In this document: positions 1 to 64,000 of the stretch, piece by piece
How positions within the stretch are numbered: the first letter of the stretch is position 1
Layout of the letters: the number at the start of each line of letters is the position of its first letter
Source of the DNA: Verrucomicrobiia bacterium
Lineage (GTDB): Bacteria > Verrucomicrobiota > Verrucomicrobiia > Limisphaerales > DSYF01
Direction of reading: 5' to 3'
DNA: 64,000 nt
Assembly (NCBI GenBank): GCA_035765895.1
Contig: DASTWL010000007.1
Span: 1-64,000 of the forward strand
Translations under genes and position numbers: made by a program
Notes under the pieces: model-generated
Told to the model about the DNA's origin: nothing
Seen by the model: the letters and a program-made list of their open reading frames with translations, nothing else
Database searches by the model: none

Positions 1-267
1 GAGGAAAAAATTCTCCCCATCGTCCTGCGCCACGCCATCACCGGCGTCGCGCACATCAACTCGGAAGATCATCTCCTGGACAATCCGCTGGCGCTGGCCA
101 TGTTGATTGACGTGTTCTCCGAACGCGGCTACCACGCGGCCGTGGACATCCACCGAATCGAAATCCCGGACCGGATCGATATCCAAACCGGCGCCGTGAC
201 CTGCCGCATCAAGAAAGTCTTCCGCATCGAAATCCGCTTTCAAGGCTCCGAAATTCGGCACGGGTGA
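1..267 (+). CDS. C-terminal 88 residues of an unidentified protein (partial)
   Basis: The frame is open from base 1 to a TGA at 265-267, so the start lies outside the window. The residues end in an alternating hydrophobic/charged stretch (IKKVFRIEIRF) that suggests beta strands, and no family motif is recognisable. The stop codon sits inside GGGTGAGGGCGAGCGTCAA, a 19-mer also found before recR, so the 3' end may have been set by a repeat. It precedes eboC by 25 bp on the same strand and might be an upstream member of the ebo cluster, but it does not look like EboA or the TatD-like EboB to me. Function unknown. Confidence 0.6.
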   Translation, partial: EEKILPIVLRHAITGVAHINSEDHLLDNPLALAMLIDVFSERGYHAAVDIHRIEIPDRIDIQTGAVTCRIKKVFRIEIRFQGSEIRHG

Positions 268-292
268 GGGCGAGCGTCAAACCCTCTGCTCA

Positions 293-1288
293 ATGGAATC
301 GTCCGTGAGCCAGACTACTTCACCGAAGCGACCGCTGCTGCGCACCCTGCTGATCCTCGGCCGGGTGTCGAATCTTCCCACGGTGTGGTCAAATTGCCTC
401 GCGGGCTGGCTGCTGGCCGGGGGCGGGGCCTGCTCGCGGTTCGCCGTGCTCGGCGGCGGCGCAAGCCTGCTCTACCTCGGCGGCATGTTCCTGAACGACG
501 CCTGCGACGTCCGCTTCGATACCGCGCATCGCCAGGAACGCCCCATTCCCTCCGGGGCCATCCCAGCCCGCGCAGTCTGGTTGTGCAGCGCCGTGCTGTT
601 GCTCGGCGGCGGCGTGTTGCTGGCCTTGCTCGGCCTGACGACGGCGCTCGTCACGCTCGGCCTCGTGCTATGCATCGCCATGTATGATCTGGTCCACAAG
701 CGGACCGTGCTCGCGCCGTTGCTGATGGCGGGCTGCCGCTTCCTGCTCTATCTCGTGGCCGGCTCCGCCGCGCTGGGCGGCATCAATGCGAAACCGCTTT
801 GGTGCGCCGGGGCGTTGGCGGCTTACATCGTGGGGCTGAGTTTCATCGCGCGGAAGGAATCGGACCGCGGCTGTCCCCAGCCGCAGCGCGCGGACGAAGC
901 CGAGAGCCTTGCGAACAACCAGCGCTGCCTTGCATCCGAAGGCGCTGCGGCTGAGGACAGCCGCGCTCCAAACCTCATACACCTCAACCTGCTCATGTTG
1001 CCGTTGTTCATTGCGCCGCTCATCACGGGGCATCTCCACGTCACGCCGGAGAACAATGTGACCCTGGGCCTGGCCGGCGTCGGCTACGTGGGCTGGGTGA
1101 TCTGGTCGTTATGGCACATGATCAAAGGCGGCCCCCCCGCCATTGGCCGCACCGTTTCCGCATTGCTCGCGGGAATCGTTTTGGTTGATATGCTCGCCGT
1201 GCAGGGCGGCGGCGGCATGATGCCTCTGGCATTTCTCGCGTTGTTCGCCAGTGCCTTGATTTTGCAACGGACGATTCCAGCCACATGA
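293..1288 (+). CDS. eboC: EboC-like UbiA-family prenyltransferase
   Basis: Predicted inner-membrane prenyltransferase of the UbiA superfamily, 331 residues with about eight hydrophobic segments. The first Asp-rich motif NxxxDxxxD is seen at N68-D72-D76 (NDACDVRFD), with YDLVHKRT in the second-motif region. In ebo clusters EboC is thought to prenylate or anchor a metabolite for transport across the cell envelope; the substrate is not known here. The gene ends in an ATGA overlap with the eboD-like gene, which implies translational coupling. Residues about 190-226 are a Cys/Ala/Glu-rich hydrophilic insert that coincides exactly with a palindromic repeat (861-970), making the protein about 40 residues longer than usual. 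EboC is preferred over other UbiA members because of the EboD- and EboF-like neighbours. Confidence 0.75.
   Translation: MESSVSQTTSPKRPLLRTLLILGRVSNLPTVWSNCLAGWLLAGGGACSRFAVLGGGASLLYLGGMFLNDACDVRFDTAHRQERPIPSGAIPARAVWLCSAVLLLGGGVLLALLGLTTALVTLGLVLCIAMYDLVHKRTVLAPLLMAGCRFLLYLVAGSAALGGINAKPLWCAGALAAYIVGLSFIARKESDRGCPQPQRADEAESLANNQRCLASEGAAAEDSRAPNLIHLNLLMLPLFIAPLITGHLHVTPENNVTLGLAGVGYVGWVIWSLWHMIKGGPPAIGRTVSALLAGIVLVDMLAVQGGGGMMPLAFLALFASALILQRTIPAT
861..970. repeat. Palindromic repeat pair inside eboC (GGAGCGCGG family)
   Basis: Two arms in inverted orientation, 861-890 and 941-970. Each arm is itself a hairpin (GCGGCTG / CAGCCGC), and they match as inverted complements at about 23 of 25 core positions. 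The core GGNNCGCGG-N8-10-CCGCAGC recurs at 1339, 2572-2677 and 15971-16077. The element keeps the eboC frame open. The layout is like a REPIN/BIME unit of the kind mobilised by RAYT transposases; no RAYT gene lies in this window. Confidence 0.75.
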
Positions 1289-2541
1289 GCGGTGACACAG
1301 AGAGTCTTGGCGAATCGCAACGCTCCGGCGCGACCGGGGCCGCTGCGGCTGGGGACAACCGCGCTCCGGGCGACAGCATCCGCGCCACGATCACCGTGAG
1401 TCATGAACATCAGGTTCATTTCACCCACGGCGCGTTTCGCGTGGACAATCCCCTGCTCGCCGCAGTGCTCGGCTCCCAGCCGTCGAACCGCATCCCGCGC
1501 GTGCTGGTGGTGCTGGATGAAAACATCGCTGCCGCGCAACCGGCGCTCGTCCCCGCCATCCGCGACTACTTCGCCGCGCGCAAGGCCCACTTCGAGCTCG
1601 TCGCCGATCTGCTGCTCCTCCCCGGCGGCGAGACGGCGAAGAATTCCGAGACGGCGGTGAAGCGCATCTACGGCGCGGTCGAGCAATCCGGTCTGTGCCG
1701 TCATTGTTACATCCTCGGCATCGGCGGCGGCGCGCTGCTGGACGTGGCCGGTTTTGCCGCGGCGACGGCGCATCGCGGCGTGCGCCACGTGCGCCTGCCC
1801 ACGACCGTGCTGGCGCAGGATGACGCGGGCGTTGGCGTGAAGAACGGCATCAACGCGTTCGGGAAGAAGAATTTCGTCGGCACCTTCGCGCCGCCGTTCG
1901 CCGTCATCAACGACTTCGAACTGCTGGCCAGTCTGCCCGCACGCGAGAAACGCGCCGGTTACATCGAGGCCATCAAGGTCGCGCTCATCCGCGACGCGAA
2001 GTTCTTCGAGTGGATCGAGCAGAATCAGGCGGCGCTGCGCGCGTTTGAAACTGTCGCGGTCGAGACGTTGATCCGGCGTTGTGCCGAAGCGCATGTGCGC
2101 CACATCGCAACGGGCGGGGATCCGTTCGAGCAAGGTTCGGCACGCCCGCTGGACTTCGGCCACTGGGCGGCGCACAAGCTGGAGCAGCTTTCCGAGTTTC
2201 GCATCCATCATGGCGAGGCTGTCGCCATCGGCATCGCGCTGGATGTGATTTACTCGACATTGTCGGGTCATCTCGACGCCGCGTCCGGCGAGCGTATCCT
2301 GAAACTCATCGCGTCACTGGGCCTCGAGCTTTGGAACGACCAGCTCACCCACAAGAGTTCTGCCGGCAAACTGAGTGTGTTGCACGGCCTCGAGGAATTC
2401 CGCGAGCACCTCGGTGGTGCGTTGACGATCACGCTGCTGAAATCCATCGGCCAGGGCTTTGAAGTGCACGAGATGGATGAGGCAAGGGTGCGCGAGGCAA
2501 TTTCATCGCTTTCGGGACAACGCTACGGAAACAACTCATGA
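1285..2541 (+). CDS. eboD: EboD-like sugar-phosphate cyclase (3-dehydroquinate synthase family)
   Basis: 418 residues of the dehydroquinate synthase / sedoheptulose-phosphate cyclase fold. Seen: an NAD-binding loop (GIGGGALLDVAGF), a substrate loop with VGVKNGIN and GKKNFVGTF, and the metal-site histidine regions DFGHWAAHK and HHGEAVAIG. EboD homologues work in the ebo metabolite-traffic pathway rather than the shikimate pathway; that assignment rests on the neighbours. The ATG at 1285 overlaps the eboC stop. The first 37 residues are Gly/Ala/Ser-rich and derive from a repeat half-element, so the GTG at 1396 (residue 38) is an alternative start that would remove the repeat-encoded part. A true aroB is possible but less likely in this context. 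Confidence 0.75.
   Translation: MSGDTESLGESQRSGATGAAAAGDNRAPGDSIRATITVSHEHQVHFTHGAFRVDNPLLAAVLGSQPSNRIPRVLVVLDENIAAAQPALVPAIRDYFAARKAHFELVADLLLLPGGETAKNSETAVKRIYGAVEQSGLCRHCYILGIGGGALLDVAGFAAATAHRGVRHVRLPTTVLAQDDAGVGVKNGINAFGKKNFVGTFAPPFAVINDFELLASLPAREKRAGYIEAIKVALIRDAKFFEWIEQNQAALRAFETVAVETLIRRCAEAHVRHIATGGDPFEQGSARPLDFGHWAAHKLEQLSEFRIHHGEAVAIGIALDVIYSTLSGHLDAASGERILKLIASLGLELWNDQLTHKSSAGKLSVLHGLEEFREHLGGALTITLLKSIGQGFEVHEMDEARVREAISSLSGQRYGNNS
1339..1367. repeat. Single arm of the GGAGCGCGG palindromic repeat
   Basis: One imperfect hairpin ending in CCGCGCTCC, in the same orientation as the right arms of the eboC and dnaX elements. It falls in the first codons of the eboD-like gene and encodes part of a low-complexity N-terminal extension. 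No clear partner arm is visible. Confidence 0.6.
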
Positions 2542-2571
2542 GCGCATTCACCAACCGGCGGCAGCGTCAAT

Positions 2572-2677
2572 GGAGCGCGGACTTTAGCCCGCTTCAACTC
2601 TCCAACTCACGGAGACTTCCGAGTTGCGTCCGCGGCTTTCATGTTCGGATGTTGAAGCGGACTAAAGTCCGCGCTCC
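2572..2677. repeat. Palindromic repeat pair between eboD and eboF
   Basis: Inverted arms 2572-2598 and 2651-2677 agree at 26 of 27 positions, and each is a hairpin (GCGGACT / AGTCCGC). The outer ends GGAGCGCGG and CCGCGCTCC match the elements in eboC and dnaX. It fills most of the 145-bp gap where eboE normally sits in ebo clusters. Confidence 0.85.
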
Positions 2678-2686
2678 TTTCACGGC

Positions 2687-4063
2687 ATGAAACGACTCGC
2701 GGTCATCAACGTCGTCGGGCTGACGCAAGCCGTGCTGGACGCATCCACGCAAATGCGGGCATTCGCGGCGAAGGGCACGCGCGCGGCCGTCGTGCCAGCA
2801 TTTCCGGCGGTCACCTGCACCGCCCAGTCCACCTACCTCACCGGCCTCACGCCTACCCAACACGGCATCGTCGGCAACGGCTGGTATGACCGCACCTTGT
2901 CCGAGGTCCAGTTCTGGAAGCAGTCGAACAAGCTCGTGGCCGGTGCGAAAATATGGGAGGACCTGCGCCGCGAGATTCCCGGTTTCACCTGCGCGAAGGT
3001 TTTCTGGTGGCATAACATGTATTCCACCGCGGACTGGTCGCTCACGCCGCGCCCGATGTATCCCGCCGACGGCCGGAAGATTTTCGACATCTACACGCAC
3101 CCGGCCTCCATCCGCACCGACATCAAGCAGGATCTTGGCGAGTTCCCCTTCCCTTCTTTCTGGGGCCCGATCGCCGGGATCAAATCGTCGCAATGGATCG
3201 CCGAGTCCGCCAAATGGGTTGAGCGCCGGCACCAGCCAACGTTGAACCTGATCTACCTGCCGCATCTCGATTACAACCTGCAACGCCTCGGCCCGAATCA
3301 TCCCGACATCCAGCAGGACATCGCGGCGATTGATGCCGTCGTGGGCGATTTGATTTCGTTCTTTGCGAAGCAATCCGTCGAAGTCGTGTTGCTTTCCGAA
3401 TACGGCATCAGCGAGGTGAACCGGCCAATCCATCTCAACCGCCTCTTCCGCGACAAGGGCTGGATTGCAATCCGCGAGGAACTTGGCTTGGAACTGCTCG
3501 ACTGCGGCGCGAGCCGCGTGTTCGCCGTCGCCGACCATCAAGTCGCTCACATCTATTTGAACGATCCGGCGCTCGCAAGCGAAGTGCGTGCACTCGTCGA
3601 GAAGCAACCCGGTGTGGAAAAGATTTTAGGCGCGCAAGAAAAACTGGCCGCCGGCATCGCGCATCCGCGCGCGGGCGATTTGATCGCGGTTTCCGACGCG
3701 CGTAGTTGGTTCACCTACTACTACTGGCTCGACGACCGGCGCGCGCCCGACTTCGCGCGCTGCGTGGACATCCATCGCAAGCCCGGCTACGACCCGGTGG
3801 AACTGTTCGTGGACCCGGCGCTGGCGTTCCCGAAGTTGAAAATCGCCGCCACGCTGCTGCGCAAGAAGCTCGGTTTCCGCATGCTGATGAACGTCATCCC
3901 GCTCGACGCGACACTGGTGAGAGGCTCGCACGGCCGCATCCCCGACTCGGCGGAACATCCGTTGTTCATTACCGGCAATGCCGCGGTCCGCCTGCCGGAT
4001 GTTCTCCCGGCGACCGCGGTGGCCGGACAGTTGAAAGCGCAGCTTGGTTCAACGGCTGCCTGA
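2687..4063 (+). CDS. eboF: EboF-like phosphodiesterase / alkaline phosphatase superfamily protein
   Basis: 458 residues of the type I phosphodiesterase / nucleotide pyrophosphatase group. The nucleophile region is FPAVTCTAQSTYLTG, with the likely catalytic Thr/Ser in CTAQST. Metal-site segments are PHLDYNLQRLG, a SEYG in place of the usual SDHG, and HPLFITGN near the C-terminus. No signal peptide is evident (starts MKRLAVINVVG), so it is probably cytoplasmic. It ends the eboC-eboD-eboF run, but a repeat element separates it from eboD by 145 bp, so it may be transcribed separately or be post-transcriptionally affected by the hairpins. The EboF assignment rests on fold plus context; a generic alkaline phosphatase-family enzyme is the alternative. 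Confidence 0.75.
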   Translation: MKRLAVINVVGLTQAVLDASTQMRAFAAKGTRAAVVPAFPAVTCTAQSTYLTGLTPTQHGIVGNGWYDRTLSEVQFWKQSNKLVAGAKIWEDLRREIPGFTCAKVFWWHNMYSTADWSLTPRPMYPADGRKIFDIYTHPASIRTDIKQDLGEFPFPSFWGPIAGIKSSQWIAESAKWVERRHQPTLNLIYLPHLDYNLQRLGPNHPDIQQDIAAIDAVVGDLISFFAKQSVEVVLLSEYGISEVNRPIHLNRLFRDKGWIAIREELGLELLDCGASRVFAVADHQVAHIYLNDPALASEVRALVEKQPGVEKILGAQEKLAAGIAHPRAGDLIAVSDARSWFTYYYWLDDRRAPDFARCVDIHRKPGYDPVELFVDPALAFPKLKIAATLLRKKLGFRMLMNVIPLDATLVRGSHGRIPDSAEHPLFITGNAAVRLPDVLPATAVAGQLKAQLGSTAA

Positions 4064-4073
4064 GGCAGGCAGG

Positions 4074-5312
4074 CTACTTGGATTCGAACTTCATGGTCAT
4101 GTCCATGTTCATTTCCATCGACTGCTTTTTGCCGCCGGCGTTCATGCTCATGGCCATTTCCGTGTGGCCGTCCACCGCGGCGGACGCGGGCATGAGCTTG
4201 GACAAATTGAGCGTGGTCGTGCCGGTGCCTTTGGTTTCCATTTTGCCAATATCCACGTTCAAGCCCGGCATGGCGGGATTCTGCATCTTTTGATTCGCGG
4301 CATGCTGGATCACGGTCGTGTTCAGGGTGACCTGGTCGCCGTCCAACGCGGTGATTTCGTAGGTCTCCGTCTGGTCAACATTGAGTCCCTGAGTCTTGAC
4401 CTTGCGTTTGACCTCCCATTTGCCACCGACGCCGACGGGCTCTTCTGGCAGGGAAACTTGGGACATGGCGGTTTTGGTCTGGTCCATCACTTGTCGCAAC
4501 TGAGGATTGGCGCCCGCGGGCAGTTTGAAATTGACGTCCTTGGCCAGGCCGCGCTCGGTTGTGACACCGCTGACCGACAAACCCTTGATCTGCGCCAGGG
4601 CGGTGTTGATCGCTTCGTTCATCTGCGGCGAAGCCCCGGCTTCTTCAACCGCCCCGGCGTCACTGAAGGTCGCCTCGTAAGCGATGTCGCCGGCGGCCGA
4701 AACGTCCTTCACGAGAATGTCCATCACCATGTGCATCGGCGGCATTTTCACTTCAGGTGTGGGGACGCCTTGGGCCGCCATCGTCATGGCCATGTTGATG
4801 GTCATATTCATGGTCTGCTGATCACCGGCCTTGGGGTGCAGGCGCAACGCCTTGCGAGGCTCGGCCCCCGCGGCAAGCAGTTTGAACTCCGTGGCGCGGG
4901 GCGTCGCCACGGGTTTGGCCGGGGCCGTCGTTGCGGCGGGCGCAGAACTTTCCGCCGGTGCCGTCGCAGCGGTGGGCGGCGTCAACCGGCCGGCCACGTA
5001 GCCCAGCCGGTAGTTGATGACCCGCGGCCGCCAGGTGGGATTGTCCCGCTGAAACGCGAGCAATTCCTTCTGGACGTCCAGATACTTGGCGTGCGCGGCA
5101 TTCGTCTTCCCTTGGGCCTGCAAATTGTCGGCCTGCTCCATGACAAAGTAGATGCGCAGATAGACTTCGTCCGGACTTTCCACAGCCTGGCTGGGCAGGC
5201 GCCCGCCCAGCCAGACGAGCGCAACCAGAATACAGGCCGGCCTCAGGAAGCGGCCCGGGTTCAACAAGTAGGAAAGTTCAAATGAGCGGGCGACATTCTG
5301 AGGGGCTTTCAT
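4074..5312 (-). CDS. Secreted Met-rich hypothetical protein (DUF6263-like)
   Basis: 413 residues from the ATG at 5312; an upstream in-frame ATG at 5402 would add 30 residues ahead of the signal sequence and is less likely. The N-terminus is basic and followed by a hydrophobic stretch (ACILVALVWLGG), consistent with a signal peptide or anchor. Next come a helical region, an Ala/Pro/Thr-rich linker (about residues 110-145) and a domain with pairs such as MNMTINMAMTMAA and MEMNMDMTMKFESK. The pattern resembles the envelope beta-barrel-like proteins annotated DUF6263, whose role is unknown. Convergent with eboF at 11 bp. Confidence 0.65.
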   Translation of the reverse strand: MKAPQNVARSFELSYLLNPGRFLRPACILVALVWLGGRLPSQAVESPDEVYLRIYFVMEQADNLQAQGKTNAAHAKYLDVQKELLAFQRDNPTWRPRVINYRLGYVAGRLTPPTAATAPAESSAPAATTAPAKPVATPRATEFKLLAAGAEPRKALRLHPKAGDQQTMNMTINMAMTMAAQGVPTPEVKMPPMHMVMDILVKDVSAAGDIAYEATFSDAGAVEEAGASPQMNEAINTALAQIKGLSVSGVTTERGLAKDVNFKLPAGANPQLRQVMDQTKTAMSQVSLPEEPVGVGGKWEVKRKVKTQGLNVDQTETYEITALDGDQVTLNTTVIQHAANQKMQNPAMPGLNVDIGKMETKGTGTTTLNLSKLMPASAAVDGHTEMAMSMNAGGKKQSMEMNMDMTMKFESK

Positions 5313-5616
5313 GCTGCGCACGGTAAACGCCGGGCCGGAGCCGTCAAACAAAAAGGAAACCGCGGCTCCGGGACGTTGCTGACAAAAATTGTCGGATTCC
5401 ACCCGGCGGCAGCGACAAGCTTACGAACATGGACACGACTGAAGCCGCCGACGACCAGCAATTGCTCCGACGCTATGTCGCGGAGCAATCCGGGGATGGT
5501 GGTCATGTCCCGACTCTAATCAACCGTTAGCCAGGGCCATGAACCGCACCAGGACGGCGCGACGCAATTCATCCGCGTTAATGTTGGCTTAAGGTGCCTT
5601 GTTGCAGGGTGGGACC
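5313..5616. other. Intergenic region, nothing recognised
   Basis: About 300 bp between two divergently transcribed genes for exported proteins. Both promoters should lie here, but I see no convincing -35/-10 pair, no RNA gene and no repeat. A 65-codon minus-strand reading frame here has no coding character. Confidence 0.5.
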
Positions 5617-7011
5617 ATGAAAGCCAACCTCATTCCCCACCCCCTCCTGCTGGCTGCGGCCGTTGTCCTCACTCATTTCTCCACTCCGGTGGCGGCGGCC
5701 ACGGCCGTCGTCGCCGGAGCGGAGACGAATGCCACGTTGAGTCTGGTCCCTGCGAGCGCGCAGGCCGTGCGGCTGAATCTCACGAACGCAGCCAACCTGG
5801 CCTGGACCGTTGAGCAATCGAGCGACCTGATCAACTGGTTCGAGGTCGAACGCGTGAAGCCGTTCAACGGGGTGTATCATCGTGCCTACCCAAGCGCGGC
5901 CGGGGCTGCGGTATTCTACCGGGCCTTTTATGATCCGGCGCGCCAGGACATCGTCAGTTTCACAACCAACGCGCTCGTTTTGCCGGCGGTGCCGTTCAAT
6001 TATGCGGCGCCCGTCTTGCCCGCGAGTTTCCTGGTCAACCCCGTCCTCGCGCAGGACACGACGCCACCGAACAACCCGACCACGGATGCCGGCGCAACGT
6101 TGGGCCGTGTGCTGTTCTACGACAAGCGCCTCTCGACCAACCAGACCATTGCGTGTGCATCGTGCCATCAACCCGCGCACGGATTTTCGGATCCGCGCCG
6201 GTTCAGCGTCGGCTGGGATGACAGCGCGGGAACGCGCAACGCGATGGGATTGACGCATGCGCGCTGGTATTTGCGCCGGCACTTCTTCTGGGATGAACGC
6301 GCCAACACGCTGGAAGACCAGGTGCTGCAACCGATCCAAAATCCGATTGAAATGGGCATGACGCTGGCCGCCCTGACCAACCGGCTCGCGGCGGAACCGT
6401 TTTACACCAACCTCTTCACGCAGGCGTTTGGTTCGCCGGACGTGACAACCAACCGCATTTCCCGCGCGCTGGCCCAATTCGTCCGCTCCATCGTCGCGGT
6501 TCAATCCAAATACGACGCCGGCGTGACAAACAATTTTGCCGACTTCAACCCACAGGAGAATCTGGGGCGCCAGATCTTCTTCGGCCAGGTTGGCAATCCG
6601 CCGGCCACGTGCGCGGCCTGCCACGGCACGGACAACTTCACGGCGGGTGCGGCGCTGAACAACAACGGACTCGAGCTTCCGTATGTGGATCCTGGCGTGG
6701 GGGGCATCACCGGCAACCCCGCCAATCTCGGCAAGTTCAAGGCGCCTTCGCTGCGCAACATCGCGCTGACCGCGCCCTACATGCACGACGGCCGGTTCAC
6801 GAATCTGGAGCAGGTCGTGGACTTCTATGATTCCGGCGTGGTGGACAATCCGAATCTGTCGCCGCCGTTGCGCAATCCGGACGGCACGGTGCGCCGCCTG
6901 CACCTTACCCCGCAGCAAAAGAGCGCGCTGGTCACCTTCCTCAAAACGCTCACGGACCCGAATCTGGCCACGGATCCGAAACTGTCCGACCCGTTCAATT
7001 ACGGCGACTGA
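5617..7011 (+). CDS. Di-haem cytochrome c peroxidase (CcpA/MauG family)
   Basis: 464 residues from the ATG at 5617 (MKANLI), which gives a clean signal peptide ending near VAAATA. Two CxxCH haem sites are visible: CASCH, followed by the HGFSDPRRFSVG stretch, and CAACH, followed by a glycine-rich loop. A distal Met ligand is likely in APYMHDGRF. The enzyme should act in the periplasm, reducing peroxides or oxidising a protein or small partner. Between the signal peptide and the peroxidase domain, residues about 35-110 form a short beta module (WTVEQSSDLINWF...FYRAF) like those on many secreted verrucomicrobial proteins. The neighbours give no partner, so MauG-like versus peroxidase function is open. 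Confidence 0.88.
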   Translation: MKANLIPHPLLLAAAVVLTHFSTPVAAATAVVAGAETNATLSLVPASAQAVRLNLTNAANLAWTVEQSSDLINWFEVERVKPFNGVYHRAYPSAAGAAVFYRAFYDPARQDIVSFTTNALVLPAVPFNYAAPVLPASFLVNPVLAQDTTPPNNPTTDAGATLGRVLFYDKRLSTNQTIACASCHQPAHGFSDPRRFSVGWDDSAGTRNAMGLTHARWYLRRHFFWDERANTLEDQVLQPIQNPIEMGMTLAALTNRLAAEPFYTNLFTQAFGSPDVTTNRISRALAQFVRSIVAVQSKYDAGVTNNFADFNPQENLGRQIFFGQVGNPPATCAACHGTDNFTAGAALNNNGLELPYVDPGVGGITGNPANLGKFKAPSLRNIALTAPYMHDGRFTNLEQVVDFYDSGVVDNPNLSPPLRNPDGTVRRLHLTPQQKSALVTFLKTLTDPNLATDPKLSDPFNYGD

Positions 7012-7101
7012 GCCGGACGGTTCGAAGCCGGAGTCAGCCGAGGCGGCGGTTGGCGCCTTTCGACGTTGTGCGCCCGGCGGCAGCGCATAGAATCCACGGA
7101 C

Positions 7102-8625
7102 ATGAAATTGCAGGGCATTGTTTATTTGGTGGGCGCCGGTCCGGGGGATGTTGGTCTGTTAACGCTGCGGGGCGCCGAGTTGCTGCGCCGGGCGGAGGTC
7201 GTGATTTACGACGCGCTGGTGAATCCGGAGTTGCTGCGGCTGGCGCCCGCCGGCACGGAACTGATCTTCGGTGGCAAGCATGCCCGGGAGCACACGCTGA
7301 CCCAGGAGGCCATCAACGAATTGCTCGTCGCCAAAGCCAAAGCCGGCAGGCGAGTGGTCCGCCTCAAGGGCGGCGATCCCACGGTTTTTGGCCGGGCCGG
7401 CGAAGAAGCCGAGGCGCTGGCCGCTGTCGGCATCCCCTTTGAAATCGTGCCGGGCGTTTCCTCGTTTGTCGCAGCACCCACTTACGCCGGCATTCCCGTA
7501 ACGCATCGTGAACATTCGTCCAAGCTCAGCATCATCACCGGACACGAGGACCCCGCAAAATCCGCGGCGACCATCGACTGGAATGGCGTCGCGAAGGAGC
7601 CCGGCACCAAGGTCGTGATGATGGGGACGGAGCGCATGGGGCAAATCGCCGCGCAACTCATCGCCGGCGGAATGAATCCGGAAACGCCCGTCGCCATGAT
7701 CCGCTGGGGAACGACGGGCCGGCAACAGACTGTCGAGGGAACCTTGCGCACCATTGGTGATGCCGCCGCCGCGGCCCGGCTGCAACCACCAACCGTCGCG
7801 ATCATTGGCGACGTGGTCAAATTACGGACCAAGCTGAACTGGTTCGAAAAGCGCCCGCTGTTTGGGCAGCGGATTGTGGTCACCCGGGCGCGCGAACAGG
7901 CGGCGGACTTCGTGCAGGGGTTGCAGGAACTGGGCGCGGAGGTGGTCACATTGCCGGTCATCAAGATTGTGCCGCCGACCCACCTCGACGCGTTGAAGGA
8001 TGTGTTCCTCGAACTCGGCACCTACGACTGGCTGGTCTTTACGAGCGCCAACGGTGTGAATGCGTTCTTCCGTTATTTCTTTGCCGGTTTCGACGACCTG
8101 CGCGCCATCGGCAACGTGCGGCTTGCCGCCGTCGGTCCCGGCACCGCTGCGCGGCTCAAGGAACTGCACTTGCGCGTGGATGTCATGCCGGAGGAAGCGA
8201 CCGGCGTGAAAATCGCCGGGGCGATCAATACGTTTGAGAGCCTCGAAAACCTGAAGGTCTGCCTGCTGCGCGCCGAGGACGCGAATCCCGATTTGCCCGC
8301 GGCACTGAATGAACTGCGTGCGATTGTGGATGACATTCCGGTTTACAAGACCGTCGCCGAAACGGAGGACGTGACCGGGGCCGGCGCCCGGCTGCTCACC
8401 GAAGGCGCGGATTGGATCACTTTTACCAGCGCCTCAACCGTGGAGAAGTTCCATGAGCGGTTTGATTTGCCGAAACTCGCGGCGCAGTTTCCCCGCCTCA
8501 AGCTGGCCACCATTGGACCGGAAACGACGAAGGCACTGACCACCCTCGGCCTCAAGCCGGCCGTTGAAGCGAAGCCGCACACGACGGAGGGATTGCTCAA
8601 GGTGTTGCTGGCCGCGGCAAAATGA
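7102..8625 (+). CDS. cobA-hemD: Fused uroporphyrinogen-III C-methyltransferase / uroporphyrinogen-III synthase
   Basis: 507 residues. Residues 1-250 are the SAM-dependent methyltransferase (SUMT): VYLVGAGPGDVGLLT, VVRLKGGDPTVFGR, PGVSSFVAAPTYAGIPVTHR. Residues about 255-505 are HemD, which closes hydroxymethylbilane to uroporphyrinogen III: IVVTRAREQAADF, FTSANGVNAFF, FTSASTVEKF. The fused enzyme makes the macrocycle and can divert it to precorrin-2 for sirohaem or B12. The start is the ATG at 7102; codons before it lie in untypical sequence. Other haem genes are not adjacent. Cytoplasmic; the identification is firm from motifs in both halves. Confidence 0.93.
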   Translation: MKLQGIVYLVGAGPGDVGLLTLRGAELLRRAEVVIYDALVNPELLRLAPAGTELIFGGKHAREHTLTQEAINELLVAKAKAGRRVVRLKGGDPTVFGRAGEEAEALAAVGIPFEIVPGVSSFVAAPTYAGIPVTHREHSSKLSIITGHEDPAKSAATIDWNGVAKEPGTKVVMMGTERMGQIAAQLIAGGMNPETPVAMIRWGTTGRQQTVEGTLRTIGDAAAAARLQPPTVAIIGDVVKLRTKLNWFEKRPLFGQRIVVTRAREQAADFVQGLQELGAEVVTLPVIKIVPPTHLDALKDVFLELGTYDWLVFTSANGVNAFFRYFFAGFDDLRAIGNVRLAAVGPGTAARLKELHLRVDVMPEEATGVKIAGAINTFESLENLKVCLLRAEDANPDLPAALNELRAIVDDIPVYKTVAETEDVTGAGARLLTEGADWITFTSASTVEKFHERFDLPKLAAQFPRLKLATIGPETTKALTTLGLKPAVEAKPHTTEGLLKVLLAAAK

Positions 8626-8641
8626 ACTGACGCCCGCGCCA

Positions 8642-10045
8642 CTACTTCTCGGCCACACTCGTCACTTCACCGGTCTTGAGCCGCGTCTTGAGCCGCTGGC
8701 CGGGCTTCACGTTTTTGGCGTCACTCAAAATCGTGCCGGAGTCCGCGTCCATCGTGATGGAATAACCGCGCGCCAGCACCTGCTCCGGCCCCAGCAGCCG
8801 CAGGCGCGCCTCGGCTTGCGCCAGCTCGGATTTCCATTGTCCCAGGCGATGCGCCGTTCGTTCCGTCAACTGTTGGGTCAAAGCGTCCGCGCGCTCGCGC
8901 TCCTGGCGCAGCACGGCCGTCGGCCGCATCGAGTGGAGCCGCGAGGCGAGTTGTTGCCAACGCAGGCGTGCCACCTGCAGCCCCTGCTTCATGCCGCGTT
9001 CGATGCCGCTCCGCAAGTCATCCAGCCGCTGCGCCCGCTCGTTCAATTGCCGTCGCGGATGCAGCCGCATCAGGCGCCGGTTCAGCCCGGCCAGCGCCTC
9101 CTGCCGGCCCGCCAGTTGCTGTTCGCATAGGTCGCGCAGCTGTTGAACTGCCTGCCCCACGAAGGCACGGCTCGAGTAAATGCCGTCGGTGATGATTTCC
9201 GCAGCCGCACTGGGCGTGGCGGCCCGCACATCTGCCACAAAATCAGCAATGGTGAAATCAATCTCGTGACCGACGGCCGAAACCACGGGCAGCTTGGACG
9301 CGGCGATGGCGCGGGCCACGACTTCCTCGTTGAACGCCCACAAATCTTCCAGCGAACCGCCACCGCGCGTGATGAGAATCATGTCCAAGCCCCCCGCCGG
9401 AGCGGCGTGACTTGCGTGGTAATCGTTGAGCAGACCGATGGCGGCGGCAATTTCTTCCGCCGCCCCCTGCCCTTGCACCCGGGCGGGCACGAGGAGAATT
9501 TCAAGAGCCGGATCGCGTCGTTGCACGACATGCAACACGTCGCGAATCGCTGCCCCGGTGGCGGAGGTGACCAGGCCGATTCGCTTTGGAAAACGCGGCA
9601 GCGGGCGTTTGCGCTCGGCGGCGAACAAGCCCTCGGCCGCGAGCTTTTGTTTCAATCGCTCAAAGGCTGCCTGAAACGCACCGAGTCCCTGGAGTTCAAC
9701 CCGGCGCACGATGAGTTGATACTGGCCGCGGGCCTCGTAAACCGTGATGTCGCCCTGCAGAATCACCTTCTGCCCGTCCTGGAGCAAATCGCGTTGCGCC
9801 ACCGATTCGCCGCGGAAGAGCACGCACGCCGCCTGGGTGCTGGCGTCCTTGAGCGTGAAATAAATGTGGCCGGAAGCCTGGACGCGCAAATTGGTGATTT
9901 CGCCGGTCACCCAGATCGTGCCGATGTGCTGCTCAAGAAGCCGCCGCACCTGCGTGGTCAGTTCGCTGACGGTAAGCACGCGGCGCGTTTGTTCCGGCGG
10001 GAACAATTCCCCGAAGTTCCATTGTGATTTGGCGGGTTTGGCCAT
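8642..10045 (-). CDS. xseA: Exodeoxyribonuclease VII large subunit
   Basis: 467 residues, normal for XseA. An N-terminal OB-fold (LTVSELTTQVRRLL...VTGEITNLR...HIYFTLKD) is followed by the catalytic region with ITRGGGSLEDLWAFN and SAVGHEIDFTIADFVAD, then an Arg/Gln-rich coiled coil (about residues 290-410) and a short C-terminal domain. The enzyme trims single-stranded DNA to oligonucleotides in repair. No xseB is seen next to it, so the small subunit must be elsewhere. Convergent with cobA-hemD at 16 bp. Confidence 0.95.
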   Translation of the reverse strand: MAKPAKSQWNFGELFPPEQTRRVLTVSELTTQVRRLLEQHIGTIWVTGEITNLRVQASGHIYFTLKDASTQAACVLFRGESVAQRDLLQDGQKVILQGDITVYEARGQYQLIVRRVELQGLGAFQAAFERLKQKLAAEGLFAAERKRPLPRFPKRIGLVTSATGAAIRDVLHVVQRRDPALEILLVPARVQGQGAAEEIAAAIGLLNDYHASHAAPAGGLDMILITRGGGSLEDLWAFNEEVVARAIAASKLPVVSAVGHEIDFTIADFVADVRAATPSAAAEIITDGIYSSRAFVGQAVQQLRDLCEQQLAGRQEALAGLNRRLMRLHPRRQLNERAQRLDDLRSGIERGMKQGLQVARLRWQQLASRLHSMRPTAVLRQERERADALTQQLTERTAHRLGQWKSELAQAEARLRLLGPEQVLARGYSITMDADSGTILSDAKNVKPGQRLKTRLKTGEVTSVAEK

Positions 10046-10142
10046 GGGCGTTCAGTTATCCATGGATCCGCTTCGGAGCAAAGCGGGAAAACATCCTGGC
10101 CAAGGACCGGATTTGGCCTTTTTTGCGCCGGGACATTCGGTC

Positions 10143-10148
10143 TATACT
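10143..10148 (+). promoter_or_regulatory. Predicted -10 box of a leaderless promoter
   Basis: TATACT ends 6 nt before the GTG at 10155, so transcription should begin at or next to the start codon. The -35 is poor (T-rich stretch near 10121). Same spacing as at 17257, 43727 and 59748. Confidence 0.4.
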
Positions 10149-10154
10149 GGCCCC

Positions 10155-10298
10155 GTGAAATGGCTGACGCGGCAGGAGCAACTGGTGTTGTGTGGCATCA
10201 TTGCCCTGCTGTTGTTGGGACTCGCGGTCAAGTTTTACCGGGCGACCCATCCGCAACCGCTGTCCCCACCGGCTTTGGTCGCTGCACCGGCCGAATAA
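10155..10298 (+). CDS. Small single-span membrane protein
   Basis: 47 residues from a GTG. It has a short basic N-terminus (KWLTRQEQ), one transmembrane helix (CGIIALLLLGLAVKFY) and a Pro/Ala-rich tail. The frame is also open upstream, but the -10 box at 10143 argues for this start. The N-terminal pattern resembles the membrane anchor of ComEA-type proteins, but the DNA-binding helix-hairpin-helix is absent. It ends 6 bp before the Minf_1886-type gene and is probably co-transcribed with it. Function unknown. Confidence 0.5.
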   Translation: MKWLTRQEQLVLCGIIALLLLGLAVKFYRATHPQPLSPPALVAAPAE

Positions 10299-10304
10299 TT
10301 TTGC

Positions 10305-10757
10305 ATGCACGAAGTCAGTTTTGAACAGGCCTTGGAGCAAATCCGGACCCGCGATCCCCGTTACGCGCGGGACGCCTACTTGTTTGTCCGGGAAGCCTTG
10401 GATCACACCCAGAAGCGCGCCCTCAAGTCGCCGCGCGAAAGCCGCGGCAGCCGCGAAACCAAACCGGCCGAGGAACTGCCCGTGCGCCACGTGACCGGAC
10501 AGGAACTGCTCGAAGGCATCCGGCTTTACGCCCTGGACCAATTCGGGCCGATGGTGCCCACGGTGTTCGAAGAATGGGGTATTCATGCCTGCGCGGATTT
10601 TGGCGAAATCGTTTTCAACATGGTCGAAATCGGTCTGCTCGCCAAAACCGAGCAGGACAGCCGCGATGATTTCAAAAAAGGCTACACGTTTGACGAAGCC
10701 TTCCGGAAGCCGTTTTTGCCCGAGCGCAAGGGGCGCACCGAGCCGGTGACCGAATAA
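10305..10757 (+). CDS. Minf_1886 family protein
   Basis: 150 residues, charged, with no signal peptide or membrane segment. Recognised by the conserved layout MHEVSFEQALEQI...RDPRYARDAYLFVREAL...TGQELLEGIRLYALDQFGPM...WGIHACADFGEIVFNMVE, which matches the uncharacterised family named after Methylacidiphilum Minf_1886 and restricted, as far as I know, to Verrucomicrobia and Planctomycetes. That makes it the best lineage marker in the window. A Lys/Arg/Ser-rich segment (residues 42-65) breaks the two conserved halves and is probably a disordered loop. Function unknown. Confidence 0.8.
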   Translation: MHEVSFEQALEQIRTRDPRYARDAYLFVREALDHTQKRALKSPRESRGSRETKPAEELPVRHVTGQELLEGIRLYALDQFGPMVPTVFEEWGIHACADFGEIVFNMVEIGLLAKTEQDSRDDFKKGYTFDEAFRKPFLPERKGRTEPVTE

Positions 10758-10970
10758 ACCACGGAAACCCTCCAATTTTGCCACTTCACTTTTGGCCCGG
10801 CACTCAGCGTCACTCCGCAGCCACCGCGAATCTCATCCTCGAAGAGCAGCCTGGTGTTCAAGTCACGCGTAGTGGCTTTGCAGATGCACGCAAGCGAACC
10901 TCACCGTCCGCGTGCCCTGCGGTTATTTTATTCCTTCACCGCCCTCTTTCCGTCATCTTTTCGCCCGCTC

Positions 10971-13517
10971 ATGACTGAATCGTCTGCCATCCCCGCCCTG
11001 CCCCCCGGCGTCACGTTCACGACGCTCGACAACGGCCTGACCATCATCGTCCGGGAAGATCACAGTGCGCCCGTGGTCTCGGCCCAGGCCTGGGCCATGA
11101 CGGGGAGCATCCATGAGGATCGCTGGCTGGGCGCGGGCCTCTCGCACGTGCTCGAGCACATGCTGTTCAAAGGCACCACGACCCGCCCCGGCAGCCGCAT
11201 TGACCAGGAAGTGCAGGAAGCCGGCGGCTACATGAACGCCTACACGAGCTTCGACCGGACGGTTTATTACATTGATGTGCCAAACACCGGCGCGCGCGTG
11301 GCCCTCGACATTTTGTGCGATGTCATGCAACACGCGTCGTTGCCGGCGGAGGAGCTGGCCAAGGAACTCGATGTGATCCGGCGTGAAATGGACATGGGGC
11401 AGGACGACCCGGGCCGCCGCGCCGGCCGGCGACTGTTTGAAACCGCTTACACGCGCAGTCCGTATCGTTACACCGTCATTGGCTATCTGGACATCTTCAA
11501 CGAACTCAAGCCGGATGACATCCGCGGCTACTATCAGGCGCGCTACGCGCCGAACAACTCGTTTTTCGTGGTCGCGGGCGACGTTAAAACGGACGAAGTC
11601 GTGGCGCAAATCCGCGTCGCCTACACGGGCAACAAGGCGAAGCCCCTCCCGCCCATGGTGCTGCCGGCGGAACCGCGGCAAACGGCGCCGCGGGAGGTTT
11701 TCGAGGAAGCGCCCATCGAATTGGGGCATTTTCATGTGGCCTGGCACATCCCCGAACTGCGGCATCCCGACGTGCCGGCGCTCGACGTTCTCGCCGTGCT
11801 GCTCGGCAGCGGCCGCAGCTCCCGCCTTTATCGCGAGGTCCGCGAACGCCTCGGGCTGGTTCACAGCGCCGACGCCTGGACTTACAGCCCCGGCAATCCC
11901 GGCCTGTTCGGCATGAGCGGGCTGGTGGACGCGGAACGCTTCGCGCCCGCGCGCGAGGCGATGCTGAATGAAGTTGAAAAACTCAAGACCGCGCTCGTTA
12001 CTCCCGAAGAACTGGCCAAGGCCGTGAAGCAATTCATCGCTGCGACGCTCGCGTCCCGTAAAACGATGGCCGGACAGGCCGCGGATTTGGGCGGCTCCTG
12101 GCTGGCCGCGGGCGACCTGAATTTTTCCGAACGCTACCTTGCCACGGTGAAACGCGTCACGCCCGCCGATGTGCAACGCGTCGTCCGGGAATACCTCACC
12201 CCGGAGAACCGTTCAATTTACGCCCTGCTGCCGCAAGGCTCCCGCCCGGCGACGGCTGTCGTGGAGACGGAAGTTCGCGAAAGCGGCGTGGAAAAATTCT
12301 CCCTGCCCAACGGCCTGCGTCTGCTCGTCAAGGAGAACCACCGGCTGCCCTTTGTGGAATTCCGGGCGGTGTTTCAGGGCGGTGTGCTGGCTGAGACGCC
12401 AGCCAACAACGGCATCACCCAACTCATGGGCAAACTGCTCCTCAAGGGCACGACGCACCGCTCCGCCGAGCAAATCGCCTCCCAAATTGAATCCGTTGGC
12501 GGTCACATCGACAGTTACGGCGGGAACAACAGTTTCGGCGTCAACGCGGAGGTCTTGAGCGGTGATTTCAACGTCGGCCTGGAACTGCTGGCCGACGTGC
12601 TGCTGAACCCGACCTTTGCGCCGGAAGCGCTCGAACGCGAGCGCGAGGTGCAGCTTGCCGGCATTCGCGAACAGCGCGACAACCTTGTCCGCAGCGCCAG
12701 CATCGCGATGCGGCGCGCCCTCTTCGGCGGCGTCGGTTACGGGCTCGATTCACTCGGAACGGAGGACAGCGTCAAACAGCTTTCTTCCGCTGCGGTGCAG
12801 GCGTTTCACCAGCAGTTTACCGTGCCCAACAACTGCGTGCTCGCAATTTACGGCGACGTCCAAACCGCCGCGGTTCGCACAGCCGTTGAGAAGGCCTTCG
12901 CCAGTTGGAAGCCACTTCCGGAAGCGACGATGGCGCGCAATCATCAAGCCGCCGCAAGTGCCACCGCCCGGCGGGTGGCGGAAACCCGTGACAAAAAACA
13001 GGCCGTGCTGGTGATTGGTTATCCCGGCACCACTTTATTTTCGGCAGAGCGCTACGCCTTGGAATTGTTGCAGGAAGCGTGCAGCGATCTGGGTTCCCGC
13101 CTGTTCCTGCGGGTCCGCGAACAACTCGGTCTGGCTTACTACGTCGGCGCCCAAAGCATGGCCGGCCTGGTGCCGGGTTACTTTGCCTTTTACTGCGGCA
13201 CGGCGCCAGAGAAGGCCGGCCAGGTGGAATCGGAACTCCTGCACGAAGCGGAGTTGCTGTGCCGCGACGGCCTGACGGCGGAGGAACTGAACCGCGCCAA
13301 GGCCAAGCTGCTCGGCCAGCGCAAGATTTCGCGACAGGAGCTGGGCAACCTCGCCGCGCACACCGCCCTCGATGAACTTTACGGCCTCGGGTTCGACTAC
13401 TACACGAAGGAGGATGCGGCGCTGGAGGCCGTGACGTTGGCCGACGTTCTGGCGGCCGCCCGGAAGCATTTGCAGCCCGAGCGGGTCGTCGTCTCGCTGG
13501 TGGCACCGCCCGCCTGA
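10971..13517 (+). CDS. M16 family zinc peptidase, two tandem pitrilysin-like units
   Basis: 848 residues from the ATG at 10971; an in-frame ATG at 10854 would add 39 residues that do not resemble the family. The first M16 unit has the inverted zinc motif HxxEH at H59-E62-H63 (HVLEHMLFKG) and a downstream glutamate helix (LDVIRREMDM). The second unit (about residues 430-840) keeps the fold (FSLPNGLRLLVKENH, GGVLAETPANNG) but lacks HxxEH, so it should be structural, forming the clamshell of one-chain M16 proteases. Probable role: degradation of peptides. There is no clear signal peptide, so the location is uncertain. Confidence 0.9.
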   Translation: MTESSAIPALPPGVTFTTLDNGLTIIVREDHSAPVVSAQAWAMTGSIHEDRWLGAGLSHVLEHMLFKGTTTRPGSRIDQEVQEAGGYMNAYTSFDRTVYYIDVPNTGARVALDILCDVMQHASLPAEELAKELDVIRREMDMGQDDPGRRAGRRLFETAYTRSPYRYTVIGYLDIFNELKPDDIRGYYQARYAPNNSFFVVAGDVKTDEVVAQIRVAYTGNKAKPLPPMVLPAEPRQTAPREVFEEAPIELGHFHVAWHIPELRHPDVPALDVLAVLLGSGRSSRLYREVRERLGLVHSADAWTYSPGNPGLFGMSGLVDAERFAPAREAMLNEVEKLKTALVTPEELAKAVKQFIAATLASRKTMAGQAADLGGSWLAAGDLNFSERYLATVKRVTPADVQRVVREYLTPENRSIYALLPQGSRPATAVVETEVRESGVEKFSLPNGLRLLVKENHRLPFVEFRAVFQGGVLAETPANNGITQLMGKLLLKGTTHRSAEQIASQIESVGGHIDSYGGNNSFGVNAEVLSGDFNVGLELLADVLLNPTFAPEALEREREVQLAGIREQRDNLVRSASIAMRRALFGGVGYGLDSLGTEDSVKQLSSAAVQAFHQQFTVPNNCVLAIYGDVQTAAVRTAVEKAFASWKPLPEATMARNHQAAASATARRVAETRDKKQAVLVIGYPGTTLFSAERYALELLQEACSDLGSRLFLRVREQLGLAYYVGAQSMAGLVPGYFAFYCGTAPEKAGQVESELLHEAELLCRDGLTAEELNRAKAKLLGQRKISRQELGNLAAHTALDELYGLGFDYYTKEDAALEAVTLADVLAAARKHLQPERVVVSLVAPPA

Positions 13518-13531
13518 AACATATCGCGCGC

Positions 13532-14491
13532 TCATCCGGTGCTGGCGCCCAGCCGATAGGCCGTGCCAACTCCGAAAAAGAGCCAGAGCAGCGTCCACAA
13601 GCTGAACGTGCCAATGACCGAGGCAATCAGGCCGATCCCGCGCCGTTCCTTTTTAAAATCGGCCTCGAACTGCTGCTCCGATGTTTGACCGCGGGCGAGA
13701 GCTTGCAGCTTCGGCAGCTCCGTTCGTTTGAAGGATTGAACCGCATCGGCGGCGATATCTTCGCCGGCCCCGACAAACTCCGTCTTCGCAAGATACGTTT
13801 TGATCTCCGCATCGGTTTGCAGGGTGGCGGCCTCCTTGGCGCGGGCAAACTCGCTTTGGTATTCCTCGCGGGCGGCCTCGTTCATGAATTTCCCCACCTC
13901 ATGCTGCGCCGCGAGAAAGCCGCCGCCCACGATGGACAACATGGCACACAGCCCGGCAATGAGGCCGAGCCCCGTGCTGCCGAACTTGCCGAGCACCCGC
14001 GCCCCAAAACCAACCAGCCCTCCCACGGCCCAGGCGATCAAACCAAACTCGCGTCCCGTGGCCACCGTGAGGCCATACCAAATCCCCATGCCGATCAAGC
14101 CACCGGCCACGGCGCCGAGTGCGCCCAACGCCAGGGAAGGCGAACCCTTTGCCGCCGCAGGTTTCGCCGGTGCCGCCAAGGTGCGCGGCACGGCATGCTG
14201 GGCCACAACGGGGGGCGGCGCACTGGCCGGTGGCGGCGCACTGGCCCGGTTCAACACCAATCGCGCCTTGGGCGGGTCCGCAGTCACGGGTGCCGCCAAA
14301 GGCGGCGGTGAAGCCGGCGCGGCAATGGGAATGGGCACGGACGAAGATTGATGCTGGATGATCCAGTTCGCCTTGTCGGTTCCGGAGAGACCACACACCG
14401 GGCACTTCACATCCCACGGCATCTGGCCATCGACCGGCTCGACGTCGAATTTGTATTTCTGGCCGCAATCACACTGAACTTTAAGTTCCAT
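13532..14491 (-). CDS. Zinc-ribbon membrane protein of unknown function
   Basis: 319 residues from the ATG at 14491 (MELKVQCDCG); 40 further upstream codons are open but overlap the region near the SRP RNA. The N-terminal zinc ribbon uses CDCG and CPVCG (residues 7-36). A Pro/Ala-rich linker (50-120) follows, then three to four hydrophobic segments (GALGAVAGGLIGMGIWYGL, IAWAVGGLVGFGARVLG, LGLIAGLCAMLSIVGGGFLAA), a charged helical domain and a last membrane helix (LIASVIGTFSLWTLLWLFFG). The arrangement is common for PVC-group envelope proteins with cytoplasmic ribbons. No function can be assigned. Confidence 0.65.
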   Translation of the reverse strand: MELKVQCDCGQKYKFDVEPVDGQMPWDVKCPVCGLSGTDKANWIIQHQSSSVPIPIAAPASPPPLAAPVTADPPKARLVLNRASAPPPASAPPPVVAQHAVPRTLAAPAKPAAAKGSPSLALGALGAVAGGLIGMGIWYGLTVATGREFGLIAWAVGGLVGFGARVLGKFGSTGLGLIAGLCAMLSIVGGGFLAAQHEVGKFMNEAAREEYQSEFARAKEAATLQTDAEIKTYLAKTEFVGAGEDIAADAVQSFKRTELPKLQALARGQTSEQQFEADFKKERRGIGLIASVIGTFSLWTLLWLFFGVGTAYRLGASTG

Positions 14492-14620
14492 GGCTGCCTC
14501 TGAGAATGCCGTGCGAACACGGCGGATGAACTGGGGAACTCGCGCATCATGCGCGGATGCAGCCGGCGCGCAACCGAAAAAAGAATTGCCGCACTTGAAC
14601 ACGTCCGGCACTGTGGACCG

Positions 14621-14714
14621 CGCCAGGGCCCATGGAATGCGGACTTACGAACCCCGCCAGGGCCGGAAGGCAGCAACGGTAGTTTGCTCTACATCTGCCG
14701 TGGTCACCCTGGCA
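14621..14714 (+). ncRNA. ffs: Small bacterial signal recognition particle RNA
   Basis: The conserved apical domain is plain: GCCAGGGCCGGAAGGCAGCA at 14656-14675, followed by ACGGTA. The ends pair (GCCAGGG at 14622 with CCCTGGC at 14707), giving the single long hairpin of 4.5S-type SRP RNA, about 93 nt and without an Alu domain. A run of six T at 14718-14723 follows and probably ends transcription. It lies directly before dnaX, as scr does in Bacillus. Confidence 0.9.
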
Positions 14715-14733
14715 TCCTTTTTTGCCGTGGAAC

Positions 14734-14800
14734 GCGGAGTGCGGAATCCGGCGCTTCGCAAATTTGGCTTTTGTTCCGCGCTCCGCATTCCACACTCCGC
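14734..14800. repeat. Inverted repeat between SRP RNA and dnaX
   Basis: Arms GCGGAGTGCGGAAT (14734-14747) and ATTCCACACTCCGC (14787-14800) match at 13 of 14 positions when inverted. It occupies the 5' untranslated region of dnaX and ends 6 bp before its ATG, so a hairpin there could hide the translation start. Confidence 0.6.
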
Positions 14801-14806
14801 ACTTCT

Positions 14807-16624
14807 ATGAGCTATCAGGTCATCGCCCGCAAATACCGCCCGCAGCGCTTTGCCGATGTCGTCGGGCAGGAGCACGTCACCGACACGCTCGCCAACGCCA
14901 TCAAGCAGAACCGCATTGCGCACGCCTACCTCTTCTGCGGCCCGCGCGGCACCGGCAAGACCACCGTCGCCCGCATCTTCGCCAAGGCCCTGAACGCCAC
15001 CGGCGGACCGAATGCCGACTTTGACGTCAACGACCCCAAGTGCGTCGAAATCGCCGAGGGCCGCTCGATTGACGTGCTGGAAATTGACGGCGCGAGCAAC
15101 AACGGCGTCGAGCAGGTGCGCGAGCTCCGTGACACCGTCAAATACGCGCCCGCCTCGTCGAAGTTCAAGATCTACATCATTGACGAAGTCCATATGCTCT
15201 CGACCGCGGCGTTCAATGCGTTGCTCAAGACGCTCGAAGAACCGCCCGAGCACGTGAAGTTCTTCTTCGCCACGACCGATCCCGAGAAGGTTCTCCCCAC
15301 GATTCTGAGCCGTTGCCAGCGCTTCGATCTGCGGCGCATTCCGATTCCGCTCATTGTGAAGCACCTCAAATTCATCGCGGGGAACGAAGGCGTGACGATT
15401 GACGCCCCGGCGCTGCACGCCGTTGCCCGCGGCGCGGAAGGCTGCATGCGCGATGCCGAATCCACGCTCGACCAGCTCATCAGCTTTTGCGGCAACACCA
15501 TCGTCGAGACCGACGTGCTCTCGATGTTCGGTCTCACGGCGCAGGCCCAATTGCTGGAACTTTCACGCGCCGTCCTGGCCGGCGACGTTCACGCCGCCCT
15601 GCGACAATTGAACGAACTGGCCAAAGGCGGCAAGGACCTGGGCCGCCTGCTTTCCGATCTGCTCAACCACTTCCGCAACCTGCTTATCTACCTCGTCTCG
15701 AAGGGCGACTTGAACATGCTGGAAGTATCGGAAGCCGAGGCCGGCCTGCTGCAGGAGCAATCCGCGCTTGCCTCGGCTGAGGGGCTTGGCCGCATCATGG
15801 AAGTGCTGGCCGACGCCGAAATGCGCCTGCGCGACGCGACCTCGAAGAAGATTCTTCTCGAAGTCGCCTTGCTCCGTGCCATCGAAGCCCGCAACGCGCT
15901 GCCGATTGACACCGTGCTCAAGCAACTCAATCAGCTCCGCGAAAGTGGCGGCGGCAACGCCGCGTCGGCTGGAGCGCGGGTCTCCGACCCGCAGCAACGC
16001 AGCCAGCCCGAAGCCGCACGGATTTCTCCAGCCGCTGCCGCCAGCGAACGCGCTGCGGGACAAAGTCCCGCGCCCCCATCCGTCTCGCCGGCCGCATCCG
16101 TCGTATCCGAGCCTGCTCGCCTCGCAGAAACACACGCAGCCCCCGCACCCGCCGATTTGGAAAGCCTCTGGTCCAGTCTCGTGGATGCCGCCGGCCGCGC
16201 GAGCCCCTTTATCAAAAGCTATCTGCTGGAGGCGCATCCGGTCTCGTTCGTAAAGAATGTGTTCACCATCGGCTTCGATCCCGAGTTTGCCGACCACATT
16301 TCGCTGATCGACAATTCCAAGAACCACACCCTGCTCCAAACCAAGCTGGCCGAACTCGGCCATCACGGCGCGCAGTTCAAGTTCATCAAAGCCGAAGCCC
16401 CCGCCAACCGCGTGCGGCCCGTCGCACCTGCACCTGCGCCCACGCCCCCCGCCGCCGCACCGAAGGCCGCGCCCAAAGCTGCATCGGCTGATGCCACGCC
16501 ATCCGCGCCCGCCAAGCCGAAGAGCGAGCCAGTGCCGTTCAATCAGGACGAGTTCAAGAACGACCCACTCATTCAGAAGGCACTGGAGGTGTTTAAGGGG
16601 CGGATTGTTGAGGTGCGGGCGTGA
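14807..16624 (+). CDS. dnaX: DNA polymerase III subunits gamma/tau
   Basis: 605 residues from the ATG at 14807 (MSYQVIARKYRP), the family-typical start. AAA+ ATPase of the clamp loader: Walker A GPRGTGKTT, Walker B IIDEVHML, SRC motif ILSRCQRF. The zinc module normally has four Cys; here the region reads LNATGGPNADFDVNDPKC, so only the last remains. Residues about 388-424 are a low-complexity insert encoded by a palindromic repeat (15971-16077) within the tau linker. The C-terminus (about 440-605) fits the alpha-binding part of tau. I see no obvious slippery A-run for frameshift-made gamma. Part of the classic dnaX-ybaB-recR block. Confidence 0.95.
   Translation: MSYQVIARKYRPQRFADVVGQEHVTDTLANAIKQNRIAHAYLFCGPRGTGKTTVARIFAKALNATGGPNADFDVNDPKCVEIAEGRSIDVLEIDGASNNGVEQVRELRDTVKYAPASSKFKIYIIDEVHMLSTAAFNALLKTLEEPPEHVKFFFATTDPEKVLPTILSRCQRFDLRRIPIPLIVKHLKFIAGNEGVTIDAPALHAVARGAEGCMRDAESTLDQLISFCGNTIVETDVLSMFGLTAQAQLLELSRAVLAGDVHAALRQLNELAKGGKDLGRLLSDLLNHFRNLLIYLVSKGDLNMLEVSEAEAGLLQEQSALASAEGLGRIMEVLADAEMRLRDATSKKILLEVALLRAIEARNALPIDTVLKQLNQLRESGGGNAASAGARVSDPQQRSQPEAARISPAAAASERAAGQSPAPPSVSPAASVVSEPARLAETHAAPAPADLESLWSSLVDAAGRASPFIKSYLLEAHPVSFVKNVFTIGFDPEFADHISLIDNSKNHTLLQTKLAELGHHGAQFKFIKAEAPANRVRPVAPAPAPTPPAAAPKAAPKAASADATPSAPAKPKSEPVPFNQDEFKNDPLIQKALEVFKGRIVEVRA
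15971..16077. repeat. Palindromic repeat pair inside dnaX
   Basis: Arms 15971-15999 and 16051-16076 in inverted orientation, each a hairpin (CGGGTC-TCC-GACCCG; GCGGGAC / GTCCCGC). The outer ends GGAGCGCGG and CCGCGCCCC match the elements in eboC and at 2572-2677. Translated in frame, it lengthens the DnaX linker by about 36 residues. Confidence 0.8.
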
Positions 16625-16658
16625 AGTGTTGGATGTCACAGAACCAATTTAGAATGCT

Positions 16659-17033
16659 ATGCGCATAGCTGGCTCTTTATTCATCGCCATCGCTTTGGCG
16701 TGGTTGATTGTTACCCAAGTTGCGGCGTCTCTGCCCAAGGCCGCCAATTACTCTAGGCGCATTCAGAAATTGCCTGTTCAGGCTTCATATTCTCACGATC
16801 AGGTTCGGGATATTATTTGGGAGGTGTCCGCCTTTCGATGGTCCTTTCCCGATCAAGCGACGTATTCTGCCGAGCAAGTTTCCAACATCGTGATGACTGC
16901 AAGCATGAACAACAAACCAGCGCGCGATGGAACTGCACCTCCTGTATTTGGCCCAGTGCTTCTGCTGGTTATCGGCGCTTTTCTGCTGGGCGTTGGTATC
17001 GGATACTCGAAAGACGTTAAACAAACAACTTAG
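16659..17033 (+). CDS. Hypothetical membrane protein with two terminal helices
   Basis: 124 residues: an N-terminal hydrophobic helix (LFIAIALAWLIVTQVAA), a soluble middle with two similar segments (ASYSHDQVRDIIWEVSAFRWSFP and ATYSAEQVSNIVMTAS) that look like an internal duplication, and a C-terminal helix (PVLLLVIGAFLLGVGIGY). The sequence is clearly more AT-rich than dnaX and recR, suggesting recent arrival along with the toxin-antitoxin region. TTGGAT-N15-TAGAAT ends 3 nt before the ATG and may be its promoter. No family recognised. Confidence 0.5.
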   Translation: MRIAGSLFIAIALAWLIVTQVAASLPKAANYSRRIQKLPVQASYSHDQVRDIIWEVSAFRWSFPDQATYSAEQVSNIVMTASMNNKPARDGTAPPVFGPVLLLVIGAFLLGVGIGYSKDVKQTT

Positions 17034-17091
17034 CCTCTGCCTCAAGCTTCTATTGCATTACACAATTTCCAAAACACAAACATTCAACTCT

Positions 17092-17184
17092 ATGTCCAGC
17101 ATCGGCAAACTCATGAAACAGGCTGCTCGCATGCAGCAGCCGATGGAACAGATCCAGGCGGACCTCGCCAAGCGCACGCCGTAG
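17092..17184 (+). pseudogene. Truncated duplicate of the ybaB 5' end
   Basis: The first 29 codons match the start of ybaB at 17777 with 6 mismatches in 87 nt, then diverge and stop at TAG (17182-17184). Four of the six differences are synonymous. With 17777-17863 it forms a direct repeat flanking the toxin-antitoxin genes, as expected if the module arrived by an event that duplicated or rebuilt the target gene's 5' end. The 30-residue product (MSSIGKLMKQAARMQQPMEQ onward) would lack the YbaB core. Confidence 0.85.
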
Positions 17185-17234
17185 TGGCGCGGGCGTCTCG
17201 CCTATGAGTTTCGGTTCGTCAGCCGCATCCAAAC

Positions 17235-17262
17235 TTGCCCCAAACGTTCGCCAGCGTATCTT
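17235..17262 (+). promoter_or_regulatory. Predicted leaderless promoter of the toxin-antitoxin operon
   Basis: TTGCCC (17235-17240), 16-nt spacer, TATCTT (17257-17262), then 6 nt to the ATG at 17269. Transcription would start at the initiation codon. Autoregulation by the toxin-antitoxin complex is usual for such operons, but no operator palindrome is obvious. Confidence 0.5.
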
Positions 17263-17268
17263 CCCGCC

Positions 17269-17469
17269 ATGAGCACGGTTTCCGAAATTGAAAACGCCGT
17301 CCAGAAGCTCTCGCGCCGGGATTTGCAAACCTTCCGCGATTGGTTCCTCGGCTTTGACGCTGCCGCGTGGGACAAGCAATTTGAGGAAGACGTGACCGCT
17401 GGCCGCCTCGACGCGCTCGCGGACGAAGCCGTTCGCGATTCGCGCGAAGGACGTTGCACCAATCTGTGA
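17269..17469 (+). CDS. Putative antitoxin of a RelE/ParE-type module
   Basis: 66 residues. The pattern MSTVSEIENAVQKLSRRDLQTFRDWF followed by WDKQFEEDVTAGRLDALADEAVRD and a polar tail is that of small antitoxins that precede RelE-like toxins: an N-terminal helical segment and a C-terminal acidic region that would wrap the toxin. Its stop overlaps the toxin's GTG (GTGA at 17466-17469), so translation should be coupled. No classical ribbon-helix-helix or HTH motif is certain. The assignment depends on the downstream gene. Confidence 0.7.
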   Translation: MSTVSEIENAVQKLSRRDLQTFRDWFLGFDAAAWDKQFEEDVTAGRLDALADEAVRDSREGRCTNL

Positions 17470-17753
17470 GGCACCGCGCCACACCCAAGTTTTGGACGTT
17501 CCGTGATGCGCTGCCCAAGGAGATTCAGGAGCTGGCGGACAAATCCTACGAACTCCTCAAGAGCGACCCACGCCATCCTTCGCTGCATTTCAAGAAGGTT
17601 GGTCGGTTCTGGTCCGCACGAGCAGCGGGCATCCATTACCGTGCCGTCGCCGTCGAGGATGGCGATGACATCGTGTGGTTCTGGATCGGTCACCACAGCG
17701 AATACGACCGGCTTGTTGGTCGCTCCCAATCGGAAAACATTTCAACGATTTAA
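17466..17753 (+). CDS. RelE/ParE superfamily toxin
   Basis: 95 residues from the GTG at 17466 (an ATG at 17454 is also in frame). The fold signature is visible: RHRATPKFWTFRDALPKEIQ, a helix with AYELLKS-like content ending in DPRHPSLHFKKV, the strand FWSARAAGIHYRAVAV, and the C-terminal IVWFWIGHHSEYDRL. The strands with Arg and His/Tyr fit the active-site face of RelE-type mRNA interferases, although catalytic residues cannot be fixed without alignment. The module sits between dnaX and ybaB, flanked by ybaB repeats, so its product could stabilise this replication/repair locus. Confidence 0.78.
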   Translation: MRHRATPKFWTFRDALPKEIQELADKSYELLKSDPRHPSLHFKKVGRFWSARAAGIHYRAVAVEDGDDIVWFWIGHHSEYDRLVGRSQSENISTI

Positions 17754-17776
17754 CGGTCCAACTTCTTAACGAATTT

Positions 17777-18088
17777 ATGTCCAGCATTGGCAAACTCATG
17801 AAACAGGCTGCGCGCATGCAGCAGCAGATGGAACAAATTCAGGCGGACCTCGCCAAACGCACGGTAGAGGCATCCGCCGGCGGCGGCGCGGTCAAGGTCA
17901 CCGCGAAGTGCGACGGCACGCTCGCCACGATTAAGGTGGACCCGCAGGCGTTGAACCCGGGCGACGCACAGTTGCTCGAGGACATGCTGCTTTCCGCCAT
18001 CAACCAGGCGCTCAGTCAGGCCAAGGAAATCTCCAACGCCGAAATGGGCAAGGCAACCGCGGGCTTCAGCCTGCCGGGACTGGGCTGA
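17777..18088 (+). CDS. ybaB: YbaB/EbfC nucleoid-associated protein
   Basis: 103 residues from the ATG at 17777. An N-terminal helix rich in Met/Gln (KLMKQAARMQQQMEQIQADL) is followed by the strand region GGGAVKVTAKCDGTLATIKVDP and a helix ending in GKATAGFSLPGLG, the usual length and shape of the dimeric DNA-binding YbaB family. Encoded between dnaX and recR in many bacteria. A toxin-antitoxin unit and a 29-codon duplicate now separate it from dnaX, so it may have lost the original promoter; the coding sequence itself is intact. Confidence 0.93.
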   Translation: MSSIGKLMKQAARMQQQMEQIQADLAKRTVEASAGGGAVKVTAKCDGTLATIKVDPQALNPGDAQLLEDMLLSAINQALSQAKEISNAEMGKATAGFSLPGLG

Positions 18089-18108
18089 ACTTGTGAGTGA
18101 ACGACCTG

Positions 18109-18266
18109 CCTCACCCCTGCCCTCTCCCCAAGGAGAGGGTGAATCGTTCGCCGTCTCAGCGCAAAACCTGCGGCTGGATTTGCGGTGTGGCTTGCGGAAA
18201 GAAAGCAGGCACACGCCGGCTGTTCCCTCTCCCGGGGGAGAGGGTCAGGGTGAGGGCGAGCGTCAA
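18109..18266. repeat. Inverted repeat between ybaB and recR (CCTCACCC / GGGTGAGG type)
   Basis: Left arm 18109-18139 (CCTCACCCCTGCCCTCTCCC onward) and right arm 18225-18256 pair over about 21 nt with one or two mismatches. The extension GGGTGAGGGCGAGCGTCAA (18248-18266) is identical to 263-281 at the start of the window, and a decayed piece occurs near 40176-40210. An interspersed repeat with strong hairpins; transcription from ybaB to recR would pass through it. Confidence 0.75.
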
Positions 18267-18280
18267 CCATTCAACTGAAC

Positions 18281-18880
18281 GTGCCTCTCCCTTCCAGCAT
18301 CACCGCGTTGACCGCCGCGTTGGCCAAACTGCCCGGCATCGGGCCGCGTTCGGCGGAGCGCATTGCGTTGCATCTCGTGCAAACCGAGACCGGCACGGTG
18401 AAACAGCTTGCCGACGCCATCCTTGCCGCGCGTGAGAAGGTGCATCTCTGCACCACGTGCGGCGCGTTGACGGAGGTTTCGCCCTGCGACATTTGCGTCA
18501 GCCCCCGGCGCGATGCGTCGCTGCTGTGCGTGGTTGAGCGGCCGGTGGACATTTTGAGCATTGAGAAAGGCGGCACGTTTCACGGGAAATTCCACGTGCT
18601 GGGCGGTAAAATTTCCCCGCTCGACGGCGTGGAACCGGAAGATTTGCGGATCGCTGAACTGGAGTCGCGCCTGCAGGCCGAGCCCATCAAGGAACTCGTC
18701 ATCGCGCTCGGCACCGACGTGGAAGGCGACGCCACAAGCTATTACCTCGCGAAACGACTGGCACGTTCCGGCCTCAAAATCACCCGCATCGCCCACGGTC
18801 TGCCCGCCGGCACAGGGCTGGAGTTTGCGGACGAACTGACGTTGAGCCGCGCGCTGGAAGGGCGCCGGGAGATTTCCTGA
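18281..18880 (+). CDS. recR: Recombination mediator RecR
   Basis: 199 residues from a GTG at 18281. Helix-hairpin-helix LAKLPGIGPRSAERIALHL (residues 13-31), a four-cysteine zinc finger (CTTCG and CDICV, residues about 57-71), then a Toprim domain with ALGTDVEGDATSYYLAKRL and a C-terminal IAHGLPAGTGLEFADELTL. RecR with RecO/RecF loads RecA on gapped DNA. In the dnaX-ybaB-recR order, but a 190-bp gap holding an inverted repeat separates it from ybaB. Confidence 0.96.
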   Translation: MPLPSSITALTAALAKLPGIGPRSAERIALHLVQTETGTVKQLADAILAAREKVHLCTTCGALTEVSPCDICVSPRRDASLLCVVERPVDILSIEKGGTFHGKFHVLGGKISPLDGVEPEDLRIAELESRLQAEPIKELVIALGTDVEGDATSYYLAKRLARSGLKITRIAHGLPAGTGLEFADELTLSRALEGRREIS

Positions 18881-18881
18881 C

Positions 18882-19490
18882 ATGAAACCCAAAGCCGTCG
18901 TCTTCGATCTGGGCAAGGTGCTGGTGGAGTTCGACTGGGCCATCGCCGCGCGGCGCATGGCGCCGCGCTGCGCGATGGCGCCGGCGGAATTGTTGCGGGT
19001 GTTTGATTACTCGCCCCTTGTCGTGCAGTTCGAACTGGGCACGGTTTCCCCGGAGCAATTCTTTGCCGAGGCCGGCCGCATGGTTGGTTTTCAAGGAGCC
19101 TTCGCCGAGTTTGGCGAAATTTTCGCGGACATCTTCACGGAAATAACGGCCATGACGGCGTTGCACGCGGAATTGCGGCGACGCGGCGTGCCGACGTTCA
19201 TCTTCTCCAACACGAATGAACTTGCCGTGGCACACATCCGGAGGCACTTCCCGTTCTTTGCGCAGTTTGACGGTTACGTGCTGTCGTATGAACACGGCGC
19301 CATGAAGCCGCACGCGCCGCTCTACGAGGTTGTCGAACGCATGACCGGCCGGCGCGGCGCCGAGTTGCTTTACATTGATGACCGGCTGGAGAACGTCGAA
19401 GCCGGCCGGGCGCGCGGCTGGAACGCCGTGCAACAAGTGGAACCTGGGAAAACCATCGCCGCGGTTCGGGCGTTGGGCTTGCTTGGTTGA
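18882..19490 (+). CDS. HAD-like hydrolase (YihX type)
   Basis: 202 residues starting 1 bp after the recR stop, so part of the same transcript. Motif I is FDLGKVLVEFD: the nucleophile Asp9 is present, while the usual DxD second Asp is Gly, as in the FDLGNV group that includes E. coli YihX. Motif II Ser is in FIFSNTNE, the motif III Lys in HGAMKPHAPLY, and motif IV is YIDDRLENV. Likely a sugar-phosphate or small phosphate-ester phosphatase in the cytoplasm; the substrate is not evident. Confidence 0.85.
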   Translation: MKPKAVVFDLGKVLVEFDWAIAARRMAPRCAMAPAELLRVFDYSPLVVQFELGTVSPEQFFAEAGRMVGFQGAFAEFGEIFADIFTEITAMTALHAELRRRGVPTFIFSNTNELAVAHIRRHFPFFAQFDGYVLSYEHGAMKPHAPLYEVVERMTGRRGAELLYIDDRLENVEAGRARGWNAVQQVEPGKTIAAVRALGLLG

Positions 19491-19512
19491 GCCGGCGACC
19501 CCACGTTGCCTC

Positions 19513-20403
19513 ATGCCCGATGCGGACCATAACTTTGCCGCGCCCCTCACCCGCCTGCCGACGCCCTCGCGGCAAAAAGCGATGGATTGGAGCCTCGTCC
19601 TTGCCAGCCAGGGCATTCCACACTCCATTGCCTCACCGGATGACCGCGGTGAATGGACACTGCATGTCGCTTCCGCCGAGGTCGGCCGGGCCGCCCAGGC
19701 CATTCGCCAATACGAACGGGAAAACCGCACCCGCCCGTGGCAGCAGACGTATCTGGCCGGGCGCATCGTGTTTGACTGGAGCGCGCTGATCTGGGTGGCC
19801 GCGCTGGTTGGAATTCACGTGCTGACGGAGAGGCATCCCGCCATCGCCCAAGCCGGCGTGATGCATGGCACCGCCGTCACGCAGGGCGAATGGTGGCGGT
19901 TGGTGACTGCCACGGAGCTCCACGCGGATTGGGCGCATCTGGCCGGTAATCTTTCGCTCGGGTTGGTGCTGCTGGGACTGGTGATGGGCCGGTGGGGCAC
20001 GGCGGTTGGGATGCTCGCCGCCTTGCTGGCCGGCATTGGCGGCAATGCCGCCAACTGGCTTTGCCAGCCCGACAGTCGCAGCCTGGGCGCCTCAACGGTC
20101 GTCATGGGCTGCATCGGCTTGCTGGCCACTTCCCCGCACGCCAGCGATTCGTCGTCCGCTCGAATGTGGCGCGGCTTTGGCGCCAGCCTCGGCGGAGCAA
20201 TCCTGCTGTTCCTGCTGCTGGGGCTGGACCCGCGTGCCGACGTGCTTGGCCATGCCGGCGGATTTGTCACCGGCATCGGCTTGGCGGCGCTGTTTCACCT
20301 GCGGCCGCAATGGGTGCGCGCCCGGCGCGCCCGCTGGATGGCCACGCTGATGCTTGTCAGCCTGGCCGCAGGGCCGTGGCTGGCGGTTGTTTGCCGTCAA
20401 TAA
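19513..20403 (+). CDS. Rhomboid family intramembrane serine protease
   Basis: 296 residues from the ATG at 19513. A soluble N-terminal domain of about 85 residues is followed by six to seven membrane segments. Rhomboid signatures: WWRLVTATELHADWAHLAGNLS (the HxxGN-like oxyanion region), a nucleophile in LGASTVVMG where the usual GASG reads GAST, and the catalytic His in LGHAGGFVTGIG. Gly after the serine is nearly always present in active rhomboids, so activity may be altered. Starts 22 bp after the HAD gene. Confidence 0.82.
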   Translation: MPDADHNFAAPLTRLPTPSRQKAMDWSLVLASQGIPHSIASPDDRGEWTLHVASAEVGRAAQAIRQYERENRTRPWQQTYLAGRIVFDWSALIWVAALVGIHVLTERHPAIAQAGVMHGTAVTQGEWWRLVTATELHADWAHLAGNLSLGLVLLGLVMGRWGTAVGMLAALLAGIGGNAANWLCQPDSRSLGASTVVMGCIGLLATSPHASDSSSARMWRGFGASLGGAILLFLLLGLDPRADVLGHAGGFVTGIGLAALFHLRPQWVRARRARWMATLMLVSLAAGPWLAVVCRQ

Positions 20404-20417
20404 GGCGGCGGACGGCT

Positions 20418-20681
20418 TTACTTCGCCGCCAGCGTTTTGGTGAGCGTGATGACGTAACCGTCATTCACCTTCTGCACGCGTGTCTCAAATCCCTTGCTGC
20501 CCGCCCAATTTTTCACCAGCGCGAGGCGGGTTTCCGAAGGCGTCGAGATTTGATTGTGCCCCTCTTGCACCATCTTCGAAACCACGGAAAGCCACTTTTG
20601 GTCGGCGGCATTGTCGTTTCCGGCGAAGGCGGCTCCGCTTAACAGGGTGAGGCCGAGCAGCATGACAGACAATTTTTTCAT
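20418..20681 (-). CDS. Small secreted protein of unknown function
   Basis: 87 residues from the ATG at 20681. A signal peptide (MKKLSVMLLGLTLLSGAAFAG) precedes a 67-residue mature domain ending in GYVITLTKTLAAK. The reading frame stays open upstream across the tRNA-Pro gene, so the longer version is excluded. No Cys and no known motif. Convergent with the rhomboid gene. Confidence 0.7.
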   Translation of the reverse strand: MKKLSVMLLGLTLLSGAAFAGNDNAADQKWLSVVSKMVQEGHNQISTPSETRLALVKNWAGSKGFETRVQKVNDGYVITLTKTLAAK

Positions 20682-20833
20682 AATGACTTCGTTTGTGCCG
20701 ATGCGCGGACGGGCACCATACCCGGCCGGCATCTGGAAAGGAGGAAGGCAGGTTGCGTGCCAGCCGTCATCAGGAGGCGTGTCAGCCGGGCATGAGAAAC
20801 CACCCAAGCGGAAACCGTGTTTGAAGGGGATAA

Positions 20834-20911
20834 TGGTCGGGGCGGCGAGATTTGAACTCGCGACCTCTTGCACCCCAAGCAAGCGCGCTAGCCAGGCTAC
20901 GCTACGCCCCG
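20834..20911 (-). tRNA. tRNA-Pro (GGG)
   Basis: The minus strand folds as a full cloverleaf: acceptor CGGGGCG/CGCCCCG, D-arm with AGCCTGGCTAGC, anticodon stem CTTGC/GCAAG with loop TTGGGGT (anticodon GGG), T-loop GTTCAAATC, encoded CCA (20834-20836). A possible promoter TTGTGT-N16-TATGAT lies about 40 bp upstream. Confidence 0.95.
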
Positions 20912-21306
20912 ACCGAAAATGATGCCCGACCGGGCGGTCGAGCGGCGCAAATCATATTTCAGAAACGCTTGAACACAATCCTGAATTCGCGTTCCCGCCA
21001 AACTTGCCGGCCAGCAGGTGCTCGGCGCTGATTGCTTCGGCCTGCCTACACACATTCAACCGGCTTGTCGGCTATTCGTTCGCCGAGCCAAGATTCTCAC
21101 CCGGCCGGCTTGCGCGGATGACTGCATTCGCCCGGGCAGTTGATGCGATTACTGATGCTGCGGAGCTGAATGCGAAGCGGAACGAAGGCCATTGGCAGCG
21201 CGGTTTGCGACCCGAAGTTAATCTCAAGCCATCCCTGACATCACAAGTGATTATTGTGAATAGGGTTGCAATGGAATCCGATTGTTACAACATGGTGACA
21301 ATTTTC
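20912..21306. other. Intergenic region upstream of the polyphosphate operon
   Basis: About 390 bp holding the tRNA-Pro promoter at its left and presumably the promoter of the VTC operon at its right. The frame of the VTC gene stays open back to 21004, but the residues lack family similarity and are not counted as coding. No repeat or RNA recognised. Confidence 0.5.
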
Positions 21307-22134
21307 ATGCCGCAGGATCATCGCCTTCAACAACAGCGCTTTGAGCTGAAATATCTCGTCGAAGCGTCGCTCATCGGCGGCATCCGGGATTTTGTCAGCG
21401 CCTATCTCGAGCTTGATGAGTATGGCGTTGGGCAGTCCGATTTCGCCTATCCGGTCCACAGTGTGTATCTGGATTCAGACGACCTGGACACGCATCACCA
21501 GACGATCAACGGCACCAAAAACCGCTACAAACTGCGGCTGCGTTATTACGATGACCAGCCCGCTTCACCGGTGTTCTTCGAAATCAAGGGCCGCGTGGAC
21601 AACTGCATTCTCAAGCGCCGCTGCGGCGTCCGGCGTGATGCCGTCGTGCCGCTGCTAAATGGCCGATGGCCGATGCCGGAACAATTCGTCACCACGGAGC
21701 CACGACACTTTGCCGCGCTGGAGCAGTTTCTTCTGCGGATGCACAGCCTCAACGCCAGTCCCAAGCTGCACAATTCCTACCGGCGCGAGGCGTGGGTCAG
21801 TCCGCATGACAACTCCGTGCGCGTCACCCTGGACCGCCAGGTGCGCGTGGAGCCGCACGCGGATTTCTCGGCGGCGGTGTCGATGCGCGACCCGACGCTG
21901 ATTTATGCGCCCACGGTGATTCTCGAGCTGAAATTTACGGACCGGTTTCCAAACTGGTTCAACGGGCTCGTGCAGCGTTTCAACCTGATGCAATCCGCCG
22001 CGGCCAAATATTCCGGGGCCGTGCTGCTGCTGGGTGAAGCACAGTTCCGTCACCCCAAGATCATGGCGCTGCCGGCCGCGAAACCGGCCCGGCCAGCCAG
22101 CATCGCCGAAATATTGACACTCGCTGAATTTTGA
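21307..22134 (+). CDS. VTC-domain polyphosphate polymerase
   Basis: 275 residues from the ATG at 21307; ATGs at 21271 and 21292 are also in frame. The tunnel-fold signatures of the VTC catalytic domain are seen in order: FELKYLVE, a YKLRLRYYDD strand with the paired Arg, VFFEIKGR, RREAW, VRVTLDRQVRVE and VILELKFTDRFPNWF. In yeast Vtc4 such Lys/Arg/Glu positions bind polyphosphate and metal. The protein has no SPX domain and no membrane helix; the next gene (DUF4956) supplies the membrane part, 1 bp downstream. Substrate and direction (synthesis into the periplasm or the cytoplasm) cannot be read from sequence. Confidence 0.85.
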   Translation: MPQDHRLQQQRFELKYLVEASLIGGIRDFVSAYLELDEYGVGQSDFAYPVHSVYLDSDDLDTHHQTINGTKNRYKLRLRYYDDQPASPVFFEIKGRVDNCILKRRCGVRRDAVVPLLNGRWPMPEQFVTTEPRHFAALEQFLLRMHSLNASPKLHNSYRREAWVSPHDNSVRVTLDRQVRVEPHADFSAAVSMRDPTLIYAPTVILELKFTDRFPNWFNGLVQRFNLMQSAAAKYSGAVLLLGEAQFRHPKIMALPAAKPARPASIAEILTLAEF

Positions 22135-22135
22135 C

Positions 22136-22822
22136 ATGAACAACTGGTTTCTCCGCGGCGATTACGGCACGGCTACAACCGACTGGCAGTTGATGCTCAT
22201 CGGGTTGCTGCTGGCCTTTGTCTGCGGCCACGTCGTGGCCTGGGTTTACATGCTCACGCACAGTGGGCTGTCGTATTCGCGGTCCTACGTGAATTCACTG
22301 GTCCTCATGCCCGTGCTGGTGGCGCTGGTGATGATGATTCTGTCGAACAACCTCGTCCTGGCCTTCGGCCTGATGGCAATCTTCGCCATGGTGCGTTTCC
22401 GCAGCGTGTTGCGGGACACATTGGACACCTCGTATGTCCTCGCGGTCATCGTGCTCGGCCTGGCCTGTGGCACGCTGAAATTCAGCTCGGCCATTTGTGG
22501 CTGCGCCGCCACGGTGGCGATCATGCTGTATTTTCACGTCAGCCGTTTCGGCACCCGGCACCGCTACGATTTGATTTTGAACGTCCAGTGGCTGCGCCCG
22601 GCCAGCGAACTGGGTGAACTCCGGCTCCTGCTGGAACGCCACGCGCGGCGGACCTTCTGCGCCAGCCAGCGCTCCCGCGAGGACGACAGCGGCGTGGATT
22701 TGTCCTACCGTCTGTTGCTGCGCGACCCGGCGCGCAGCCATGAACTGGTTTCCGAAATCCGCGCGCTGGCAGGCGTGTCTCACGTTACGGCGCTGCAATC
22801 CGGCGAGGAGTCTGAAGTATGA
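22136..22822 (+). CDS. DUF4956 membrane protein
   Basis: 228 residues with an N-terminal helix and about four membrane segments (LMLIGLLLAFVCGHVVAWVYM; SLVLMPVLVALVMMILS; LAFGLMAIFAMVRFRS; VLAVIVLGLACG), then a cytoplasmic alpha/beta tail. The strongly conserved AIFAMVRFRSVLRDTLDTSY is the DUF4956 hallmark. The family is repeatedly found beside VTC polymerases, where it may be the channel or membrane anchor. Overlaps the HlyD gene by 4 bp. Confidence 0.85.
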   Translation: MNNWFLRGDYGTATTDWQLMLIGLLLAFVCGHVVAWVYMLTHSGLSYSRSYVNSLVLMPVLVALVMMILSNNLVLAFGLMAIFAMVRFRSVLRDTLDTSYVLAVIVLGLACGTLKFSSAICGCAATVAIMLYFHVSRFGTRHRYDLILNVQWLRPASELGELRLLLERHARRTFCASQRSREDDSGVDLSYRLLLRDPARSHELVSEIRALAGVSHVTALQSGEESEV

Positions 22823-23913
22823 AGCCGGCCGCCCTGCCGCCGATTCCCACGCCGTTGCCACAGCGCCTGCAAGAACTGCGCCTGCGTTATCTGCCCGGAC
22901 TGATCATCGTCGCGTGCATCGCCGTCATCGCCGTGCTCTGGCACGAACGGATTTCCGCGCCGCAGTTCACCGGCCAGGCCGAACCGGAGCTGGCCAATCT
23001 GTCCTCCTACAAGCCCGGCACGGTGGCGATGCTCCACGTGACGCGCTTTCAAAAGGTCCGCGCTGGAGATCTGCTCGGCGAGGTGCTGGTGGCGGACCCC
23101 AAAACCGTCGCCGCGTCACTGGCCGTCGTCCGTGCCGACCTGGATAATTTGAAGGCCAGCCTTTCGCCGCTCATCGAACAACAGCGCAACGCCGTCAATT
23201 ACGCGGAACTGCGCCTGAACTGGATGCGCGAACGTGCCGAGCTCGCCGGCGCGCGGGTGAACCTGCAACTGGCCGAGGCGGAATTCCGCCGCGCCGACGA
23301 ACTGTTCCGCAACAAATTGATTTCCGAAAGCGAAAGGGACACCGCCCAGGCCAGTCGTGACGCCCTGCAGAAACAGGTGGCGGAACTGGAACAACTGGTC
23401 ACGGAGTCGGAGGCCAGCTTTGCCAACATGCAGCCTGTCGGCACGAACCAGCTCCAGCGCCTGACCGACGACCCGATGCGCGCGGCCATTGCCGCGCAGG
23501 AAGCCCGGTTGAAATTCGCCGAGGCCGAGCTTGAACCCGTCTTGCTGCGTGCGCCGATGGACGGCATGGTCACCGCCGTCCTGCATCGTTCGGGCGAATC
23601 CGTTGTCGCCGGCGAACCGGTGCTGGCCATCGCCTCGGAGAAGCCCGCGCGGATCATCGGCTATTTGCGCCCGCCCAATCTCGACCTCGCCAAGGTCGGC
23701 ATGAAGGTGCTGGTGCGGACCCGCAATGGCGGGCACGCCGACGCCCGCGCGCAGGTGATCGCCCTGGGAACGCAGCTGGAACCCCCGCCGCTGCCGCTGG
23801 CATTGCCCCTCCATTCCGGCGCGGACCTCGCGCTGCCCGTGGAAATCAGCATGCCGGCAAACTTGAACCTCCGTCCCGGCGAACTGGTGGACCTCGCGTT
23901 GCTCTCGAAATGA
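22819..23913 (+). CDS. HlyD-family periplasmic adaptor
   Basis: 364 residues: a short cytoplasmic N-terminus, one membrane anchor (LPGLIIVACIAVIAVLW), a half-lipoyl segment (YKPGTVAMLHVTRFQKVRAGDLLGEV), a long coiled-coil hairpin (about residues 100-220), the second half-lipoyl (LRAPMDGMVTAVLHRSGESVVAGEPV) and a beta-barrel. This is the membrane-fusion protein architecture, but no ABC, RND or MFS pump and no outer-membrane channel is adjacent. ATGA overlaps on both sides tie it to the VTC/DUF4956 and NHL genes. Confidence 0.85.
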   Translation: MKPAALPPIPTPLPQRLQELRLRYLPGLIIVACIAVIAVLWHERISAPQFTGQAEPELANLSSYKPGTVAMLHVTRFQKVRAGDLLGEVLVADPKTVAASLAVVRADLDNLKASLSPLIEQQRNAVNYAELRLNWMRERAELAGARVNLQLAEAEFRRADELFRNKLISESERDTAQASRDALQKQVAELEQLVTESEASFANMQPVGTNQLQRLTDDPMRAAIAAQEARLKFAEAELEPVLLRAPMDGMVTAVLHRSGESVVAGEPVLAIASEKPARIIGYLRPPNLDLAKVGMKVLVRTRNGGHADARAQVIALGTQLEPPPLPLALPLHSGADLALPVEISMPANLNLRPGELVDLALLSK

Positions 23914-25199
23914 TGAAACCGGTCGTCTCCCTGCTCGCCTTTGCCGTCGTGGCCGCGGCCGCCCCGCGCATCGTGAGCTTCAATTCCGCCGGTGCCCTGC
24001 TGTGGACCAATGCGGCGGTTCCTGGCGTCAGCACCCTCGAATCCGCCCCGCAACCGGACGGCCAATGGGCGCCGTGGAAGAATGTATTTTCCACCAACTC
24101 CACCGGTCAGCTCACCGTGCCGGTGAACGCGACGAACCAGTTTTTCCGCGTCGCCGAGGCGGACGTTTCCCCCACGGCGCCGGGCTTCACCAATTGGGTT
24201 CATTCCTACGGACGGCTCGAAACGATCGCGGGCACGGGTATCGGACGCGTTGACAACACGAGCTACTGGCAAAGTTCCTTCGAAGGCGGTCCGGCGACAA
24301 ACGCCGCGCTGTCGCGGCCGCATTACGCGATGGCCGACCGGGCCGGCAACCTTTACATCGCCGACAAGAACAGCCATTCGATTTTGCGCGTGGACACGAA
24401 CGGGATGATTCACACGTTCGCCGGCACGCATGTCGGCGGCTTCAATGGTGAAGGCCCCGCAGCCGCAACGAGTTTGCAGCTGAATGCGCCCAACGGCCTC
24501 TGGGCGCATGCGGACGGCACCGTCTATGTGCTCGACACTGACAACGCCCGGGTGCGCCGCGTGGACACCAACGGCATCATGAGCACGCTTTTCTTCGCGC
24601 AAAGCGACACCAATTCCGCGCTCGCCGGTGGTCGTTGCCTGTGGGTCAGCGATGACGAGTCGCTGGCCTATTTCGGCAACAAGGACCGCATCCGCCAATG
24701 GACTCCCGGCAACGGCGTGAAAACCCTGGCCAATGGCTTCAACGAACTGGGCACGTTTTGCGTGCTGCCGTCAGGCGACCTCATCGTGGCGGATCGTGGC
24801 GGGAATTACGTTTACCGCGTCACCGCGGACGGCGCGGCAAGCATCATTGCCGGCAACGGCACGACCAGTGCCGGCACTGATGGCGCGCCGGCGACTGCAA
24901 CCGCGTTTTACGGGGCGCGCGGTGTCTGGCCGGTTCCGACGGGAGGGTATCTGCTGCTGCTCCACGACGGCGCACAGCTCTGGTATGTGGACGCGGCGAA
25001 CGTGGCGCACCTGCTGGTGAACGGCCTCGGCGGCAACGTTTTCGTGCATGCCGGCGACGGGGGATTTTTTTACGCGCCGGACCAGCCCTTCATCGGCGAA
25101 GGCCGCAGCGTCACGATGGATTACGCCGGCAACATCATCATCTGCGAAAGCGATTACGGCTTCATCCGCCGCATCAAATTCCTGCGGCTGAATCCGTGA
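23910..25199 (+). CDS. Secreted NHL-repeat beta-propeller
   Basis: 429 residues with a signal peptide (VVSLLAFAVVAAAAP). Residues about 20-85 are the short verrucomicrobial module ending in NQFFRVAEAD. A propeller of about six NHL blades follows, visible as repeats such as MADRAGNLYIADKNSHSILR, ADGTVYVLDTDNARVRRV and MDYAGNIIICESDYGFIRRI, alternating with INTFAG/IAGNGT loops. Propellers of this class bind proteins or carbohydrates. As the last gene of the VTC-DUF4956-HlyD operon it may be the exported or periplasmic partner; that is inference. Confidence 0.82.
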   Translation: MMKPVVSLLAFAVVAAAAPRIVSFNSAGALLWTNAAVPGVSTLESAPQPDGQWAPWKNVFSTNSTGQLTVPVNATNQFFRVAEADVSPTAPGFTNWVHSYGRLETIAGTGIGRVDNTSYWQSSFEGGPATNAALSRPHYAMADRAGNLYIADKNSHSILRVDTNGMIHTFAGTHVGGFNGEGPAAATSLQLNAPNGLWAHADGTVYVLDTDNARVRRVDTNGIMSTLFFAQSDTNSALAGGRCLWVSDDESLAYFGNKDRIRQWTPGNGVKTLANGFNELGTFCVLPSGDLIVADRGGNYVYRVTADGAASIIAGNGTTSAGTDGAPATATAFYGARGVWPVPTGGYLLLLHDGAQLWYVDAANVAHLLVNGLGGNVFVHAGDGGFFYAPDQPFIGEGRSVTMDYAGNIIICESDYGFIRRIKFLRLNP

Positions 25200-25298
25200 C
25201 AGCCAGTTTCGGGGCGACGTGCAATCCTTGATTCCTGCTTCAAACTGGCACTCCGATGATGGCGGTATAGCCACCACCGGACAAGGGGTGAGTCACGA

Positions 25299-26726
25299 TC
25301 AAGCGTGCGCCGCCGCCTTGCGTTTGGCGATGGCGTGCGTGGCGTGGCCGTAGAAGATTTCCGCCGCCTCCATCAAGGTCTCGGAAAGCGTCGGATGGGC
25401 GTGCACCGTCAGCGCCAGATCCTTGGCCGTGGCGCCCATTTCGATGAGCACGGTGGCTTCGGCAATCAATTCCCCCGCGTTGTGTCCCACGATGCCGGCG
25501 CCGAGGATGCGTTCCGTTTCGGGATCGATGAGCAGCTTGGTGAGGCCATCGGTCCGGTCAAAGGACAAGGCCCGTCCGGAAGCCGCCCACGGGAACTTGG
25601 CCACTTCGACCTTGATGCCCTGCGCCTTGGCCTCGGCCTCCGTCAGGCCGGCCCAGGCCAGTTCGGGATCGGTGAACACGACAGCGGGAATGACAATCTT
25701 CTCGAAGGCGGAGTGTTCGCCGCAGATGTTTTCAACGGCGATGCGCGCTTCCTTGTGCGCCTTGTGCGCGAGCATGATGCCGCCGGCAATGTCCCCGATG
25801 GCATAAATGCTGGGATCGGCCGTTTGCTGATGGGAATTGACCTCGACAAACCCCCGGTCATCCCGCACGACCTTGGTGTTTTCGAGTCCCAGATCTTCGC
25901 CCGCGGCGCTGCGTCCGACGGACACCAACACGCGGTCATACAACTCGGTGAACTGCTGGCCCTCGTGTTCCATGACCACTTTGATCTGCTTTCCGGCGGT
26001 GGCCATGCTGAGCACCTTGGCCTTGGTGCGGATTTCCTTGAACGCCTTTTTGGCGGCCATGACCACGGGCCGCGCCAGGTCTTGATCCGCGCCCGCCAGC
26101 ACATTTTCCAGCGCCTCGGCGACGACGACTTCGCTTCCCAGGCGGGCGTAAACCGTGCCGAGTTCCATGCCGATGTAGCCGCCGCCAATGACGAGCAGCT
26201 TCGCCGGGATGTCCTCCACTTCGAGCGCCTCGGTGGACGTCATGATGCGCGGGTTGCCGAGGTCGAAGGTGCGGGGCATGGCCGGCTTGGAACCGACCGC
26301 CACGATGGCCTTCTGGAATTTGATGAACTGATTCCCTTCGGCTGATTCCACGCGCAGCGTGTTGGAATCTTCAAAATACCCGCGGCCGGTGACGACCTGC
26401 ACCTTGCGCATCTTGGCCAGTTGTGCCACGCCACCCCCGAGCTTGGTGAGAATGGATTCCTTCCACGCCCGCAGCTTGTCGAGGTCCACCGTTGGCCTGG
26501 CAAAGGTGATGCCGCGGTGCGCGCCCTCCTCGGCCGAGGCAATTTGATGGGTCGCGTGCAGGAGTGCCTTGGAGGGAATGCAGCCGCGATTCAGACAGAC
26601 GCCGCCGAGGCGTTTCTCGCGCTCGACGAGCACAACCTGCTTGCCCATGTCCGCGGCGTAAAACGCCGCCGCATAGCCGCCCGGGCCGGCACCAATGACT
26701 ACGACTTCAGTGTTGATGGGTTCCAT
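25299..26726 (-). CDS. lpdA: Dihydrolipoyl dehydrogenase (E3)
   Basis: 475 residues. FAD site IGAGPGGYAAA (residues 11-21), redox disulfide C44/C49 in GGVCLNRGCIPSK, NAD site VIGGGYIGMELGTVYARLG, and the C-terminal HAHPTLSE holding the active-site His-Glu pair. Reoxidises lipoyl groups of the adjacent E2. Third gene of aceE-aceF-lpdA, 23 bp after E2. Confidence 0.96.
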   Translation of the reverse strand: MEPINTEVVVIGAGPGGYAAAFYAADMGKQVVLVEREKRLGGVCLNRGCIPSKALLHATHQIASAEEGAHRGITFARPTVDLDKLRAWKESILTKLGGGVAQLAKMRKVQVVTGRGYFEDSNTLRVESAEGNQFIKFQKAIVAVGSKPAMPRTFDLGNPRIMTSTEALEVEDIPAKLLVIGGGYIGMELGTVYARLGSEVVVAEALENVLAGADQDLARPVVMAAKKAFKEIRTKAKVLSMATAGKQIKVVMEHEGQQFTELYDRVLVSVGRSAAGEDLGLENTKVVRDDRGFVEVNSHQQTADPSIYAIGDIAGGIMLAHKAHKEARIAVENICGEHSAFEKIVIPAVVFTDPELAWAGLTEAEAKAQGIKVEVAKFPWAASGRALSFDRTDGLTKLLIDPETERILGAGIVGHNAGELIAEATVLIEMGATAKDLALTVHAHPTLSETLMEAAEIFYGHATHAIAKRKAAAHA

Positions 26727-26749
26727 GAAAAATTTCCTTAGTGCTGCCC

Positions 26750-28033
26750 TTAAAGTTTTACGTCGGCATCGCCGATGGCCTGAATTGCATTGACCAGGTC
26801 CACGGTAAACCGCGCGGCGTTGCCACCGTCAATGACGCGGTGATCGTAGCTGACCGAAAGGGGCAGCAGCATGCGGCTTTCGATCTTGCCGTCGCGCACC
26901 ACGGCCTTCAGGCTGCCCTTGCCCAAGCCCAGAATGGCCACCTCCGGCTTGTTGACAATCGGCGTGAAATGACCGCCGCCGATCGCGCCCTGGTTGGAGA
27001 TGGTGAACGAGCCGCCTTTCAGTTCGTCGCCGGAAACCTTGCGTTCGCGCGCTTTCCGCCCGACCTCTTCGAGCTCCTTCGACAGTTCGAAAATGCTCTT
27101 CTTGTTGGCGTCGCGAATGACGGGAACGATCAGCCCGGCTTCGGTATCCACCGCAATGCCGATGTGAATGTATTCCTTGAGGACGATTTCGTCGGTCACC
27201 TCGTCAAGGCTGCTGTTGAAAATCGGGTGTTTGCGCAACGTGTCTGCCACGGCCTTCAGGAGGATGGATGTGACAGTCAGTTTCGCGCCCTTGGCCTCGT
27301 AGGCCTTGACGTATTTCTTGCGCAACTCAAGCAGGCCCGTGATGTCGGCCTCGTCGAACTGCGTCACGTGCGGAATGACGTTCCAGTTTTCTGCCATGCG
27401 CCGGGCAATCGTCTTGCGCAGGGGCGTCACGGGTTTCTTCAACACTGGCCCCCACTTGGAGAAATCGATTTGCTCCATCGGCGGCTTGGGCGCGGCCACC
27501 GCCGGTTCCCCTGCCCTCGGCGCAAAGGCCAGTTGTTGCAGGTAGGCAATAAAGTTGCGCAGATCTTCAAGTTCGATGCGCCCCCCGCGTCCCGCGCCCC
27601 GCACGCGGGTCAAATCAATGCCCAGGTCGGCCGCCAGCTTCCGAATGGACGGAGCCGCCGCAGGCGGCGGCCCGCCGGGAGTGGGAGCCGCGAAGGCCAT
27701 GGGTGCGCCGGCTGCGGGAGTGGTCGGCGCCGGGGCCACGGGTGCCACCGGTGTCGCCGTCACGGCAACCGATGGGGAGGCCGGTGTCGCGGCGGTCCCG
27801 CTGGCATCGCCTACGGAAAAGATCCGGGCTCCCACGGAAATCTTGTCGCCCGGTTTGACGTAAATTTTTGTCACCATGCCGGCGACCGTGGAAGGCACGG
27901 TGGCGACGGCCTTTTCGCTTTCGAGTTCGAGAACGGACTGGTCCTTGGTCACGGTGTCCCCCTCCTTCACGAAGAGGTTGACCACCACGCCGCTGTCGGC
28001 GCCTTCACCAAGTTTAGGGAGTTTGAAATCCAT
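26750..28033 (-). CDS. aceF: Pyruvate dehydrogenase E2, dihydrolipoamide acetyltransferase
   Basis: 427 residues: one lipoyl domain (1-80) with the lipoylated Lys41 in ESEKAVA, a long Ala/Pro/Thr linker, a peripheral-subunit-binding domain (IRKLAADLGIDLTRVRGAGRGGRI, about 130-155) and the catalytic acetyltransferase core with SYDHRVIDGG near the C-terminus. It has a single lipoyl domain, whereas E. coli AceF has three. Lies 18 bp after aceE. The lipoate ligase encoded divergently upstream of aceE fits its modification. Confidence 0.95.
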   Translation of the reverse strand: MDFKLPKLGEGADSGVVVNLFVKEGDTVTKDQSVLELESEKAVATVPSTVAGMVTKIYVKPGDKISVGARIFSVGDASGTAATPASPSVAVTATPVAPVAPAPTTPAAGAPMAFAAPTPGGPPPAAAPSIRKLAADLGIDLTRVRGAGRGGRIELEDLRNFIAYLQQLAFAPRAGEPAVAAPKPPMEQIDFSKWGPVLKKPVTPLRKTIARRMAENWNVIPHVTQFDEADITGLLELRKKYVKAYEAKGAKLTVTSILLKAVADTLRKHPIFNSSLDEVTDEIVLKEYIHIGIAVDTEAGLIVPVIRDANKKSIFELSKELEEVGRKARERKVSGDELKGGSFTISNQGAIGGGHFTPIVNKPEVAILGLGKGSLKAVVRDGKIESRMLLPLSVSYDHRVIDGGNAARFTVDLVNAIQAIGDADVKL

Positions 28034-28051
28034 AGTGCTTTGCTTCGGGAA

Positions 28052-30742
28052 TTAAACGATTTGCGGGAACGCCTTGTCCGGATCCACGCCAAGATCTTTG
28101 ATGGCCTGGCCGACGAGTTTGGCGGGCACATCGCCGCGTTGCGCCAGGGCGTAAAGCGTGGCGACGACCGTGCATTCGGCATCCACCTCGAAGAAACGGC
28201 GCAGCCGCGCGCGCACGTCGCTGCGGCCAAAGCCGTCTGTGCCCAGGGTCGTCAACCCACCCGGCACCCACGGCGCAATTTGATCCGCCACCGTCTTGAG
28301 GTTGTCCGAGACGGCGACGAACGGGCCCTTTTCCTTTGCGAGCGTCGCTTCCAGATAGGATTGCCGCGGGGTTTCAGTTGGGTGGAACATGTTCCATCGC
28401 CGAGCCAGCAGGGCTTCGTTGCGAAGCCGCTTGTAACTGGTCGCGCTCCACACGTCCGCACTGACGCCATACTTGTCCGCGAGAATGTGCTGGGCCTTCA
28501 ACGCCGAATGAATGATGGGCCCGCTGCCGAAAATCTGCGCCTTGTGTTTCAATCCTTCCGGCCCGGCCTTGAACTTGTAAAGTCCGCGCAAAATGCCTTC
28601 CTCGGCGCCCTCGGGCATCGCCGGCATCGCGTAGTTTTCGTTGTAGAGCGAGAGGTAATAAAAGATGTCCTCGCCGTCGTGATACATCCGCTTCATGCCG
28701 TCGGCGATGATCACCGCCAGCTCGTAGGCGAACGACGGATCGTAAGCGAGCAACGTCGGAATCGTGCTCGCATGCAGCAAGCTGTGGCCGTCCTGATGCT
28801 GAAGCCCTTCGCCGTTCAACGTTGTCCGGCCGGCGGTGGCGCCGAGCAGGAAACCCTTGGCCTTGATGTCGCCGGCGAGCCAGAACTGATCGCCCACGCG
28901 CTGCAGACCAAACATCGAGTAATAAATGTAAAACGGCAGCATGTGGACGCCGTGGCTGGCGTAGGCCGTGCCGGCCGCCACGAAGGAAGCCATCGAACCC
29001 GCTTCGGTGATGCCTTCTTCAAGAATCTGGCCGTCCTTTTTCTCCATGTAATAGAGCAAGGACTTCCGATCCACCGGCTCGTAAAGCTGGCCCTTGTGCG
29101 CGTAGATGCCGATTTCGCGGAAGAGCGCGTCGAGCCCGAACGTGCGCGCCTCGTCGGGAATGATCGGCACGATGCGACGGCCAATTTCCTTGTGCTTGAG
29201 CAGCAGGCTCAGCAGCCGGACAAAGGCCATGGTGGTTGAGGCTTCCAGCTTGCCCGAACCTTTGAGCATTTCGCCGAGGTAATCGACCTTGGGCACATCC
29301 AGCGGCGGCGCAACCAGGCGGCGTTGCGGCAAAAAGCCGCCCAATGCCTTGCGCCGCTTGAGCAGGTATTTGGTCTCTTCGCTGTCGGCGGGCGGGCGGT
29401 AAAACGGCATTTCGGCGATTTCGTCGTCGCTGATGGGCACCTCGAACCGCGCACGAAATTCGCGAAGCTCCTTTTCGTTCAGCTTTTTTTGCTGGTGTGA
29501 AATGTTTTTGCCTTCACCCGCTTCACCAAGGCCGTAGCCCTTGACGGTCTTCGCAAGAATCACAGTGGGCGTCCCCCTGTGGTCCATCGCAGCCTTGTAG
29601 GCGGCATAGACCTTTTTCACGTCATGGCCGCCACGCAATAATTTCCGGATCTGGTCGTCGGTCAGGTGATTTACCAGGTTGAGCAGCTCGGGATATTTGC
29701 CGAAGAAGTGTTTGCGCGTGTAGCTGCCGGGCTCGACGGTGTATTTCTGATAATCACCGTCCACGACTTCGCCCATGCGCTTGACGAGCAGGCCGCTCGC
29801 ATCTGCCGCCAGCAACTCGTCCCAGTCGCTGCCCCAGATGACCTTGATGACGTTCCAGCCTGCGCCGCGAAACGCGGCCTCAAGCTCCTGAATGATTTTG
29901 CCGTTGCCGCGCACCGGACCGTCAAGGCGCTGCAGATTGCAGTTCACCACCCAGACGAGGTTGTCGAGGTGCTCGCGCGACGCGAGCGTGAGGGCGCCCA
30001 ACGTTTCCGGCTCGTCCGACTCGCCGTCACCCACAAACGCCCAGACCTTGGGCTCGTCGCCCGCCATGAAACCACGGGCCTTGAGGTAACGGTTGAACCG
30101 CGCCTGATAAATGGATGAAATCGGCCCCAGCCCCATGGAGACGGTGGGGAACTGCCAGAAATCCGGCATCAGGTAAGGATGCGGATAGCTGGAAAGCCCG
30201 CCGCCTTCGGCCAGTTCCTGCCGGAAATTGTCGAGCTTCTTTTCGTCCAGCCGCCCTTCGAGAAAGGCCCGCGCATAGACGCCCGGCGCGGCGTGGCCCT
30301 GGAAATAAATCTGGTCACCGGCGAACGTGTCCGTCGGGCCGCGAAAGAAATGGTTGAAGGCGACTTCGTAAAGCGACGCGGACGAGGCAAAACTGGAAAT
30401 GTGCCCCCCCACGTTCGTGGCGTGGTTGGCGCGCACAACCATCGCCATGGCGTTCCACCGAATGTGGGATTTGATGGCCCGCTCCATTTCGATGTCGCCC
30501 GGGAACTCGGGCTGCTGGTCCACCGGAATGGTGTTGATGTAGGGCGTGCTGACCGGCTTGGGGGCATCGATGCCCTGGCTGCGCAGGCGTTCCAGCAGAC
30601 CGCCCGCAAGCCGGGCCGTTTTTTCCGGGCCTTCCGTTTGCGCGGCGAGTTCCAGCAGTGACGCCACGGCGTCAAACCATTTGCCGGCCGTGTTTTGAGC
30701 CGCTGCAGAAGCCTTTTGGTCTTTGTTATCCGGTTTCACCAT
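28052..30742 (-). CDS. aceE: Pyruvate dehydrogenase E1, homodimeric
   Basis: 896 residues from the ATG at 30742 (MVKPDNK); an earlier in-frame ATG at 30802 would invade the divergent promoter region. Thiamine diphosphate motif GDGESDEPE...NCNLQRLDGP (about residues 235-285), and typical AceE segments such as SSYPHPYLMPDFWQFPTVSMGLGP (here about 155-180) and GRTTLNGEGLQHQDGHS. Decarboxylates pyruvate and acetylates the lipoyl arm of AceF. First gene of the operon. The homodimeric E1 type is that of proteobacterial complexes, not the alpha2-beta2 one. Confidence 0.96.
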   Translation of the reverse strand: MVKPDNKDQKASAAAQNTAGKWFDAVASLLELAAQTEGPEKTARLAGGLLERLRSQGIDAPKPVSTPYINTIPVDQQPEFPGDIEMERAIKSHIRWNAMAMVVRANHATNVGGHISSFASSASLYEVAFNHFFRGPTDTFAGDQIYFQGHAAPGVYARAFLEGRLDEKKLDNFRQELAEGGGLSSYPHPYLMPDFWQFPTVSMGLGPISSIYQARFNRYLKARGFMAGDEPKVWAFVGDGESDEPETLGALTLASREHLDNLVWVVNCNLQRLDGPVRGNGKIIQELEAAFRGAGWNVIKVIWGSDWDELLAADASGLLVKRMGEVVDGDYQKYTVEPGSYTRKHFFGKYPELLNLVNHLTDDQIRKLLRGGHDVKKVYAAYKAAMDHRGTPTVILAKTVKGYGLGEAGEGKNISHQQKKLNEKELREFRARFEVPISDDEIAEMPFYRPPADSEETKYLLKRRKALGGFLPQRRLVAPPLDVPKVDYLGEMLKGSGKLEASTTMAFVRLLSLLLKHKEIGRRIVPIIPDEARTFGLDALFREIGIYAHKGQLYEPVDRKSLLYYMEKKDGQILEEGITEAGSMASFVAAGTAYASHGVHMLPFYIYYSMFGLQRVGDQFWLAGDIKAKGFLLGATAGRTTLNGEGLQHQDGHSLLHASTIPTLLAYDPSFAYELAVIIADGMKRMYHDGEDIFYYLSLYNENYAMPAMPEGAEEGILRGLYKFKAGPEGLKHKAQIFGSGPIIHSALKAQHILADKYGVSADVWSATSYKRLRNEALLARRWNMFHPTETPRQSYLEATLAKEKGPFVAVSDNLKTVADQIAPWVPGGLTTLGTDGFGRSDVRARLRRFFEVDAECTVVATLYALAQRGDVPAKLVGQAIKDLGVDPDKAFPQIV

Positions 30743-30863
30743 GTTAGTCAAAAGCGCCAACCGACGTGAGGCAGCGTATGGGATCGTGGCTTGCTCCGCC
30801 AAGGCGCGAGGCCATTAAGTTAAGACACAAGGTGAACCAGTCAATTTGAATAGTTCCGCGCCA
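30743..30863. promoter_or_regulatory. Divergent promoter region between aceE and the lipoate ligase
   Basis: 121 bp that must hold both promoters. No convincing -35/-10 pair or operator palindrome could be picked by eye on either strand. Confidence 0.4.
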
Positions 30864-31601
30864 ATGATGAAGTGGCTTGACGTTTCGCTGGCTTCTCCGG
30901 CGGAAAACCTGGCCCTCGATGAAGCGTTGCTCGACGCCGCCGAGGCGGCAACCTTGGGTCCCTGCCTGCGCTTCTGGGAATCCCCACAACCGTTCGTTGT
31001 GCTGGGTTATGCCAACCGCATCGCCACCGAATCGAACCGCGCCGCCTGCGGGCGCCTGCGGGTGCCGGTGTTGCGACGGTGCAGCGGTGGCGGCACCGTA
31101 GTGCAGGGCCCCGGTGTTTTGAACTACGCACTGGTGCTGCCGGTTGACGTAAATGCCGCGTTGGCCTCCATCAGCGGCGCGAACCGTTTCATCATGGAAC
31201 GTAACGCGGCCGCGCTGGGACAGCTGGTTGCGCAGCCGGTCGAGGTCCAGGGCCACACCGATCTCGCCATTCAAGGGTTCAAGTTTTCCGGCAACGCCCA
31301 ACGGCGCAAGCGCACGCACCTGCTCTTCCACGGGGCCATTCTGCTTGGGTTGGACATCGACCTCCTCGAGCAGGTGCTGCCCCTGCCCTCACTCCAGCCT
31401 GATTATCGCCACGCACGTTCTCATCGCGATTTTCTCCGGCCGTTGGCGGCCACGGCGGACGACGTCAAGACGGCCCTGCGGCAGGCCTGGTCGGCGCACG
31501 CGGCGTTGGATCTGGATTCGGACTGGCCGGCGTGGCGCGAACGCGTTCAGGCGCTGGTGGCGGAAAAGTATTCGTGCGCCGGGTGGAACGAGCGAATTTG
31601 A
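30864..31601 (+). CDS. lplA: Lipoate-protein ligase A family protein
   Basis: 245 residues from the ATG at 30864 (a TTG at 30846 is less likely). Family signatures: NLALDEALLD, the lipoate-site loop RRCSGGGTVVQGPGVLNY, and the substrate Lys in IQGFKFSGNAQRRKR, followed by HGAILLGLDI. Attaches lipoate or octanoate to E2 domains. Divergent from aceE-aceF-lpdA, which supplies the substrate, so a role in loading AceF is likely. An octanoyl transferase (LipM-like) is the alternative within the same fold. Confidence 0.88.
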   Translation: MMKWLDVSLASPAENLALDEALLDAAEAATLGPCLRFWESPQPFVVLGYANRIATESNRAACGRLRVPVLRRCSGGGTVVQGPGVLNYALVLPVDVNAALASISGANRFIMERNAAALGQLVAQPVEVQGHTDLAIQGFKFSGNAQRRKRTHLLFHGAILLGLDIDLLEQVLPLPSLQPDYRHARSHRDFLRPLAATADDVKTALRQAWSAHAALDLDSDWPAWRERVQALVAEKYSCAGWNERI

Positions 31602-31650
31602 CGCCGTGCCGCTTTGCATTTGTCCGGCCTTCGGGCAAGCTGCCCGCGCC

Positions 31651-33309
31651 TTGAGCGAAACACCCGCACATCGCCGACCTGGTTTCCCTTACGCGCTGGC
31701 CATTTTGGGCGGCGCTTTGCTGGCGCTGGCCTTTCCCAATGCCAACGTCGCCGGGCTCGCGTGGATTGCTCCCGGCGTGATGCTCGCTGCGGCGCTTGGC
31801 CGTTCAGGGGCGGAGAGCTTTCGCCTCGGCTACGTGGCCGGACTTACGTTCTGGCTGGCGTCGCTCTACTGGCTGCTGCTGATTCCGGCGACGGGTTTTC
31901 CGATTCTCGGCTGGGCGGCACTGGCCGGCTACCTCGGATTGTTTCAAGGCGTCTGGGTCTGGCTGTGCTGGCGTTGTTTTCCCACCACGGCCGCCATGCA
32001 AGCCGCCGTTCGCCGGCATCCCGACGCCGGCGTCCGCGAGGCGTTGCAGGTTTTTCAGGCCGCCCCGCGCCGGGCCCGGTTGCGCTGGGCGATTTTGTGC
32101 GCGATGAGCTGGGTCGCGTTGGAAATGCTGCGTGCCCGGCTGCTCAGCGGTTTTCCTTGGAGCTATTTGGGCGTCTCCCAGTTCCAACTCACGCCGCTGC
32201 TGCAAATCAGCGCCGCCACGGGCGTTTATGGCGTTTCCTTTCTGGTCGCCTGGACCTCGGTGAGCCTGCTGGGCGCCGGCTTGATGTTGCTGCAACCGCA
32301 GGCCAGCCGCTCGGCACTGGTGGGTGAAGTATTTCTCCCGTTTCTCACCGTGGCGGTCATTTTTGCCACCGGCTACTACCACATCACCCACGTCCCGCCG
32401 CCGCCGCGCGAAGTCCGCGTGACAGTGGTGCAACCCAGCATTCCGCAGACGATGATCTGGGACAGCAGCGCGGATGAACGGCGGTTCGCCGAACTGCTCG
32501 CACTGACGCAAAACGCCCTGAGCAACGACACCGATTTGCTGGTCTGGCCCGAGGCCGCCGTGCCCGAACTCAACCCGGACACCTACCGCGCCATCACCAA
32601 CGTCGCCGTCGCCCACCGGGTGTGGTTCATTTTCGGCGCGGACGACGTGCAGCTCCGGCCGGGTGCGGTGAACGATCACGACGTGATGTATTTCAACGCC
32701 GCCTGGCTCCTGAGCCCGCGCGGATTGATGGCCGACACCTACCACAAGCGGCGCCTCGTCATGTTCGGTGAATATGTGCCGCTCGCCCGCTGGCTGCCAT
32801 TCGTCAAATGGCTGACGCCCATCACCGGCAGCTACCAGGCCGGCACCGCTCCCGCGCAATTTTCCCTGCGCGACCTCGACGTCACCGCCTCGCCGCTGAT
32901 TTGTTTTGAAGACGTTTTTCCGCACGGCGTGCGCGACCACGTCACGGAGGCAACCGACCTGCTGGTCAACCTGACGAACGACGGCTGGTTCGGCGAAGGC
33001 GCCGAGCAATGGCAGCACGCGGCCAACGCGGTTTTTCGCGCGGTGGAAAACGGCGTCCCGCTCGTGCGGGCCTGCAACAACGGCCTGAGCTGCTGGGTCG
33101 ATCCGCAGGGCCGCCTGCGCAACGTGCTGCGGGATGGCCATGGCACCGTTTACGGCCGGGGCTTCACCACCTTCAACGTGGCGCTCGAACCGGCGCCCCA
33201 CCGGACGACGTTCTATCAGCGGCACGGCGATGTGTTCGGCTGGGCGTGCGTGGCCTTCACCGCGCTGGCCTGGCTGCGCCGTCAATTCACGCGACGGCGC
33301 AAAAGTTGA
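31651..33309 (+). CDS. lnt: Apolipoprotein N-acyltransferase
   Basis: About 552 residues if the TTG at 31651 is used; a GTG at 31606 would add 15. Six to eight membrane helices in the first 230 residues and one at the end (FGWACVAFTALAWL) frame a periplasmic nitrilase domain with the catalytic triad: Glu in VWPEAAVPE, Lys in YHKRRLVMFGEYVPL and Cys in SPLICFEDVFP. Adds the third acyl chain to lipoproteins. The segment about 110-150 is longer than in E. coli Lnt. Follows the lipoate ligase by 49 bp. Confidence 0.9.
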   Translation: MSETPAHRRPGFPYALAILGGALLALAFPNANVAGLAWIAPGVMLAAALGRSGAESFRLGYVAGLTFWLASLYWLLLIPATGFPILGWAALAGYLGLFQGVWVWLCWRCFPTTAAMQAAVRRHPDAGVREALQVFQAAPRRARLRWAILCAMSWVALEMLRARLLSGFPWSYLGVSQFQLTPLLQISAATGVYGVSFLVAWTSVSLLGAGLMLLQPQASRSALVGEVFLPFLTVAVIFATGYYHITHVPPPPREVRVTVVQPSIPQTMIWDSSADERRFAELLALTQNALSNDTDLLVWPEAAVPELNPDTYRAITNVAVAHRVWFIFGADDVQLRPGAVNDHDVMYFNAAWLLSPRGLMADTYHKRRLVMFGEYVPLARWLPFVKWLTPITGSYQAGTAPAQFSLRDLDVTASPLICFEDVFPHGVRDHVTEATDLLVNLTNDGWFGEGAEQWQHAANAVFRAVENGVPLVRACNNGLSCWVDPQGRLRNVLRDGHGTVYGRGFTTFNVALEPAPHRTTFYQRHGDVFGWACVAFTALAWLRRQFTRRRKS

Positions 33310-33313
33310 TGGC

Positions 33314-33832
33314 TCATGCCAGACGGGCTTCGGCGGTTCCGGCTGGTTCCCGCAACAGTCCCGCCAGATCCAGCGGCCGGGTGAACATCGCCAGCTCACC
33401 GGCGGCAGTCCGCGGCCACTGTGCGGACGGGCGGTCCCGATACAGTTCCACGCCATTGCCATCCGGATCGCGCAGGTAGAGCGCTTCGCTCACGCCGTGA
33501 TCGGCGGCGCCGTCCAGTGCGATGCCCGCCGCCTGTAAACGGCGCAGCGCGTCCGCCAGTTGCGCCCGCGTCGGATACAGAATGGCCACGTGATACAATC
33601 CCGTGCTGCCCGGCGGCGGCGGCGCGCCCCCGGCACTTTCCCACGTGTTCAGACCGATGTGATGATGGTAACCGCCGGCGGACAAGAAGGCCGCCTGCCG
33701 CCCGAAGCGCTGCGTGATGGCAAATCCGAGCACGCCGTGCCAGAACCCGAGCGCGCGTTCGAGGTCCGCCACTTTCAGGTGCACGTGACCAACCCGCACG
33801 GCCGGATCGATGGCTGAAGTATTTGCAATCAT
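33314..33832 (-). CDS. VOC-family protein (glyoxalase/ring-cleavage dioxygenase fold)
   Basis: 172 residues. Starts with RVGHVHLKVADLERALGFWHGVLGF and later YLRDPDGNGVELYRDRP, the paired beta-alpha-beta-beta-beta units of the vicinal oxygen chelate fold. Candidate metal ligands are His in GHVHLKV, His in GLYHVAIL and Glu in GVELY, as in catechol 2,3-dioxygenases. Third gene of wrbA-doxX-VOC with 19-bp gaps, so likely to act on quinones or related electrophiles. Confidence 0.82.
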   Translation of the reverse strand: MIANTSAIDPAVRVGHVHLKVADLERALGFWHGVLGFAITQRFGRQAAFLSAGGYHHHIGLNTWESAGGAPPPPGSTGLYHVAILYPTRAQLADALRRLQAAGIALDGAADHGVSEALYLRDPDGNGVELYRDRPSAQWPRTAAGELAMFTRPLDLAGLLREPAGTAEARLA

Positions 33833-33851
33833 GGTTTGCCTCCGGGCCGCG

Positions 33852-34319
33852 TCAGGCCGGTCGTTGCGTGAGCTTCCGGGTGATGAGCGCGTCGAGCGAC
33901 ATTTTGCCGGCGCCGTGGATCAACACAATCGCCGCCAGCCCGAGCGCCAGCAGGTGATACTCATACCCTTCGCCCTTCTGGTTCCCATACCAGTTCATGA
34001 AAAACCCGTTGGCGCCATGCACGGTCAGAATGGCCACGACCATCACCGTGCCAATGCCGAAGGCCGCGACGCGGCTCAGCAGACCGAGCAGCAGGGCCAA
34101 CGAGCCCGCGAATTCCGCCATGATGGCCAGGAAGGCAAACACGGCCGGAATGTGCATCGAGCCGGTGAAGGCGTTCATTGTGCCGCTGAAACCATAGCCG
34201 CCGAACCAGCCGAGCATCTTCTGGGCACCGTGCGGAAACATGACGCCGCCGAGCACGAGCCGCGCAATGATGGGGGCGCAACTGTCGGTCGGCTTGAACA
34301 GGAGTTGGAGTGCTTTCAT
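33852..34319 (-). CDS. DoxX-family membrane protein
   Basis: 155 residues with four membrane helices. DoxX signatures are ARLVLGGVMFPHGAQKMLGWFGG, AFLAIMAEFAGSLALLLGL and the last helix YHLLALGLAAIVLIHGAGKMS. Proteins of this family associate with quinone-linked or thiosulphate oxidation and with redox stress. Between wrbA and a VOC gene, same strand, 19 bp each side. Confidence 0.85.
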   Translation of the reverse strand: MKALQLLFKPTDSCAPIIARLVLGGVMFPHGAQKMLGWFGGYGFSGTMNAFTGSMHIPAVFAFLAIMAEFAGSLALLLGLLSRVAAFGIGTVMVVAILTVHGANGFFMNWYGNQKGEGYEYHLLALGLAAIVLIHGAGKMSLDALITRKLTQRPA

Positions 34320-34338
34320 GAAAGAATTTGTGAAGGGT

Positions 34339-34944
34339 TCAGGATTGCTTCTTCAGTTGCGCGGCGATGCCGGCCACGTGGCGGCCTTGATAACGCGCCA
34401 TGGACAATTCCCTGGCGCTGGGCTGCCGTGAGCCGTCCGCACCGGCGATGGTGCCCGCGCCGTAGGGCGAACCGCCCTTGAGTTCGCTGATGTCGGCGAG
34501 ATCCGGGCAGGCGTAAGGCAGCCCGACGTAAATCATGCCGTGGTGCAGCAAGGTGGGGATGAACGTGAGGATGGTGGCTTCGTTGCCGCCGCCCGTCCCG
34601 GTGCTGGTGAAAACGCTGCCCACCTTGCCCACCAACGCGCCCTTCACCCACAGGCCGCCTGTCTGGTCGAGGAAGTTGCGCATCTGCGCCGCCATGTTGC
34701 CGAAGCGCGTGGGCGTGCCGAAAATGATGGCGTCGTAGTCGCCAAGTTCCTTCGGTGACGCCACGGACGCGGCCTGGTCCACCTTGGCGCCGTATTGCTG
34801 CGCAGCCTCGGCGGACATCAATTCCGGCACGCGCTTGACGGTGACTTCGACGCCATCCACCGAACGTGCGCCTTCGGCGATCGCGCCGGCCATGGTTTCA
34901 ATGTGGCCATACATGGAATAATAGAGAACGAGGATTTTGGTCAT
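34339..34944 (-). CDS. wrbA: NAD(P)H:quinone oxidoreductase, WrbA type
   Basis: 201 residues from the ATG at 34944 ([10 protein letters not shown]). Flavodoxin-like FMN loop [12 protein letters not shown] (residues 8-19), [21 protein letters not shown] in the middle and [18 protein letters not shown] at the end are characteristic. Reduces quinones by two electrons, avoiding semiquinones. First gene of wrbA-doxX-VOC. Confidence 0.94.
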
Positions 34945-34996
34945 AACAGTATTTCGTTGGAGTTTTGATTTGTGAGGAGTCGGAAAAAGTAGTTCG

Positions 34997-35086
34997 TCAG
35001 GCCGCAAATCCGCCATCAATGGTCAGGCTCGCGCCGGTCACGAGAGCAACTTTGCGGTCGCGTTTGATTGGGCTGGTTGGATTCAT
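34997..35086 (-). pseudogene. Collapsed short-chain dehydrogenase: N- and C-terminus joined at VTGAS
   Basis: On the minus strand the 29 codons from ATG 35086 to TGA 34997 read as an SDR N-terminus (DRKVALVTGAS) running straight into an SDR C-terminus ([14 protein letters not shown]). The two halves share VTGAS, which occurs at both ends of many SDRs, so a deletion between these repeats removed about 230 codons. The catalytic Tyr/Lys are gone. It lies between pirin and wrbA on the same strand and was probably part of that cluster. Confidence 0.8.
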
Positions 35087-35150
35087 GGATGCACCCCGGC
35101 TTTGGACCTGCCCGCAGCGGCCGTCGTTCAACGACCGCTGCGGGGCCGGT

Positions 35151-35846
35151 TCAATTCAGGTCAAACAATAGCACCTGTGCGGGTTTGGTGCCGCTGACTT
35201 CGAGCGTTGCCTGACCGCTGACTGCGGCCGCGTCGCCGCCGCTGAGCGTCCGGCCATTCAGCTTCACCTCCCCCTCGGCCACGTGCACCCAGGCGTGCCG
35301 GCCGGACGCCAGTTCGTGCGTCACGGACTGGCCCGCATTCAACTTGGCAAGCCAGAGATCCGCGTCCTGATGGATGGCGATGGAGCCATCGCGGCCCGTC
35401 TTGCTCGTCACGAGATGCAGCGCGCCCGGTGCGACCTTGGCGAACGACTTTTCCGCATAACGCGGCTTCACGCCCTGCGTGTCGGGCTGAATCCAGATTT
35501 GCAGCAGGCGCACGGCCTCTTCGCTTGAGGGGTTGAATTCGCTGTGCCGCACCCCGGTGCCGGCGGCCATGTATTGCACGTCGCCGGTCTGGATGACGCG
35601 GCCATTGCCCATCGAATCCTTGTGCTCCAACTGGCCGCTCAGGATGTAGGTGATGATCTCCATGTCGCGGTGCGGATGCGTGCCGAAGCCCATGCCCGGC
35701 ATCACGAGGTCGTCGTTGATGACGCGCAGGCTGCGGTAGCCCATCCACTGCGGATCATAATAATCCGCGAAGCTGAAGGTGTGGTAGGTGTCCAGCCACC
35801 CGTGATTCGCGTGGCCCCGTTCGTTGGCTTTTCGAATGTTCATCAT
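35151..35846 (-). CDS. Pirin family protein
   Basis: 231 residues from the ATG at 35846 (a second ATG at 35843). A bicupin: the first cupin has the metal residues in GTHPHRDMEIITYILSG, with HKDSMG and a later GVRHSEFNP. The second cupin is divergent. Bacterial pirins are often quercetin 2,3-dioxygenases or redox regulators. Same strand as wrbA-doxX-VOC but separated by 200 bp containing the SDR remnant. The left end of the inverted-repeat unit starts 115 bp upstream of its start codon. Confidence 0.9.
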   Translation of the reverse strand: MMNIRKANERGHANHGWLDTYHTFSFADYYDPQWMGYRSLRVINDDLVMPGMGFGTHPHRDMEIITYILSGQLEHKDSMGNGRVIQTGDVQYMAAGTGVRHSEFNPSSEEAVRLLQIWIQPDTQGVKPRYAEKSFAKVAPGALHLVTSKTGRDGSIAIHQDADLWLAKLNAGQSVTHELASGRHAWVHVAEGEVKLNGRTLSGGDAAAVSGQATLEVSGTKPAQVLLFDLN

Positions 35847-35961
35847 GGCGACACAGTGCCACAGTTCCGGTGAACTTGAGAAAGACCATGTTTCTTGGCT
35901 CAGCATAACCAAAGAACATGCTTAATTGCAGAAGCCGCCAGAGCTACGGGGAACCAAATTC

Positions 35962-36051
35962 AAAGGGCTGCAAGCCCGGCAGATGATAGCCCAGGGCAAC
36001 GCCCTGGGTTCATCGTTAAAAACGATTTCAAGTCCTGTAAGGGCGACAGAA
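35962..36051 (+). repeat. Left long inverted repeat of the helicase unit
   Basis: About 90 bp. Read inward it runs CAAAGGGCTGCAAGCCC, CAGATGATAGCC, CAGGGCAACGCCCTGGG, TCATCGTT and CCTGTAAGGGCGACAG. The same order and nearly the same bases are found inverted at 40015-40102 (roughly 80% match). It contains two small palindromes of its own. Ends 43 bp before the ATG of the large gene. Confidence 0.85.
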
Positions 36052-36093
36052 ATGTGGCTCGCAGAATCGGCTGGAGTTGGCAACAATGGCGGC

Positions 36094-39000
36094 ATGAGCC
36101 AGACCGGGAAACGAAGCCGGGAGAAGAAGGCCCTTGTGCCGCTCGCCAAATCGCATCCGCAGCTCGCGGCTCAGTGGCATCCCACCAAAAACGGCAACGT
36201 CTCGCCGGATGATGTTCAGGCGAGCAACACATCGCCTATTTGGTGGGTTTGTCCAAAAGGACACGAGTGGCAAGCGCGTCCGTGGCATCGAACCAACCAA
36301 GGCAATGCATGTCCATTCTGCGCGGGTAAGAAGTTTCTACCCGAAGATTCCTTGGCTGGGCGTTATCCCGCCATCGCTGCGGAGTTGCATCCGACTAAGA
36401 ACGGCAATACGACGCCGGATAAGTTGTTTCATCGCAGCACGAAATACTTTTGGTGGCGTTGTGCGAAGAATCCTCTGCACGAATGGAGGACAACCGTTGT
36501 CCGGCGCACTGGTCAAGGAAGCGGCTGTCCTTACTGTTCGGGTCGGCAATTGACTTCAGAGAACTCATTCGGCAGTCGCTATCCGAAACTTTCTGAGCAA
36601 TGGCATCTGACAAAAAACGGCGAGCACAAGCCCACAGATTTTCCTGCCGCCAGCAAATTCGACGCTTGGTGGCAATGTCAGAAGGTTGAGGCGCATTCGT
36701 GGAAATCAAAAATTCGTTCGCGGGCTCAACATCCTGAACTTGGTTGTCCCATCTGCTCCCGCATCGCGAGCAATTCGCGCGAACGAAAGCCGCTTTCTGA
36801 AACCCATCCTGATCTTTTGAGGGAATGGCATCCGGCCAAAAACGTAGGCGTGACGCCGAGAGATGTGCATGAGGGTTCGTCTCGGAAGGTATGGTGGCGC
36901 TGTTTGGCTAATCCATCGCACGAATGGGAGTGCAGCGTAGGAAACCGTGCCCGACGTGGGAACGGTTGTCCGTTTTGCGCGGGACAATACGCTGACGGAA
37001 CGAACTCTCTTGCCGCTCTGTTTCCACAAATTGCTGCCGAGTGGCATCCGACAAAGAATGGCGAACGCAAGCCGGACGCTGTCACGCCGGGCAGTGCGCG
37101 AAAAGTTTGGTGGAAGTGCTCGAAAAATCCAGAACACGAATGGGAAGCTCGGATACAGCCTCGAGTTAAGCGAGGCAATGGGTGTCCGTATTGTAGCTCG
37201 TGGACACTTTCACCAGAGCGGTCTCTTGCTGTGGTCTCGCCCGAATTAGCCGCCGAATGGCATCCGACGAAAAACGAACATCTAACGCCGCGTGATGTGA
37301 CAGTGGGATCTGCGCGCAAATTTTGGTGGAAATGCTCGCGTAATCCAGCGCACGAGTGGAGAACAAGTCCGAAGAACCGGAGCGTGCTCAAGAACGGTTG
37401 CCCGATTTGCAAAGTCGGCTGGACGATACCCGCGATTCGCGGCTTCGTTGATTCGCTCAAGCATCACCTCTCCACCTTCACGCCAGCCGAACTTTACGTG
37501 TTGTTTCAGCAAAACGGCTTGCTTGCTGGAGTCCGCAAGAGCCAAGCGTTTCTCGACGCGCTTGCGACAGGCCGATTCCCCTTCGACGAGATTGAGAAGT
37601 TCTGCAAGGGCGAGAAGTCGTTGGTGGATTCGTTCCTTGCGGATTCGTCGCTGACGCTGGAGGCGTTGGCGGAGCAGCAGCCGGGCGCGGCGAAGGAAGA
37701 GGAGTTGGGCGTCGTCGGCGAGGCGCAGGAGGAGAGCGCGGAGTTGCCGACGGCGGAAACAGAGAACGTGCTCAAGTCGTTGCAGTCGGCGGTGGTCGTG
37801 TCGGCAGATCAGGAGGCGGTCGAGTTTCTCGTGGCGTCGGCGCTGGCGAAAATTTGGAAGCACGCTTTCCGCGACGAGTCCGCCGCCATGGCGCAGGCGC
37901 GGGATTTCAAAGGCGACGCTTACGCGGAGCGGGTGCGGACGGAATTTCTTGCCGAGTATGAGCGCGTGAAGGCGCTGGAGATTCCGGCGGGTTATTCGTT
38001 CAAGGTGGAGGGCAGGCCGGCGCTGCCGAATCTCATGCAGCGGCTGGTGGCGTCGCGGATTCAGCACAAGCGGCGCGAGGGAAACTGGTCGGGCACGGGC
38101 GCGGGCAAGACGCTTTCGGCGGTCCTGGCAAGCCGCGTGGTCGGCGCGAAGCTGACGGTGATTTGTTGTCCGAACAGCGTGGTTGAGGGTTGGAAGGCGG
38201 CGATTTTGAACGCATTCCCGGACAGTCTGGTGGCGACGAAGACGCTCGCGCCGGATTGGGCAGCGATTGCGGGCGATGAGACGGGTTTCGGCAAAGCGGC
38301 GGCGGCGCATCGTTACGTGGTGTTGAATTACGAGGCGTTTCAGCAGGAGGATTCGGAGAAGAAGGTGCGGAAGTTCGCGAAGCAGGAGGCTGCGGGTTTC
38401 GTGGTGGTGGATGAGATTCATTTCACGAAGCAGCGGACGGCGGAGAATCTTTCCAAGCGCAAGAAGCTGGTGACGGCGTTGATCAGCTTGGCCGCCGCGA
38501 AGAATCCGCGGTTGTGCGTGCTGGGGATGTCGGCGACGCCGGTGATCAACAATTTGCAGGAGGGCAAGAGTCTGGTGGAGATGGTGTCGGGGCTGGCGCA
38601 CGACGACCTGAACACGCGCCCGACGGTGGCGCATTGCATGAAGCTGCATCAGCGGCTGGTGACGCTGGGCACGCGGTGGCTGCCGGATTACCAGATCGTG
38701 TGCGACGTGCAGACGCCGGAGGTGGATTGCGGCGAGGCCATTGAGGAGATCAAGGCACTCGGGCGCAACGGGTCCCCGCTGGCGTTGGAACAGATTCTCA
38801 CGCGCGTGCGGCTGCCGATCATCCGGCAAAGCATTCGGCCCAAGACGCTGCTTTACACGCATTACATTCAGGACATTGATTCGGCGCTCTACAAGGCGCT
38901 GGTCGAGGACGGCTGGCGCGTGGGGTTTTTCACGGGCGATGACAAGAGCGGGCTGGAGGGATTTCTGCACGGCGACGTGGATGTGCTGATTGGTTCGAGC

Positions 39001-40011
39001 GCCATCGGGACGGGCGTGGATGGACTTCAGGAAGTTTGCCAGCGGCTCGTCATCAATGTGCTGCCGTGGACGAACGCGGAGTTCGAGCAACTCAAGGGGC
39101 GCATCTTCCGGCAAGGCCAGCACGCGGACAAGGTGACGGTCATCGTGCCGATTACTTACGCGGACGTGAACGGGCAGCGGTGGTCGTGGTGCGGCTCGAA
39201 GATGCGGCGGCTGCATTTCAAGAAATCCATTGCGGACGCGGCGGTGGATGGCGTCGTGCCAGAAGGCCACTTGCGCACGTCGGCTCAGGCGTATCAGGAC
39301 GTGATGGGCTGGCTGGATCGGTTGACGACTGGGCGCGTGGAAGTGATCGAGCGTGCGCGCATCGTCGTGCCGTTGCCGCAGGATGATGGCGAGGAAGTTG
39401 AGCGGCGCGCGCGGAAGTATGGCGATTTCTCAGCGATGACCCGCACATGGAATCAGAGTCGCAGCACGACGACGCACGCGCGGCTGCGGGAGAATCCCGA
39501 GGAGTGGGCGCAGTATCACACACTATATCGTGAGGCGCGGAAGGATTGGTCAGTCGTGCCGTTTGAGGAGTTCATCCGCTGGGCGAAGCAGCGGAGTGAT
39601 TACGTCATCGGTGACTTCGGGTGCGGCGAAGCGAAAGTGGCGGAAGCGCTCGCGGACCGGCACACGGTTCATAGCTTTGATTACGTGGCCGCGAACGATG
39701 AGGTGGTCGCGTGTGACATGACGAAGACGCCGCTGGAGGATGGGACGCTCGACGTTGCGTTGTTCTCGCTCTCGCTCATGGGCCCGAACTTCAAGGATTA
39801 TCTGCGCGAAGCGTGGCGTGTGCTGAAGCTGGACGGACAGTTGCATGTGTTCGAGGCCACGTCGCGTTTTTCGGATCGTGACGCGTTCGTGGCGGGATTG
39901 AAGAAGCTTGGGTTCGCGATCGTCGAGGTGCGCGATGCGTGGAAGTTCACACATATTCGGGCAATGAAGACGGAGCGTGCGCCTGAGGCTGGCGTAGAAT
40001 TGCACTTCTGA
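36094..40011 (+). CDS. Zinc-ribbon array + SNF2-type helicase + Rrp8-like methyltransferase
   Basis: 1305 residues from the ATG at 36094; earlier codons run into the inverted repeat. Residues 15-440: six repeats of about 65-70, each LAAxWHPTKNG...WWxC...HEW...GxGCPxC, like the zinc-ribbon family PF14311 (DUF4379), likely nucleic-acid binding. 440-600: helical (FTPAELYVLFQQNG) with an acidic linker. 620-1010: superfamily 2 helicase, Walker A GTGAGKT (about 669), DEIH box (about 771), SATP (about 811), GRIFRQGQ (about 1001). 1140-1290: SAM methyltransferase with IGDFGCGEAKVAEAL, VHSFDYVA, ACDMTKTPLEDGTLDVA, SLSLMGPNFKDYLREAWRVL and EATSRF, the order seen in yeast Rrp8. The ribbon part is visibly more AT-rich than the rest. 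Single gene between inverted repeats. Defence or nucleic-acid modification is inferred; no characterised protein of this architecture is known to me. Confidence 0.85.
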   Translation: MSQTGKRSREKKALVPLAKSHPQLAAQWHPTKNGNVSPDDVQASNTSPIWWVCPKGHEWQARPWHRTNQGNACPFCAGKKFLPEDSLAGRYPAIAAELHPTKNGNTTPDKLFHRSTKYFWWRCAKNPLHEWRTTVVRRTGQGSGCPYCSGRQLTSENSFGSRYPKLSEQWHLTKNGEHKPTDFPAASKFDAWWQCQKVEAHSWKSKIRSRAQHPELGCPICSRIASNSRERKPLSETHPDLLREWHPAKNVGVTPRDVHEGSSRKVWWRCLANPSHEWECSVGNRARRGNGCPFCAGQYADGTNSLAALFPQIAAEWHPTKNGERKPDAVTPGSARKVWWKCSKNPEHEWEARIQPRVKRGNGCPYCSSWTLSPERSLAVVSPELAAEWHPTKNEHLTPRDVTVGSARKFWWKCSRNPAHEWRTSPKNRSVLKNGCPICKVGWTIPAIRGFVDSLKHHLSTFTPAELYVLFQQNGLLAGVRKSQAFLDALATGRFPFDEIEKFCKGEKSLVDSFLADSSLTLEALAEQQPGAAKEEELGVVGEAQEESAELPTAETENVLKSLQSAVVVSADQEAVEFLVASALAKIWKHAFRDESAAMAQARDFKGDAYAERVRTEFLAEYERVKALEIPAGYSFKVEGRPALPNLMQRLVASRIQHKRREGNWSGTGAGKTLSAVLASRVVGAKLTVICCPNSVVEGWKAAILNAFPDSLVATKTLAPDWAAIAGDETGFGKAAAAHRYVVLNYEAFQQEDSEKKVRKFAKQEAAGFVVVDEIHFTKQRTAENLSKRKKLVTALISLAAAKNPRLCVLGMSATPVINNLQEGKSLVEMVSGLAHDDLNTRPTVAHCMKLHQRLVTLGTRWLPDYQIVCDVQTPEVDCGEAIEEIKALGRNGSPLALEQILTRVRLPIIRQSIRPKTLLYTHYIQDIDSALYKALVEDGWRVGFFTGDDKSGLEGFLHGDVDVLIGSSAIGTGVDGLQEVCQRLVINVLPWTNAEFEQLKGRIFRQGQHADKVTVIVPITYADVNGQRWSWCGSKMRRLHFKKSIADAAVDGVVPEGHLRTSAQAYQDVMGWLDRLTTGRVEVIERARIVVPLPQDDGEEVERRARKYGDFSAMTRTWNQSRSTTTHARLRENPEEWAQYHTLYREARKDWSVVPFEEFIRWAKQRSDYVIGDFGCGEAKVAEALADRHTVHSFDYVAANDEVVACDMTKTPLEDGTLDVALFSLSLMGPNFKDYLREAWRVLKLDGQLHVFEATSRFSDRDAFVAGLKKLGFAIVEVRDAWKFTHIRAMKTERAPEAGVELHF

Positions 40012-40014
40012 TTG

Positions 40015-40102
40015 TGTCGCCCTTACAGGGCTTGGAAACATTGTGGAACGATTAACCCGGGGCGTTGCCCCGGGCTATCATCTGCGGGCTTTCAGCCCTT
40101 TG
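40015..40102 (-). repeat. Right long inverted repeat of the helicase unit
   Basis: Begins 3 bp after the stop codon of the large gene with TGTCGCCCTTACAGGGCTTG and ends in GCGGGCTTTCAGCCCTTTG. In between are CGATTAACC, CGGGGCGTTGCCCCGGG and CTATCATCTG. It is the inverted counterpart of 35962-36051. No target-site duplication is obvious outside the pair. Confidence 0.85.
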
Positions 40103-40335
40103 CGCCTCCGCGTCTCTGCGTTGAAATCCGTTCGTGTAGTTGGTCCATTTCGCGGTTCGAGCTAATTCCAAAATTCCTCACCTCATCCCATCCCTCTCCC
40201 CACCATCCGATGGAGCGGAGCGGGAAAGGCTTTGCGTCCCTTGCGTTCTTTAGTGGCGATTTGTTTTCGTGTGGTTCGTGTGTTTCGTGGTTATCCTCCC
40301 GCATCACAAATCAACCATCCACTGAAAGGCACGTT
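40103..40335. other. Repeat-derived spacer, no gene
   Basis: Contains decayed fragments of simple interspersed sequences: CTCCGCGTCTCTGCGTTG, GTTTTCGTGTGGTTCGTGTG, and a partial CCTCACC...CCCTCTCCCC arm like the one before recR. It ends in a good Shine-Dalgarno (GAAAGG) for the next gene. No coding signal on either strand. Confidence 0.55.
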
Positions 40336-40806
40336 ATGACCAACCCCATCCCGATTGGATTCCATACGCTCACCCCGCACATCGTCGTGACTGACGGCGC
40401 GGCGGCGATTGAGTTCTACAAGCACGCGTTTGGTGCGCAGGAGAATTCACGCCTGATGACGCCCGACGGCAAGCTGCTGATGCACGCGCAACTGACCATC
40501 GGCAATTCGGTGATCATGCTTGCCAGCGAGTTTCCGCCGCAGGCCCTGTCACCCAAAAGCCGCGGCGGCACGAGCGTGTTCCTCCATCTTTACGTTCCGG
40601 ATTCCGACGCCGCGTTCGACCGTGCGGTCAAGGCCGGCGGCATCATCCGCATGCCGGTGTCCGATACGTTTTGGGGCGACCGCTACGGCGTGGTCGAAGA
40701 TCCGTTCGGCCATCAATGGTCCATCGCCTCGCGCAAGCTCGACCTCACGCCGGAGCAGATCGCCGAGAACTCGAAGGCATGGATGGCGAAGATGGCGAAA
40801 TGTTGA
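40336..40806 (+). CDS. PhnB-like VOC protein
   Basis: 156 residues from the ATG at 40336, preceded by GAAAGG. Family features: TLTPHIVVTDGAAAIEFYKHAFGA, MHAQLTIGNSVIMLASEF, VFLHLYVPDSDAAFDRAVKAGG, DRYGVVEDPFGHQWSIASRK. These are the VOC-fold proteins often annotated PhnB or glyoxalase-like. Known members include enzymes and antibiotic-binding proteins; no substrate can be named. First gene to the right of the helicase unit. Confidence 0.88.
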   Translation: MTNPIPIGFHTLTPHIVVTDGAAAIEFYKHAFGAQENSRLMTPDGKLLMHAQLTIGNSVIMLASEFPPQALSPKSRGGTSVFLHLYVPDSDAAFDRAVKAGGIIRMPVSDTFWGDRYGVVEDPFGHQWSIASRKLDLTPEQIAENSKAWMAKMAKC

Positions 40807-40899
40807 GCTGCGGGCACACCCCACCCACGCGAAGGGGGGCGGCTTCCGCCCCGCAAGTCAGCTTGACGTGTCGCGCGGCTGCCTCGAAGCTGCTCGCCG

Positions 40900-41379
40900 A
40901 TGATTATGACTCCTCTCCGATTCTCGGCGATCACGGCCGTCAGCCTTTGTTTGCTTGGCTGCGATTCCTCCACGCAAAACCGCGGCAACGAGCCGGTCAG
41001 CACGAACGCTCCCACGGCCACCGCCACGCCGACGGTTGGCGAAATGATCACCACCGCCAGTGGTTTGAAGTATCAGGTGTTGAAGCATGGCACCGGCACG
41101 GTTTCGCCCAAGGCCACCGATACGGTGATGGTGCACTACCACGGAACGCTGCTGGATGGCACGGTGTTCGACAGTTCAGTGGAGCGCGGTGAACCGGCCA
41201 GCTTTCCATTGAATTCGGTCATCCCCGGCTGGACTGAAGGGCTGCAACTCATGAAGGTGGGCGACAAGTTCAAGTTTGTGATCCCACCCAACCTCGCGTA
41301 TGGCGAAAAAAGTCCCAGTCCCAAAATCCCCCCGAACAGCACGCTGGTGTTTGAAGTGGAATTGCTCGGCATCGAATAA
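40900..41379 (+). CDS. FKBP-type peptidyl-prolyl isomerase lipoprotein
   Basis: 159 residues. Lipoprotein signal with lipobox LCLLGC at residues 16-21, then a Thr/Pro/Ala-rich tether and one FKBP domain: [73 protein letters not shown]. These are the usual active-site aromatic and hydrophobic positions. Should fold proteins at the periplasmic face of a membrane. A second ATG at 40906 is possible. Confidence 0.93.
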
Positions 41380-41571
41380 TGCAACCGCCGAAGTGGTGGC
41401 GCCTTGGTTCCCGGCAAAATCTTGGGCAACATCAGTCGCCGGGGCACTGAGGGAGCCTGCGTTTCGGCCGCCAACCGCACAACGTTTCATGTGTCACTCG
41501 CGCGCAGGCCGTTTTCGGAGACAGGGCAGATCCTTGCCGCCGGCACCGGAGATGGAGCAGCGCCAACAACC

Positions 41572-42732
41572 ATGACCGCCGGTGATCTGAAATTTCTCCG
41601 CGAGGCGCTTCAGCTCGCCCGGCGCGGATATGGTGCGACCTCGCCCAATCCGATGGTCGGCGCGGTGCTGGTGCGCAGCGGGAAAGTCATTGGCCGCGGC
41701 TGGCATCATCGGGCCGGTCTCCCGCATGCGGAAATCGAGGCGCTGCGGGACGCGCAGCAACGCCAACAGGCAACCCGCGGCGCGACGCTTTACGTCACGT
41801 TGGAGCCTTGCTGCACCCATGGCCGCACGCCGCCGTGCACCGACGCCATCATTGATGCGGGCATCCGTCGCGTGGTGGTCGGCACGCCGGACCCCAATCC
41901 GAAGCACGCCGGGAAGGGCCTCCGCATTCTCCGCCGCGCGGGCATTGAGGTTGTGGCCCCGGCCCGCCGCGGTCAAAGCGCAGATGCGGCTGCGATCAAT
42001 CGGGAATGCAGCCGCCTGAACGAGGCGTTCAATCATTGGATTGTCCATCGCACGCCGTTCGTGACGGTGAAGGCCGCGATGACTTTGGATGGCAAAATCG
42101 CCACGGCTGCCGGCGAGTCGAAATGGATTACCAGTGAAAAGGCACGCACCCACAGCCTGCACCTGCGGCAAGGCAGCGACGCGATTCTCGTCGGCGTCAA
42201 CACCGTGCTTCTGGATGATCCGAGTTTGACCGCCCGCCAGACCACGCCGCATCCGCTCCGCCGGATTGTGCTGGATTCCCTTGCCCGGACGCCGCTCACC
42301 GCGCGGGTGGTGACGGATGCGAATGCAACGCTGACCACCCTCGTCGTGAGCCGCCGGGCGCCGCGCAAACGCGTGGCCGCGCTCGCCCAACGCGTGCAGG
42401 TGCTCGTGGCACCAACGACGAAAGCCACCATCACAAGTCGCGAAAAGCCGGGGCTGGATTTGCGCTGGTTGTTGCGGCGGCTTGGCGCCAAAAACGTAAC
42501 CAGCCTCCTCGTGGAAGGCGGCGGTGAGGTGAATGCCTCGTTTTTGCTCGGCGGGCTGGCGCAGCGCGTGGCGTTCTTTTACGCGCCCAAAATCCTGGGT
42601 GGCCGCGAGGCCCGGCGCGCGGTGGCCGGAGTCGGCGCGGCTTCGTTGGCGGAGGTGCGCCGGCTCAAGGACGTCGAATGGCACCGGCTGGGACCGGATT
42701 TGTTGCTGACGGCACTTGTTGAAAACGCCTGA
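41572..42732 (+). CDS. ribD: Bifunctional riboflavin deaminase/reductase RibD
   Basis: 386 residues from the ATG at 41572. The deaminase domain has the zinc signature HAEIEAL and PCCTHGRTPPC (residues about 50-90) and the reductase domain the segment TPFVTVKAAMTLDGKIA with SLLVEGGGEVNASFL. Carries out the second and third steps of riboflavin synthesis. The 190 bp before it do not resemble an FMN riboswitch. Followed by ribE. Confidence 0.95.
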   Translation: MTAGDLKFLREALQLARRGYGATSPNPMVGAVLVRSGKVIGRGWHHRAGLPHAEIEALRDAQQRQQATRGATLYVTLEPCCTHGRTPPCTDAIIDAGIRRVVVGTPDPNPKHAGKGLRILRRAGIEVVAPARRGQSADAAAINRECSRLNEAFNHWIVHRTPFVTVKAAMTLDGKIATAAGESKWITSEKARTHSLHLRQGSDAILVGVNTVLLDDPSLTARQTTPHPLRRIVLDSLARTPLTARVVTDANATLTTLVVSRRAPRKRVAALAQRVQVLVAPTTKATITSREKPGLDLRWLLRRLGAKNVTSLLVEGGGEVNASFLLGGLAQRVAFFYAPKILGGREARRAVAGVGAASLAEVRRLKDVEWHRLGPDLLLTALVENA

Positions 42733-42801
42733 TTCGCGCTACCCTCACGGCGCTGGCGCGGCGCGTTGGCGCGTCCAACCACCGCCCGCAAACCTCCCAT
42801 C

Positions 42802-43407
42802 ATGTTTACAGGCATCGTTGTTGAAACCGGAACGGTCGAGCGCATCAAGCCGACCAAGAAGTCCATTGAAATCACCATTCGCGGCCGCAAGGCGCTGCGG
42901 GCGCTCAAGCTCGGCGACAGCCTTGCCGTCAACGGCTGTTGCCTGACCGTGGTCAAACTGGCGGCCCGCGGACGCGACCGGCTGGCGCAATTTGATTTGC
43001 TGCAGGAATCCTGGCGCCGGACGAATCTGCAGTTCACCGGCCCTGGTGCCCTGGTCAACCTTGAGCCTTCCCTGCGCGCCAACGGCGAACTGGGCGGGCA
43101 TTTCGTCACCGGCCACGTGGACGGGCTGGGCCGGATTGTGCGGTGGGAACGCGCCGGCCAGGATCATGTCCTCGACATCGAAGCCCCGGCGGATGTCCGG
43201 CGCTACATCGTGTTCAAGGGCTCGGTGGCGGTGGACGGCATCAGCCTCACGGTGGCGGCCGTCACAAAAAAGGGATTCCGCATCTGGATCATTCCACACA
43301 CCTTTGAGGTCACGGCCTTGTGCGAACGCAAGGTGGGCGACTACGTCAACCTTGAAGCGGACATCCTCGGGAAATACGTCGAGCGCTTCCTCAGCGCCCG
43401 TTCGTAA
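42802..43407 (+). CDS. ribE: Riboflavin synthase alpha chain
   Basis: 201 residues from the ATG at 42802 (MFTGIVVETG). Two lumazine-binding halves: GDSLAVNGCCLTV and GGHFVTGHVDGLGRI in the first, KGSVAVDGISLTVAAV and GDYVNLEADILGKYVERFL in the second. Dismutates two lumazines to riboflavin. 69 bp after ribD. Its last 17 bp overlap the opposite-strand YgdI-like gene. Confidence 0.95.
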   Translation: MFTGIVVETGTVERIKPTKKSIEITIRGRKALRALKLGDSLAVNGCCLTVVKLAARGRDRLAQFDLLQESWRRTNLQFTGPGALVNLEPSLRANGELGGHFVTGHVDGLGRIVRWERAGQDHVLDIEAPADVRRYIVFKGSVAVDGISLTVAAVTKKGFRIWIIPHTFEVTALCERKVGDYVNLEADILGKYVERFLSARS

Positions 43408-43654
43408 ACTTGAACTGGCTCGAAGCCTCGGACGCCGGGGCCACCTGGCTGACCGAGCCGGCGGGAATGACGCGCTCCCGTCCGTTCGGGTCGGTGTAAA
43501 CGAACACGGCATTGGCGCGATCGTAACGCGGCTTCCCGCGCGCCGAAATCATCTGACCGCCGTTGGTGACGATGGTGTAGTTGCGGGCGCACCCGGCCAG
43601 GCCGAAGGACAACAACAGCAGCAGGAATGCGGTTCGGAGCAATCGGGTGTTCAT
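43391..43654 (-). CDS. YgdI/YgdR-like small lipoprotein
   Basis: 87 residues. Signal peptide with lipobox (LLLLLSFGLAGC, Cys22), then a domain beginning NYTIVTNGGQMISARGKPRYD and containing VFVYTDPNGRERVIPAGSVSQV, the SH3-like beta fold of YgdI/YgdR (DUF903). Outer-membrane or periplasmic; role unknown. Overlaps the 3' end of ribE by 17 bp, so transcription collides there. Confidence 0.85.
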   Translation of the reverse strand: MNTRLLRTAFLLLLLSFGLAGCARNYTIVTNGGQMISARGKPRYDRANAVFVYTDPNGRERVIPAGSVSQVAPASEASSQFKFTNGR

Positions 43655-43704
43655 AAACGCGATTTAGACCACCCGCCCTCCCGCCGTCAATGCACAATCC
43701 GGCG

Positions 43705-43732
43705 TTGCCATGCCCGCCATGCCGGTTATCGT
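43705..43732 (+). promoter_or_regulatory. Predicted leaderless promoter of a VOC gene
   Basis: TTGCCA (43705-43710), 16-nt spacer, TATCGT (43727-43732), then 6 nt to the ATG at 43739. Same geometry as at 17235. Confidence 0.45.
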
Positions 43733-43738
43733 GGGTGC

Positions 43739-44128
43739 ATGACAATCTGTCGCAAGCTGCTGCACACCCGTTATCGCGTCAACGACATCGAACGCACGGT
43801 TAAATTCTACCGGGAGGTGCTGGGGCTGGCGGAGGTCAGGCGCCACAAATCGCCGCGCGGCTCCGAACTGGTGTTCCTGAAGGCGCCGGAAAGCGAGGAA
43901 CTGATCGAGATTTGCCATTACCCCAGTGCCGGCAGCGTGCAGGTGCAACCGGACCTGACGCATCTCGCGTTTCAAGTGGACAGCCTGGAAGCCTTCGCCG
44001 CCCACGCGGCGAAATTCGGGCTGAAATTTTCCGACGGTCCCACCACGACCTCAACCGGAACGGTGTTTGCGTTCATCGATGCGCCGGAAGGTTACGAAAT
44101 CGAGCTGATCCAGCGCTCGGGTTCGTAA
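43739..44128 (+). CDS. Glyoxalase I-like VOC protein
   Basis: 129 residues. KLLHTRYRVNDIERTVKFYREVLGL opens the first unit and THLAFQVDSLEAFAAHAAKFGL with FIDAPEGYEIELIQR the second, as in lactoylglutathione lyases. Candidate metal residues are His in LLHTRY, Glu in SEELIEI, His in LTHLAF and Glu in YEIEL, the four-ligand GloA set. It is shorter than E. coli GloA only at the C-terminus. Methylglyoxal detoxification is plausible but not certain. Lies just before folP. Confidence 0.85.
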   Translation: MTICRKLLHTRYRVNDIERTVKFYREVLGLAEVRRHKSPRGSELVFLKAPESEELIEICHYPSAGSVQVQPDLTHLAFQVDSLEAFAAHAAKFGLKFSDGPTTTSTGTVFAFIDAPEGYEIELIQRSGS

Positions 44129-44140
44129 CGGCGCCTGTGC

Positions 44141-45007
44141 ATGCGGTTTCACGCCCGCCAGTTTGAGTTCGAGTTCCCGCGACCGGCCCTGGTCATGGGC
44201 GTGGTCAACGTCACGCCCGATTCGTTTTCCGATGGCGGGCAGTTTTTGCAACCCGAAGCGGCCCTGGCCCATGCGCAGATGCTGGTGCGGGAGGGCGCCG
44301 AGATTCTGGACGTGGGCGGCGAATCGACCCGGCCGGGTTCGCCCGGCGTGGACGAAACGGAGGAATTGCGCCGGGTGATTCCCGTGATTGAAGCGCTGGC
44401 CGGCCGCGTGCCGGTGCCCATCTCCATCGACACCGTCAAGCCGGCCGTGGCGCGGGCCGCGCTGGCCGCCGGCGCCAGTCTCGTAAACGACGTGGCCGCC
44501 CATCGCGCGGAGCCGGAAATGTGGCGGCTCGTCGCGGAGGCCGGAGCAGGCTATGTTTGCATGCACATGCAAGGCACCCCCGCCACGATGCAGACCGCGC
44601 CGCACTACGAGGACGTGGTGCGGGAGGTTGGTGCGTTCTTCGCCGAACGGCTGGAGCGGCTGGCCGCCGCCGGGGTGGCGCCGGAGCAAGTGGCGCTGGA
44701 TCCGGGCATCGGCTTCGGCAAGAGCACGACGCACAATTTACAGTTGCTCGCCGCACTGGGGAGTTTTACAAGGTTCGCACGCCCGCTGGTGCTCGGCGTT
44801 TCGCGCAAATCATTCATTGGAAACATTGTGCCGGCGCCGGTTACAGAACGGTTGCCGGGCTCGCTGGCTTGCGCCAGTCTGGCGGTGGCCCGCGGGGTGC
44901 AAATCATCCGGGCGCATGACGTGGCGGCAACCTGTCAGGCGGTGCGCGTGGCGGAAGCAATAACGAAGGCAACACGTGACTTGGGACACATTCAAAACCG
45001 GAATTGA
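44141..45007 (+). CDS. folP: Dihydropteroate synthase
   Basis: 288 residues. Motifs: VMGVVNVTPDSFSDGG (residues about 14-29), GAEILDVGGESTRPGS, PISIDTVKPAVARAAL and LVLGVSRKSFIGN, which cover the pterin and sulphonamide-site loops. Condenses p-aminobenzoate with the pterin. Overlaps cdaA by 32 bp, so folate and cyclic di-AMP genes are coupled in one operon. Confidence 0.96.
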   Translation: MRFHARQFEFEFPRPALVMGVVNVTPDSFSDGGQFLQPEAALAHAQMLVREGAEILDVGGESTRPGSPGVDETEELRRVIPVIEALAGRVPVPISIDTVKPAVARAALAAGASLVNDVAAHRAEPEMWRLVAEAGAGYVCMHMQGTPATMQTAPHYEDVVREVGAFFAERLERLAAAGVAPEQVALDPGIGFGKSTTHNLQLLAALGSFTRFARPLVLGVSRKSFIGNIVPAPVTERLPGSLACASLAVARGVQIIRAHDVAATCQAVRVAEAITKATRDLGHIQNRN

Positions 45008-45863
45008 AAGCGGCTGGTGGCGACCGCCGCTGGAGATCCTCATTTTGACGGTGGGGTTCTACACGGCCTTCCGCTTCATCCGCGGCACCCGGGGCGCACC
45101 GGTGGTGACCGGTTTCCTTGTTGTGTTGCTGGCGCTCACCATCATCACCCTGCTCCTCAAGCTGGAGGTTTTGAGCCGGCTGCTTTCGAACTTCTTCGCC
45201 TTCTTCGCGCTGGCGGTGCTGGTGATTTTCCAGCCCGAGTTGCGGCGGATGCTCGCCGAATTGGGCAACCTCCCGACCTTGAAGGGCGCGCACGAACAGC
45301 GCGAGAACATCGAAGTCATCATTCGAACGTGCGAACGCCTTTCGGAAGTGCGCATCGGTGCCTTGATCGCCATCGAACAGTCGATCCATCTTCAGGAGGC
45401 GGTGGAATCGGGCATCGTGGTGGATTGCGAGGCGACGCCCGAAATGCTCGAAACCATTTTCTTTCCCAACAATGCCGTGCACGACGGCGGGGTCATCATG
45501 AAAGGTGATCGCATTGCCTACGCCGCGTGCATCTTCCCGCTGACCCAGCGGCAGGACATCAGCAAATCGCTCGGCACCCGGCACCGGGCCGCCATCGGTC
45601 TGACCGAGGAAACCGACGCCGTCGTGGTGGTGGTTTCCGAGGAAACCGGCGCCGTGTCCTACGCCTACAAGGGGCATCTGACGCGGGGCGTGACCCTGCA
45701 GGAGCTGCGGGCGTTTCTTACGTCGCTGCTGGTGGAACCGGCCAAGACCCGCGGCATGTTGTCCTGGGTGCGCGGCCGTTTCACCGACCGCCAGGCGCAC
45801 GAACCCGCGCCAGCCCTGTTCCCGAAGGATGAATCGCAGCCTGATTCGACGAGCGGCCAATGA
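44976..45863 (+). CDS. cdaA: Diadenylate cyclase CdaA/DacA
   Basis: 295 residues. Three N-terminal membrane helices (PPLEILILTVGFYTAF; VTGFLVVLLALTIITLLL; LLSNFFAFFALAVLVIFQ) are followed by the DAC domain: IGALIAIEQSIHL, NNAVHDGGVIM and LGTRHRAAIGLTEETDAVVVVVSEETG. The RHR motif is intact; the first motif reads DGG instead of the common DGA. Makes cyclic di-AMP, which controls osmolyte and potassium transport. A tail of about 30 residues (APALFPKDESQ) follows. Followed by its usual partners cdaR and glmM with 4-bp overlaps. Confidence 0.94.
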   Translation: MTWDTFKTGIESGWWRPPLEILILTVGFYTAFRFIRGTRGAPVVTGFLVVLLALTIITLLLKLEVLSRLLSNFFAFFALAVLVIFQPELRRMLAELGNLPTLKGAHEQRENIEVIIRTCERLSEVRIGALIAIEQSIHLQEAVESGIVVDCEATPEMLETIFFPNNAVHDGGVIMKGDRIAYAACIFPLTQRQDISKSLGTRHRAAIGLTEETDAVVVVVSEETGAVSYAYKGHLTRGVTLQELRAFLTSLLVEPAKTRGMLSWVRGRFTDRQAHEPAPALFPKDESQPDSTSGQ

Positions 45864-46318
45864 TCAAAATCCTGCATTATTTGTTCATTCGCGACTGGCC
45901 GCTGAAAGTGTTCTCCCTGGCTTTGGCGGTGCTGACGTGGCTGGCCGTTTCCTTCTCCATCCGCAAGGAGGTGGTCAGCGTGGCCGGTCCCGTCTCCACG
46001 TCCGAGCGCACCTTCTACGATTTGCGCGTGGTGGTCATGTCCACGGCCGCCGACGTGCATGATTACACCGTGCAACCGGCGGAAGTGGATGTCACGGTGC
46101 AGGGCGACGAGGCGGTGCTGAACCATTTGCAGCGCGACCAGATTCATCCCATGGTGGACCTGACCGACATTGCGTCCGCCGACAACCTGCGCAAGCGCAT
46201 CCAGGTCTTCACGCCACCGGGAGTCACCTTCACCAAGGTGACTCCGGAAGAGGTTGACGTCATTGTCCCGCCGGCCACCACCCCCTCCGAACCCTCTCCG
46301 TCCGCAACCAATCCATGA
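45860..46318 (+). CDS. cdaR: CdaR-like YbbR-domain protein
   Basis: 152 residues: one membrane anchor (WPLKVFSLALAVLTWLAVSF) and a single YbbR-type beta domain ending in VTFTKVTPEEVDVIVPP, with a Pro/Ser/Thr tail. Bacillus CdaR has several YbbR domains, so this is a short form. CdaR binds and tunes CdaA. Four-bp overlaps with cdaA and glmM on both sides support that role. Confidence 0.85.
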   Translation: MIKILHYLFIRDWPLKVFSLALAVLTWLAVSFSIRKEVVSVAGPVSTSERTFYDLRVVVMSTAADVHDYTVQPAEVDVTVQGDEAVLNHLQRDQIHPMVDLTDIASADNLRKRIQVFTPPGVTFTKVTPEEVDVIVPPATTPSEPSPSATNP

Positions 46319-47697
46319 ACAAACCCGCAAAAATTTTCGGCACCGACGGCGTTCGCGGTGTGGCCAACATCGAACCCGTCACGGCGGAAATCGCGCTCAA
46401 GCTCGGCCGCGCCGCCGCCCACGTCTTCAAGAACCTGGAAACCGAGGCCCGCGGTCACGGCCGGCACCAAATCGTCATCGGCAAGGATACGCGGCTCTCG
46501 GGTTACATGCTCGAAAACGCCATCTCGTCCGGCGTCCTGTCCATGGGCGTGGACGTGCTGTTTATCGGTCCCCTGCCCACTCCGGGCGTCGCGTATGTGA
46601 CGCGCAGCCTGCGCGCCGACGCCGGCATCGTCATCACTGCTTCGCACAATCCCTACGCCGACAACGGCATCAAATTTTTCCGCGCCGACGGCTACAAGCT
46701 GGATGACGCCATCGAAGCGCAGATCGAGGACCTCGTGTTCAGCGGGGAAATCGAAAACATCCGGCCCACGGCGGACGCCATCGGCAAGGCGGTGCGCATT
46801 GACGACGCCCTCGGCCGCTACATCGAATTCACCAAGGCGTCCTTCCCCCGCGGCATGACGCTCGACGGTGTGCGTGTCGTGGTGGATTGCGCGCACGGCG
46901 CGGCCTACAAGGCCACGCCCTGCGTGTTGCGCGAACTGGGCGCGGAAACCATCGTCTATGGCAACCAGCCCACCGGCCGCAACATCAACCTCGACTGCGG
47001 TTCGATGCACCCCGAAGCCGTCTGCGCCCGCGTGCGCGAAAACGGCGCGCACCTCGGAATTGCCCACGACGGCGACGCCGACCGCGTGCTGCTGTGCGAT
47101 GAAAAGGGCGAATTGATCGACGGTGACGACATCATGGCCATCGCCGCGCTGGACATGCTGGCGCAAGGCACGCTGGCGGAAAAGACCCTGGTGTCCACGG
47201 TCATGAGCAACGCGGGCCTCGACGCCGCCATCGGCGCGGCTGGGGGGCGCGTGCTGCGGACCGCCGTGGGTGACAAGAACGTAATCGATGAAATGCTCCG
47301 CGGCGGATTCAACCTTGGCGGCGAACAGAGCGGCCACATGATTTTCCGCGATCACGCCACCACCGGCGACGGCTTGGTGGCGGCCCTGCAGGTGCTGCGC
47401 ATCATGAAGCAACGCGGCGAACCGTTGTCCAAGTTGAAGCAGTGCTGGACGCGTTATCCCCAGCTTGTGACCAACATCAAGGTGCGCGAAAAGAAGCCCT
47501 TCGAACAACTGGACGGTGTGCTCAACCTCGTCCGTCAGGCCGAAGCCGTCGTCCAGCCGCAAGGCGGCCGGGTCTTCCTCCGCTACTCCGGAACGGAACC
47601 GAAGGCTCGGTTGTTGATGGAAGGCCGCAACGAAGCGGAGCTGCGCAAATGGTCCCAGGCCATTGCGGACGCCGTCCGCAAGCAAGTTGGAACATGA
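46315..47697 (+). CDS. glmM: Phosphoglucosamine mutase
   Basis: 460 residues. FGTDGVRGVAN at the start, phosphoserine loop TASHNPYADNGIKFF with Ser110, metal-binding DGDADR and C-terminal RYSGTEPKARLLMEG. Converts glucosamine 6-phosphate to the 1-phosphate for peptidoglycan and LPS. In Gram-positive bacteria GlmM inhibits CdaA directly; the conserved gene order cdaA-cdaR-glmM is retained here. Confidence 0.96.
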   Translation: MNKPAKIFGTDGVRGVANIEPVTAEIALKLGRAAAHVFKNLETEARGHGRHQIVIGKDTRLSGYMLENAISSGVLSMGVDVLFIGPLPTPGVAYVTRSLRADAGIVITASHNPYADNGIKFFRADGYKLDDAIEAQIEDLVFSGEIENIRPTADAIGKAVRIDDALGRYIEFTKASFPRGMTLDGVRVVVDCAHGAAYKATPCVLRELGAETIVYGNQPTGRNINLDCGSMHPEAVCARVRENGAHLGIAHDGDADRVLLCDEKGELIDGDDIMAIAALDMLAQGTLAEKTLVSTVMSNAGLDAAIGAAGGRVLRTAVGDKNVIDEMLRGGFNLGGEQSGHMIFRDHATTGDGLVAALQVLRIMKQRGEPLSKLKQCWTRYPQLVTNIKVREKKPFEQLDGVLNLVRQAEAVVQPQGGRVFLRYSGTEPKARLLMEGRNEAELRKWSQAIADAVRKQVGT

Positions 47698-47725
47698 ACC
47701 GCCCAACGGGCTTGTTTCGCCACGC

Positions 47726-48199
47726 CTAGCTGCCGCTCCGGCGGCGATACCGACAAATGTCAAACTCCGACGTTTCGCGAATGGTTTCGGCCAGCTCGAA
47801 GAGCCCTTCAAACGGCGGGAACAGCACGTCGCCGGCAACCTCGCGTTTCACCACGGTGAGCAGCAATTCGGCACAAAGTGGCAAGGCCTGCCGGTAAATC
47901 TCGGCGCCGCCGGCGATGAAAATCGTGCGCGGGTCGTCCTCAGCCAGGGGGAGCTGGTCCAGTCCGGCCGCGACCTTTACTCCGGAATGCGTCCAGTCGC
48001 TCCGCGTCAGCACGATGGTTTCGCGTCCCGGCAACGGGCGTCCGATGGACTCGAAGGTCTTGCGCCCCATGACCAGCACCTGCCCCATCGTCACCTGTTT
48101 GAACCACTTGAAGTCCTCGGGCAAATGCCACGGGATTTTATTGCCGTTCCCAATGACGCGGTTGAGCGACATGGCGGCTATGGCGGTAAAAACTTTCAT
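47726..48199 (-). CDS. folA: Dihydrofolate reductase
   Basis: 157 residues. FTAIAAMSLNRVIGNGNKIPWHLPEDFKWFK covers the nicotinamide and folate site with the active-site Glu/Asp region, then GQVLVMGRKTFESIGRPLPGR and IFIAGGAEIYRQALP. Regenerates tetrahydrofolate after ThyA, which is encoded upstream on the same strand. A 98-bp gap separates the two. Convergent with glmM. Confidence 0.95.
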   Translation of the reverse strand: MKVFTAIAAMSLNRVIGNGNKIPWHLPEDFKWFKQVTMGQVLVMGRKTFESIGRPLPGRETIVLTRSDWTHSGVKVAAGLDQLPLAEDDPRTIFIAGGAEIYRQALPLCAELLLTVVKREVAGDVLFPPFEGLFELAETIRETSEFDICRYRRRSGS

Positions 48200-48297
48200 G
48201 GCTTCAAGGTGCAGATTGAAAATTGCAAGTTGTGGAGGCGGCCGTGAGCAGGAAAACCTGCGACCCGAAACAAACGTTCAGCCGGCAACACCGTGTC

Positions 48298-49092
48298 TCA
48301 CACCGCCACCGGCGCCTTGATGGCTGGGTGCGGGTCATAACCTTCCAGCGTGAAGTCCTCAAACTGGAAGTCATGAATGTTCTTCACCGCCGGATTCAGT
48401 TTCATGCGCGGCAACGGGCGCGGTTCGCGGCTGAGTTGCAGCTTCACCTGTTCGAGGTGGTTCGCGTAGATGTGCAGATCGCCGAAGGTATGAACGAAAT
48501 CGCCGGGCTTGAGATCCGTCACTTGCGCCACCATCAAGGTGAGCAGCGCATAGCTGGCGATGTTGAACGGCACGCCAAGAAACAAATCGGCGCTGCGCTG
48601 GTAAAGCTGGCAGGACAGTTCGCCGTCCTGCACAAAAAATTGAAACAACGTGTGGCACGGCGGTAGCGCCATGCCTTCGATCTCGCCGGGATTCCACGCC
48701 GTGACAATGAGCCGCCGGCTGTCCGGATTGCGGCGAATCTGTTCGATGACCGTGTCAATCTGGTTGATGGACCGGCCATCGCCACTGCGCCAGTCCGTCC
48801 ATTGCGCCCCATAGACCCGCCCGAGGTTGCCGGTGGTGTCCGCCCATTCGTTCCAGATCGTCACGCCGCGTTCCTGGAGCCAGCGCACATTCGTTTCGCC
48901 CCGCAAAAACCAGAGCAATTCGTAGATGATGGACTTAAGGTGAACCTTCTTGGTCGTGACGAGCGGAAAGCTGGAGCGCAAATCAAAGCGCGCCTGCGCC
49001 CCGAAGAGCGAGTAAGTGCCCGTGCCCGTGCGGTCGGCCTTGAACTTCCCGTGGTCAAGCACGTGGCGGAGGAGATCGAGATACGGCTTCAT
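48298..49092 (-). CDS. thyA: Thymidylate synthase
   Basis: 264 residues from the ATG at 49092 (a TTG precedes it). Catalytic Cys146 in [10 protein letters not shown], folate and dUMP residues in [19 protein letters not shown] and [23 protein letters not shown]. Standard length. Its product dihydrofolate is recycled by the adjacent folA. Confidence 0.97.
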
Positions 49093-49260
49093 CAAAACTG
49101 GGCAGCCATTTAAGCCGGAACGCTGTCAAAAGGCAAAACATCCAGCGTGCTTGAGTTTAGTTGTGGTTCCGCCCGCCCCGCCAGAACCCCGGGATCCAGC
49201 CCCGGCCGGACCGGTTGAACCCCGCCGTCGGCCCCGGCTGGCGCCCCTTGCACGCCCTTC

Positions 49261-49289
49261 TTTACAGCCACAGAAGCGGGGACTATGCT
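49261..49289 (+). promoter_or_regulatory. Predicted leaderless promoter
   Basis: TTTACA (49261-49266), 17-nt spacer, TATGCT (49284-49289), then 7 nt to the ATG at 49297. If this start is right there is no room for a Shine-Dalgarno. Confidence 0.45.
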
Positions 49290-49296
49290 CGCGCCC

Positions 49297-49971
49297 ATGG
49301 CTTCGAATTACGATTCAACCGAGTTTGTGGACAGCGATTTTCAAGCGCACAAGACGCCCGCCGCCAGCGCCGGATTCGCCTCCCTCTCCCCCCGCGCCCC
49401 CACGCGCGAGGAAGTTGACCTCAAGGTCACCGAAGCGCAGCAAAAACTGGCCGAGCTCAAGCGTGTGCAGGAGGAACTCGAGCGGGAACGGGCCGCCCTC
49501 GAAGAAACGCGGCGCCGCCAGCTGGAATTGACGAACGGCCGGCAGGAGATGATCCAGCATCTGAGCCGCGGTCTTGAATTGTTGGAAAAGGCGGAATTCG
49601 ACGCCCGGCGGGAAGCCGAGCAGATGAAGCTCGTCATCGCCGAGTTTCGGACCGCGCACGACCAGCTCAACGGCATCAACGAGGAAACCTGGAACAAGGA
49701 AAGTTTTGAAACCGAGCTGTCCCGGGCCCTGGCCGTGGTCGAAAACGCCCGAATGGAATGGAACGCGGCCCGGCTGCGTTTCCCGATTCTTTCCGGGCAA
49801 CGGCCGGAACCTCAAAGCAGCAGTGACCGCCAGCCCGCGACCGCGCCTTCACTGCTGGCGAATCAGAGTCTCTTCAACCTGTGCAAATTGGGGCTCGCCC
49901 TCACCTGGCCGCTGGCCGTCGTGGCGCTGGCTGGCATGGGCGTCATGATCTTCCTCGCGTTGCGGCACTGA
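49297..49971 (+). CDS. Coiled-coil membrane protein of unknown function
   Basis: 224 residues from the ATG at 49297 (an ATG at 49285 lies in the -10 box). Residues 40-115 form a charged coiled coil with heptads (LKVTEAQQKLAELKRVQEEL and on), then a helical segment, a Ser/Pro/Gln-rich linker and a C-terminal membrane helix (LGLALTWPLAVVALAGMGVMIFLAL). A tail-anchored layout. It pairs with the next gene, which also has a coiled coil and a C-terminal anchor, so the two may form a complex. Confidence 0.65.
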   Translation: MASNYDSTEFVDSDFQAHKTPAASAGFASLSPRAPTREEVDLKVTEAQQKLAELKRVQEELERERAALEETRRRQLELTNGRQEMIQHLSRGLELLEKAEFDARREAEQMKLVIAEFRTAHDQLNGINEETWNKESFETELSRALAVVENARMEWNAARLRFPILSGQRPEPQSSSDRQPATAPSLLANQSLFNLCKLGLALTWPLAVVALAGMGVMIFLALRH

Positions 49972-49981
49972 TGGCTTCCGC

Positions 49982-50494
49982 ATGGCCTGGTTCAAAAAAA
50001 AGGCCGATCCGATTTCCGACCGCGCCCGGGCTTTGAATGCCGAGATCGCGGCGCTGGAGCAAAAGATCAAGCGCTACGAGTCGCAAGTTGACGGCCAAAC
50101 CACCGGCCCGCGCCTGCGTTCGACCGCCATGCCGCGCCAGGCCGCCGCCCCGAAACCGGAGCCGCCGCCCACACCGACCGCGCCCGTCTTTGAAAAGGTG
50201 GATACGGCGCGGTTGATGAAGCCGGTTGAACCGCCGGCCACCGCGGAGCATTTCAATGAATTCGGCGTGCGCAAATACGATCTGCCCGCGCTGCTGCGAC
50301 GTTGGCGGGAGCATTTCCGCGCCCCGACTGCGAGCAATCCCAAGCTGGTCAATTATCTGGCCGCCGGGGGTATTCAGGGCATGCGTCCGCTGCGCCGGGA
50401 AAAGCGCATTGCCCGGAATCGCTTCCTCGCGCTGGTGGCCATTTTGTTGCTGGCGCTGATCGGGTTGATTGCCGTCTTTGTCCACGGACACTAA
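49982..50494 (+). CDS. Tail-anchored hypothetical protein
   Basis: 170 residues: a basic start (MAWFKKKADP), a short coiled coil (RARALNAEIAALEQKIKRYES), a Pro/Ala linker, a region around NEFGVRKYDLPALLRRWREHF and a C-terminal helix (FLALVAILLLALIGLIAVFV). Starts 10 bp after the preceding coiled-coil gene and ends 11 bp before ogt. No known family. Confidence 0.65.
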   Translation: MAWFKKKADPISDRARALNAEIAALEQKIKRYESQVDGQTTGPRLRSTAMPRQAAAPKPEPPPTPTAPVFEKVDTARLMKPVEPPATAEHFNEFGVRKYDLPALLRRWREHFRAPTASNPKLVNYLAAGGIQGMRPLRREKRIARNRFLALVAILLLALIGLIAVFVHGH

Positions 50495-50505
50495 CACCGC
50501 GAGCC

Positions 50506-51006
50506 ATGAACGCTGCGCCCATTACCTCGCTGCCCATTGCCACCAACGCCGGGACGTTTACCGCTCATTATTCGATGCAAGGGCTCTGCGCCCTGGACTT
50601 CCCACCAGCCGGAAAAGGAACCCCGAGACGCCCCATCCCGCCGGTGGGAAACATTCACGCCTGGCACCAGCTCACCACCGAAGCCGTGGCAAACATTCTC
50701 GTCGGCCGCACGCCGCGTGAACTTCCGCCGCTCGATTTGTCGGTCGGAACGGATTTCCAACGCCGCGTGTGGGAGGAGATGACGTGGACTCCGTGTGGCG
50801 AAACGCGCAGTTACGCCGAAATCGCCCAAGCCATTGGCCGGCCCAAAGCGGTCCGCGCCGTCGGCGGCGCCTGCGGAGCGAACCCGATTCCACTCCTGAT
50901 TCCCTGTCATCGCGTGCTGGCCGCGGGCGGCAAGCTGGGCGGTTTCAGCGGCGGTTTGGAATGGAAGCGAAAGTTGCTGGCCATTGAAGGCATTGTGATG
51001 TGCTGA
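50506..51006 (+). CDS. ogt: Methylated-DNA-protein cysteine methyltransferase
   Basis: 166 residues from the ATG at 50506. Active-site IPCHRVLAAGG with the acceptor Cys, preceded by the DNA-binding helix-turn-helix TRSYAEIAQAIGRPKAVRAVGGACGANP. The N-terminal half is short and divergent. Removes alkyl groups from O6-guanine. A second such domain is present in the Ada-like protein at 59760. Confidence 0.93.
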   Translation: MNAAPITSLPIATNAGTFTAHYSMQGLCALDFPPAGKGTPRRPIPPVGNIHAWHQLTTEAVANILVGRTPRELPPLDLSVGTDFQRRVWEEMTWTPCGETRSYAEIAQAIGRPKAVRAVGGACGANPIPLLIPCHRVLAAGGKLGGFSGGLEWKRKLLAIEGIVMC

Positions 51007-51037
51007 GCCACTGCCGGCCGGCGCAACGTCGCGGCGT

Positions 51038-52411
51038 TCAGGAGGCGGCGGTGTTTTTCAGGCTGTGCCGGTGCGCGATGGAATACATCAGAATCCCGCC
51101 CACCACGCCGAACGGCACGAGATAGTAGAAGTAATAGCCCCACCCTTTCGCATCCAGCACGTAGCCCAGTCCTTTGATGGCCAGCGCAGCGCCGAAGTAT
51201 TGGAACGCATCGATGCAACCGGAAGCGAACGCGGCCATCTTGCGTCCACCGATGTCCATGGCCGCCGCCGGTCCGAGCAGGGAGTGGGTTGAATTCACCG
51301 TGAACGAGACGAGCACGAAGAACACCAGCGCCCAGTTCACCGTTTTCACCTGTGTGGCCGCGAGCAGCACGCATACCTCCAGAACGTAAACACCTGCAGC
51401 CACCGGCGCGCGGCGCGAATGGAAAAAGCGATCCGAAATCCACCCGGACAACAACGAACCGGCCGAGGCGACGAAGGGAATCAGAAAGCCCAGCCACTGG
51501 AATTTGCCGCCGTTCATGTCGAGGTGATGCACCTCCTGAAAAAAACGCGGGAACCATTGGTCGATGCTTTGCCGCACCGCCCCGGTGCACGCATACGCCG
51601 CGGCCATGATCCAGACCACGGGATTGCTCACGATTTGCTTAAAGACCAGGCTGAGTTGCCCGTGAATATTGGTGTCCGCGTGATCTGCCTCCCCCGGAAA
51701 CAGGTTACGGTAGCCGCATTCCTCGGGTGTATCCTTGACGCACAGGGCAAGCACGATGGCCACCACGCTGGCGACCATGGCCGGAATCCAGAACAACCAG
51801 CGCCAATGCTGCGGCGGCACCTGCCACATCCCCAGAAACGTGAATCCCGCGAGCAACGCCGGCAGCAGCTTGTTGGCGACAAGCCGGCCGAGATTGATCA
51901 TGAAGCCAAAGATGCCCGCAAACGTGCCGCGTTGCTTCTCGCTGAACCACGAGCTGTTGATCTTGATGAAGCCCGGCGCGCCGAAAGACTGCAAATAGCC
52001 GTTCAAGCCCCACAACAATGAGAACAGCGAAAGCAGGCCCCAGAACGACGCCGCGCCGAACAGGACATTGACGGCCACCGTGCCAAATGCACCGATCAAC
52101 ATGGCGCGTTTGCCGCCGATCTTGTCCGTGAGCAAGCCGTTGAGAATCTGTCCGCAGCCGTAGGCGATGAAGTTCACCGACAGGATGGTGCTCATGTCGG
52201 ACTTCGTGTAGTGAAACTCGTCCGCGATGGCCTTGTTGGCGTAGGAGAAGTTGTAGCGGCAGAGATAGTAGCTGGTATACATCAGCCCCACCACCGCCCA
52301 GTTCAATCCGCGCCGCGCCCGAAATCCCGGCGGCAGCGGGGCCGGTCCAACGGCCGCCCTCGACGCATCGTCAGACGCGACCGTTGACGGCGAAGGTGAT
52401 TGGGCGTGCAC
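51038..52411 (-). CDS. MFS transporter, organophosphate:phosphate antiporter type
   Basis: 457 residues with about 12 membrane helices. Features of the OPA family (GlpT/UhpT): YTSYYLCRYNFSYANKAIADEF in helix 1, a DKIGGKRAM loop between helices 2 and 3, and GAPGFIKINSSWFSEKQRGTFAGIFG. Likely exchanges a phosphorylated sugar or glycerol phosphate for phosphate; the substrate is open. Tandem with another OPA-like gene 62 bp upstream. Confidence 0.85.
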   Translation of the reverse strand: MHAQSPSPSTVASDDASRAAVGPAPLPPGFRARRGLNWAVVGLMYTSYYLCRYNFSYANKAIADEFHYTKSDMSTILSVNFIAYGCGQILNGLLTDKIGGKRAMLIGAFGTVAVNVLFGAASFWGLLSLFSLLWGLNGYLQSFGAPGFIKINSSWFSEKQRGTFAGIFGFMINLGRLVANKLLPALLAGFTFLGMWQVPPQHWRWLFWIPAMVASVVAIVLALCVKDTPEECGYRNLFPGEADHADTNIHGQLSLVFKQIVSNPVVWIMAAAYACTGAVRQSIDQWFPRFFQEVHHLDMNGGKFQWLGFLIPFVASAGSLLSGWISDRFFHSRRAPVAAGVYVLEVCVLLAATQVKTVNWALVFFVLVSFTVNSTHSLLGPAAAMDIGGRKMAAFASGCIDAFQYFGAALAIKGLGYVLDAKGWGYYFYYLVPFGVVGGILMYSIAHRHSLKNTAAS

Positions 52412-52473
52412 ACTGCATTGTCACCAGCACGCTTCGGAGCTGCAACCGTTTCCGCGAAAGAATTATTCGCAAG

Positions 52474-53964
52474 TTATTCCTGCGCCACGAAACCGGGCGG
52501 CGTCTTCTTCTCGACTTCCACCAGATAACGTCGCGTGGCCGCCGGGAGTTCGTGCCAGATTTTCCGGGCGAGGAAAATGCCGACGACCGCAAACGGCACG
52601 AGAAAGATGGGCCACCACTGCCAGTTCCACGACGTGATGTAGCCGAGGCAGACGGATTGCAAACCGCTGCCCAGATACGCGAATCCATCAACAATCCCCG
52701 AACAGGTGGCCGTCGCCTTGCGCCCGCCAAAATCCGTCGCCGCCGTGCCGGACATCAGCGACGTCACGCCAATGCCGCCGAGCCAGATGAGCACCGCCGC
52801 GGTTCCCACGACGACCGGTTGAGAATGCAGAAACACCGCCATGACCGTCGCCATGAGCAGGATGAAGCCGCACAACAATGCCGCCGGCGGACCACGCCGC
52901 GAGTGGAACAGCTTGTCCGAAATGATGCCGCCGGCGAAGCCACCCACAATGCCCGACAGGCAGAGCAGCAGGCCCCAATGCTCCATGAAAAAGTCCGCGC
53001 TCGGATGGCCCACCTGGCCCGTTTGTTTGATGAACGTTTGATACCATTGGGCAATGCCATTCCGAAACACGCCCGAGGTCAGTTCAACGCAGGCAATCAA
53101 CAGCATCAACGGACTGCCCAGCACTTTTTTCAGCAGATCCATGGTGGTGTATTCCACGTGCATCTGCCCTGACGAAGCATCGTGCGTGTCGAAATGCGGG
53201 AAATTCGCCTCTTCCGGCGTGTCCTTGATCAACCACGCGTCCAGTGCCGCCCAGCCCAGCAGAATGATCGCGGGGATGAAGAACACGGCCCAGGTCGCAT
53301 CCACCGGATGGCCGGGAACAGCAAAGATTTTCTGCACCCAACGGTGCAACCACCCGACCTCGCCCGCGGGGCTGGCCTGCGTCATCCGCACGATCGCCTG
53401 GCCCCAATCGAAGGCGAAGTAAACGCCGAAGGAAATGAGCGTCCCAAAAATCGCGCCAAATACGCCGCGCTCGCGCACGTGGAACCAGTAGGCCTTGACC
53501 TTGATGATGGACACCGCACCAAAGCTCTGAAAATACATGTTCACCGAATAGATGATCGAGAACGCCACGACCATGTTCATCTTGAGCTGGCCGGTTACCA
53601 CGAAGTAGGTCAGCACGCCCAGCGCGATGTTGGCGAGCGCGGACCCGATTGCCGCGACAAGGATGCCCCGCTTGCCGCCCATTTTGTCCACCAGTGGTCC
53701 GTTGACGAGGAACGACAGGGCGTAGGTCCACGTGCCCGCGGCGAAAATCCAGCCAAACTCGGTGTTCGACATGAGGGATCCCATCGCATTTTTTGAGACG
53801 GCGAGGTTGTAACGTCCCATGTAGAGGAACGCGTAGGTCATGCCGAGCGGGAACCAGTTGATAAACCGGCGAAACATGAACCCGCCGCCGTGCCGCAGCG
53901 GGTTGTTGTAGAAGTAGAGGCCGATCACCACGGCCATGCACAGACCGACGATGCTCAGTGACAT
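52474..53964 (-). CDS. MFS transporter, OPA-like, upstream tandem copy
   Basis: 496 residues from the ATG at 53964 (MSLSIVGLCM). Twelve or more membrane helices, helix 1 motif MTYAFLYMGRYNLAVSKNAMG, DKMGGKRGILVAAIGS, and SFGAVSIIKVKAYWFHVRERGVFG, parallel to the neighbour. An extra N-terminal helix and a longer central loop (residues 230-290) set it apart. The two transporters are clearly paralogous but well diverged, so probably not for the same substrate. Confidence 0.82.
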   Translation of the reverse strand: MSLSIVGLCMAVVIGLYFYNNPLRHGGGFMFRRFINWFPLGMTYAFLYMGRYNLAVSKNAMGSLMSNTEFGWIFAAGTWTYALSFLVNGPLVDKMGGKRGILVAAIGSALANIALGVLTYFVVTGQLKMNMVVAFSIIYSVNMYFQSFGAVSIIKVKAYWFHVRERGVFGAIFGTLISFGVYFAFDWGQAIVRMTQASPAGEVGWLHRWVQKIFAVPGHPVDATWAVFFIPAIILLGWAALDAWLIKDTPEEANFPHFDTHDASSGQMHVEYTTMDLLKKVLGSPLMLLIACVELTSGVFRNGIAQWYQTFIKQTGQVGHPSADFFMEHWGLLLCLSGIVGGFAGGIISDKLFHSRRGPPAALLCGFILLMATVMAVFLHSQPVVVGTAAVLIWLGGIGVTSLMSGTAATDFGGRKATATCSGIVDGFAYLGSGLQSVCLGYITSWNWQWWPIFLVPFAVVGIFLARKIWHELPAATRRYLVEVEKKTPPGFVAQE

Positions 53965-54113
53965 GTGAAACTTTCGAATGACGCCACCATGGTGCAGGAG
54001 ACTACGTCGGCCCACAGATCCCGGTCAAAAGGTTTCTCCGGTTGTCCAGGTTTTCGTGAGCGAAAGCCGTTATCGGTGAGGCAGGACACAGCGTGACCGT
54101 CGCCTTCGTCGGA

Positions 54114-54141
54114 CTGGCGCCGGTTCGTTTTTCCCTATACT
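54114..54141 (+). promoter_or_regulatory. Predicted promoter of the ECF sigma gene
   Basis: TATACT at 54136-54141, with a weak CTGGCG 16 nt upstream. The GTG start at 54151 begins 9 nt after the -10 box, so the mRNA has almost no leader. An autoregulated ECF promoter is an alternative. Confidence 0.35.
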
Positions 54142-54150
54142 GTTGGCTCT

Positions 54151-54774
54151 GTGCAGGCCGAAACTGAAGCCCAGTTGCTTGCCCGCTGTCGCCGCGGCGA
54201 CGCGGCGGCATGGGACGCGATCTTCGACCGGCATTATGCGCCGACAATGCGGTTCGTCTTCACACTCGGTGCCGCGTTCGCCCCCGAAGATGCCGAGGAG
54301 ATTTGTCAGGAGACCTTCCTCGCGGCCATCCGGAATCTCGCTTCGTTTCACGGGCGCTCCCAATTTCAGACCTGGCTCTTCCGGATTGCCGTCAACAAGG
54401 CTCGTGATTATCGGGAACGGCAAAATGCCATTAAACGTGGGGGTGGCCAAATACCCCTTTCCCTCCACGCGGAACATCCCGAAACCGGCCTGTTCATTGA
54501 TCCGCCATCGTCACTACCCGGACCGGATGGGGCCATCCTGCGCGCGGAACAGGCGGTTCAGTTGCACGAAGCCTTGAACGAACTGGGCGGCCCCTGTCAG
54601 GAAATCATTGAGCTGCGGTATTTTGCCGAATTGAGCTACGAGGAAATTTCGGCCGACCTCGAATTGAACCCCAAAACCGTCAGTTCACGGCTCAGCAAGT
54701 GCCTTGACCGGCTGGAGCAAATTGTGAAGCGCACTTTTTTGCGGGAGACATCCCGCGCAACTTCCGTCCAATGA
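54151..54774 (+). CDS. ECF-type RNA polymerase sigma factor
   Basis: 207 residues from a GTG at 54151. Sigma region 2: LLARCRRGDAAAWDAIFDRHY and EDAEEICQETFLAAIRNLASF, then FQTWLFRIAVNKARDYRER. Region 4: LNELGGPCQEIIELRYFAELSYEEISADLELNPKTVSSRLSKCLDRL. The linker between the regions is long (about 45 residues). Overlaps no gene but is 9 bp before a membrane protein that is a candidate anti-sigma factor. Confidence 0.92.
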   Translation: MQAETEAQLLARCRRGDAAAWDAIFDRHYAPTMRFVFTLGAAFAPEDAEEICQETFLAAIRNLASFHGRSQFQTWLFRIAVNKARDYRERQNAIKRGGGQIPLSLHAEHPETGLFIDPPSSLPGPDGAILRAEQAVQLHEALNELGGPCQEIIELRYFAELSYEEISADLELNPKTVSSRLSKCLDRLEQIVKRTFLRETSRATSVQ

Positions 54775-54783
54775 AATGACCGT

Positions 54784-56070
54784 ATGGCCGAAACGCCCCA
54801 ACATGAACTCGAGAAATTGCTGAGTGACTACGCCCGCCAACGCCGGGCCTCCGCGGAGGTGAAGGAAATGCACCCGGCCACCCGCCGCCTGCTCCAGGCG
54901 GAAGTGCGCCAGCACTTTGGCGCCCCGCCGCCGCCCGCACCAACGCGCGCACCGGCCTGGTGGCGCCGGCTGTTGCCCCGCCTTGTTTTCGCCGCCGCCC
55001 TCGTCGTCGTGTTGGGCACGGCCGTTGTATGGAATTTTTCATCGCGCTCGAAAATCGCAGAGCGGCTGGCTTTCGTCGGCCCGTCCGAACGAGTTCCACA
55101 AACCGTGTCAACACCCGCACCGTCCGCACCAATCAATGCACCTGCGCCCCGGGCTGCCGGCAGAGAGGCCGCCCGCGCCGAGCGTTCAAGCGGGATGGGC
55201 CATTTAAAACAGGAGACCGATTCACTCGCCGGCGAAGCGCCCTCAGCCAATGCGTTGGCCCGCCCCCTCGCCAAGACGGCGGCAACTGATGTGGCAACAC
55301 GCGCCAACCTTCTCAACGATGCGGCCGGGGGCTACTACGGCAATCCGCCGACGGTATCCTCGGCCGAGGAGCCAGTTCCCGCGGTGCCGGCCAAATCGCT
55401 GGCTGCCGCCGGGTTCAAGGAGGGCGTCTCAACGTCGGAAGAGCCCCCCCCCGCGCTGGCTGGAGCCCAGATGCAAAACGTCGCGGGTCTGGCGCAAATG
55501 AATTCCACTCAACTGTTCCGCAACGTGGTCCTGGTCAACAAAGTCAAGGCCGCCGCGAAGTTTCCCGTGCTAAATGAGTTCACGGTGCAGCAAAACGGCA
55601 GTTCACTGACGGTGGTGGATCACGATGGCTCCGTTTACCGTGGCTACGCCAACCTGGCCGCGCAAACTACGGCATCCGACCGACCGACCGGAGACGTTTT
55701 GGACAAGCAAACCTTCACAGACCAAGCCGCCCTGCAAGGATTCACCGGCCTCGCCCCCAATCAAAAAGTGTCCGGCGCCCAAGTCCAACAGGCCGTTGAG
55801 CCGCAGAGTTATTATTTCCGGGTGGAGGGCACCAACCGCAGCCTGAATCAGCGCGTCGTCTTCACCGGCAATCTGCTGCAAAACCCCGCCGCCAATCTCC
55901 AACAGAACAACACGGTGAACCAGACGTTCATGCAGCAATCCGTGGCGCGGCAAAACCTCAAGAACGGGCTGCCCGACGGAGCCACGATGAACAACTACAT
56001 CAACGGCCAGCTTCAACTCGGCAACAGCAAGACCAGCACGGAGTTGAACGCAATCTCGATGAAGCATTAG
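54784..56070 (+). CDS. Single-span membrane protein, putative anti-sigma partner
   Basis: 428 residues. Residues 1-55 are a cytoplasmic helical domain (ETPQHELEKLLSDYARQRRAS), then a membrane helix (LLPRLVFAAALVVVLGTAVVW) and a periplasmic part that is low complexity, Ala/Pro/Thr-rich to about 240, then Asn/Gln-rich (LQQNNTVNQTFMQQS). The zinc-type anti-sigma motif HxxxCxxC is absent. Position directly after the sigma gene supports an anti-sigma or sensor role, but the sequence itself does not prove it. Confidence 0.6.
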   Translation: MAETPQHELEKLLSDYARQRRASAEVKEMHPATRRLLQAEVRQHFGAPPPPAPTRAPAWWRRLLPRLVFAAALVVVLGTAVVWNFSSRSKIAERLAFVGPSERVPQTVSTPAPSAPINAPAPRAAGREAARAERSSGMGHLKQETDSLAGEAPSANALARPLAKTAATDVATRANLLNDAAGGYYGNPPTVSSAEEPVPAVPAKSLAAAGFKEGVSTSEEPPPALAGAQMQNVAGLAQMNSTQLFRNVVLVNKVKAAAKFPVLNEFTVQQNGSSLTVVDHDGSVYRGYANLAAQTTASDRPTGDVLDKQTFTDQAALQGFTGLAPNQKVSGAQVQQAVEPQSYYFRVEGTNRSLNQRVVFTGNLLQNPAANLQQNNTVNQTFMQQSVARQNLKNGLPDGATMNNYINGQLQLGNSKTSTELNAISMKH

Positions 56071-56088
56071 GGGATAACAACCGAAGAA

Positions 56089-56173
56089 TGGTGCGCACGG
56101 CAGGACTTGAACCTGCACGCCGTTAGGCACTACCACCTCAAAGTAGCGCGTCTGCCAATTCCGCCACGTGCGC
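56089..56173 (-). tRNA. tRNA-Leu (GAG)
   Basis: The minus strand reads as a class II tRNA with a long variable arm: acceptor GCGCACG/CGTGCGC, anticodon stem CTACT/GGTAG with loop TTGAGGT (anticodon GAG), T-loop GTTCAAGTC and encoded CCA (56089-56091). Confidence 0.93.
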
Positions 56174-56389
56174 GAAGCGGCGCAGAGTCAACCAAGGCCG
56201 CCGCGCTTCTGCAAGCTGTTTTCAAGCCTTGCTCAGTCAAATTTGTCGCCGCGTTAACGCACGGACTGCGACAAAAACAAACACGGCTGGCGTGGGCGTG
56301 TTTTATAACTGACCTTTCTGCTAAACTTCCGTCAACTAACACTCACGCCCGCGTCAGCCAAGGTTAACGTCCGCCCATTTTGGCATTCG

Positions 56390-57163
56390 TCAAGTGCGTT
56401 CCTGCCGGACTTCGAAGGCGTGGGGTGGAATCGTTTGAAAAAATGGCTCAAAGGTTTCGCCGCCAAAGCCGAAATCTCCCAAAAACCCTTTCGTTGACGC
56501 GCTAATGGCGACCGGCCGACGGGTGAATGGATTACGATACGCCAGTCCTACCGCCCGCAACCCCAGCAGCGCATTCGGCTGCCCGCCGTAGAGTTCATCG
56601 CCGACAATGGGACAACCGGCCAGTGCCAGGTGAATCCGGATTTGATGCTGCCGCCCCGAGCGCGGGCGCGCTTCGATGAGATGTTTGCCCCCGGCACTGG
56701 CCACCAGCCGAAACGCAGTTTCGGCGTCCTTGCCACGCCGGTCGGGCCGCATGCGGCCGTGCTCTTCCGGGTCGGGCGCCAGCCGGTCGTTGCAGGTCCA
56801 TTCATTTTGGCACGGCGCCCTGGCCGATACGGCGAGGTAGATTTTTTCGACCTGCCGGGTTTCAAACAAGGCGCCCAGCGAATCGAGCGCGCCCTGGCTT
56901 TTGGCGAACAGCAAAATGCCGGTCGTCTCGGCATCGAGCCGGTGGACGTATTTCAGAAAGCGCAAATTGCGGGAACGCGCCCAATAATGGCCGGCTCCGA
57001 TGGAGGAAGTGATCGCTGCCTGGAGATTGCGCTGCGTGCGCTGCCATGAAAATGGCACCAGCATCCAGCCCGCGGGCTTGTCGATGGCCAGGACCGACCG
57101 GTCCTCATACAGAATCGGGATGGGCGCTTCCTTGAACAGTTCGATGCAGTTTGGCCTGGCCAT
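56390..57163 (-). CDS. RluA-family pseudouridine synthase
   Basis: 257 residues. Catalytic Asp77 in YVHRLDAETTGILLFAKS, then the RluA/RluC-type SGRQHQIRIHLALAGCPIVGDELYGG. No S4 domain at the N-terminus, so it is a short member (TruC or RluA-like). Target is an rRNA or tRNA uridine that the sequence does not identify. Flanked by tRNA-Leu and tRNA-Arg genes. Confidence 0.9.
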   Translation of the reverse strand: MARPNCIELFKEAPIPILYEDRSVLAIDKPAGWMLVPFSWQRTQRNLQAAITSSIGAGHYWARSRNLRFLKYVHRLDAETTGILLFAKSQGALDSLGALFETRQVEKIYLAVSARAPCQNEWTCNDRLAPDPEEHGRMRPDRRGKDAETAFRLVASAGGKHLIEARPRSGRQHQIRIHLALAGCPIVGDELYGGQPNALLGLRAVGLAYRNPFTRRPVAISASTKGFLGDFGFGGETFEPFFQTIPPHAFEVRQERT

Positions 57164-57278
57164 GCTGAAACGCGACGTTGTGTGCGGTTGAAACCAGATG
57201 CGGCGCCGTCATTCGGCCGTGCGGTCTGGGAATCCCCTCAAAATCAGGCCGGCGGGGGGAAGAAACGGCCAAAAAACT

Positions 57279-57355
57279 TGGTGCACCCATGAGGAGTCGA
57301 ACCTCAAACCTGCTGATCCGTAGTCAGCCGCTCTATCCAATTGAGCTATGGGTGC
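57279..57355 (-). tRNA. tRNA-Arg (ACG)
   Basis: The minus strand has acceptor GCACCCA/TGGGTGC, D-arm AGCTCAATTGGATAGAGC, anticodon stem GCTGA/TCAGC with loop CTACGGA (anticodon ACG, read as ICG), T-loop GTTCGACTC and encoded CCA (57279-57281). Confidence 0.95.
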
Positions 57356-57368
57356 TCAAGGGACGCGG

Positions 57369-57396
57369 AAGTTAAACCGCATCCTCTCAGCGTCAA
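57369..57396 (-). promoter_or_regulatory. Promoter of tRNA-Arg
   Basis: On the minus strand TTGACG (57391-57396), 16-nt spacer, TAACTT (57369-57374), 13 bp before the tRNA 5' end. A good sigma-70-type fit. Confidence 0.6.
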
Positions 57397-57463
57397 GTTC
57401 TTTCTCCAATCCGCACGAGTTGTCTTGCAGCGCGCGGCGCCTTTTTCTAAACCAACCGCCACC

Positions 57464-58405
57464 ATGGCAGCCACTCGCACGATCAATTCTTTTGACCTGC
57501 AGGAATTTCTTGAAACCCGCACCCAGGCGGTGAACGCCGCCTTGAGCCGTTACCTGCCGCCCGCCCAAACCAGGCCGGCGACCCTCCACGCGGCGATGCG
57601 TTACCCGTTGTTTGCCGGCGGCAAACGCATGCGCCCGGCCGTGTGTCTGGCGGCTGCCCTCGCCTGCGGCGGCGACGAGGCGGAGGCCATGCCGCTGGCT
57701 TGTGCCGTTGAATGCATACACACCTACTCGCTCGTCCATGATGATCTACCGTGCATGGACGACGACGACCTGCGCCGCGGCAAACCCACCACCCACGTGC
57801 AATTTCGCCCCGCCAACGACGCGGCCGGACGGAAACGCGGCGAAGCCATTGCCCTCCTCGCGGGCGACGCGCTATTGACGCAGGCCTTTGAAATCGCCGC
57901 TCAATGCCGTGGCTGGCCACGTTACTCGCATCAGGATGTCATGCTCGAACTGGCCCGGACGGCCGGTTCGCTGCAATTGATTGCCGGTCAGGTGGCGGAC
58001 CTCGAAGGCGAAGGCCGCAAAGCAGACGTCAAACAACTGCGCTACATCCACGAGCGCAAGACCAGCGCCCTGCTCTGTTGCTCCGTGCGCCTCGGCGGGA
58101 TGAGCGCGAATTGCACGCCCGCCCAGCTCAAAGCGCTCACGGATTTCGGCTATAACGTTGGACTGGCATTTCAGGTCATCGACGACATTCTGGATGTCAC
58201 CCAGACCAGCGAAAAGCTGGGCAAGACCGCCGGCAAGGATGTTAAATCCCAAAAATCGACCTACCCTGCGCTGGTCGGATTGGAACGTTCGCGCAAAATC
58301 GCGACCCAACTCACAAACAAGGCCTTCGCCGCGTTGAAGACGTTCCGCGGGCGAGCGGTCGCATTGGAAGCCCTCGCCGAGTTTTTGCTCAACCGCGAGT
58401 ATTGA
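57464..58405 (+). CDS. ispA: Polyprenyl (farnesyl/geranylgeranyl) diphosphate synthase
   Basis: 313 residues from the ATG at 57464. First aspartate-rich motif in VHDDLPCMDDDDLRRG and second in FQVIDDILDVT; GGKRMRPAV and GKTAGKDVKSQKSTYPAL also fit. Short-chain E-type synthase that condenses isoprenyl units. A 7-residue insertion (about NDAAGRKRGEA) lies before the AGDALL helix. The product may feed the EboC prenyltransferase, ubiquinone or menaquinone; that is inference. Confidence 0.92.
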   Translation: MAATRTINSFDLQEFLETRTQAVNAALSRYLPPAQTRPATLHAAMRYPLFAGGKRMRPAVCLAAALACGGDEAEAMPLACAVECIHTYSLVHDDLPCMDDDDLRRGKPTTHVQFRPANDAAGRKRGEAIALLAGDALLTQAFEIAAQCRGWPRYSHQDVMLELARTAGSLQLIAGQVADLEGEGRKADVKQLRYIHERKTSALLCCSVRLGGMSANCTPAQLKALTDFGYNVGLAFQVIDDILDVTQTSEKLGKTAGKDVKSQKSTYPALVGLERSRKIATQLTNKAFAALKTFRGRAVALEALAEFLLNREY

Positions 58406-58431
58406 GCGTTCCGCTTGGCCGGACCACGCCC

Positions 58432-59448
58432 TCACCGGCTCGCGTGCTGCCATTGATCCTTGGCTTCCATGACGGAGCGGGGCCCAAGGCCGTCAAGCCA
58501 TTCGCGCGGGGCCGCATCATCGCGCAAATAGGCGTCCCAAAAGGCGGTCGATAAAGCCAGAATCACGCGATGGTGGTTGGGATTGCGCGGTTCGCGGTCG
58601 CCCGGCAATGGCCGGTCGGTAAAGACGGAATGCTCGGCGTTGTTCAGAACCACCTCATACTTGGGCGCGCCATGCAGCGCCGGATACACCCCGAGCCGCG
58701 AGGCCAGGTCCGCGTGTCCAATCGGCGCCACATCCTTCGTTCCGGTCATCAGCAGCCACGGAATCGTGACCGCACCGAAGGCCTTTTCAGCGGTGGCGCC
58801 CTGCGGTGTGCTGGGACTGAAGGCAATGGCGGCCTTGATGCGCGGATCCGTCAGCTTCTGGCCGGTGAGCGGCAATGTTTCTCCGCTCACCGCTTCCGTG
58901 GTTACGGCGCCAAAGGAATGCCCCGACATGCCGACCCGTGTCAGATTCAGCCGGCCGCACAAGCGGTGGCCGGCGTTCGTATTCCACGCCGTCAGCTGGT
59001 TCAATACCGCCGGGATGTCCGCCACCCGCAGCAAAAAATTTTCCAGCGAGGCCGCGCGTTGCATGGCTGCGAGCCGCTGCGCCCGGGGCACATTCTGCCA
59101 GACGGATTCATCGCTGCCCGGATGCTGCACGAAGACCGCCACGTAACCGCGCGCCGCCCAATGCTCGCCCAGGAACGCGCTGCCCGCACGGGAACCGCCC
59201 AACCCATGACTGAACAACACGACGGGTTCGGCGTTGGTGCTTGCCGGGAGGAAAACGCGAATCGGAATGTCCCGGTGTCGCGCGGCATCCGGCACCGTCA
59301 AATCCACGCGGACCGGTTGAAATGCCGGGGCCTTCGCCAGCGGATCATAGCCGCCCGATGCGGCCACCGCCGGCATCCCGGTCGCCAGCCAAACCGAACA
59401 CATTATGCCGCATCCCAATCCCACAACCGTTTTAATGAATGATTGCAT
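58432..59448 (-). CDS. Secreted alpha/beta hydrolase (dienelactone-hydrolase-like)
   Basis: 338 residues from the ATG at 59448, with a signal peptide (LGCGIMCSVWLATGMPAVAAS). Nucleophile elbow GMSGHSFGAV, oxyanion region FSHGLGGSRAGS, likely acid/His near LLMTGTKDVAP and NNAEHSVFTD. The pattern is that of platelet-activating-factor acetylhydrolase-like and dienelactone-like hydrolases. Probable ester or lactone cleavage in the periplasm; substrate unknown. Confidence 0.85.
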   Translation of the reverse strand: MQSFIKTVVGLGCGIMCSVWLATGMPAVAASGGYDPLAKAPAFQPVRVDLTVPDAARHRDIPIRVFLPASTNAEPVVLFSHGLGGSRAGSAFLGEHWAARGYVAVFVQHPGSDESVWQNVPRAQRLAAMQRAASLENFLLRVADIPAVLNQLTAWNTNAGHRLCGRLNLTRVGMSGHSFGAVTTEAVSGETLPLTGQKLTDPRIKAAIAFSPSTPQGATAEKAFGAVTIPWLLMTGTKDVAPIGHADLASRLGVYPALHGAPKYEVVLNNAEHSVFTDRPLPGDREPRNPNHHRVILALSTAFWDAYLRDDAAPREWLDGLGPRSVMEAKDQWQHASR

Positions 59449-59747
59449 GTTTGTCCTGACGCAGGTGCCTGCCCAAATGTTACCGGAGACCGTCAATTTT
59501 CCGGCTCCGCTCATCACCCACCCGGTTGGTTGCTCCTGAACAAATGTTCGATGTCGCCGCCAATCATAACTTTGGCACCAAATGGGACGGCGGTGACCTG
59601 TCCAAAGCCGCGCAGCCACTGGCATTCAAAAAAGCCGCTCCGACAATTGCCCCCAGGTGGTGGACGTGAATCCGACCTGGCCGTAATCGCGCACTCTTTC
59701 AAGCGCTGCACAAAATGCCGTGTCGCTTTTTCGGTGGACGCGCATGT

Positions 59748-59753
59748 TATGCT
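59748..59753 (+). promoter_or_regulatory. Predicted -10 box of a leaderless promoter (ada)
   Basis: TATGCT ends 6 nt before the GTG at 59760. No good -35 is visible, which would fit a promoter that needs an activator such as Ada itself. Confidence 0.4.
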
Positions 59754-59759
59754 TGGAGC

Positions 59760-60812
59760 GTGAAAAGGCCAGTTTTGGAATTGTCCACCGCCGAAATGAC
59801 CACCGCGTGGCGCCGGCGCGACGCCGCCTACGACGGCATCTTCTTCTTCGGCGTGAAGACGACCGGAGTTTTTTGTCGTCCATCCTGTCCCTCCCGGCCG
59901 AAGCGCGAGCACCTGGAGTTTTTCCACAATGCCGGCGCCGCGCTTCACGCCGGCTATCGTCCGTGCAAGCGATGTCATCCAGAACTGGCCGACGGCCAAT
60001 CGCCCGCGTGGGTGCGGACATTGATGACGCGCGCGATGACAGCGGCGGATCATCGCCTGACCGGCGCGGCGCTGCGTTCCCTGGGTATTTCGCCGGAGCG
60101 AGCCCGGCGCTGGTTTCAAAAGCATCACGGCATGACGTTTACCGCCTGGTGCCGCGGTTTGCACCTCGGCCAGGCCTTTACGCGGATTCGGGCGGGCGAA
60201 CCGGTGGATAATGTGGTGTTCGACCACGGCTTCGCCTCGCACAGCGGCTTTCGCACCGCGTTCGTGCGCGTCTTTGGCCGCTCGCCCGGTCAGATCGACG
60301 GCGATTGTCTGCACGTGATGCTGGTCGAAACGCCGCTGGGCCCGATGCTCGCCGCTGCAACCAGTCGTCACGTCTGTCAGTTGGAATTTGCCGACCGCCG
60401 CACCTTGAACCGCAGCTATGCCGGCTTGCACCGACGGTTTGCCCTGCCAGTCGTGCCTGGTGAGAATGAAGCGTTACAGCAGTTGCGGCAGGAACTGCGT
60501 GAATATTTTGCAGGTCAACGTCGCGACTTCCACGTGCCCGTGATTCTGCACGGAACGAACTTTCAAAAGCGCGTCTGGCGGGAGTTGCAACGCATTCCCT
60601 GCGGTCAAACGGTCAGCTATGAAGCGATCGCGCGACGTCTGGGGGCGCCCCGGGCGGTGCGCGCGGTGGCGCGGGCCAACGGCACAAACCGGCTTTACCT
60701 GCTCGTGCCCTGTCACCGGGTCATTGCCAAGGACGGCTCGCCGAGTGGTTACGGCGGCGGCGTCTGGCGCAAACGACGTTTGCTCGCGTTTGAGCAATCA
60801 GGTGGTGCGTGA
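59760..60812 (+). CDS. ada: Ada-type regulator/methyltransferase
   Basis: 350 residues from a GTG at 59760; this start places the zinc cysteines at C39, C43, C69 and C72, almost exactly those of E. coli Ada (38, 42, 69, 72), which settles the choice over the ATG at 59715. Order: methyl-phosphotriester domain, AraC helix-turn-helix (VDNVVFDHGFASHSGFRTAFVRVFG), O6-methylguanine methyltransferase with LVPCHRVIAKDG. Repairs alkylated DNA and activates the response. A stand-alone Ogt is also present at 50506. Confidence 0.94.
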   Translation: MKRPVLELSTAEMTTAWRRRDAAYDGIFFFGVKTTGVFCRPSCPSRPKREHLEFFHNAGAALHAGYRPCKRCHPELADGQSPAWVRTLMTRAMTAADHRLTGAALRSLGISPERARRWFQKHHGMTFTAWCRGLHLGQAFTRIRAGEPVDNVVFDHGFASHSGFRTAFVRVFGRSPGQIDGDCLHVMLVETPLGPMLAAATSRHVCQLEFADRRTLNRSYAGLHRRFALPVVPGENEALQQLRQELREYFAGQRRDFHVPVILHGTNFQKRVWRELQRIPCGQTVSYEAIARRLGAPRAVRAVARANGTNRLYLLVPCHRVIAKDGSPSGYGGGVWRKRRLLAFEQSGGA

Positions 60813-60851
60813 CAGTTCGCCGGGCGGCAGCCTGGCCGCGCGCAAGGCGAA

Positions 60852-61829
60852 TTACATCACGCGGTCGAGCAACGGCTCGTTGCGAATGTAGCGGGCAAAA
60901 TTATCCAAAAAATGGCGCACCAATGTTTTGGCCTCGCCGGTGTGACCGCCCGCCGTATGCGGGGTGATGAAGCAATTGGGTTCGCGGCGCAGCGGATGAT
61001 CGGCCGGCAAGGGTTCCGGATCGGTCACGTCCAGCCAGGCGGCGGCAATCCGCTTCGCCCGCAAGACTTCGCACAACGCCCCTTGATCCACGGTGCTGCC
61101 CCGACCAATGTTGTAGAAGACGGCGCCCGGCTTGAGTTCCGCCAGTCGCTTGCGATTGAAGAAGCCACGCGTCTCTGCGCTGTCCGGCAAAATATTGACG
61201 ATGTGATCTGCCTCCCGCGCCAGAACACCGGCGAGCTGGTCCCCGATGATGACGGGAATCCCCTCATCGCCGCGCGCCTTGCGCCGGTAGGCCAGCACAT
61301 TCACGCCAAGCGGGCGCAACAGTTCGGCCAGCCGGCGACCGATGGCACCGTAACCCAGAATCAATACCGTGTCGCCGCGCAGCGTGGTGGACGCCTCCCG
61401 CAACGTGTTCCACTCCGGCGACCCATTGGGCGCCCGGCTGGCCAGCGCGACCGGCAACTGCCGGGCCTGCGCCAGCAGGAAACTTAGCGCGTGGACCGCG
61501 CAGGCCTCGTTGTAAACGCTTGCACTGTTGCTCAGCAGCACTCCGCGTTCGGCCATTTGTGCCCGGAACGACGGCGTGTCGTAGCGGGTAATGCCGGACG
61601 AACTGACGTGAATCCATTTCAGCCGCGGCGCCCCGCCGATCGCCGCCACGTCGGGCTGGCCAAACGCAATGTCCGCCGCGGCGAACTGCGGATCCGGTTC
61701 CGCCTTGGCCAGCACGGACGTCACTGGCACGGCGGGCAGCACCAGTTCATGGCCCGACGTGCCCTCCCGCAACATTTGCAGAATGTCCGGCGGCGTCGGC
61801 AAATCAACGAAGATGCGAAGCGGTTGCAT
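60852..61829 (-). CDS. D-2-hydroxyacid dehydrogenase
   Basis: 325 residues from the ATG at 61829 (MQPLRIFVDL). Rossmann motif GYGAIGRRLAELL, then the catalytic set: Arg in IGRGSTVDQGAL, Glu in VTDPEPLPADH and His in ITPHTAGG. Resembles glyoxylate/hydroxypyruvate reductases. It is 13 bp after an SDR gene on the same strand and probably in an operon with it. Confidence 0.88.
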   Translation of the reverse strand: MQPLRIFVDLPTPPDILQMLREGTSGHELVLPAVPVTSVLAKAEPDPQFAAADIAFGQPDVAAIGGAPRLKWIHVSSSGITRYDTPSFRAQMAERGVLLSNSASVYNEACAVHALSFLLAQARQLPVALASRAPNGSPEWNTLREASTTLRGDTVLILGYGAIGRRLAELLRPLGVNVLAYRRKARGDEGIPVIIGDQLAGVLAREADHIVNILPDSAETRGFFNRKRLAELKPGAVFYNIGRGSTVDQGALCEVLRAKRIAAAWLDVTDPEPLPADHPLRREPNCFITPHTAGGHTGEAKTLVRHFLDNFARYIRNEPLLDRVM

Positions 61830-61842
61830 GATGTGAACCGGC

Positions 61843-62622
61843 TCAAACTGTGCCGCGCACCACGCCGCCATCCACACGCATCGCCGCGCCATTGGTGGCG
61901 CTGGCCAGCGGCGAGCAGATGAAGGTCACCAGGCCCGCCACTTCGTCCACGGTGGCGAACCGTTGCAGCAACGACGTAGGCCGCACGCTGCGGAAGAATT
62001 CCCGCTCGAACTCCCCGGATGTTTGCTGCGCATTGGCCGCGAGCTGGTTCACGAAATCCGTCACGCCCTCCGAGGCGGTGGGACCGGGCAGCACGGCGTT
62101 GACGGTTACACCCGTTGCCTTGGTGAGCTGGGCGATGCCGTTGACGAGGGCCAGCTCCGCGGCCTTGGTCATGCCGTAGTGAATCATTTCCTCCGGAATC
62201 TGGATGCCGCTTTCGGAGGAGATGAACACCACGCGTCCCCAGTTGCGCTGCAACATGCCGGGCAGATAGGCGCGGGTGAGCCGCACGCCGGACATGACGT
62301 TCACCTGGTAAAACCGGTCCCAATCGGCGTCGGGAATCGCCGTGAAGGGCTTCGGCTCGAAGATGCCCGCGTTGTTCACGATGATGTCCACGTCAGGCAA
62401 CTGCCGGACCAGTTCCGCGCACCCTGCCGCGGAGGACACATCCGCCGCGATGCCCCGAACCCGCGGACCAATTTGGGCGGCGGCCGCCTGCGCGGAAGCG
62501 GCGCTGCGGCCGTTGACGATGACGTTTGCCCCCTCGACCGCCAGGTGTCGGGCGATGGCAAAGCCAATCCCCTTGGTGGAACCAGTGACGAGAGCCGTTT
62601 TGTTTTCCAGTTGCAGATTCAT
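61843..62622 (-). CDS. Short-chain dehydrogenase/reductase
   Basis: 259 residues. Cofactor loop VTGSTKGIGFAIA, NNAGIFEP, catalytic Ser in VFISSESG and YxxxK in IHYGMTKAAELA. Classical SDR. The C-terminal FICSPLASATNGAAMRVDGG is as usual. First of a two-gene operon with the hydroxyacid dehydrogenase. Substrate unknown. Confidence 0.92.
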   Translation of the reverse strand: MNLQLENKTALVTGSTKGIGFAIARHLAVEGANVIVNGRSAASAQAAAAQIGPRVRGIAADVSSAAGCAELVRQLPDVDIIVNNAGIFEPKPFTAIPDADWDRFYQVNVMSGVRLTRAYLPGMLQRNWGRVVFISSESGIQIPEEMIHYGMTKAAELALVNGIAQLTKATGVTVNAVLPGPTASEGVTDFVNQLAANAQQTSGEFEREFFRSVRPTSLLQRFATVDEVAGLVTFICSPLASATNGAAMRVDGGVVRGTV

Positions 62623-62780
62623 GCTTTGGATGGCACGCCCATGCGCGTGACGAGCGAAAATCTAGCGCAAGAAATGAACGACGCCAGTGCAGCGCGGATT
62701 TTTCCCTCCGTGCGGAATGCCCCCACTCTTCCATGGCCGCCAAGACCGGCCGGCCAACCGGCTTGGCAACCAACGTCTGC

Positions 62781-62996
62781 TCAGCGCAGCCGCCAGACGA
62801 TGCGCGCCTTCTCCAGGTCGTAAGGCGACATTTCCATTTTGACGCGGTCCCCCACGGTCAGTCGCACCCAGCGCTTGCGCATTTTGCCGCAGATGGTGGC
62901 CAGCACGAGATGCTTGTTGTCCAGTTCGACCCGGAACATGGTCCCGGGCAGGACGGTTTGAACGCGTCCCTCCACTTCGATGTGTTCTTCTTTCAT
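62781..62996 (-). CDS. infA: Translation initiation factor IF-1
   Basis: 71 residues from the ATG at 62996 ([13 protein letters not shown]). S1/OB-fold with [26 protein letters not shown] and [19 protein letters not shown]. An in-frame ATG at 63017 would add 7 residues. Stand-alone, not in a ribosomal protein operon. Confidence 0.95.
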
Positions 62997-63064
62997 AAGG
63001 TCATAATCAGCAGTCACCGCATCCCGGCATGCTCACCCGTTGGCGCCAGGGATTGATACCGGCC

Positions 63065-63101
63065 AAACAAAAAGCGGAGTCCGGTTCGCACCAGACTCCG
63101 C
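63065..63101 (-). terminator. Rho-independent terminator of the RRM gene
   Basis: On the minus strand GCGGAGTC (63094-63101), 12-nt loop, GACTCCGC (63074-63081), then TTTTTG. An 8-bp perfect stem 21 bp after the stop. Confidence 0.8.
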
Positions 63102-63121
63102 GTTGCAAGTCAAAGCGAGGC

Positions 63122-63427
63122 TTAGTAGCGGTTGCGGCGTTCGCCGCTGAATTCACGCCGCGGTCCGCCGGCGCGTTCTTCGCGCGGCTTGGCAACGTTG
63201 ACGGTCAAGGCCCGGCCGCCGAGATCCTGGCCATGCAGTCCTTCGATGGCTTTTTGGGCCTCGTCGGCGGAGCTCATGGTGATGAAACCAAACCCGCGCG
63301 GACGGCCGGTCATGCGATCCATCATCAGATTCGCTTCGGTGACCGTGCCAAACGCGGCAAAGGCGTCCTGCAAGTCGTTTTCGGTGGTGTTGAAGGAAAG
63401 ATTACCCACAAACAATTTATTACTCAT
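63122..63427 (-). CDS. RRM-domain RNA-binding protein (cold-inducible type)
   Basis: 101 residues. One RNA-recognition motif: RNP2 LFVGNL (residues 5-10) and RNP1 RGFGFITM (about 44-51), followed by an Arg/Gly/Glu tail (RAGGPRREFSGERRNRY). Small RRM proteins of this kind are cold-induced RNA chaperones in cyanobacteria and other bacteria. It has a leader of more than 110 nt and its own terminator, so it is an independent transcript. Confidence 0.93.
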   Translation of the reverse strand: MSNKLFVGNLSFNTTENDLQDAFAAFGTVTEANLMMDRMTGRPRGFGFITMSSADEAQKAIEGLHGQDLGGRALTVNVAKPREERAGGPRREFSGERRNRY

Positions 63428-63545
63428 GTGATGTTTAAGTCCTAGACGAATCGTGACTTCAAACAGACTGTTTCCGGAAATCGGATTTCAAATCATCACT
63501 GAACTGAAGTTCACCTGAGGATTCACCACGCCTGGGAGGAGACAA
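63428..63545 (-). promoter_or_regulatory. Probable long 5' leader of the RRM gene
   Basis: On the minus strand a TAGATAATTTG lies near 63550, a possible -10 that would give a leader of about 115 nt. The leader carries several small palindromes (AAACAGNCTGTTT-like at 63463-63476, GAAATCCGATTTC at 63479-63491), as expected for a temperature- or self-regulated leader. The -35 is uncertain. Confidence 0.35.
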
Positions 63546-63641
63546 ATTATCTATCAGACGCGGGCAGGATGAACGTTCCGCGGAAAATAGCAACAACTAT
63601 CTCCGATTATTTTGCCCATCCCCAAACCGAACGTCCGGGAG

Positions 63642-64000
63642 TCACGGCCTTGCGTGGGCCAGCAATGCCTCGATCAGCTTGCTGCTCACCGCGATGGCGG
63701 TGCCGTGGCGGATGCCTTTCGGCATGACGAGCTGGCGGGTCACATCCTCCCACGTCTGCCAGTCGCGCGTGCGCAGGGCGCCGTAGTGATGATCGGTGTA
63801 GCAGTCGTAATAGACGTAATAGTCGTCGCCCACGCGAAGCGCAGTCGGGCCTTCGACCCACTGGCGCGTGAACGGCGGGCCCGCCGGCGGAAACGGCCCT
63901 TCGGGATTGTCGGCCTGCGTGAGGCGCAGATTCTTCTTCGCCACCGGTTCCATGGTCTCGTCCTTCACCATCATTTTCCACTGGTCGCCAACCTGAATCA
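63642..64000 (-). CDS. C-terminal part of a glycoside hydrolase (GH43-like propeller), partial
   Basis: At least 118 codons, continuing past the window edge. Visible blades: DDYYVYYDCYTDHHYGALRTRD and GIRHGTAIAVSS with WQTWEDVTR, typical of five-bladed beta-propeller glycosidases such as GH43 (arabinanase/xylosidase). The His in GIRHGTA is where GH43 enzymes place the conserved metal-site His near the C-terminus. The catalytic acids would lie outside the window. Family assignment tentative. Confidence 0.6.
   Translation of the reverse strand, partial: IQVGDQWKMMVKDETMEPVAKKNLRLTQADNPEGPFPPAGPPFTRQWVEGPTALRVGDDYYVYYDCYTDHHYGALRTRDWQTWEDVTRQLVMPKGIRHGTAIAVSSKLIEALLAHARP

What the first reader, a model, noticed from the sequence alone, without database searches (positions are those of the whole stretch)
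36094..40011. Unusual single-gene system: six zinc ribbons, SNF2-type helicase and methyltransferase in one protein
Seen: six near-identical ribbon repeats with CxxC/HEW/CPxC positions, an intact helicase core (GTGAGKT, DEIH, SATP, GRIFRQGQ) and a C-terminal SAM-methyltransferase. Known: helicase-methyltransferase fusions occur in phage defence and in restriction-like systems, and PF14311-type ribbons occur in proteins that act on DNA. Inference: the ribbons recognise a nucleic acid, the motor translocates and the methyltransferase marks it. No nuclease motif was seen, which sets it apart from ordinary restriction enzymes.
Basis: partly seen in the sequence, partly recalled or inferred. Interest (0 to 1): 0.9.

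Follow-up and report, generated by a model that had tools for sequence, protein, structure and literature searches.

The report
Mobile DNA-motor and rRNA-type methylase fusion
A single bacterial gene fuses six zinc-finger modules and a DNA-translocating motor to a methyl-transferring enzyme otherwise known from human and yeast ribosome building; it spreads between bacteria and large phages, often beside a DNA-marking enzyme, and looks like an undescribed weapon or shield in the bacterium-phage conflict.

Summary
Window 36094-40011 is one intact 1305-aa ORF with six PF14311 treble clefs (41% mean identity to each other: homologous, not near-identical), a SNF2-fold motor with intact motifs, and a C-terminal methyltransferase.

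(1) The methyltransferase is the eukaryotic rRNA m1A enzyme Rrp8/nucleomethylin: PF05148 162 bits, 42% identity to human over 153 aa, Z 29.1.

(2) The gene belongs to a patchy, horizontally moving family in five phyla, on plasmids, beside a phage terminase, and in viral contigs up to 379 kb. The motor-Rrp8 core is constant; the N-terminal modules are swapped (PF14311, DUF723-like, INT_rpt, sigma-4 HTH).

(3) In the Polyangia clade an MmeI-type DNA methyltransferase lies directly upstream in 14 of 15 testable loci, its nuclease residues lost. The window copy is instead an orphan between 91-bp inverted repeats, found nowhere else in ~0.73 Mb sampled of its genome, that travel with orthologues.

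Best reading: a nuclease-free, DNA-acting conflict system in which swappable recognition modules steer a dsDNA translocase that delivers an Rrp8-type methylation. Anti-phage activity and the substrate (DNA or RNA) are inferred, not shown.

The parts
35961..36051 (+). left copy of a 91-nt imperfect inverted repeat with REP-like hairpins
   Evidence: 86% identical to the reverse complement of the right copy, 101 bits; DNA fold z -3.9; absent elsewhere in the ~0.73 Mb of own genome sampled, window included
36094..40011 (+). 1305-aa protein: six treble clefs, SNF2 motor, Rrp8 methyltransferase
36148..36333 (+). treble-clef unit 1 (residues 19-80)
36358..36549 (+). treble-clef unit 2 (residues 89-152)
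36574..36768 (+). treble-clef unit 3 (residues 161-225)
36799..36990 (+). treble-clef unit 4 (residues 236-299)
37015..37206 (+). treble-clef unit 5 (residues 308-371)
37231..37422 (+). treble-clef unit 6 (residues 380-443)
37972..39255 (+). SNF2-fold ATPase motor (residues 627-1054): Walker A 38092-38112, DEIH 38410-38421, SATP 38530-38541, GRIFRQGQ 39097-39120
   Evidence: AlphaFold model mean pLDDT 80.6; INO80 Z 26.9; motifs
39394..40008 (+). Rrp8/nucleomethylin-type methyltransferase (residues 1101-1305): DFGCG 39613-39627, SLSLMG 39766-39783
   Evidence: PF05148 162 bits; 2zfu E 9e-34, Z 29.1, rmsd 1.7, 200 aligned
40012..40102 (-). right copy of the inverted repeat, beginning directly after the stop codon

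Best explanation
A mobile, nuclease-free DNA-acting conflict module. SHOWN: architecture, folds, conserved catalytic motifs, horizontal spread, replaceable N-terminal modules, a conserved operon with an MmeI-type DNA adenine methyltransferase whose nuclease residues are lost in one large clade, and gene-specific inverted repeats around the window copy. INFERRED: the N-terminal array (or, in the operon clade, the partner's target-recognition domain) picks a DNA site or state. The SNF2 motor then moves along dsDNA from there. The Rrp8 domain methylates a nucleobase that the motor exposes, most likely adenine N1 as in its eukaryotic relatives. In cells this would block or mark invading DNA lacking the host's N6-methyladenine pattern; on phages and plasmids the same machine would protect or license the element's own DNA or disable a rival. 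The modification acts in place of a nuclease.
For: Motor fold SNF2, i.e. dsDNA translocases, Z 24-27. The MmeI-like gene, with TRD and LDPACGSGNF/NPP motifs, ends from about 100 nt before to overlapping the start of the fusion gene, same strand, in 14 of 15 loci with enough upstream sequence. Its PD-(D/E)XK Asp and Lys positions (placed from my knowledge of MmeI) are replaced in all copies read. The exception, L112, has a DUF2326/ABC-3C gene (PDC-M68B, weak LmuB) there instead. Other defence-like neighbours: PDC-M19A in L007, STAND-type NTPases in L012 and L066. Swapped N-terminal modules with a constant core: PF14311, DUF723, INT_rpt, Sigma70_r4. The array is mosaic against the core: fourfold-site differences 0.55-0.69 versus 0.22-0.40, Fisher p 2e-3 to 2e-15; GC3 0.48-0.65 versus 0.75-0.83. 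Horizontal transfer: core 92% identical to a genome of another family where RibD is 71%, absent from same-genus and same-family genomes. Polyangia 18 of 318 genomes. Plasmids. Viral contigs, 47-32% identity, two with terminase above cut-off.
Against: No activity has been measured. The closest solved relatives of both terminal parts are rRNA-associated: Rrp8, and trypanosome mitoribosome proteins for the treble clefs, which favours an RNA substrate. Rrp8-type enzymes are not known to methylate DNA. The window copy has no methyltransferase partner and no defence neighbours, and no full relative of the partner was found in its genome. Neighbour tallies had no matched control. Four of 13 partner proteins have NPPM or NPPI instead of NPPF.
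Confidence: 0.45

Rival explanations
1. RNA-targeting conflict enzyme: the treble clefs bind structured RNA (rRNA, tRNA or phage transcripts), and the Rrp8 domain deposits m1A on it to stop or alter translation; the SNF2 motor works on RNA-protein or transcription complexes, as RapA does.
For: The methyltransferase is 42% identical to the human 28S rRNA m1A enzyme, including the N-terminal helical part. Yeast Rrp8 and human NML make m1A in helix 25.1 (PMC6085284). The only solved relatives of the treble clefs are mitoribosome proteins.
Against: SNF2 motors act on dsDNA; several swapped N-terminal modules are of DNA-binding type; PF14311 also matches phage HNH-endonuclease families; the operon partner is a DNA methyltransferase.
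Confidence: 0.25
2. Primarily a mobile-element gene (phage, plasmid, TIR unit) for protecting the element's own DNA, like the methylase-helicase dyad of polyvalent proteins and DarB; chromosomal copies are residues of such elements.
For: Deep diversity lies in viral contigs; plasmid copies; terminase on the same contig; inverted repeats around the window copy; published dyad model (PMC5512222).
Against: The Polyangia operon is maintained chromosomally with catalytic motifs intact in most of 14 loci; no virion-protein context was found; the methyltransferase is not of the DarB adenine type (phrog_10089 E 0.019).
Confidence: 0.2
3. Ordinary chromosomal function such as DNA repair, RNA-polymerase recycling or rRNA maturation.
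For: The window neighbours are housekeeping genes.
Against: Rare and patchy: 3 of 196 in the order, 1 of 388 in a phylum sample, 1 of 396 around the Acidobacteria member; flanks not shared among orthologues; on plasmids and viral contigs.
Confidence: 0.05

Closest known systems
Rrp8 / nucleomethylin (PF05148), eukaryotic 25S/28S rRNA m1A methyltransferase
   Same: Whole C-terminal domain including the N-terminal helical part; motif I and CLSLMG motif; 42% identity to human; fold Z 29.1
   Different: Here it is the C-terminal domain of a bacterial/phage SNF2 protein, not nucleolar; substrate unknown; no full-score PF05148 match in 288 other genomes of the phylum
SWI2/SNF2 ATPase-DNA methylase dyad of polyvalent proteins, DarB of phage P1 (PMC5512222)
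   Same: SNF2 motor fused or linked to a methyltransferase; on phages and plasmids; no nuclease needed
   Different: Methyltransferase is Rrp8-type, not DarB-type adenine methylase; swappable treble clef / DUF723 / INT_rpt arrays; two-gene operon with MmeI-like enzyme
DISARM (DrmD + DrmMI) and BREX (BrxHII + PglX)
   Same: SNF2-type helicase beside an MmeI/PglX-like N6 methyltransferase lacking an active nuclease
   Different: DrmD model 35 bits against a cut-off of 610; other core components not seen among neighbours; Rrp8 domain and zinc array not part of those systems
Type IIL/IIG restriction-modification (MmeI)
   Same: Partner gene aligns almost full length to a Type IIG model, 737 bits
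   Different: Nuclease Asp and Lys positions lost; any restriction role would have to come from the motor-Rrp8 protein

Membership tests
Rrp8 / PF05148 methyltransferase | Score above the curated cut-off over the full domain | tested here: met
   162.2 bits, cut-off 27, positions 25-197 of 219
Rrp8 / PF05148 methyltransferase | Same fold and SAM motif I | tested here: met
   2zfu Z 29.1, rmsd 1.7; DFGCG conserved. Yeast G209R is reported catalytically dead (PMC6085284); its position here was not mapped
Rrp8 / PF05148 methyltransferase | N1-adenine methylation of large-subunit rRNA | not testable with these tools
   needs an assay
SNF2 ATPases | SNF2 fold with SF2 motifs I-VI | tested here: met
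   INO80/ISW1 Z 25-27; motifs. PF00176 itself 20.7 bits, below 24.9
DISARM | Helicase passes the DrmD equivalog model | tested here: not met
   35.1 bits against 610
BREX | PglZ and BrxC beside helicase and PglX | tested here: inconclusive
   not among the top families of neighbour scans, which list only 25 families
Type IIL/IIG restriction-modification | Active PD-(D/E)XK nuclease in the partner | tested here: not met
   Asp and Lys replaced in all copies with that region; motif positions from knowledge of MmeI
Polyvalent DarB-type dyad | DarB-type adenine methylase with SNF2 ATPase | tested here: not met
   methyltransferase is PF05148; DarB PHROG E 0.019 only in the motor region
REP/RAYT elements | High-copy dispersed palindromes | tested here: not met
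   only the two flanking copies in ~0.73 Mb of own genome sampled, window included; REPs usually over 100 per genome (PMC2817692)

The most novel reading that the evidence does not exclude
A defence system that restricts by methylation instead of cutting: a sequence- or state-directed dsDNA translocase deposits a pairing-blocking base methylation (m1A type) on invading DNA that lacks the partner's N6-methyl marks. It would be the prokaryotic/phage branch, and possibly the source, of the eukaryotic ribosomal enzyme Rrp8.
Probability: 0.15. Interest if true: 0.93.

Novelty: new variant of a known kind. Interest (0 to 1): 0.72.

Why it matters
Helicase-methylase dyads are known, but I found no description of one that uses an Rrp8-type methyltransferase, nor of the operon with a nuclease-dead MmeI-like enzyme; the library searched lacks most subscription papers. 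If the DNA reading is right, this is restriction by lesion-like methylation without a nuclease. If the RNA reading is right, bacteria and phages use a eukaryote-type rRNA methylase as a weapon. Either way it gives a prokaryotic relative of Rrp8 that is about as close to the human enzyme as to the distant phage copies, which makes the origin of that enzyme testable.

Tried and rejected
NCLDV capsid (PF04451) was sought in the viral contigs because DUF723 and INT_rpt also occur in giant viruses: none found, but the control did not ring either, so this is uninformative. Terminase search: four contigs hit, two above cut-off; neighbour genes include phage-type families, but the viral nature of several contigs rests on IMG/VR. 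The long antisense ORF 37282-39270 was rejected as a gene: its open stretch has different bounds in each orthologue. Empty-site comparison failed because the RibD-side flanks are not syntenic in relatives. Weak PF05148 hits in other genomes of the phylum (47 bits and below, mostly partial matches) were taken as cross-hits to other methyltransferases. PD-T4-6 and other kinase hits in the PADLOC tally were discounted as generic kinases of Polyangia. Inverted repeats were not found around non-Verrucomicrobial members or L003; a viral-contig scan for the repeat core found nothing. A phage-collection scan gave only weak helicase or ribbon-only matches. I did not resolve whether human Rrp8 nests inside the bacterial tree: only one eukaryotic sequence was at hand.
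Full report
THE OBSERVATION. Window 36094-40011 (+) encodes an intact 1305-residue protein. Pfam finds six PF14311 treble clefs (combined E 4.8e-110), PF05148 at 1122-1292 (162 bits, cut-off 27), ResIII and Helicase_C. The six units are 29-53% identical to each other, mean 41%. An AlphaFold model of residues 440-1305 from 19 homologues (mean pLDDT 80.6) matches nucleomethylin 2zfu at Z 29.1, rmsd 1.7 over 200 residues, and SNF2 remodellers (INO80, ISW1, SRCAP, Snf2h) at Z 24-27 over about 380 residues. So 'SNF2-type' is right by fold, although the Pfam SNF2 model is just missed by sequence (20.7 bits, cut-off 24.9).

THE METHYLTRANSFERASE IS RRP8. phmmer finds one solved relative, the human Rrp8/nucleomethylin domain (E 9e-34). 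On an alignment the window domain is 42% identical to the human fragment over 153 residues, which is about as close as it is to the distant viral-contig copies (32-49%; 57% for L066, human letters taken). The match includes the helical stretch before motif I. Yeast Rrp8 and human NML methylate N1 of one adenine in helix 25.1 of large-subunit rRNA (PMC6085284). In 289 genomes of the window's phylum the only full-score PF05148 match is the window gene; all others score 47 bits or less. Substrate and product of the bacterial protein are unknown.

A PATCHY, HORIZONTALLY MOVING FAMILY. Relatives occur in Verrucomicrobiota, Myxococcota, Acidobacteriota, Planctomycetota and Alphaproteobacteria, on cyanobacterial and Rhodococcus plasmids, and in 12 viral contigs. 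Frequencies: 3 of 196 genomes in the own order, 1 of 388 in a phylum sample, 18 of 318 in the class of the Polyangiaceae member, 1 of 396 around the Acidobacteria member. The core is 92% and 83% identical in genomes of two other families where the RibD protein is 71% and 68%, yet it is absent from a same-genus and two same-family genomes. Flanking genes are not shared among orthologues. This is horizontal transfer.

VIRAL RELATIVES. Contigs of 35-379 kb carry the same motor-Rrp8 core (L066-L077). Two carry terminase genes above cut-off, one of them about 6 kb from the fusion gene (L066). Neighbours include AmoC/PmoC, GP88, NAMPT and DNA ligase, which suits large phages, but several contigs rest on IMG/VR classification alone.

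SWAPPABLE N-TERMINI. The core is constant while the N-terminus differs: six PF14311 units in the Verrucomicrobial copies, three in every copy of the MmeI-linked clade, seven in Rhodococcus, four in Crinalium, four plus sigma-4-like HTH in L066, one plus HTH in L009, DUF723-like ribbons in L069/L070 and INT_rpt in L068/L072. Among five close Verrucomicrobial orthologues the array differs much more than the core: fourfold-site differences 0.55-0.69 versus 0.22-0.40 (Fisher p 2e-3 to 2e-15) and GC3 0.48-0.65 versus 0.75-0.83 (regional dN/dS). The change lies near codon 480. GC3 bias contributes to the contrast, but the array and the core clearly have different histories. This is what one expects of a specificity module; that it is one is inference.

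THE OPERON PARTNER. In L006, L007, L010 and L012 the gene directly upstream is an MmeI-type DNA methyltransferase with target-recognition domain and, in L007, a SAP domain. Fetching the other members of that class extended this to 14 of the 15 loci with enough upstream sequence; the two genes are adjacent or overlapping. PADLOC ranks the partner as Type IIG (737 bits) and DrmMI (231 bits). The PD-(D/E)XK positions have lost the Asp and Lys in every copy with that region (positions placed from my knowledge of MmeI). Motif I is LDPACGSGNF and motif IV is NPPF in nine of 13, NPPM or NPPI in four. The one exception, L112, nests inside this clade and has an ABC-3C/DUF2326 protein instead. PDC-M19A (L007) and STAND-type NTPases (L012, L066) also lie nearby. 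No matched control set was scanned, so 'defence island' is not claimed.

INVERTED REPEATS AROUND THE WINDOW COPY. Two 91-nt imperfect inverted repeats (35961-36051 and 40012-40102, 86% identical) bracket the gene; the right one begins directly after the stop codon. They contain hairpins (DNA fold z -3.9). They match nothing else in about 0.73 Mb of the own genome (window included) or 0.43 Mb of the Baikal genome sampled. Orthologues L002 and L005 carry the pair, L057 carries it with a degraded left copy, and L003 lacks it. In 150 random control pairs the best score was 27 bits against 101 here. The gene therefore appears to travel as a unit bounded by its own repeats. No transposase or target-site duplication was identified.

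HOW IT PROBABLY WORKS. Shown: the parts above. Inferred: the array or the partner's recognition domain selects a DNA site, the SNF2 motor tracks dsDNA, and the Rrp8 domain methylates an exposed base, probably adenine N1; in the operon clade the partner's N6-methyladenine marks self. The strongest counter-evidence is that both terminal parts have rRNA-associated solved relatives, so an RNA target keeps a quarter of my belief. A mobile-element self-protection role, like the published methylase-helicase dyad (PMC5512222), is the other serious rival.

NOVELTY. I place it as a new variant of the helicase-methylase kind. It fails the DrmD cut-off, the partner fails the nuclease test, and the methyltransferase is not DarB-type. 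Paper searches for PF14311/DUF4379, PF05148 and Rrp8 with bacterial conflict terms found no description, within a library that lacks most subscription journals.

Noticed in passing
window 35961-36051 and 40012-40102: Gene-specific 91-nt inverted repeats with REP-like hairpins directly bracketing one gene, conserved with orthologues at other loci; a possible one-gene mobile unit without a visible transposase.
   Followed up: partly
window 36094-37446 versus 37530-40011: Sharp change in GC3 and synonymous divergence between the ribbon array and the core among close orthologues, suggesting mosaic origin.
   Followed up: yes
L009:142-4914: Planctomycetales member with an 800-residue N-terminal extension holding RNA polymerase alpha-CTD-like and sigma-4-like domains and one treble clef.
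   Followed up: partly
L012:12140-16153: STAND-like NTPase (1338 aa) immediately downstream of the fusion gene; PADLOC gives only a weak match to an Argonaute-associated protein.
   Followed up: partly
L010:11712-12143: Acidobacteria copy is frameshifted inside the methyltransferase and its MmeI partner is interrupted too; MAG error or decay.
   Followed up: no
L011:1132-2724: Orthologue diverges abruptly within the motor region into unrelated sequence; pseudogene, chimera or assembly error.
   Followed up: no
L067-L077 neighbourhoods: A contig among these viral records carries an AmoC/PmoC-like gene near the fusion gene, recalling methanotroph-infecting large phages.
   Followed up: no
window 37282-39270 (-): 662-aa antisense ORF over the motor; bounds not conserved in orthologues, so taken as a high-GC artefact.
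   Followed up: yes

Follow-up and report, generated by a model that had tools for sequence, protein, structure and literature searches.

The RRP8 enzymes of yeast and human make m1A in helix 25.1 of the large-subunit rRNA, and the sole characterised members of this methyltransferase family act on rRNA (PMC6085284). Hen1–Pnkp, an RNA-repair system, mends RNA cut by ribotoxins and confers immunity to re-cutting (PMC4411300). The locus described here lies in the window—the whole stretch of 64,000 nucleotides of a Verrucomicrobiia bacterium that was analysed—and features an Rrp8-type methyltransferase as the C-terminal part of a protein of 1305 residues, behind an N-terminal array of six DUF4379 repeats and an SNF2-type motor. 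SNF2-type motors have the fold of double-stranded DNA translocases. No description of a bacterial Rrp8 fusion was found in the literature; the mention of PF05148 that was found concerns a nematode transcriptome.

The protein is encoded by a single ORF with its ATG at 36094 and its stop codon at 40009–40011. The ORF as called by the program starts at a TTG (35926) and would give 1361 residues, and the numbering of the domain search (hmmscan) is counted from this position. The ATG is taken as the likely start because homologues start at the equivalent ATG in the alignment and because 35961–36054 is a repeat. The genes around the fusion gene in the window resemble housekeeping genes rather than a defence island. 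The GC skew is approximately +0.2 across 37000–40000, within the fusion gene, and near zero or negative elsewhere in the window; this jump is in keeping with a foreign origin of the gene. The features of the locus are collected in Table 1.

Table 1. Coordinates of the fusion gene, its parts and the bounding repeats in the window
Feature	Position	Strand	Basis
Whole gene: zinc-ribbon array, SNF2-type motor and Rrp8-like methyltransferase	36094..40011	+	ORF list; homologue alignment
Six DUF4379 repeats, exchangeable N-terminal module	36166..37413 (outer limits approximate)	+	PF14311, 6 stretches, 360 bits; C/H motifs
SNF2-type SF2 motor	37843..39348	+	ResIII and Helicase_C; fold match; invariant motifs
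Rrp8-like methyltransferase domain	39373..40008	+	PF05148, 162 bits; model pLDDT 85; 2zfu Z 24.1
Repeat, left copy, ~90 nt, three small palindromes	35961..36054	+	Repeat search; profile match, E 3e-25
Repeat, right copy, inverted relative to left	40012..40102	-	Repeat search; profile match; starts directly 3' of stop codon

The C-terminal domain is strongly supported as a genuine Rrp8-type methyltransferase. An Rrp8-like domain had been proposed from the letters of the sequence, and it is borne out: The peptides on which the proposal relied are all in frame, the Methyltransf_8 profile (PF05148) matches 39457–39969 with an E value of 2e-47 (cutoff 27 bits), and human RRP8/nucleomethylin (2zfu) is the top structure. 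The domain had been placed at 39560–39985; its presence there stands, and its structural limits are slightly wider. It comprises the C-terminal ~212 residues of the protein and is not a separate gene. In a phmmer search, 2zfu is the sole PDB match with an E value below 0.1 (9e-34), and human RRP8 is 35–37% identical to the domain. The SAM motif DFGCGE at 39613 is intact and is followed by LSLMG at 39769. Structure models were built from the window and from loci of the genome and viral scans, with plasmid-derived rows left out. The AlphaFold2 model of the domain (pLDDT 85, pTM 0.84) finds 2zfu in a structure search with an E value of 5e-18 and a TM score of 0.80, and its residues 8–212 superpose on 2zfu with a Z score of 24.1 and 2.2 Å over 200 residues—the next best structures reaching a Z score of 16. 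This match includes the lead-in helices, in agreement with the Rrp8-like lead-in noticed in the original prediction. Among 40 bacterial domains, 32 columns are invariant, and by hand count 24 of the 32 are identical in human RRP8. The dN/dS ratio of 0.08–0.13 between close relatives indicates that the conserved methyltransferase is in use, under purifying selection. Placement in the generic Methyltransf_11 group was considered and rejected: This profile gives 31 bits against 162 for Methyltransf_8, all 40 of the 40 family members match Methyltransf_8, and 2zfu is the best structure by a wide margin.

The motor carries the ResIII and Helicase_C domains of Pfam (hmmscan) and features intact helicase motifs I, II, III, and VI: Walker A GTGAGKT at 38092, DEIH at 38410, SATP, and GRIFRQGQ at 39097. 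The SNF2-rel_dom profile gives 20.7 bits for the motor of the window, below its cutoff of 24.9, and the homologues L032 (25.3 bits) and L018 (28.8 bits) exceed this cutoff. The joint model of motor and methyltransferase has a pLDDT of 78 and a pTM of 0.58, so that the relative placement of the two domains is unreliable. It matches the SNF2 ATPases Mot1, Snf2, Sth1, Chd1, Ino80, ISWI, and RapA at approximately 15% identity and, separately, 2zfu. As modelled, the motor is of SNF2 type and matches double-stranded DNA translocases rather than RNA helicases.

The N-terminal module consists of six DUF4379 repeats, each with the pattern C..H-x-W..CPxC, which are probably treble-clef zinc fingers. Comparison of close relatives shows that the N-terminal array has not shared the history of the core, and the module is exchanged. 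The window and L013 share 95% amino acid identity in the motor and 51% in the array, and their synonymous divergence, 0.24 for the motor, has reached saturation for the array. The respective values for motor and array are 92% and 77% with L007 and 84% and 76% with L008. L006 shares 96% of the motor and 53% of the array with L007 but 90% and 68% with L013, to whose array its own is closest. Across lineages, INT_rpt or Sigma70_r4 takes the place of DUF4379 or precedes it: In Pseudanabaena, INT_rpt-type repeats make up the array, matched by PF14882 in L036 and recognised by eye in L032; L031 of the Chloroflexota shows this motif, again by eye; and L030 and L018 combine Sigma70_r4, a sigma-70-type HTH, with DUF4379. 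INT_rpt repeats take their name from phage integrases. Exchange of the array is the pattern expected for a recognition part that is pressed to change.

The gene lies exactly between two inverted copies of the ~90-nt hairpin repeat, the left of which ends approximately 40 nt 5' of the ATG and the right of which follows the stop codon directly. The source genome holds only four copies, and the single other pair bounds a Hen1–Pnkp RNA-repair operon. This Hen1 and Pnkp cassette spans 4241–8455 of L043 (G000:C8:66240-70455), in the window's own genome, and a further one occurs at another insertion site in G336:C155 (L046). The repeats also bound the homologue in L007, L008, and L013—not in L006. 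Repeat copies were gathered from the order by similarity to the repeat of the window, and the ORFs inside were picked mechanically. This yielded 12 neighbouring pairs in opposite orientation more than 1 kb apart, all 12 with the same polarity (left +, right −). Their cargo is the Rrp8 fusion (four pairs), Hen1–Pnkp (two), and, once each, an SPFH trio, DndB (347 bits), PDC-S41 (946 bits), PDC-S37 (640 bits), and an HA-repeat helicase, which scores 275 bits against a portion of a type IIG model; one pair holds no convincing gene. Cassettes with a repeat on one side carry, among others, GajA/GajB (673/671 bits), one more case each of PDC-S41 and PDC-S37, and additional HA-helicases. As a control, the 45 other ORFs of the window gave one weak PADLOC match. 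To our knowledge, neither the Hen1–Pnkp nor the SPFH/ADP-ribosylglycohydrolase cassette is a proven anti-phage system. The latter, at 1391–5157 of L047 (G336:C58), encodes an ADP-ribosylglycohydrolase, an SPFH/Band-7 protein, and a protein of 319 residues, which has no Pfam or PADLOC match and looks NAD-kinase-like by eye; the trio is possibly an NAD- or ADP-ribose-based conflict system. The repeats are also found singly, as tight doublets, and in cargo-free arrays. Y1 transposases occur in these genomes, but the Y1_Tnp genes of the source genome (C39, C52) lie on contigs other than those with repeats. In a comparison for an empty site with the only further genome of this genus, the DNA that flanks the cassette was split over separate contigs. 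The repeats would be what moves the cassette.

The same three-part fusion has a sporadic distribution across Verrucomicrobiota, Planctomycetota, Acidobacteriota, Cyanobacteriota, Actinomycetota, Chloroflexota, one archaeal bin, and plasmids, with full-length homologues on plasmids of Crinalium and Rhodococcus. Across 84,980 species genomes, a single scan found 36 loci, to which one contig of a viral collection is added. Complete ORFs are about 1,140–1,800 residues long and carry the methyltransferase at the C-terminus; several ORFs are truncated, broken, or run off the contig (L011, L012, L019, L024, L033, L034, L037, and others). In the phylum of the window, PF05148 is matched at an E value of 1e-15 in 1 of 288 sampled genomes. 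A free-standing bacterial Rrp8 was rejected within this sample and within 23 genomes with homologues: Each of the 23 encodes the fusion, and the extra Methyltransf_8 matches in them are a second copy in G627 and a weak one in G612 (38.6 bits). The former, of 156 residues, lies at G627:C17:2539846-2540223 in the Pseudanabaena biceps genome and is perhaps the remnant of another copy. In the methyltransferase tree, phyla are intermingled—branches with strong support require at least four changes for cyanobacteria—and the Verrucomicrobiota fall into one clade. A transfer of the Rrp8 domain between domains of life, as originally suggested, is plausible. A phage origin was rejected, as a tblastn search of 50,697 phages gave weak helicase matches and no methyltransferase; in IMG/VR, one contig matched the methyltransferase and one locus matched the helicase weakly.

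In two acidobacterial genomes (L018 and L022), the gene follows an ORF that reads as carB by 41–48 nt, and a second copy of the carB 3' end, 74–120 nt long, lies on the far side. In L018, this end is found a third time 1.1 kb further on, which suggests repeated integration at one site. Upstream of its homologue, L006 (1–1790) contains short tandem repeats in degenerate form as well as a short ORF resembling, by eye, a Cas9 N-terminal fragment (NETVWAFDLGKGSIG). No conserved neighbour genes of the homologues were found, so that the protein probably works alone. Among 88 near neighbours, some match defence models, namely PDC-S13 (9e-88), a type I S subunit, IetA, PDC-S03, and PtuB; these matches are reported per family and not per neighbour gene.

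There is about an even chance that the protein is a mobile anti-invader system encoded by a single gene, whose recognition array and double-stranded DNA motor would bring a base methyltransferase to foreign nucleic acid. The exchangeable N-terminal array—here the six DUF4379 zinc fingers—would recognise the target, the SNF2-type ATPase would engage double-stranded DNA and remodel it or track along it, and the C-terminal Rrp8-type enzyme would move a methyl group from SAM onto a base of the target nucleic acid. Judged by homology, this base would be adenine; the substrate would be DNA rather than RNA, and the role of the fusion would be immunity. An immunity protein is more probable than a ribosome enzyme because the sister cassettes carry anti-phage genes. 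Points against the anti-invader reading are that none of the PADLOC models covers most of the protein, the best partial match being ~30 bits over ~120 residues, and that no nuclease or known killing domain was detected in it; the housekeeping-like surroundings, the rRNA target of the characterised family members, the two cassettes that are not proven anti-phage systems, and the repeats without cargo also count against it. We regard as quite doubtful the more specific proposal that guidance by array and motor directs methylation to the Watson–Crick face (N1-methyladenine, the mark that Rrp8 makes in rRNA), which would block invading DNA or its transcripts without cutting, and that the Rrp8 of eukaryotes and this mobile family of prokaryotes have a common ancestry.

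The original prediction pointed to an adenine of rRNA, tRNA, or other RNA as the substrate. This part found no support, since the domain is fused to a motor with a double-stranded DNA translocase fold and to modules that are exchanged (DUF4379, INT_rpt, or sigma-HTH), which point at least equally to DNA. A corresponding role in stable RNA, in which the enzyme makes m1A in rRNA or tRNA and the motor aids access to structured RNA, is unlikely overall. The identity and near-identical predicted fold to human RRP8, the m1A that RRP8 makes in helix 25.1 of the large-subunit rRNA (PMC6085284), and the RNA-repair operon in the other cassette of the source genome speak for such a role, which might be favoured by selection if it conferred resistance to agents that target the ribosome. 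However, the motor resembles SNF2 translocases and not RNA helicases, a fixed rRNA target leaves the rapid exchange of the array unexplained, and the presence in the phylum is sporadic.

It is likewise improbable that the protein is a protective DNA methyltransferase, which would mark element or host DNA at sites specified by the array for restriction evasion or as an epigenetic mark. The occurrence on plasmids and on a viral-collection contig, a module exchange that recalls specificity swapping in restriction–modification, and the lack of a detected nuclease domain are consistent with this, but the sequence has no NPPY-type catalytic motif of known DNA amino-methyltransferases, and no partner restriction gene is conserved nearby. 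Least of all do we expect that the protein is selfish or serves transposition of the very element that the repeats bound, a reading with very little probability: The gene's exact position between the repeats in the window, L007, L008, and L013 and the integrase-derived name of the INT_rpt repeats of some homologues are set against the unrelated cargo bounded by the same repeats, the occurrence of the gene without these repeats in L006 and other phyla, and a protein in which no recombinase or transposase domain was detected.

If the anti-invader reading is true, the bacterial immune repertoire gains a system that consists of one gene and has a recognition array open to exchange, together with an immune use of a methyltransferase class whose characterised members all belong to the assembly of eukaryotic ribosomes. 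The origin of Rrp8 would then become testable, and the ~90-nt inverted repeat would be a handle for gathering candidate immunity genes in Limisphaerales-type Verrucomicrobiota.

Compared with RRP8/nucleomethylin, the bacterial domain shares the predicted methyltransferase fold including the lead-in helices and three quarters of the invariant columns, but it forms the C-terminal end of a three-part protein whose other parts are the SNF2-type motor and the exchangeable N-terminal modules. With the SNF2 ATPases Snf2, Mot1, Chd1, and RapA, the motor has in common the fold, the motifs, and the RQGQ of motif VI; it differs by its fusion to an Rrp8 domain and by the low identity to solved members. 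The defence helicase DrmD shows short partial similarity (35 bits to a model with a cutoff of 610), and membership in DISARM was rejected on this score and because there are no drmA/B/C partners beside the gene and its neighbours are not conserved. Type I restriction–modification offers an analogy only, with a motor, a methyltransferase, and a recognition part that is exchanged separately from the core, whereas the fusion is a single chain without a nuclease domain and with an unrelated methyltransferase class and unrelated recognition modules. The cassette resembles REP/RAYT and TIR elements in its short palindromic repeats, some of which flank genes (PMC3733652), and Tn7-like defence cargo in being a mobile unit with defence genes (PMC8649781). 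In contrast to GTAG-type REPs, no GTAG end is seen among the copies listed in the repeat alignment, and unlike all of these elements, the ~90-nt three-palindrome repeat encloses single genes of defence type, and no transposase lies between its copies.
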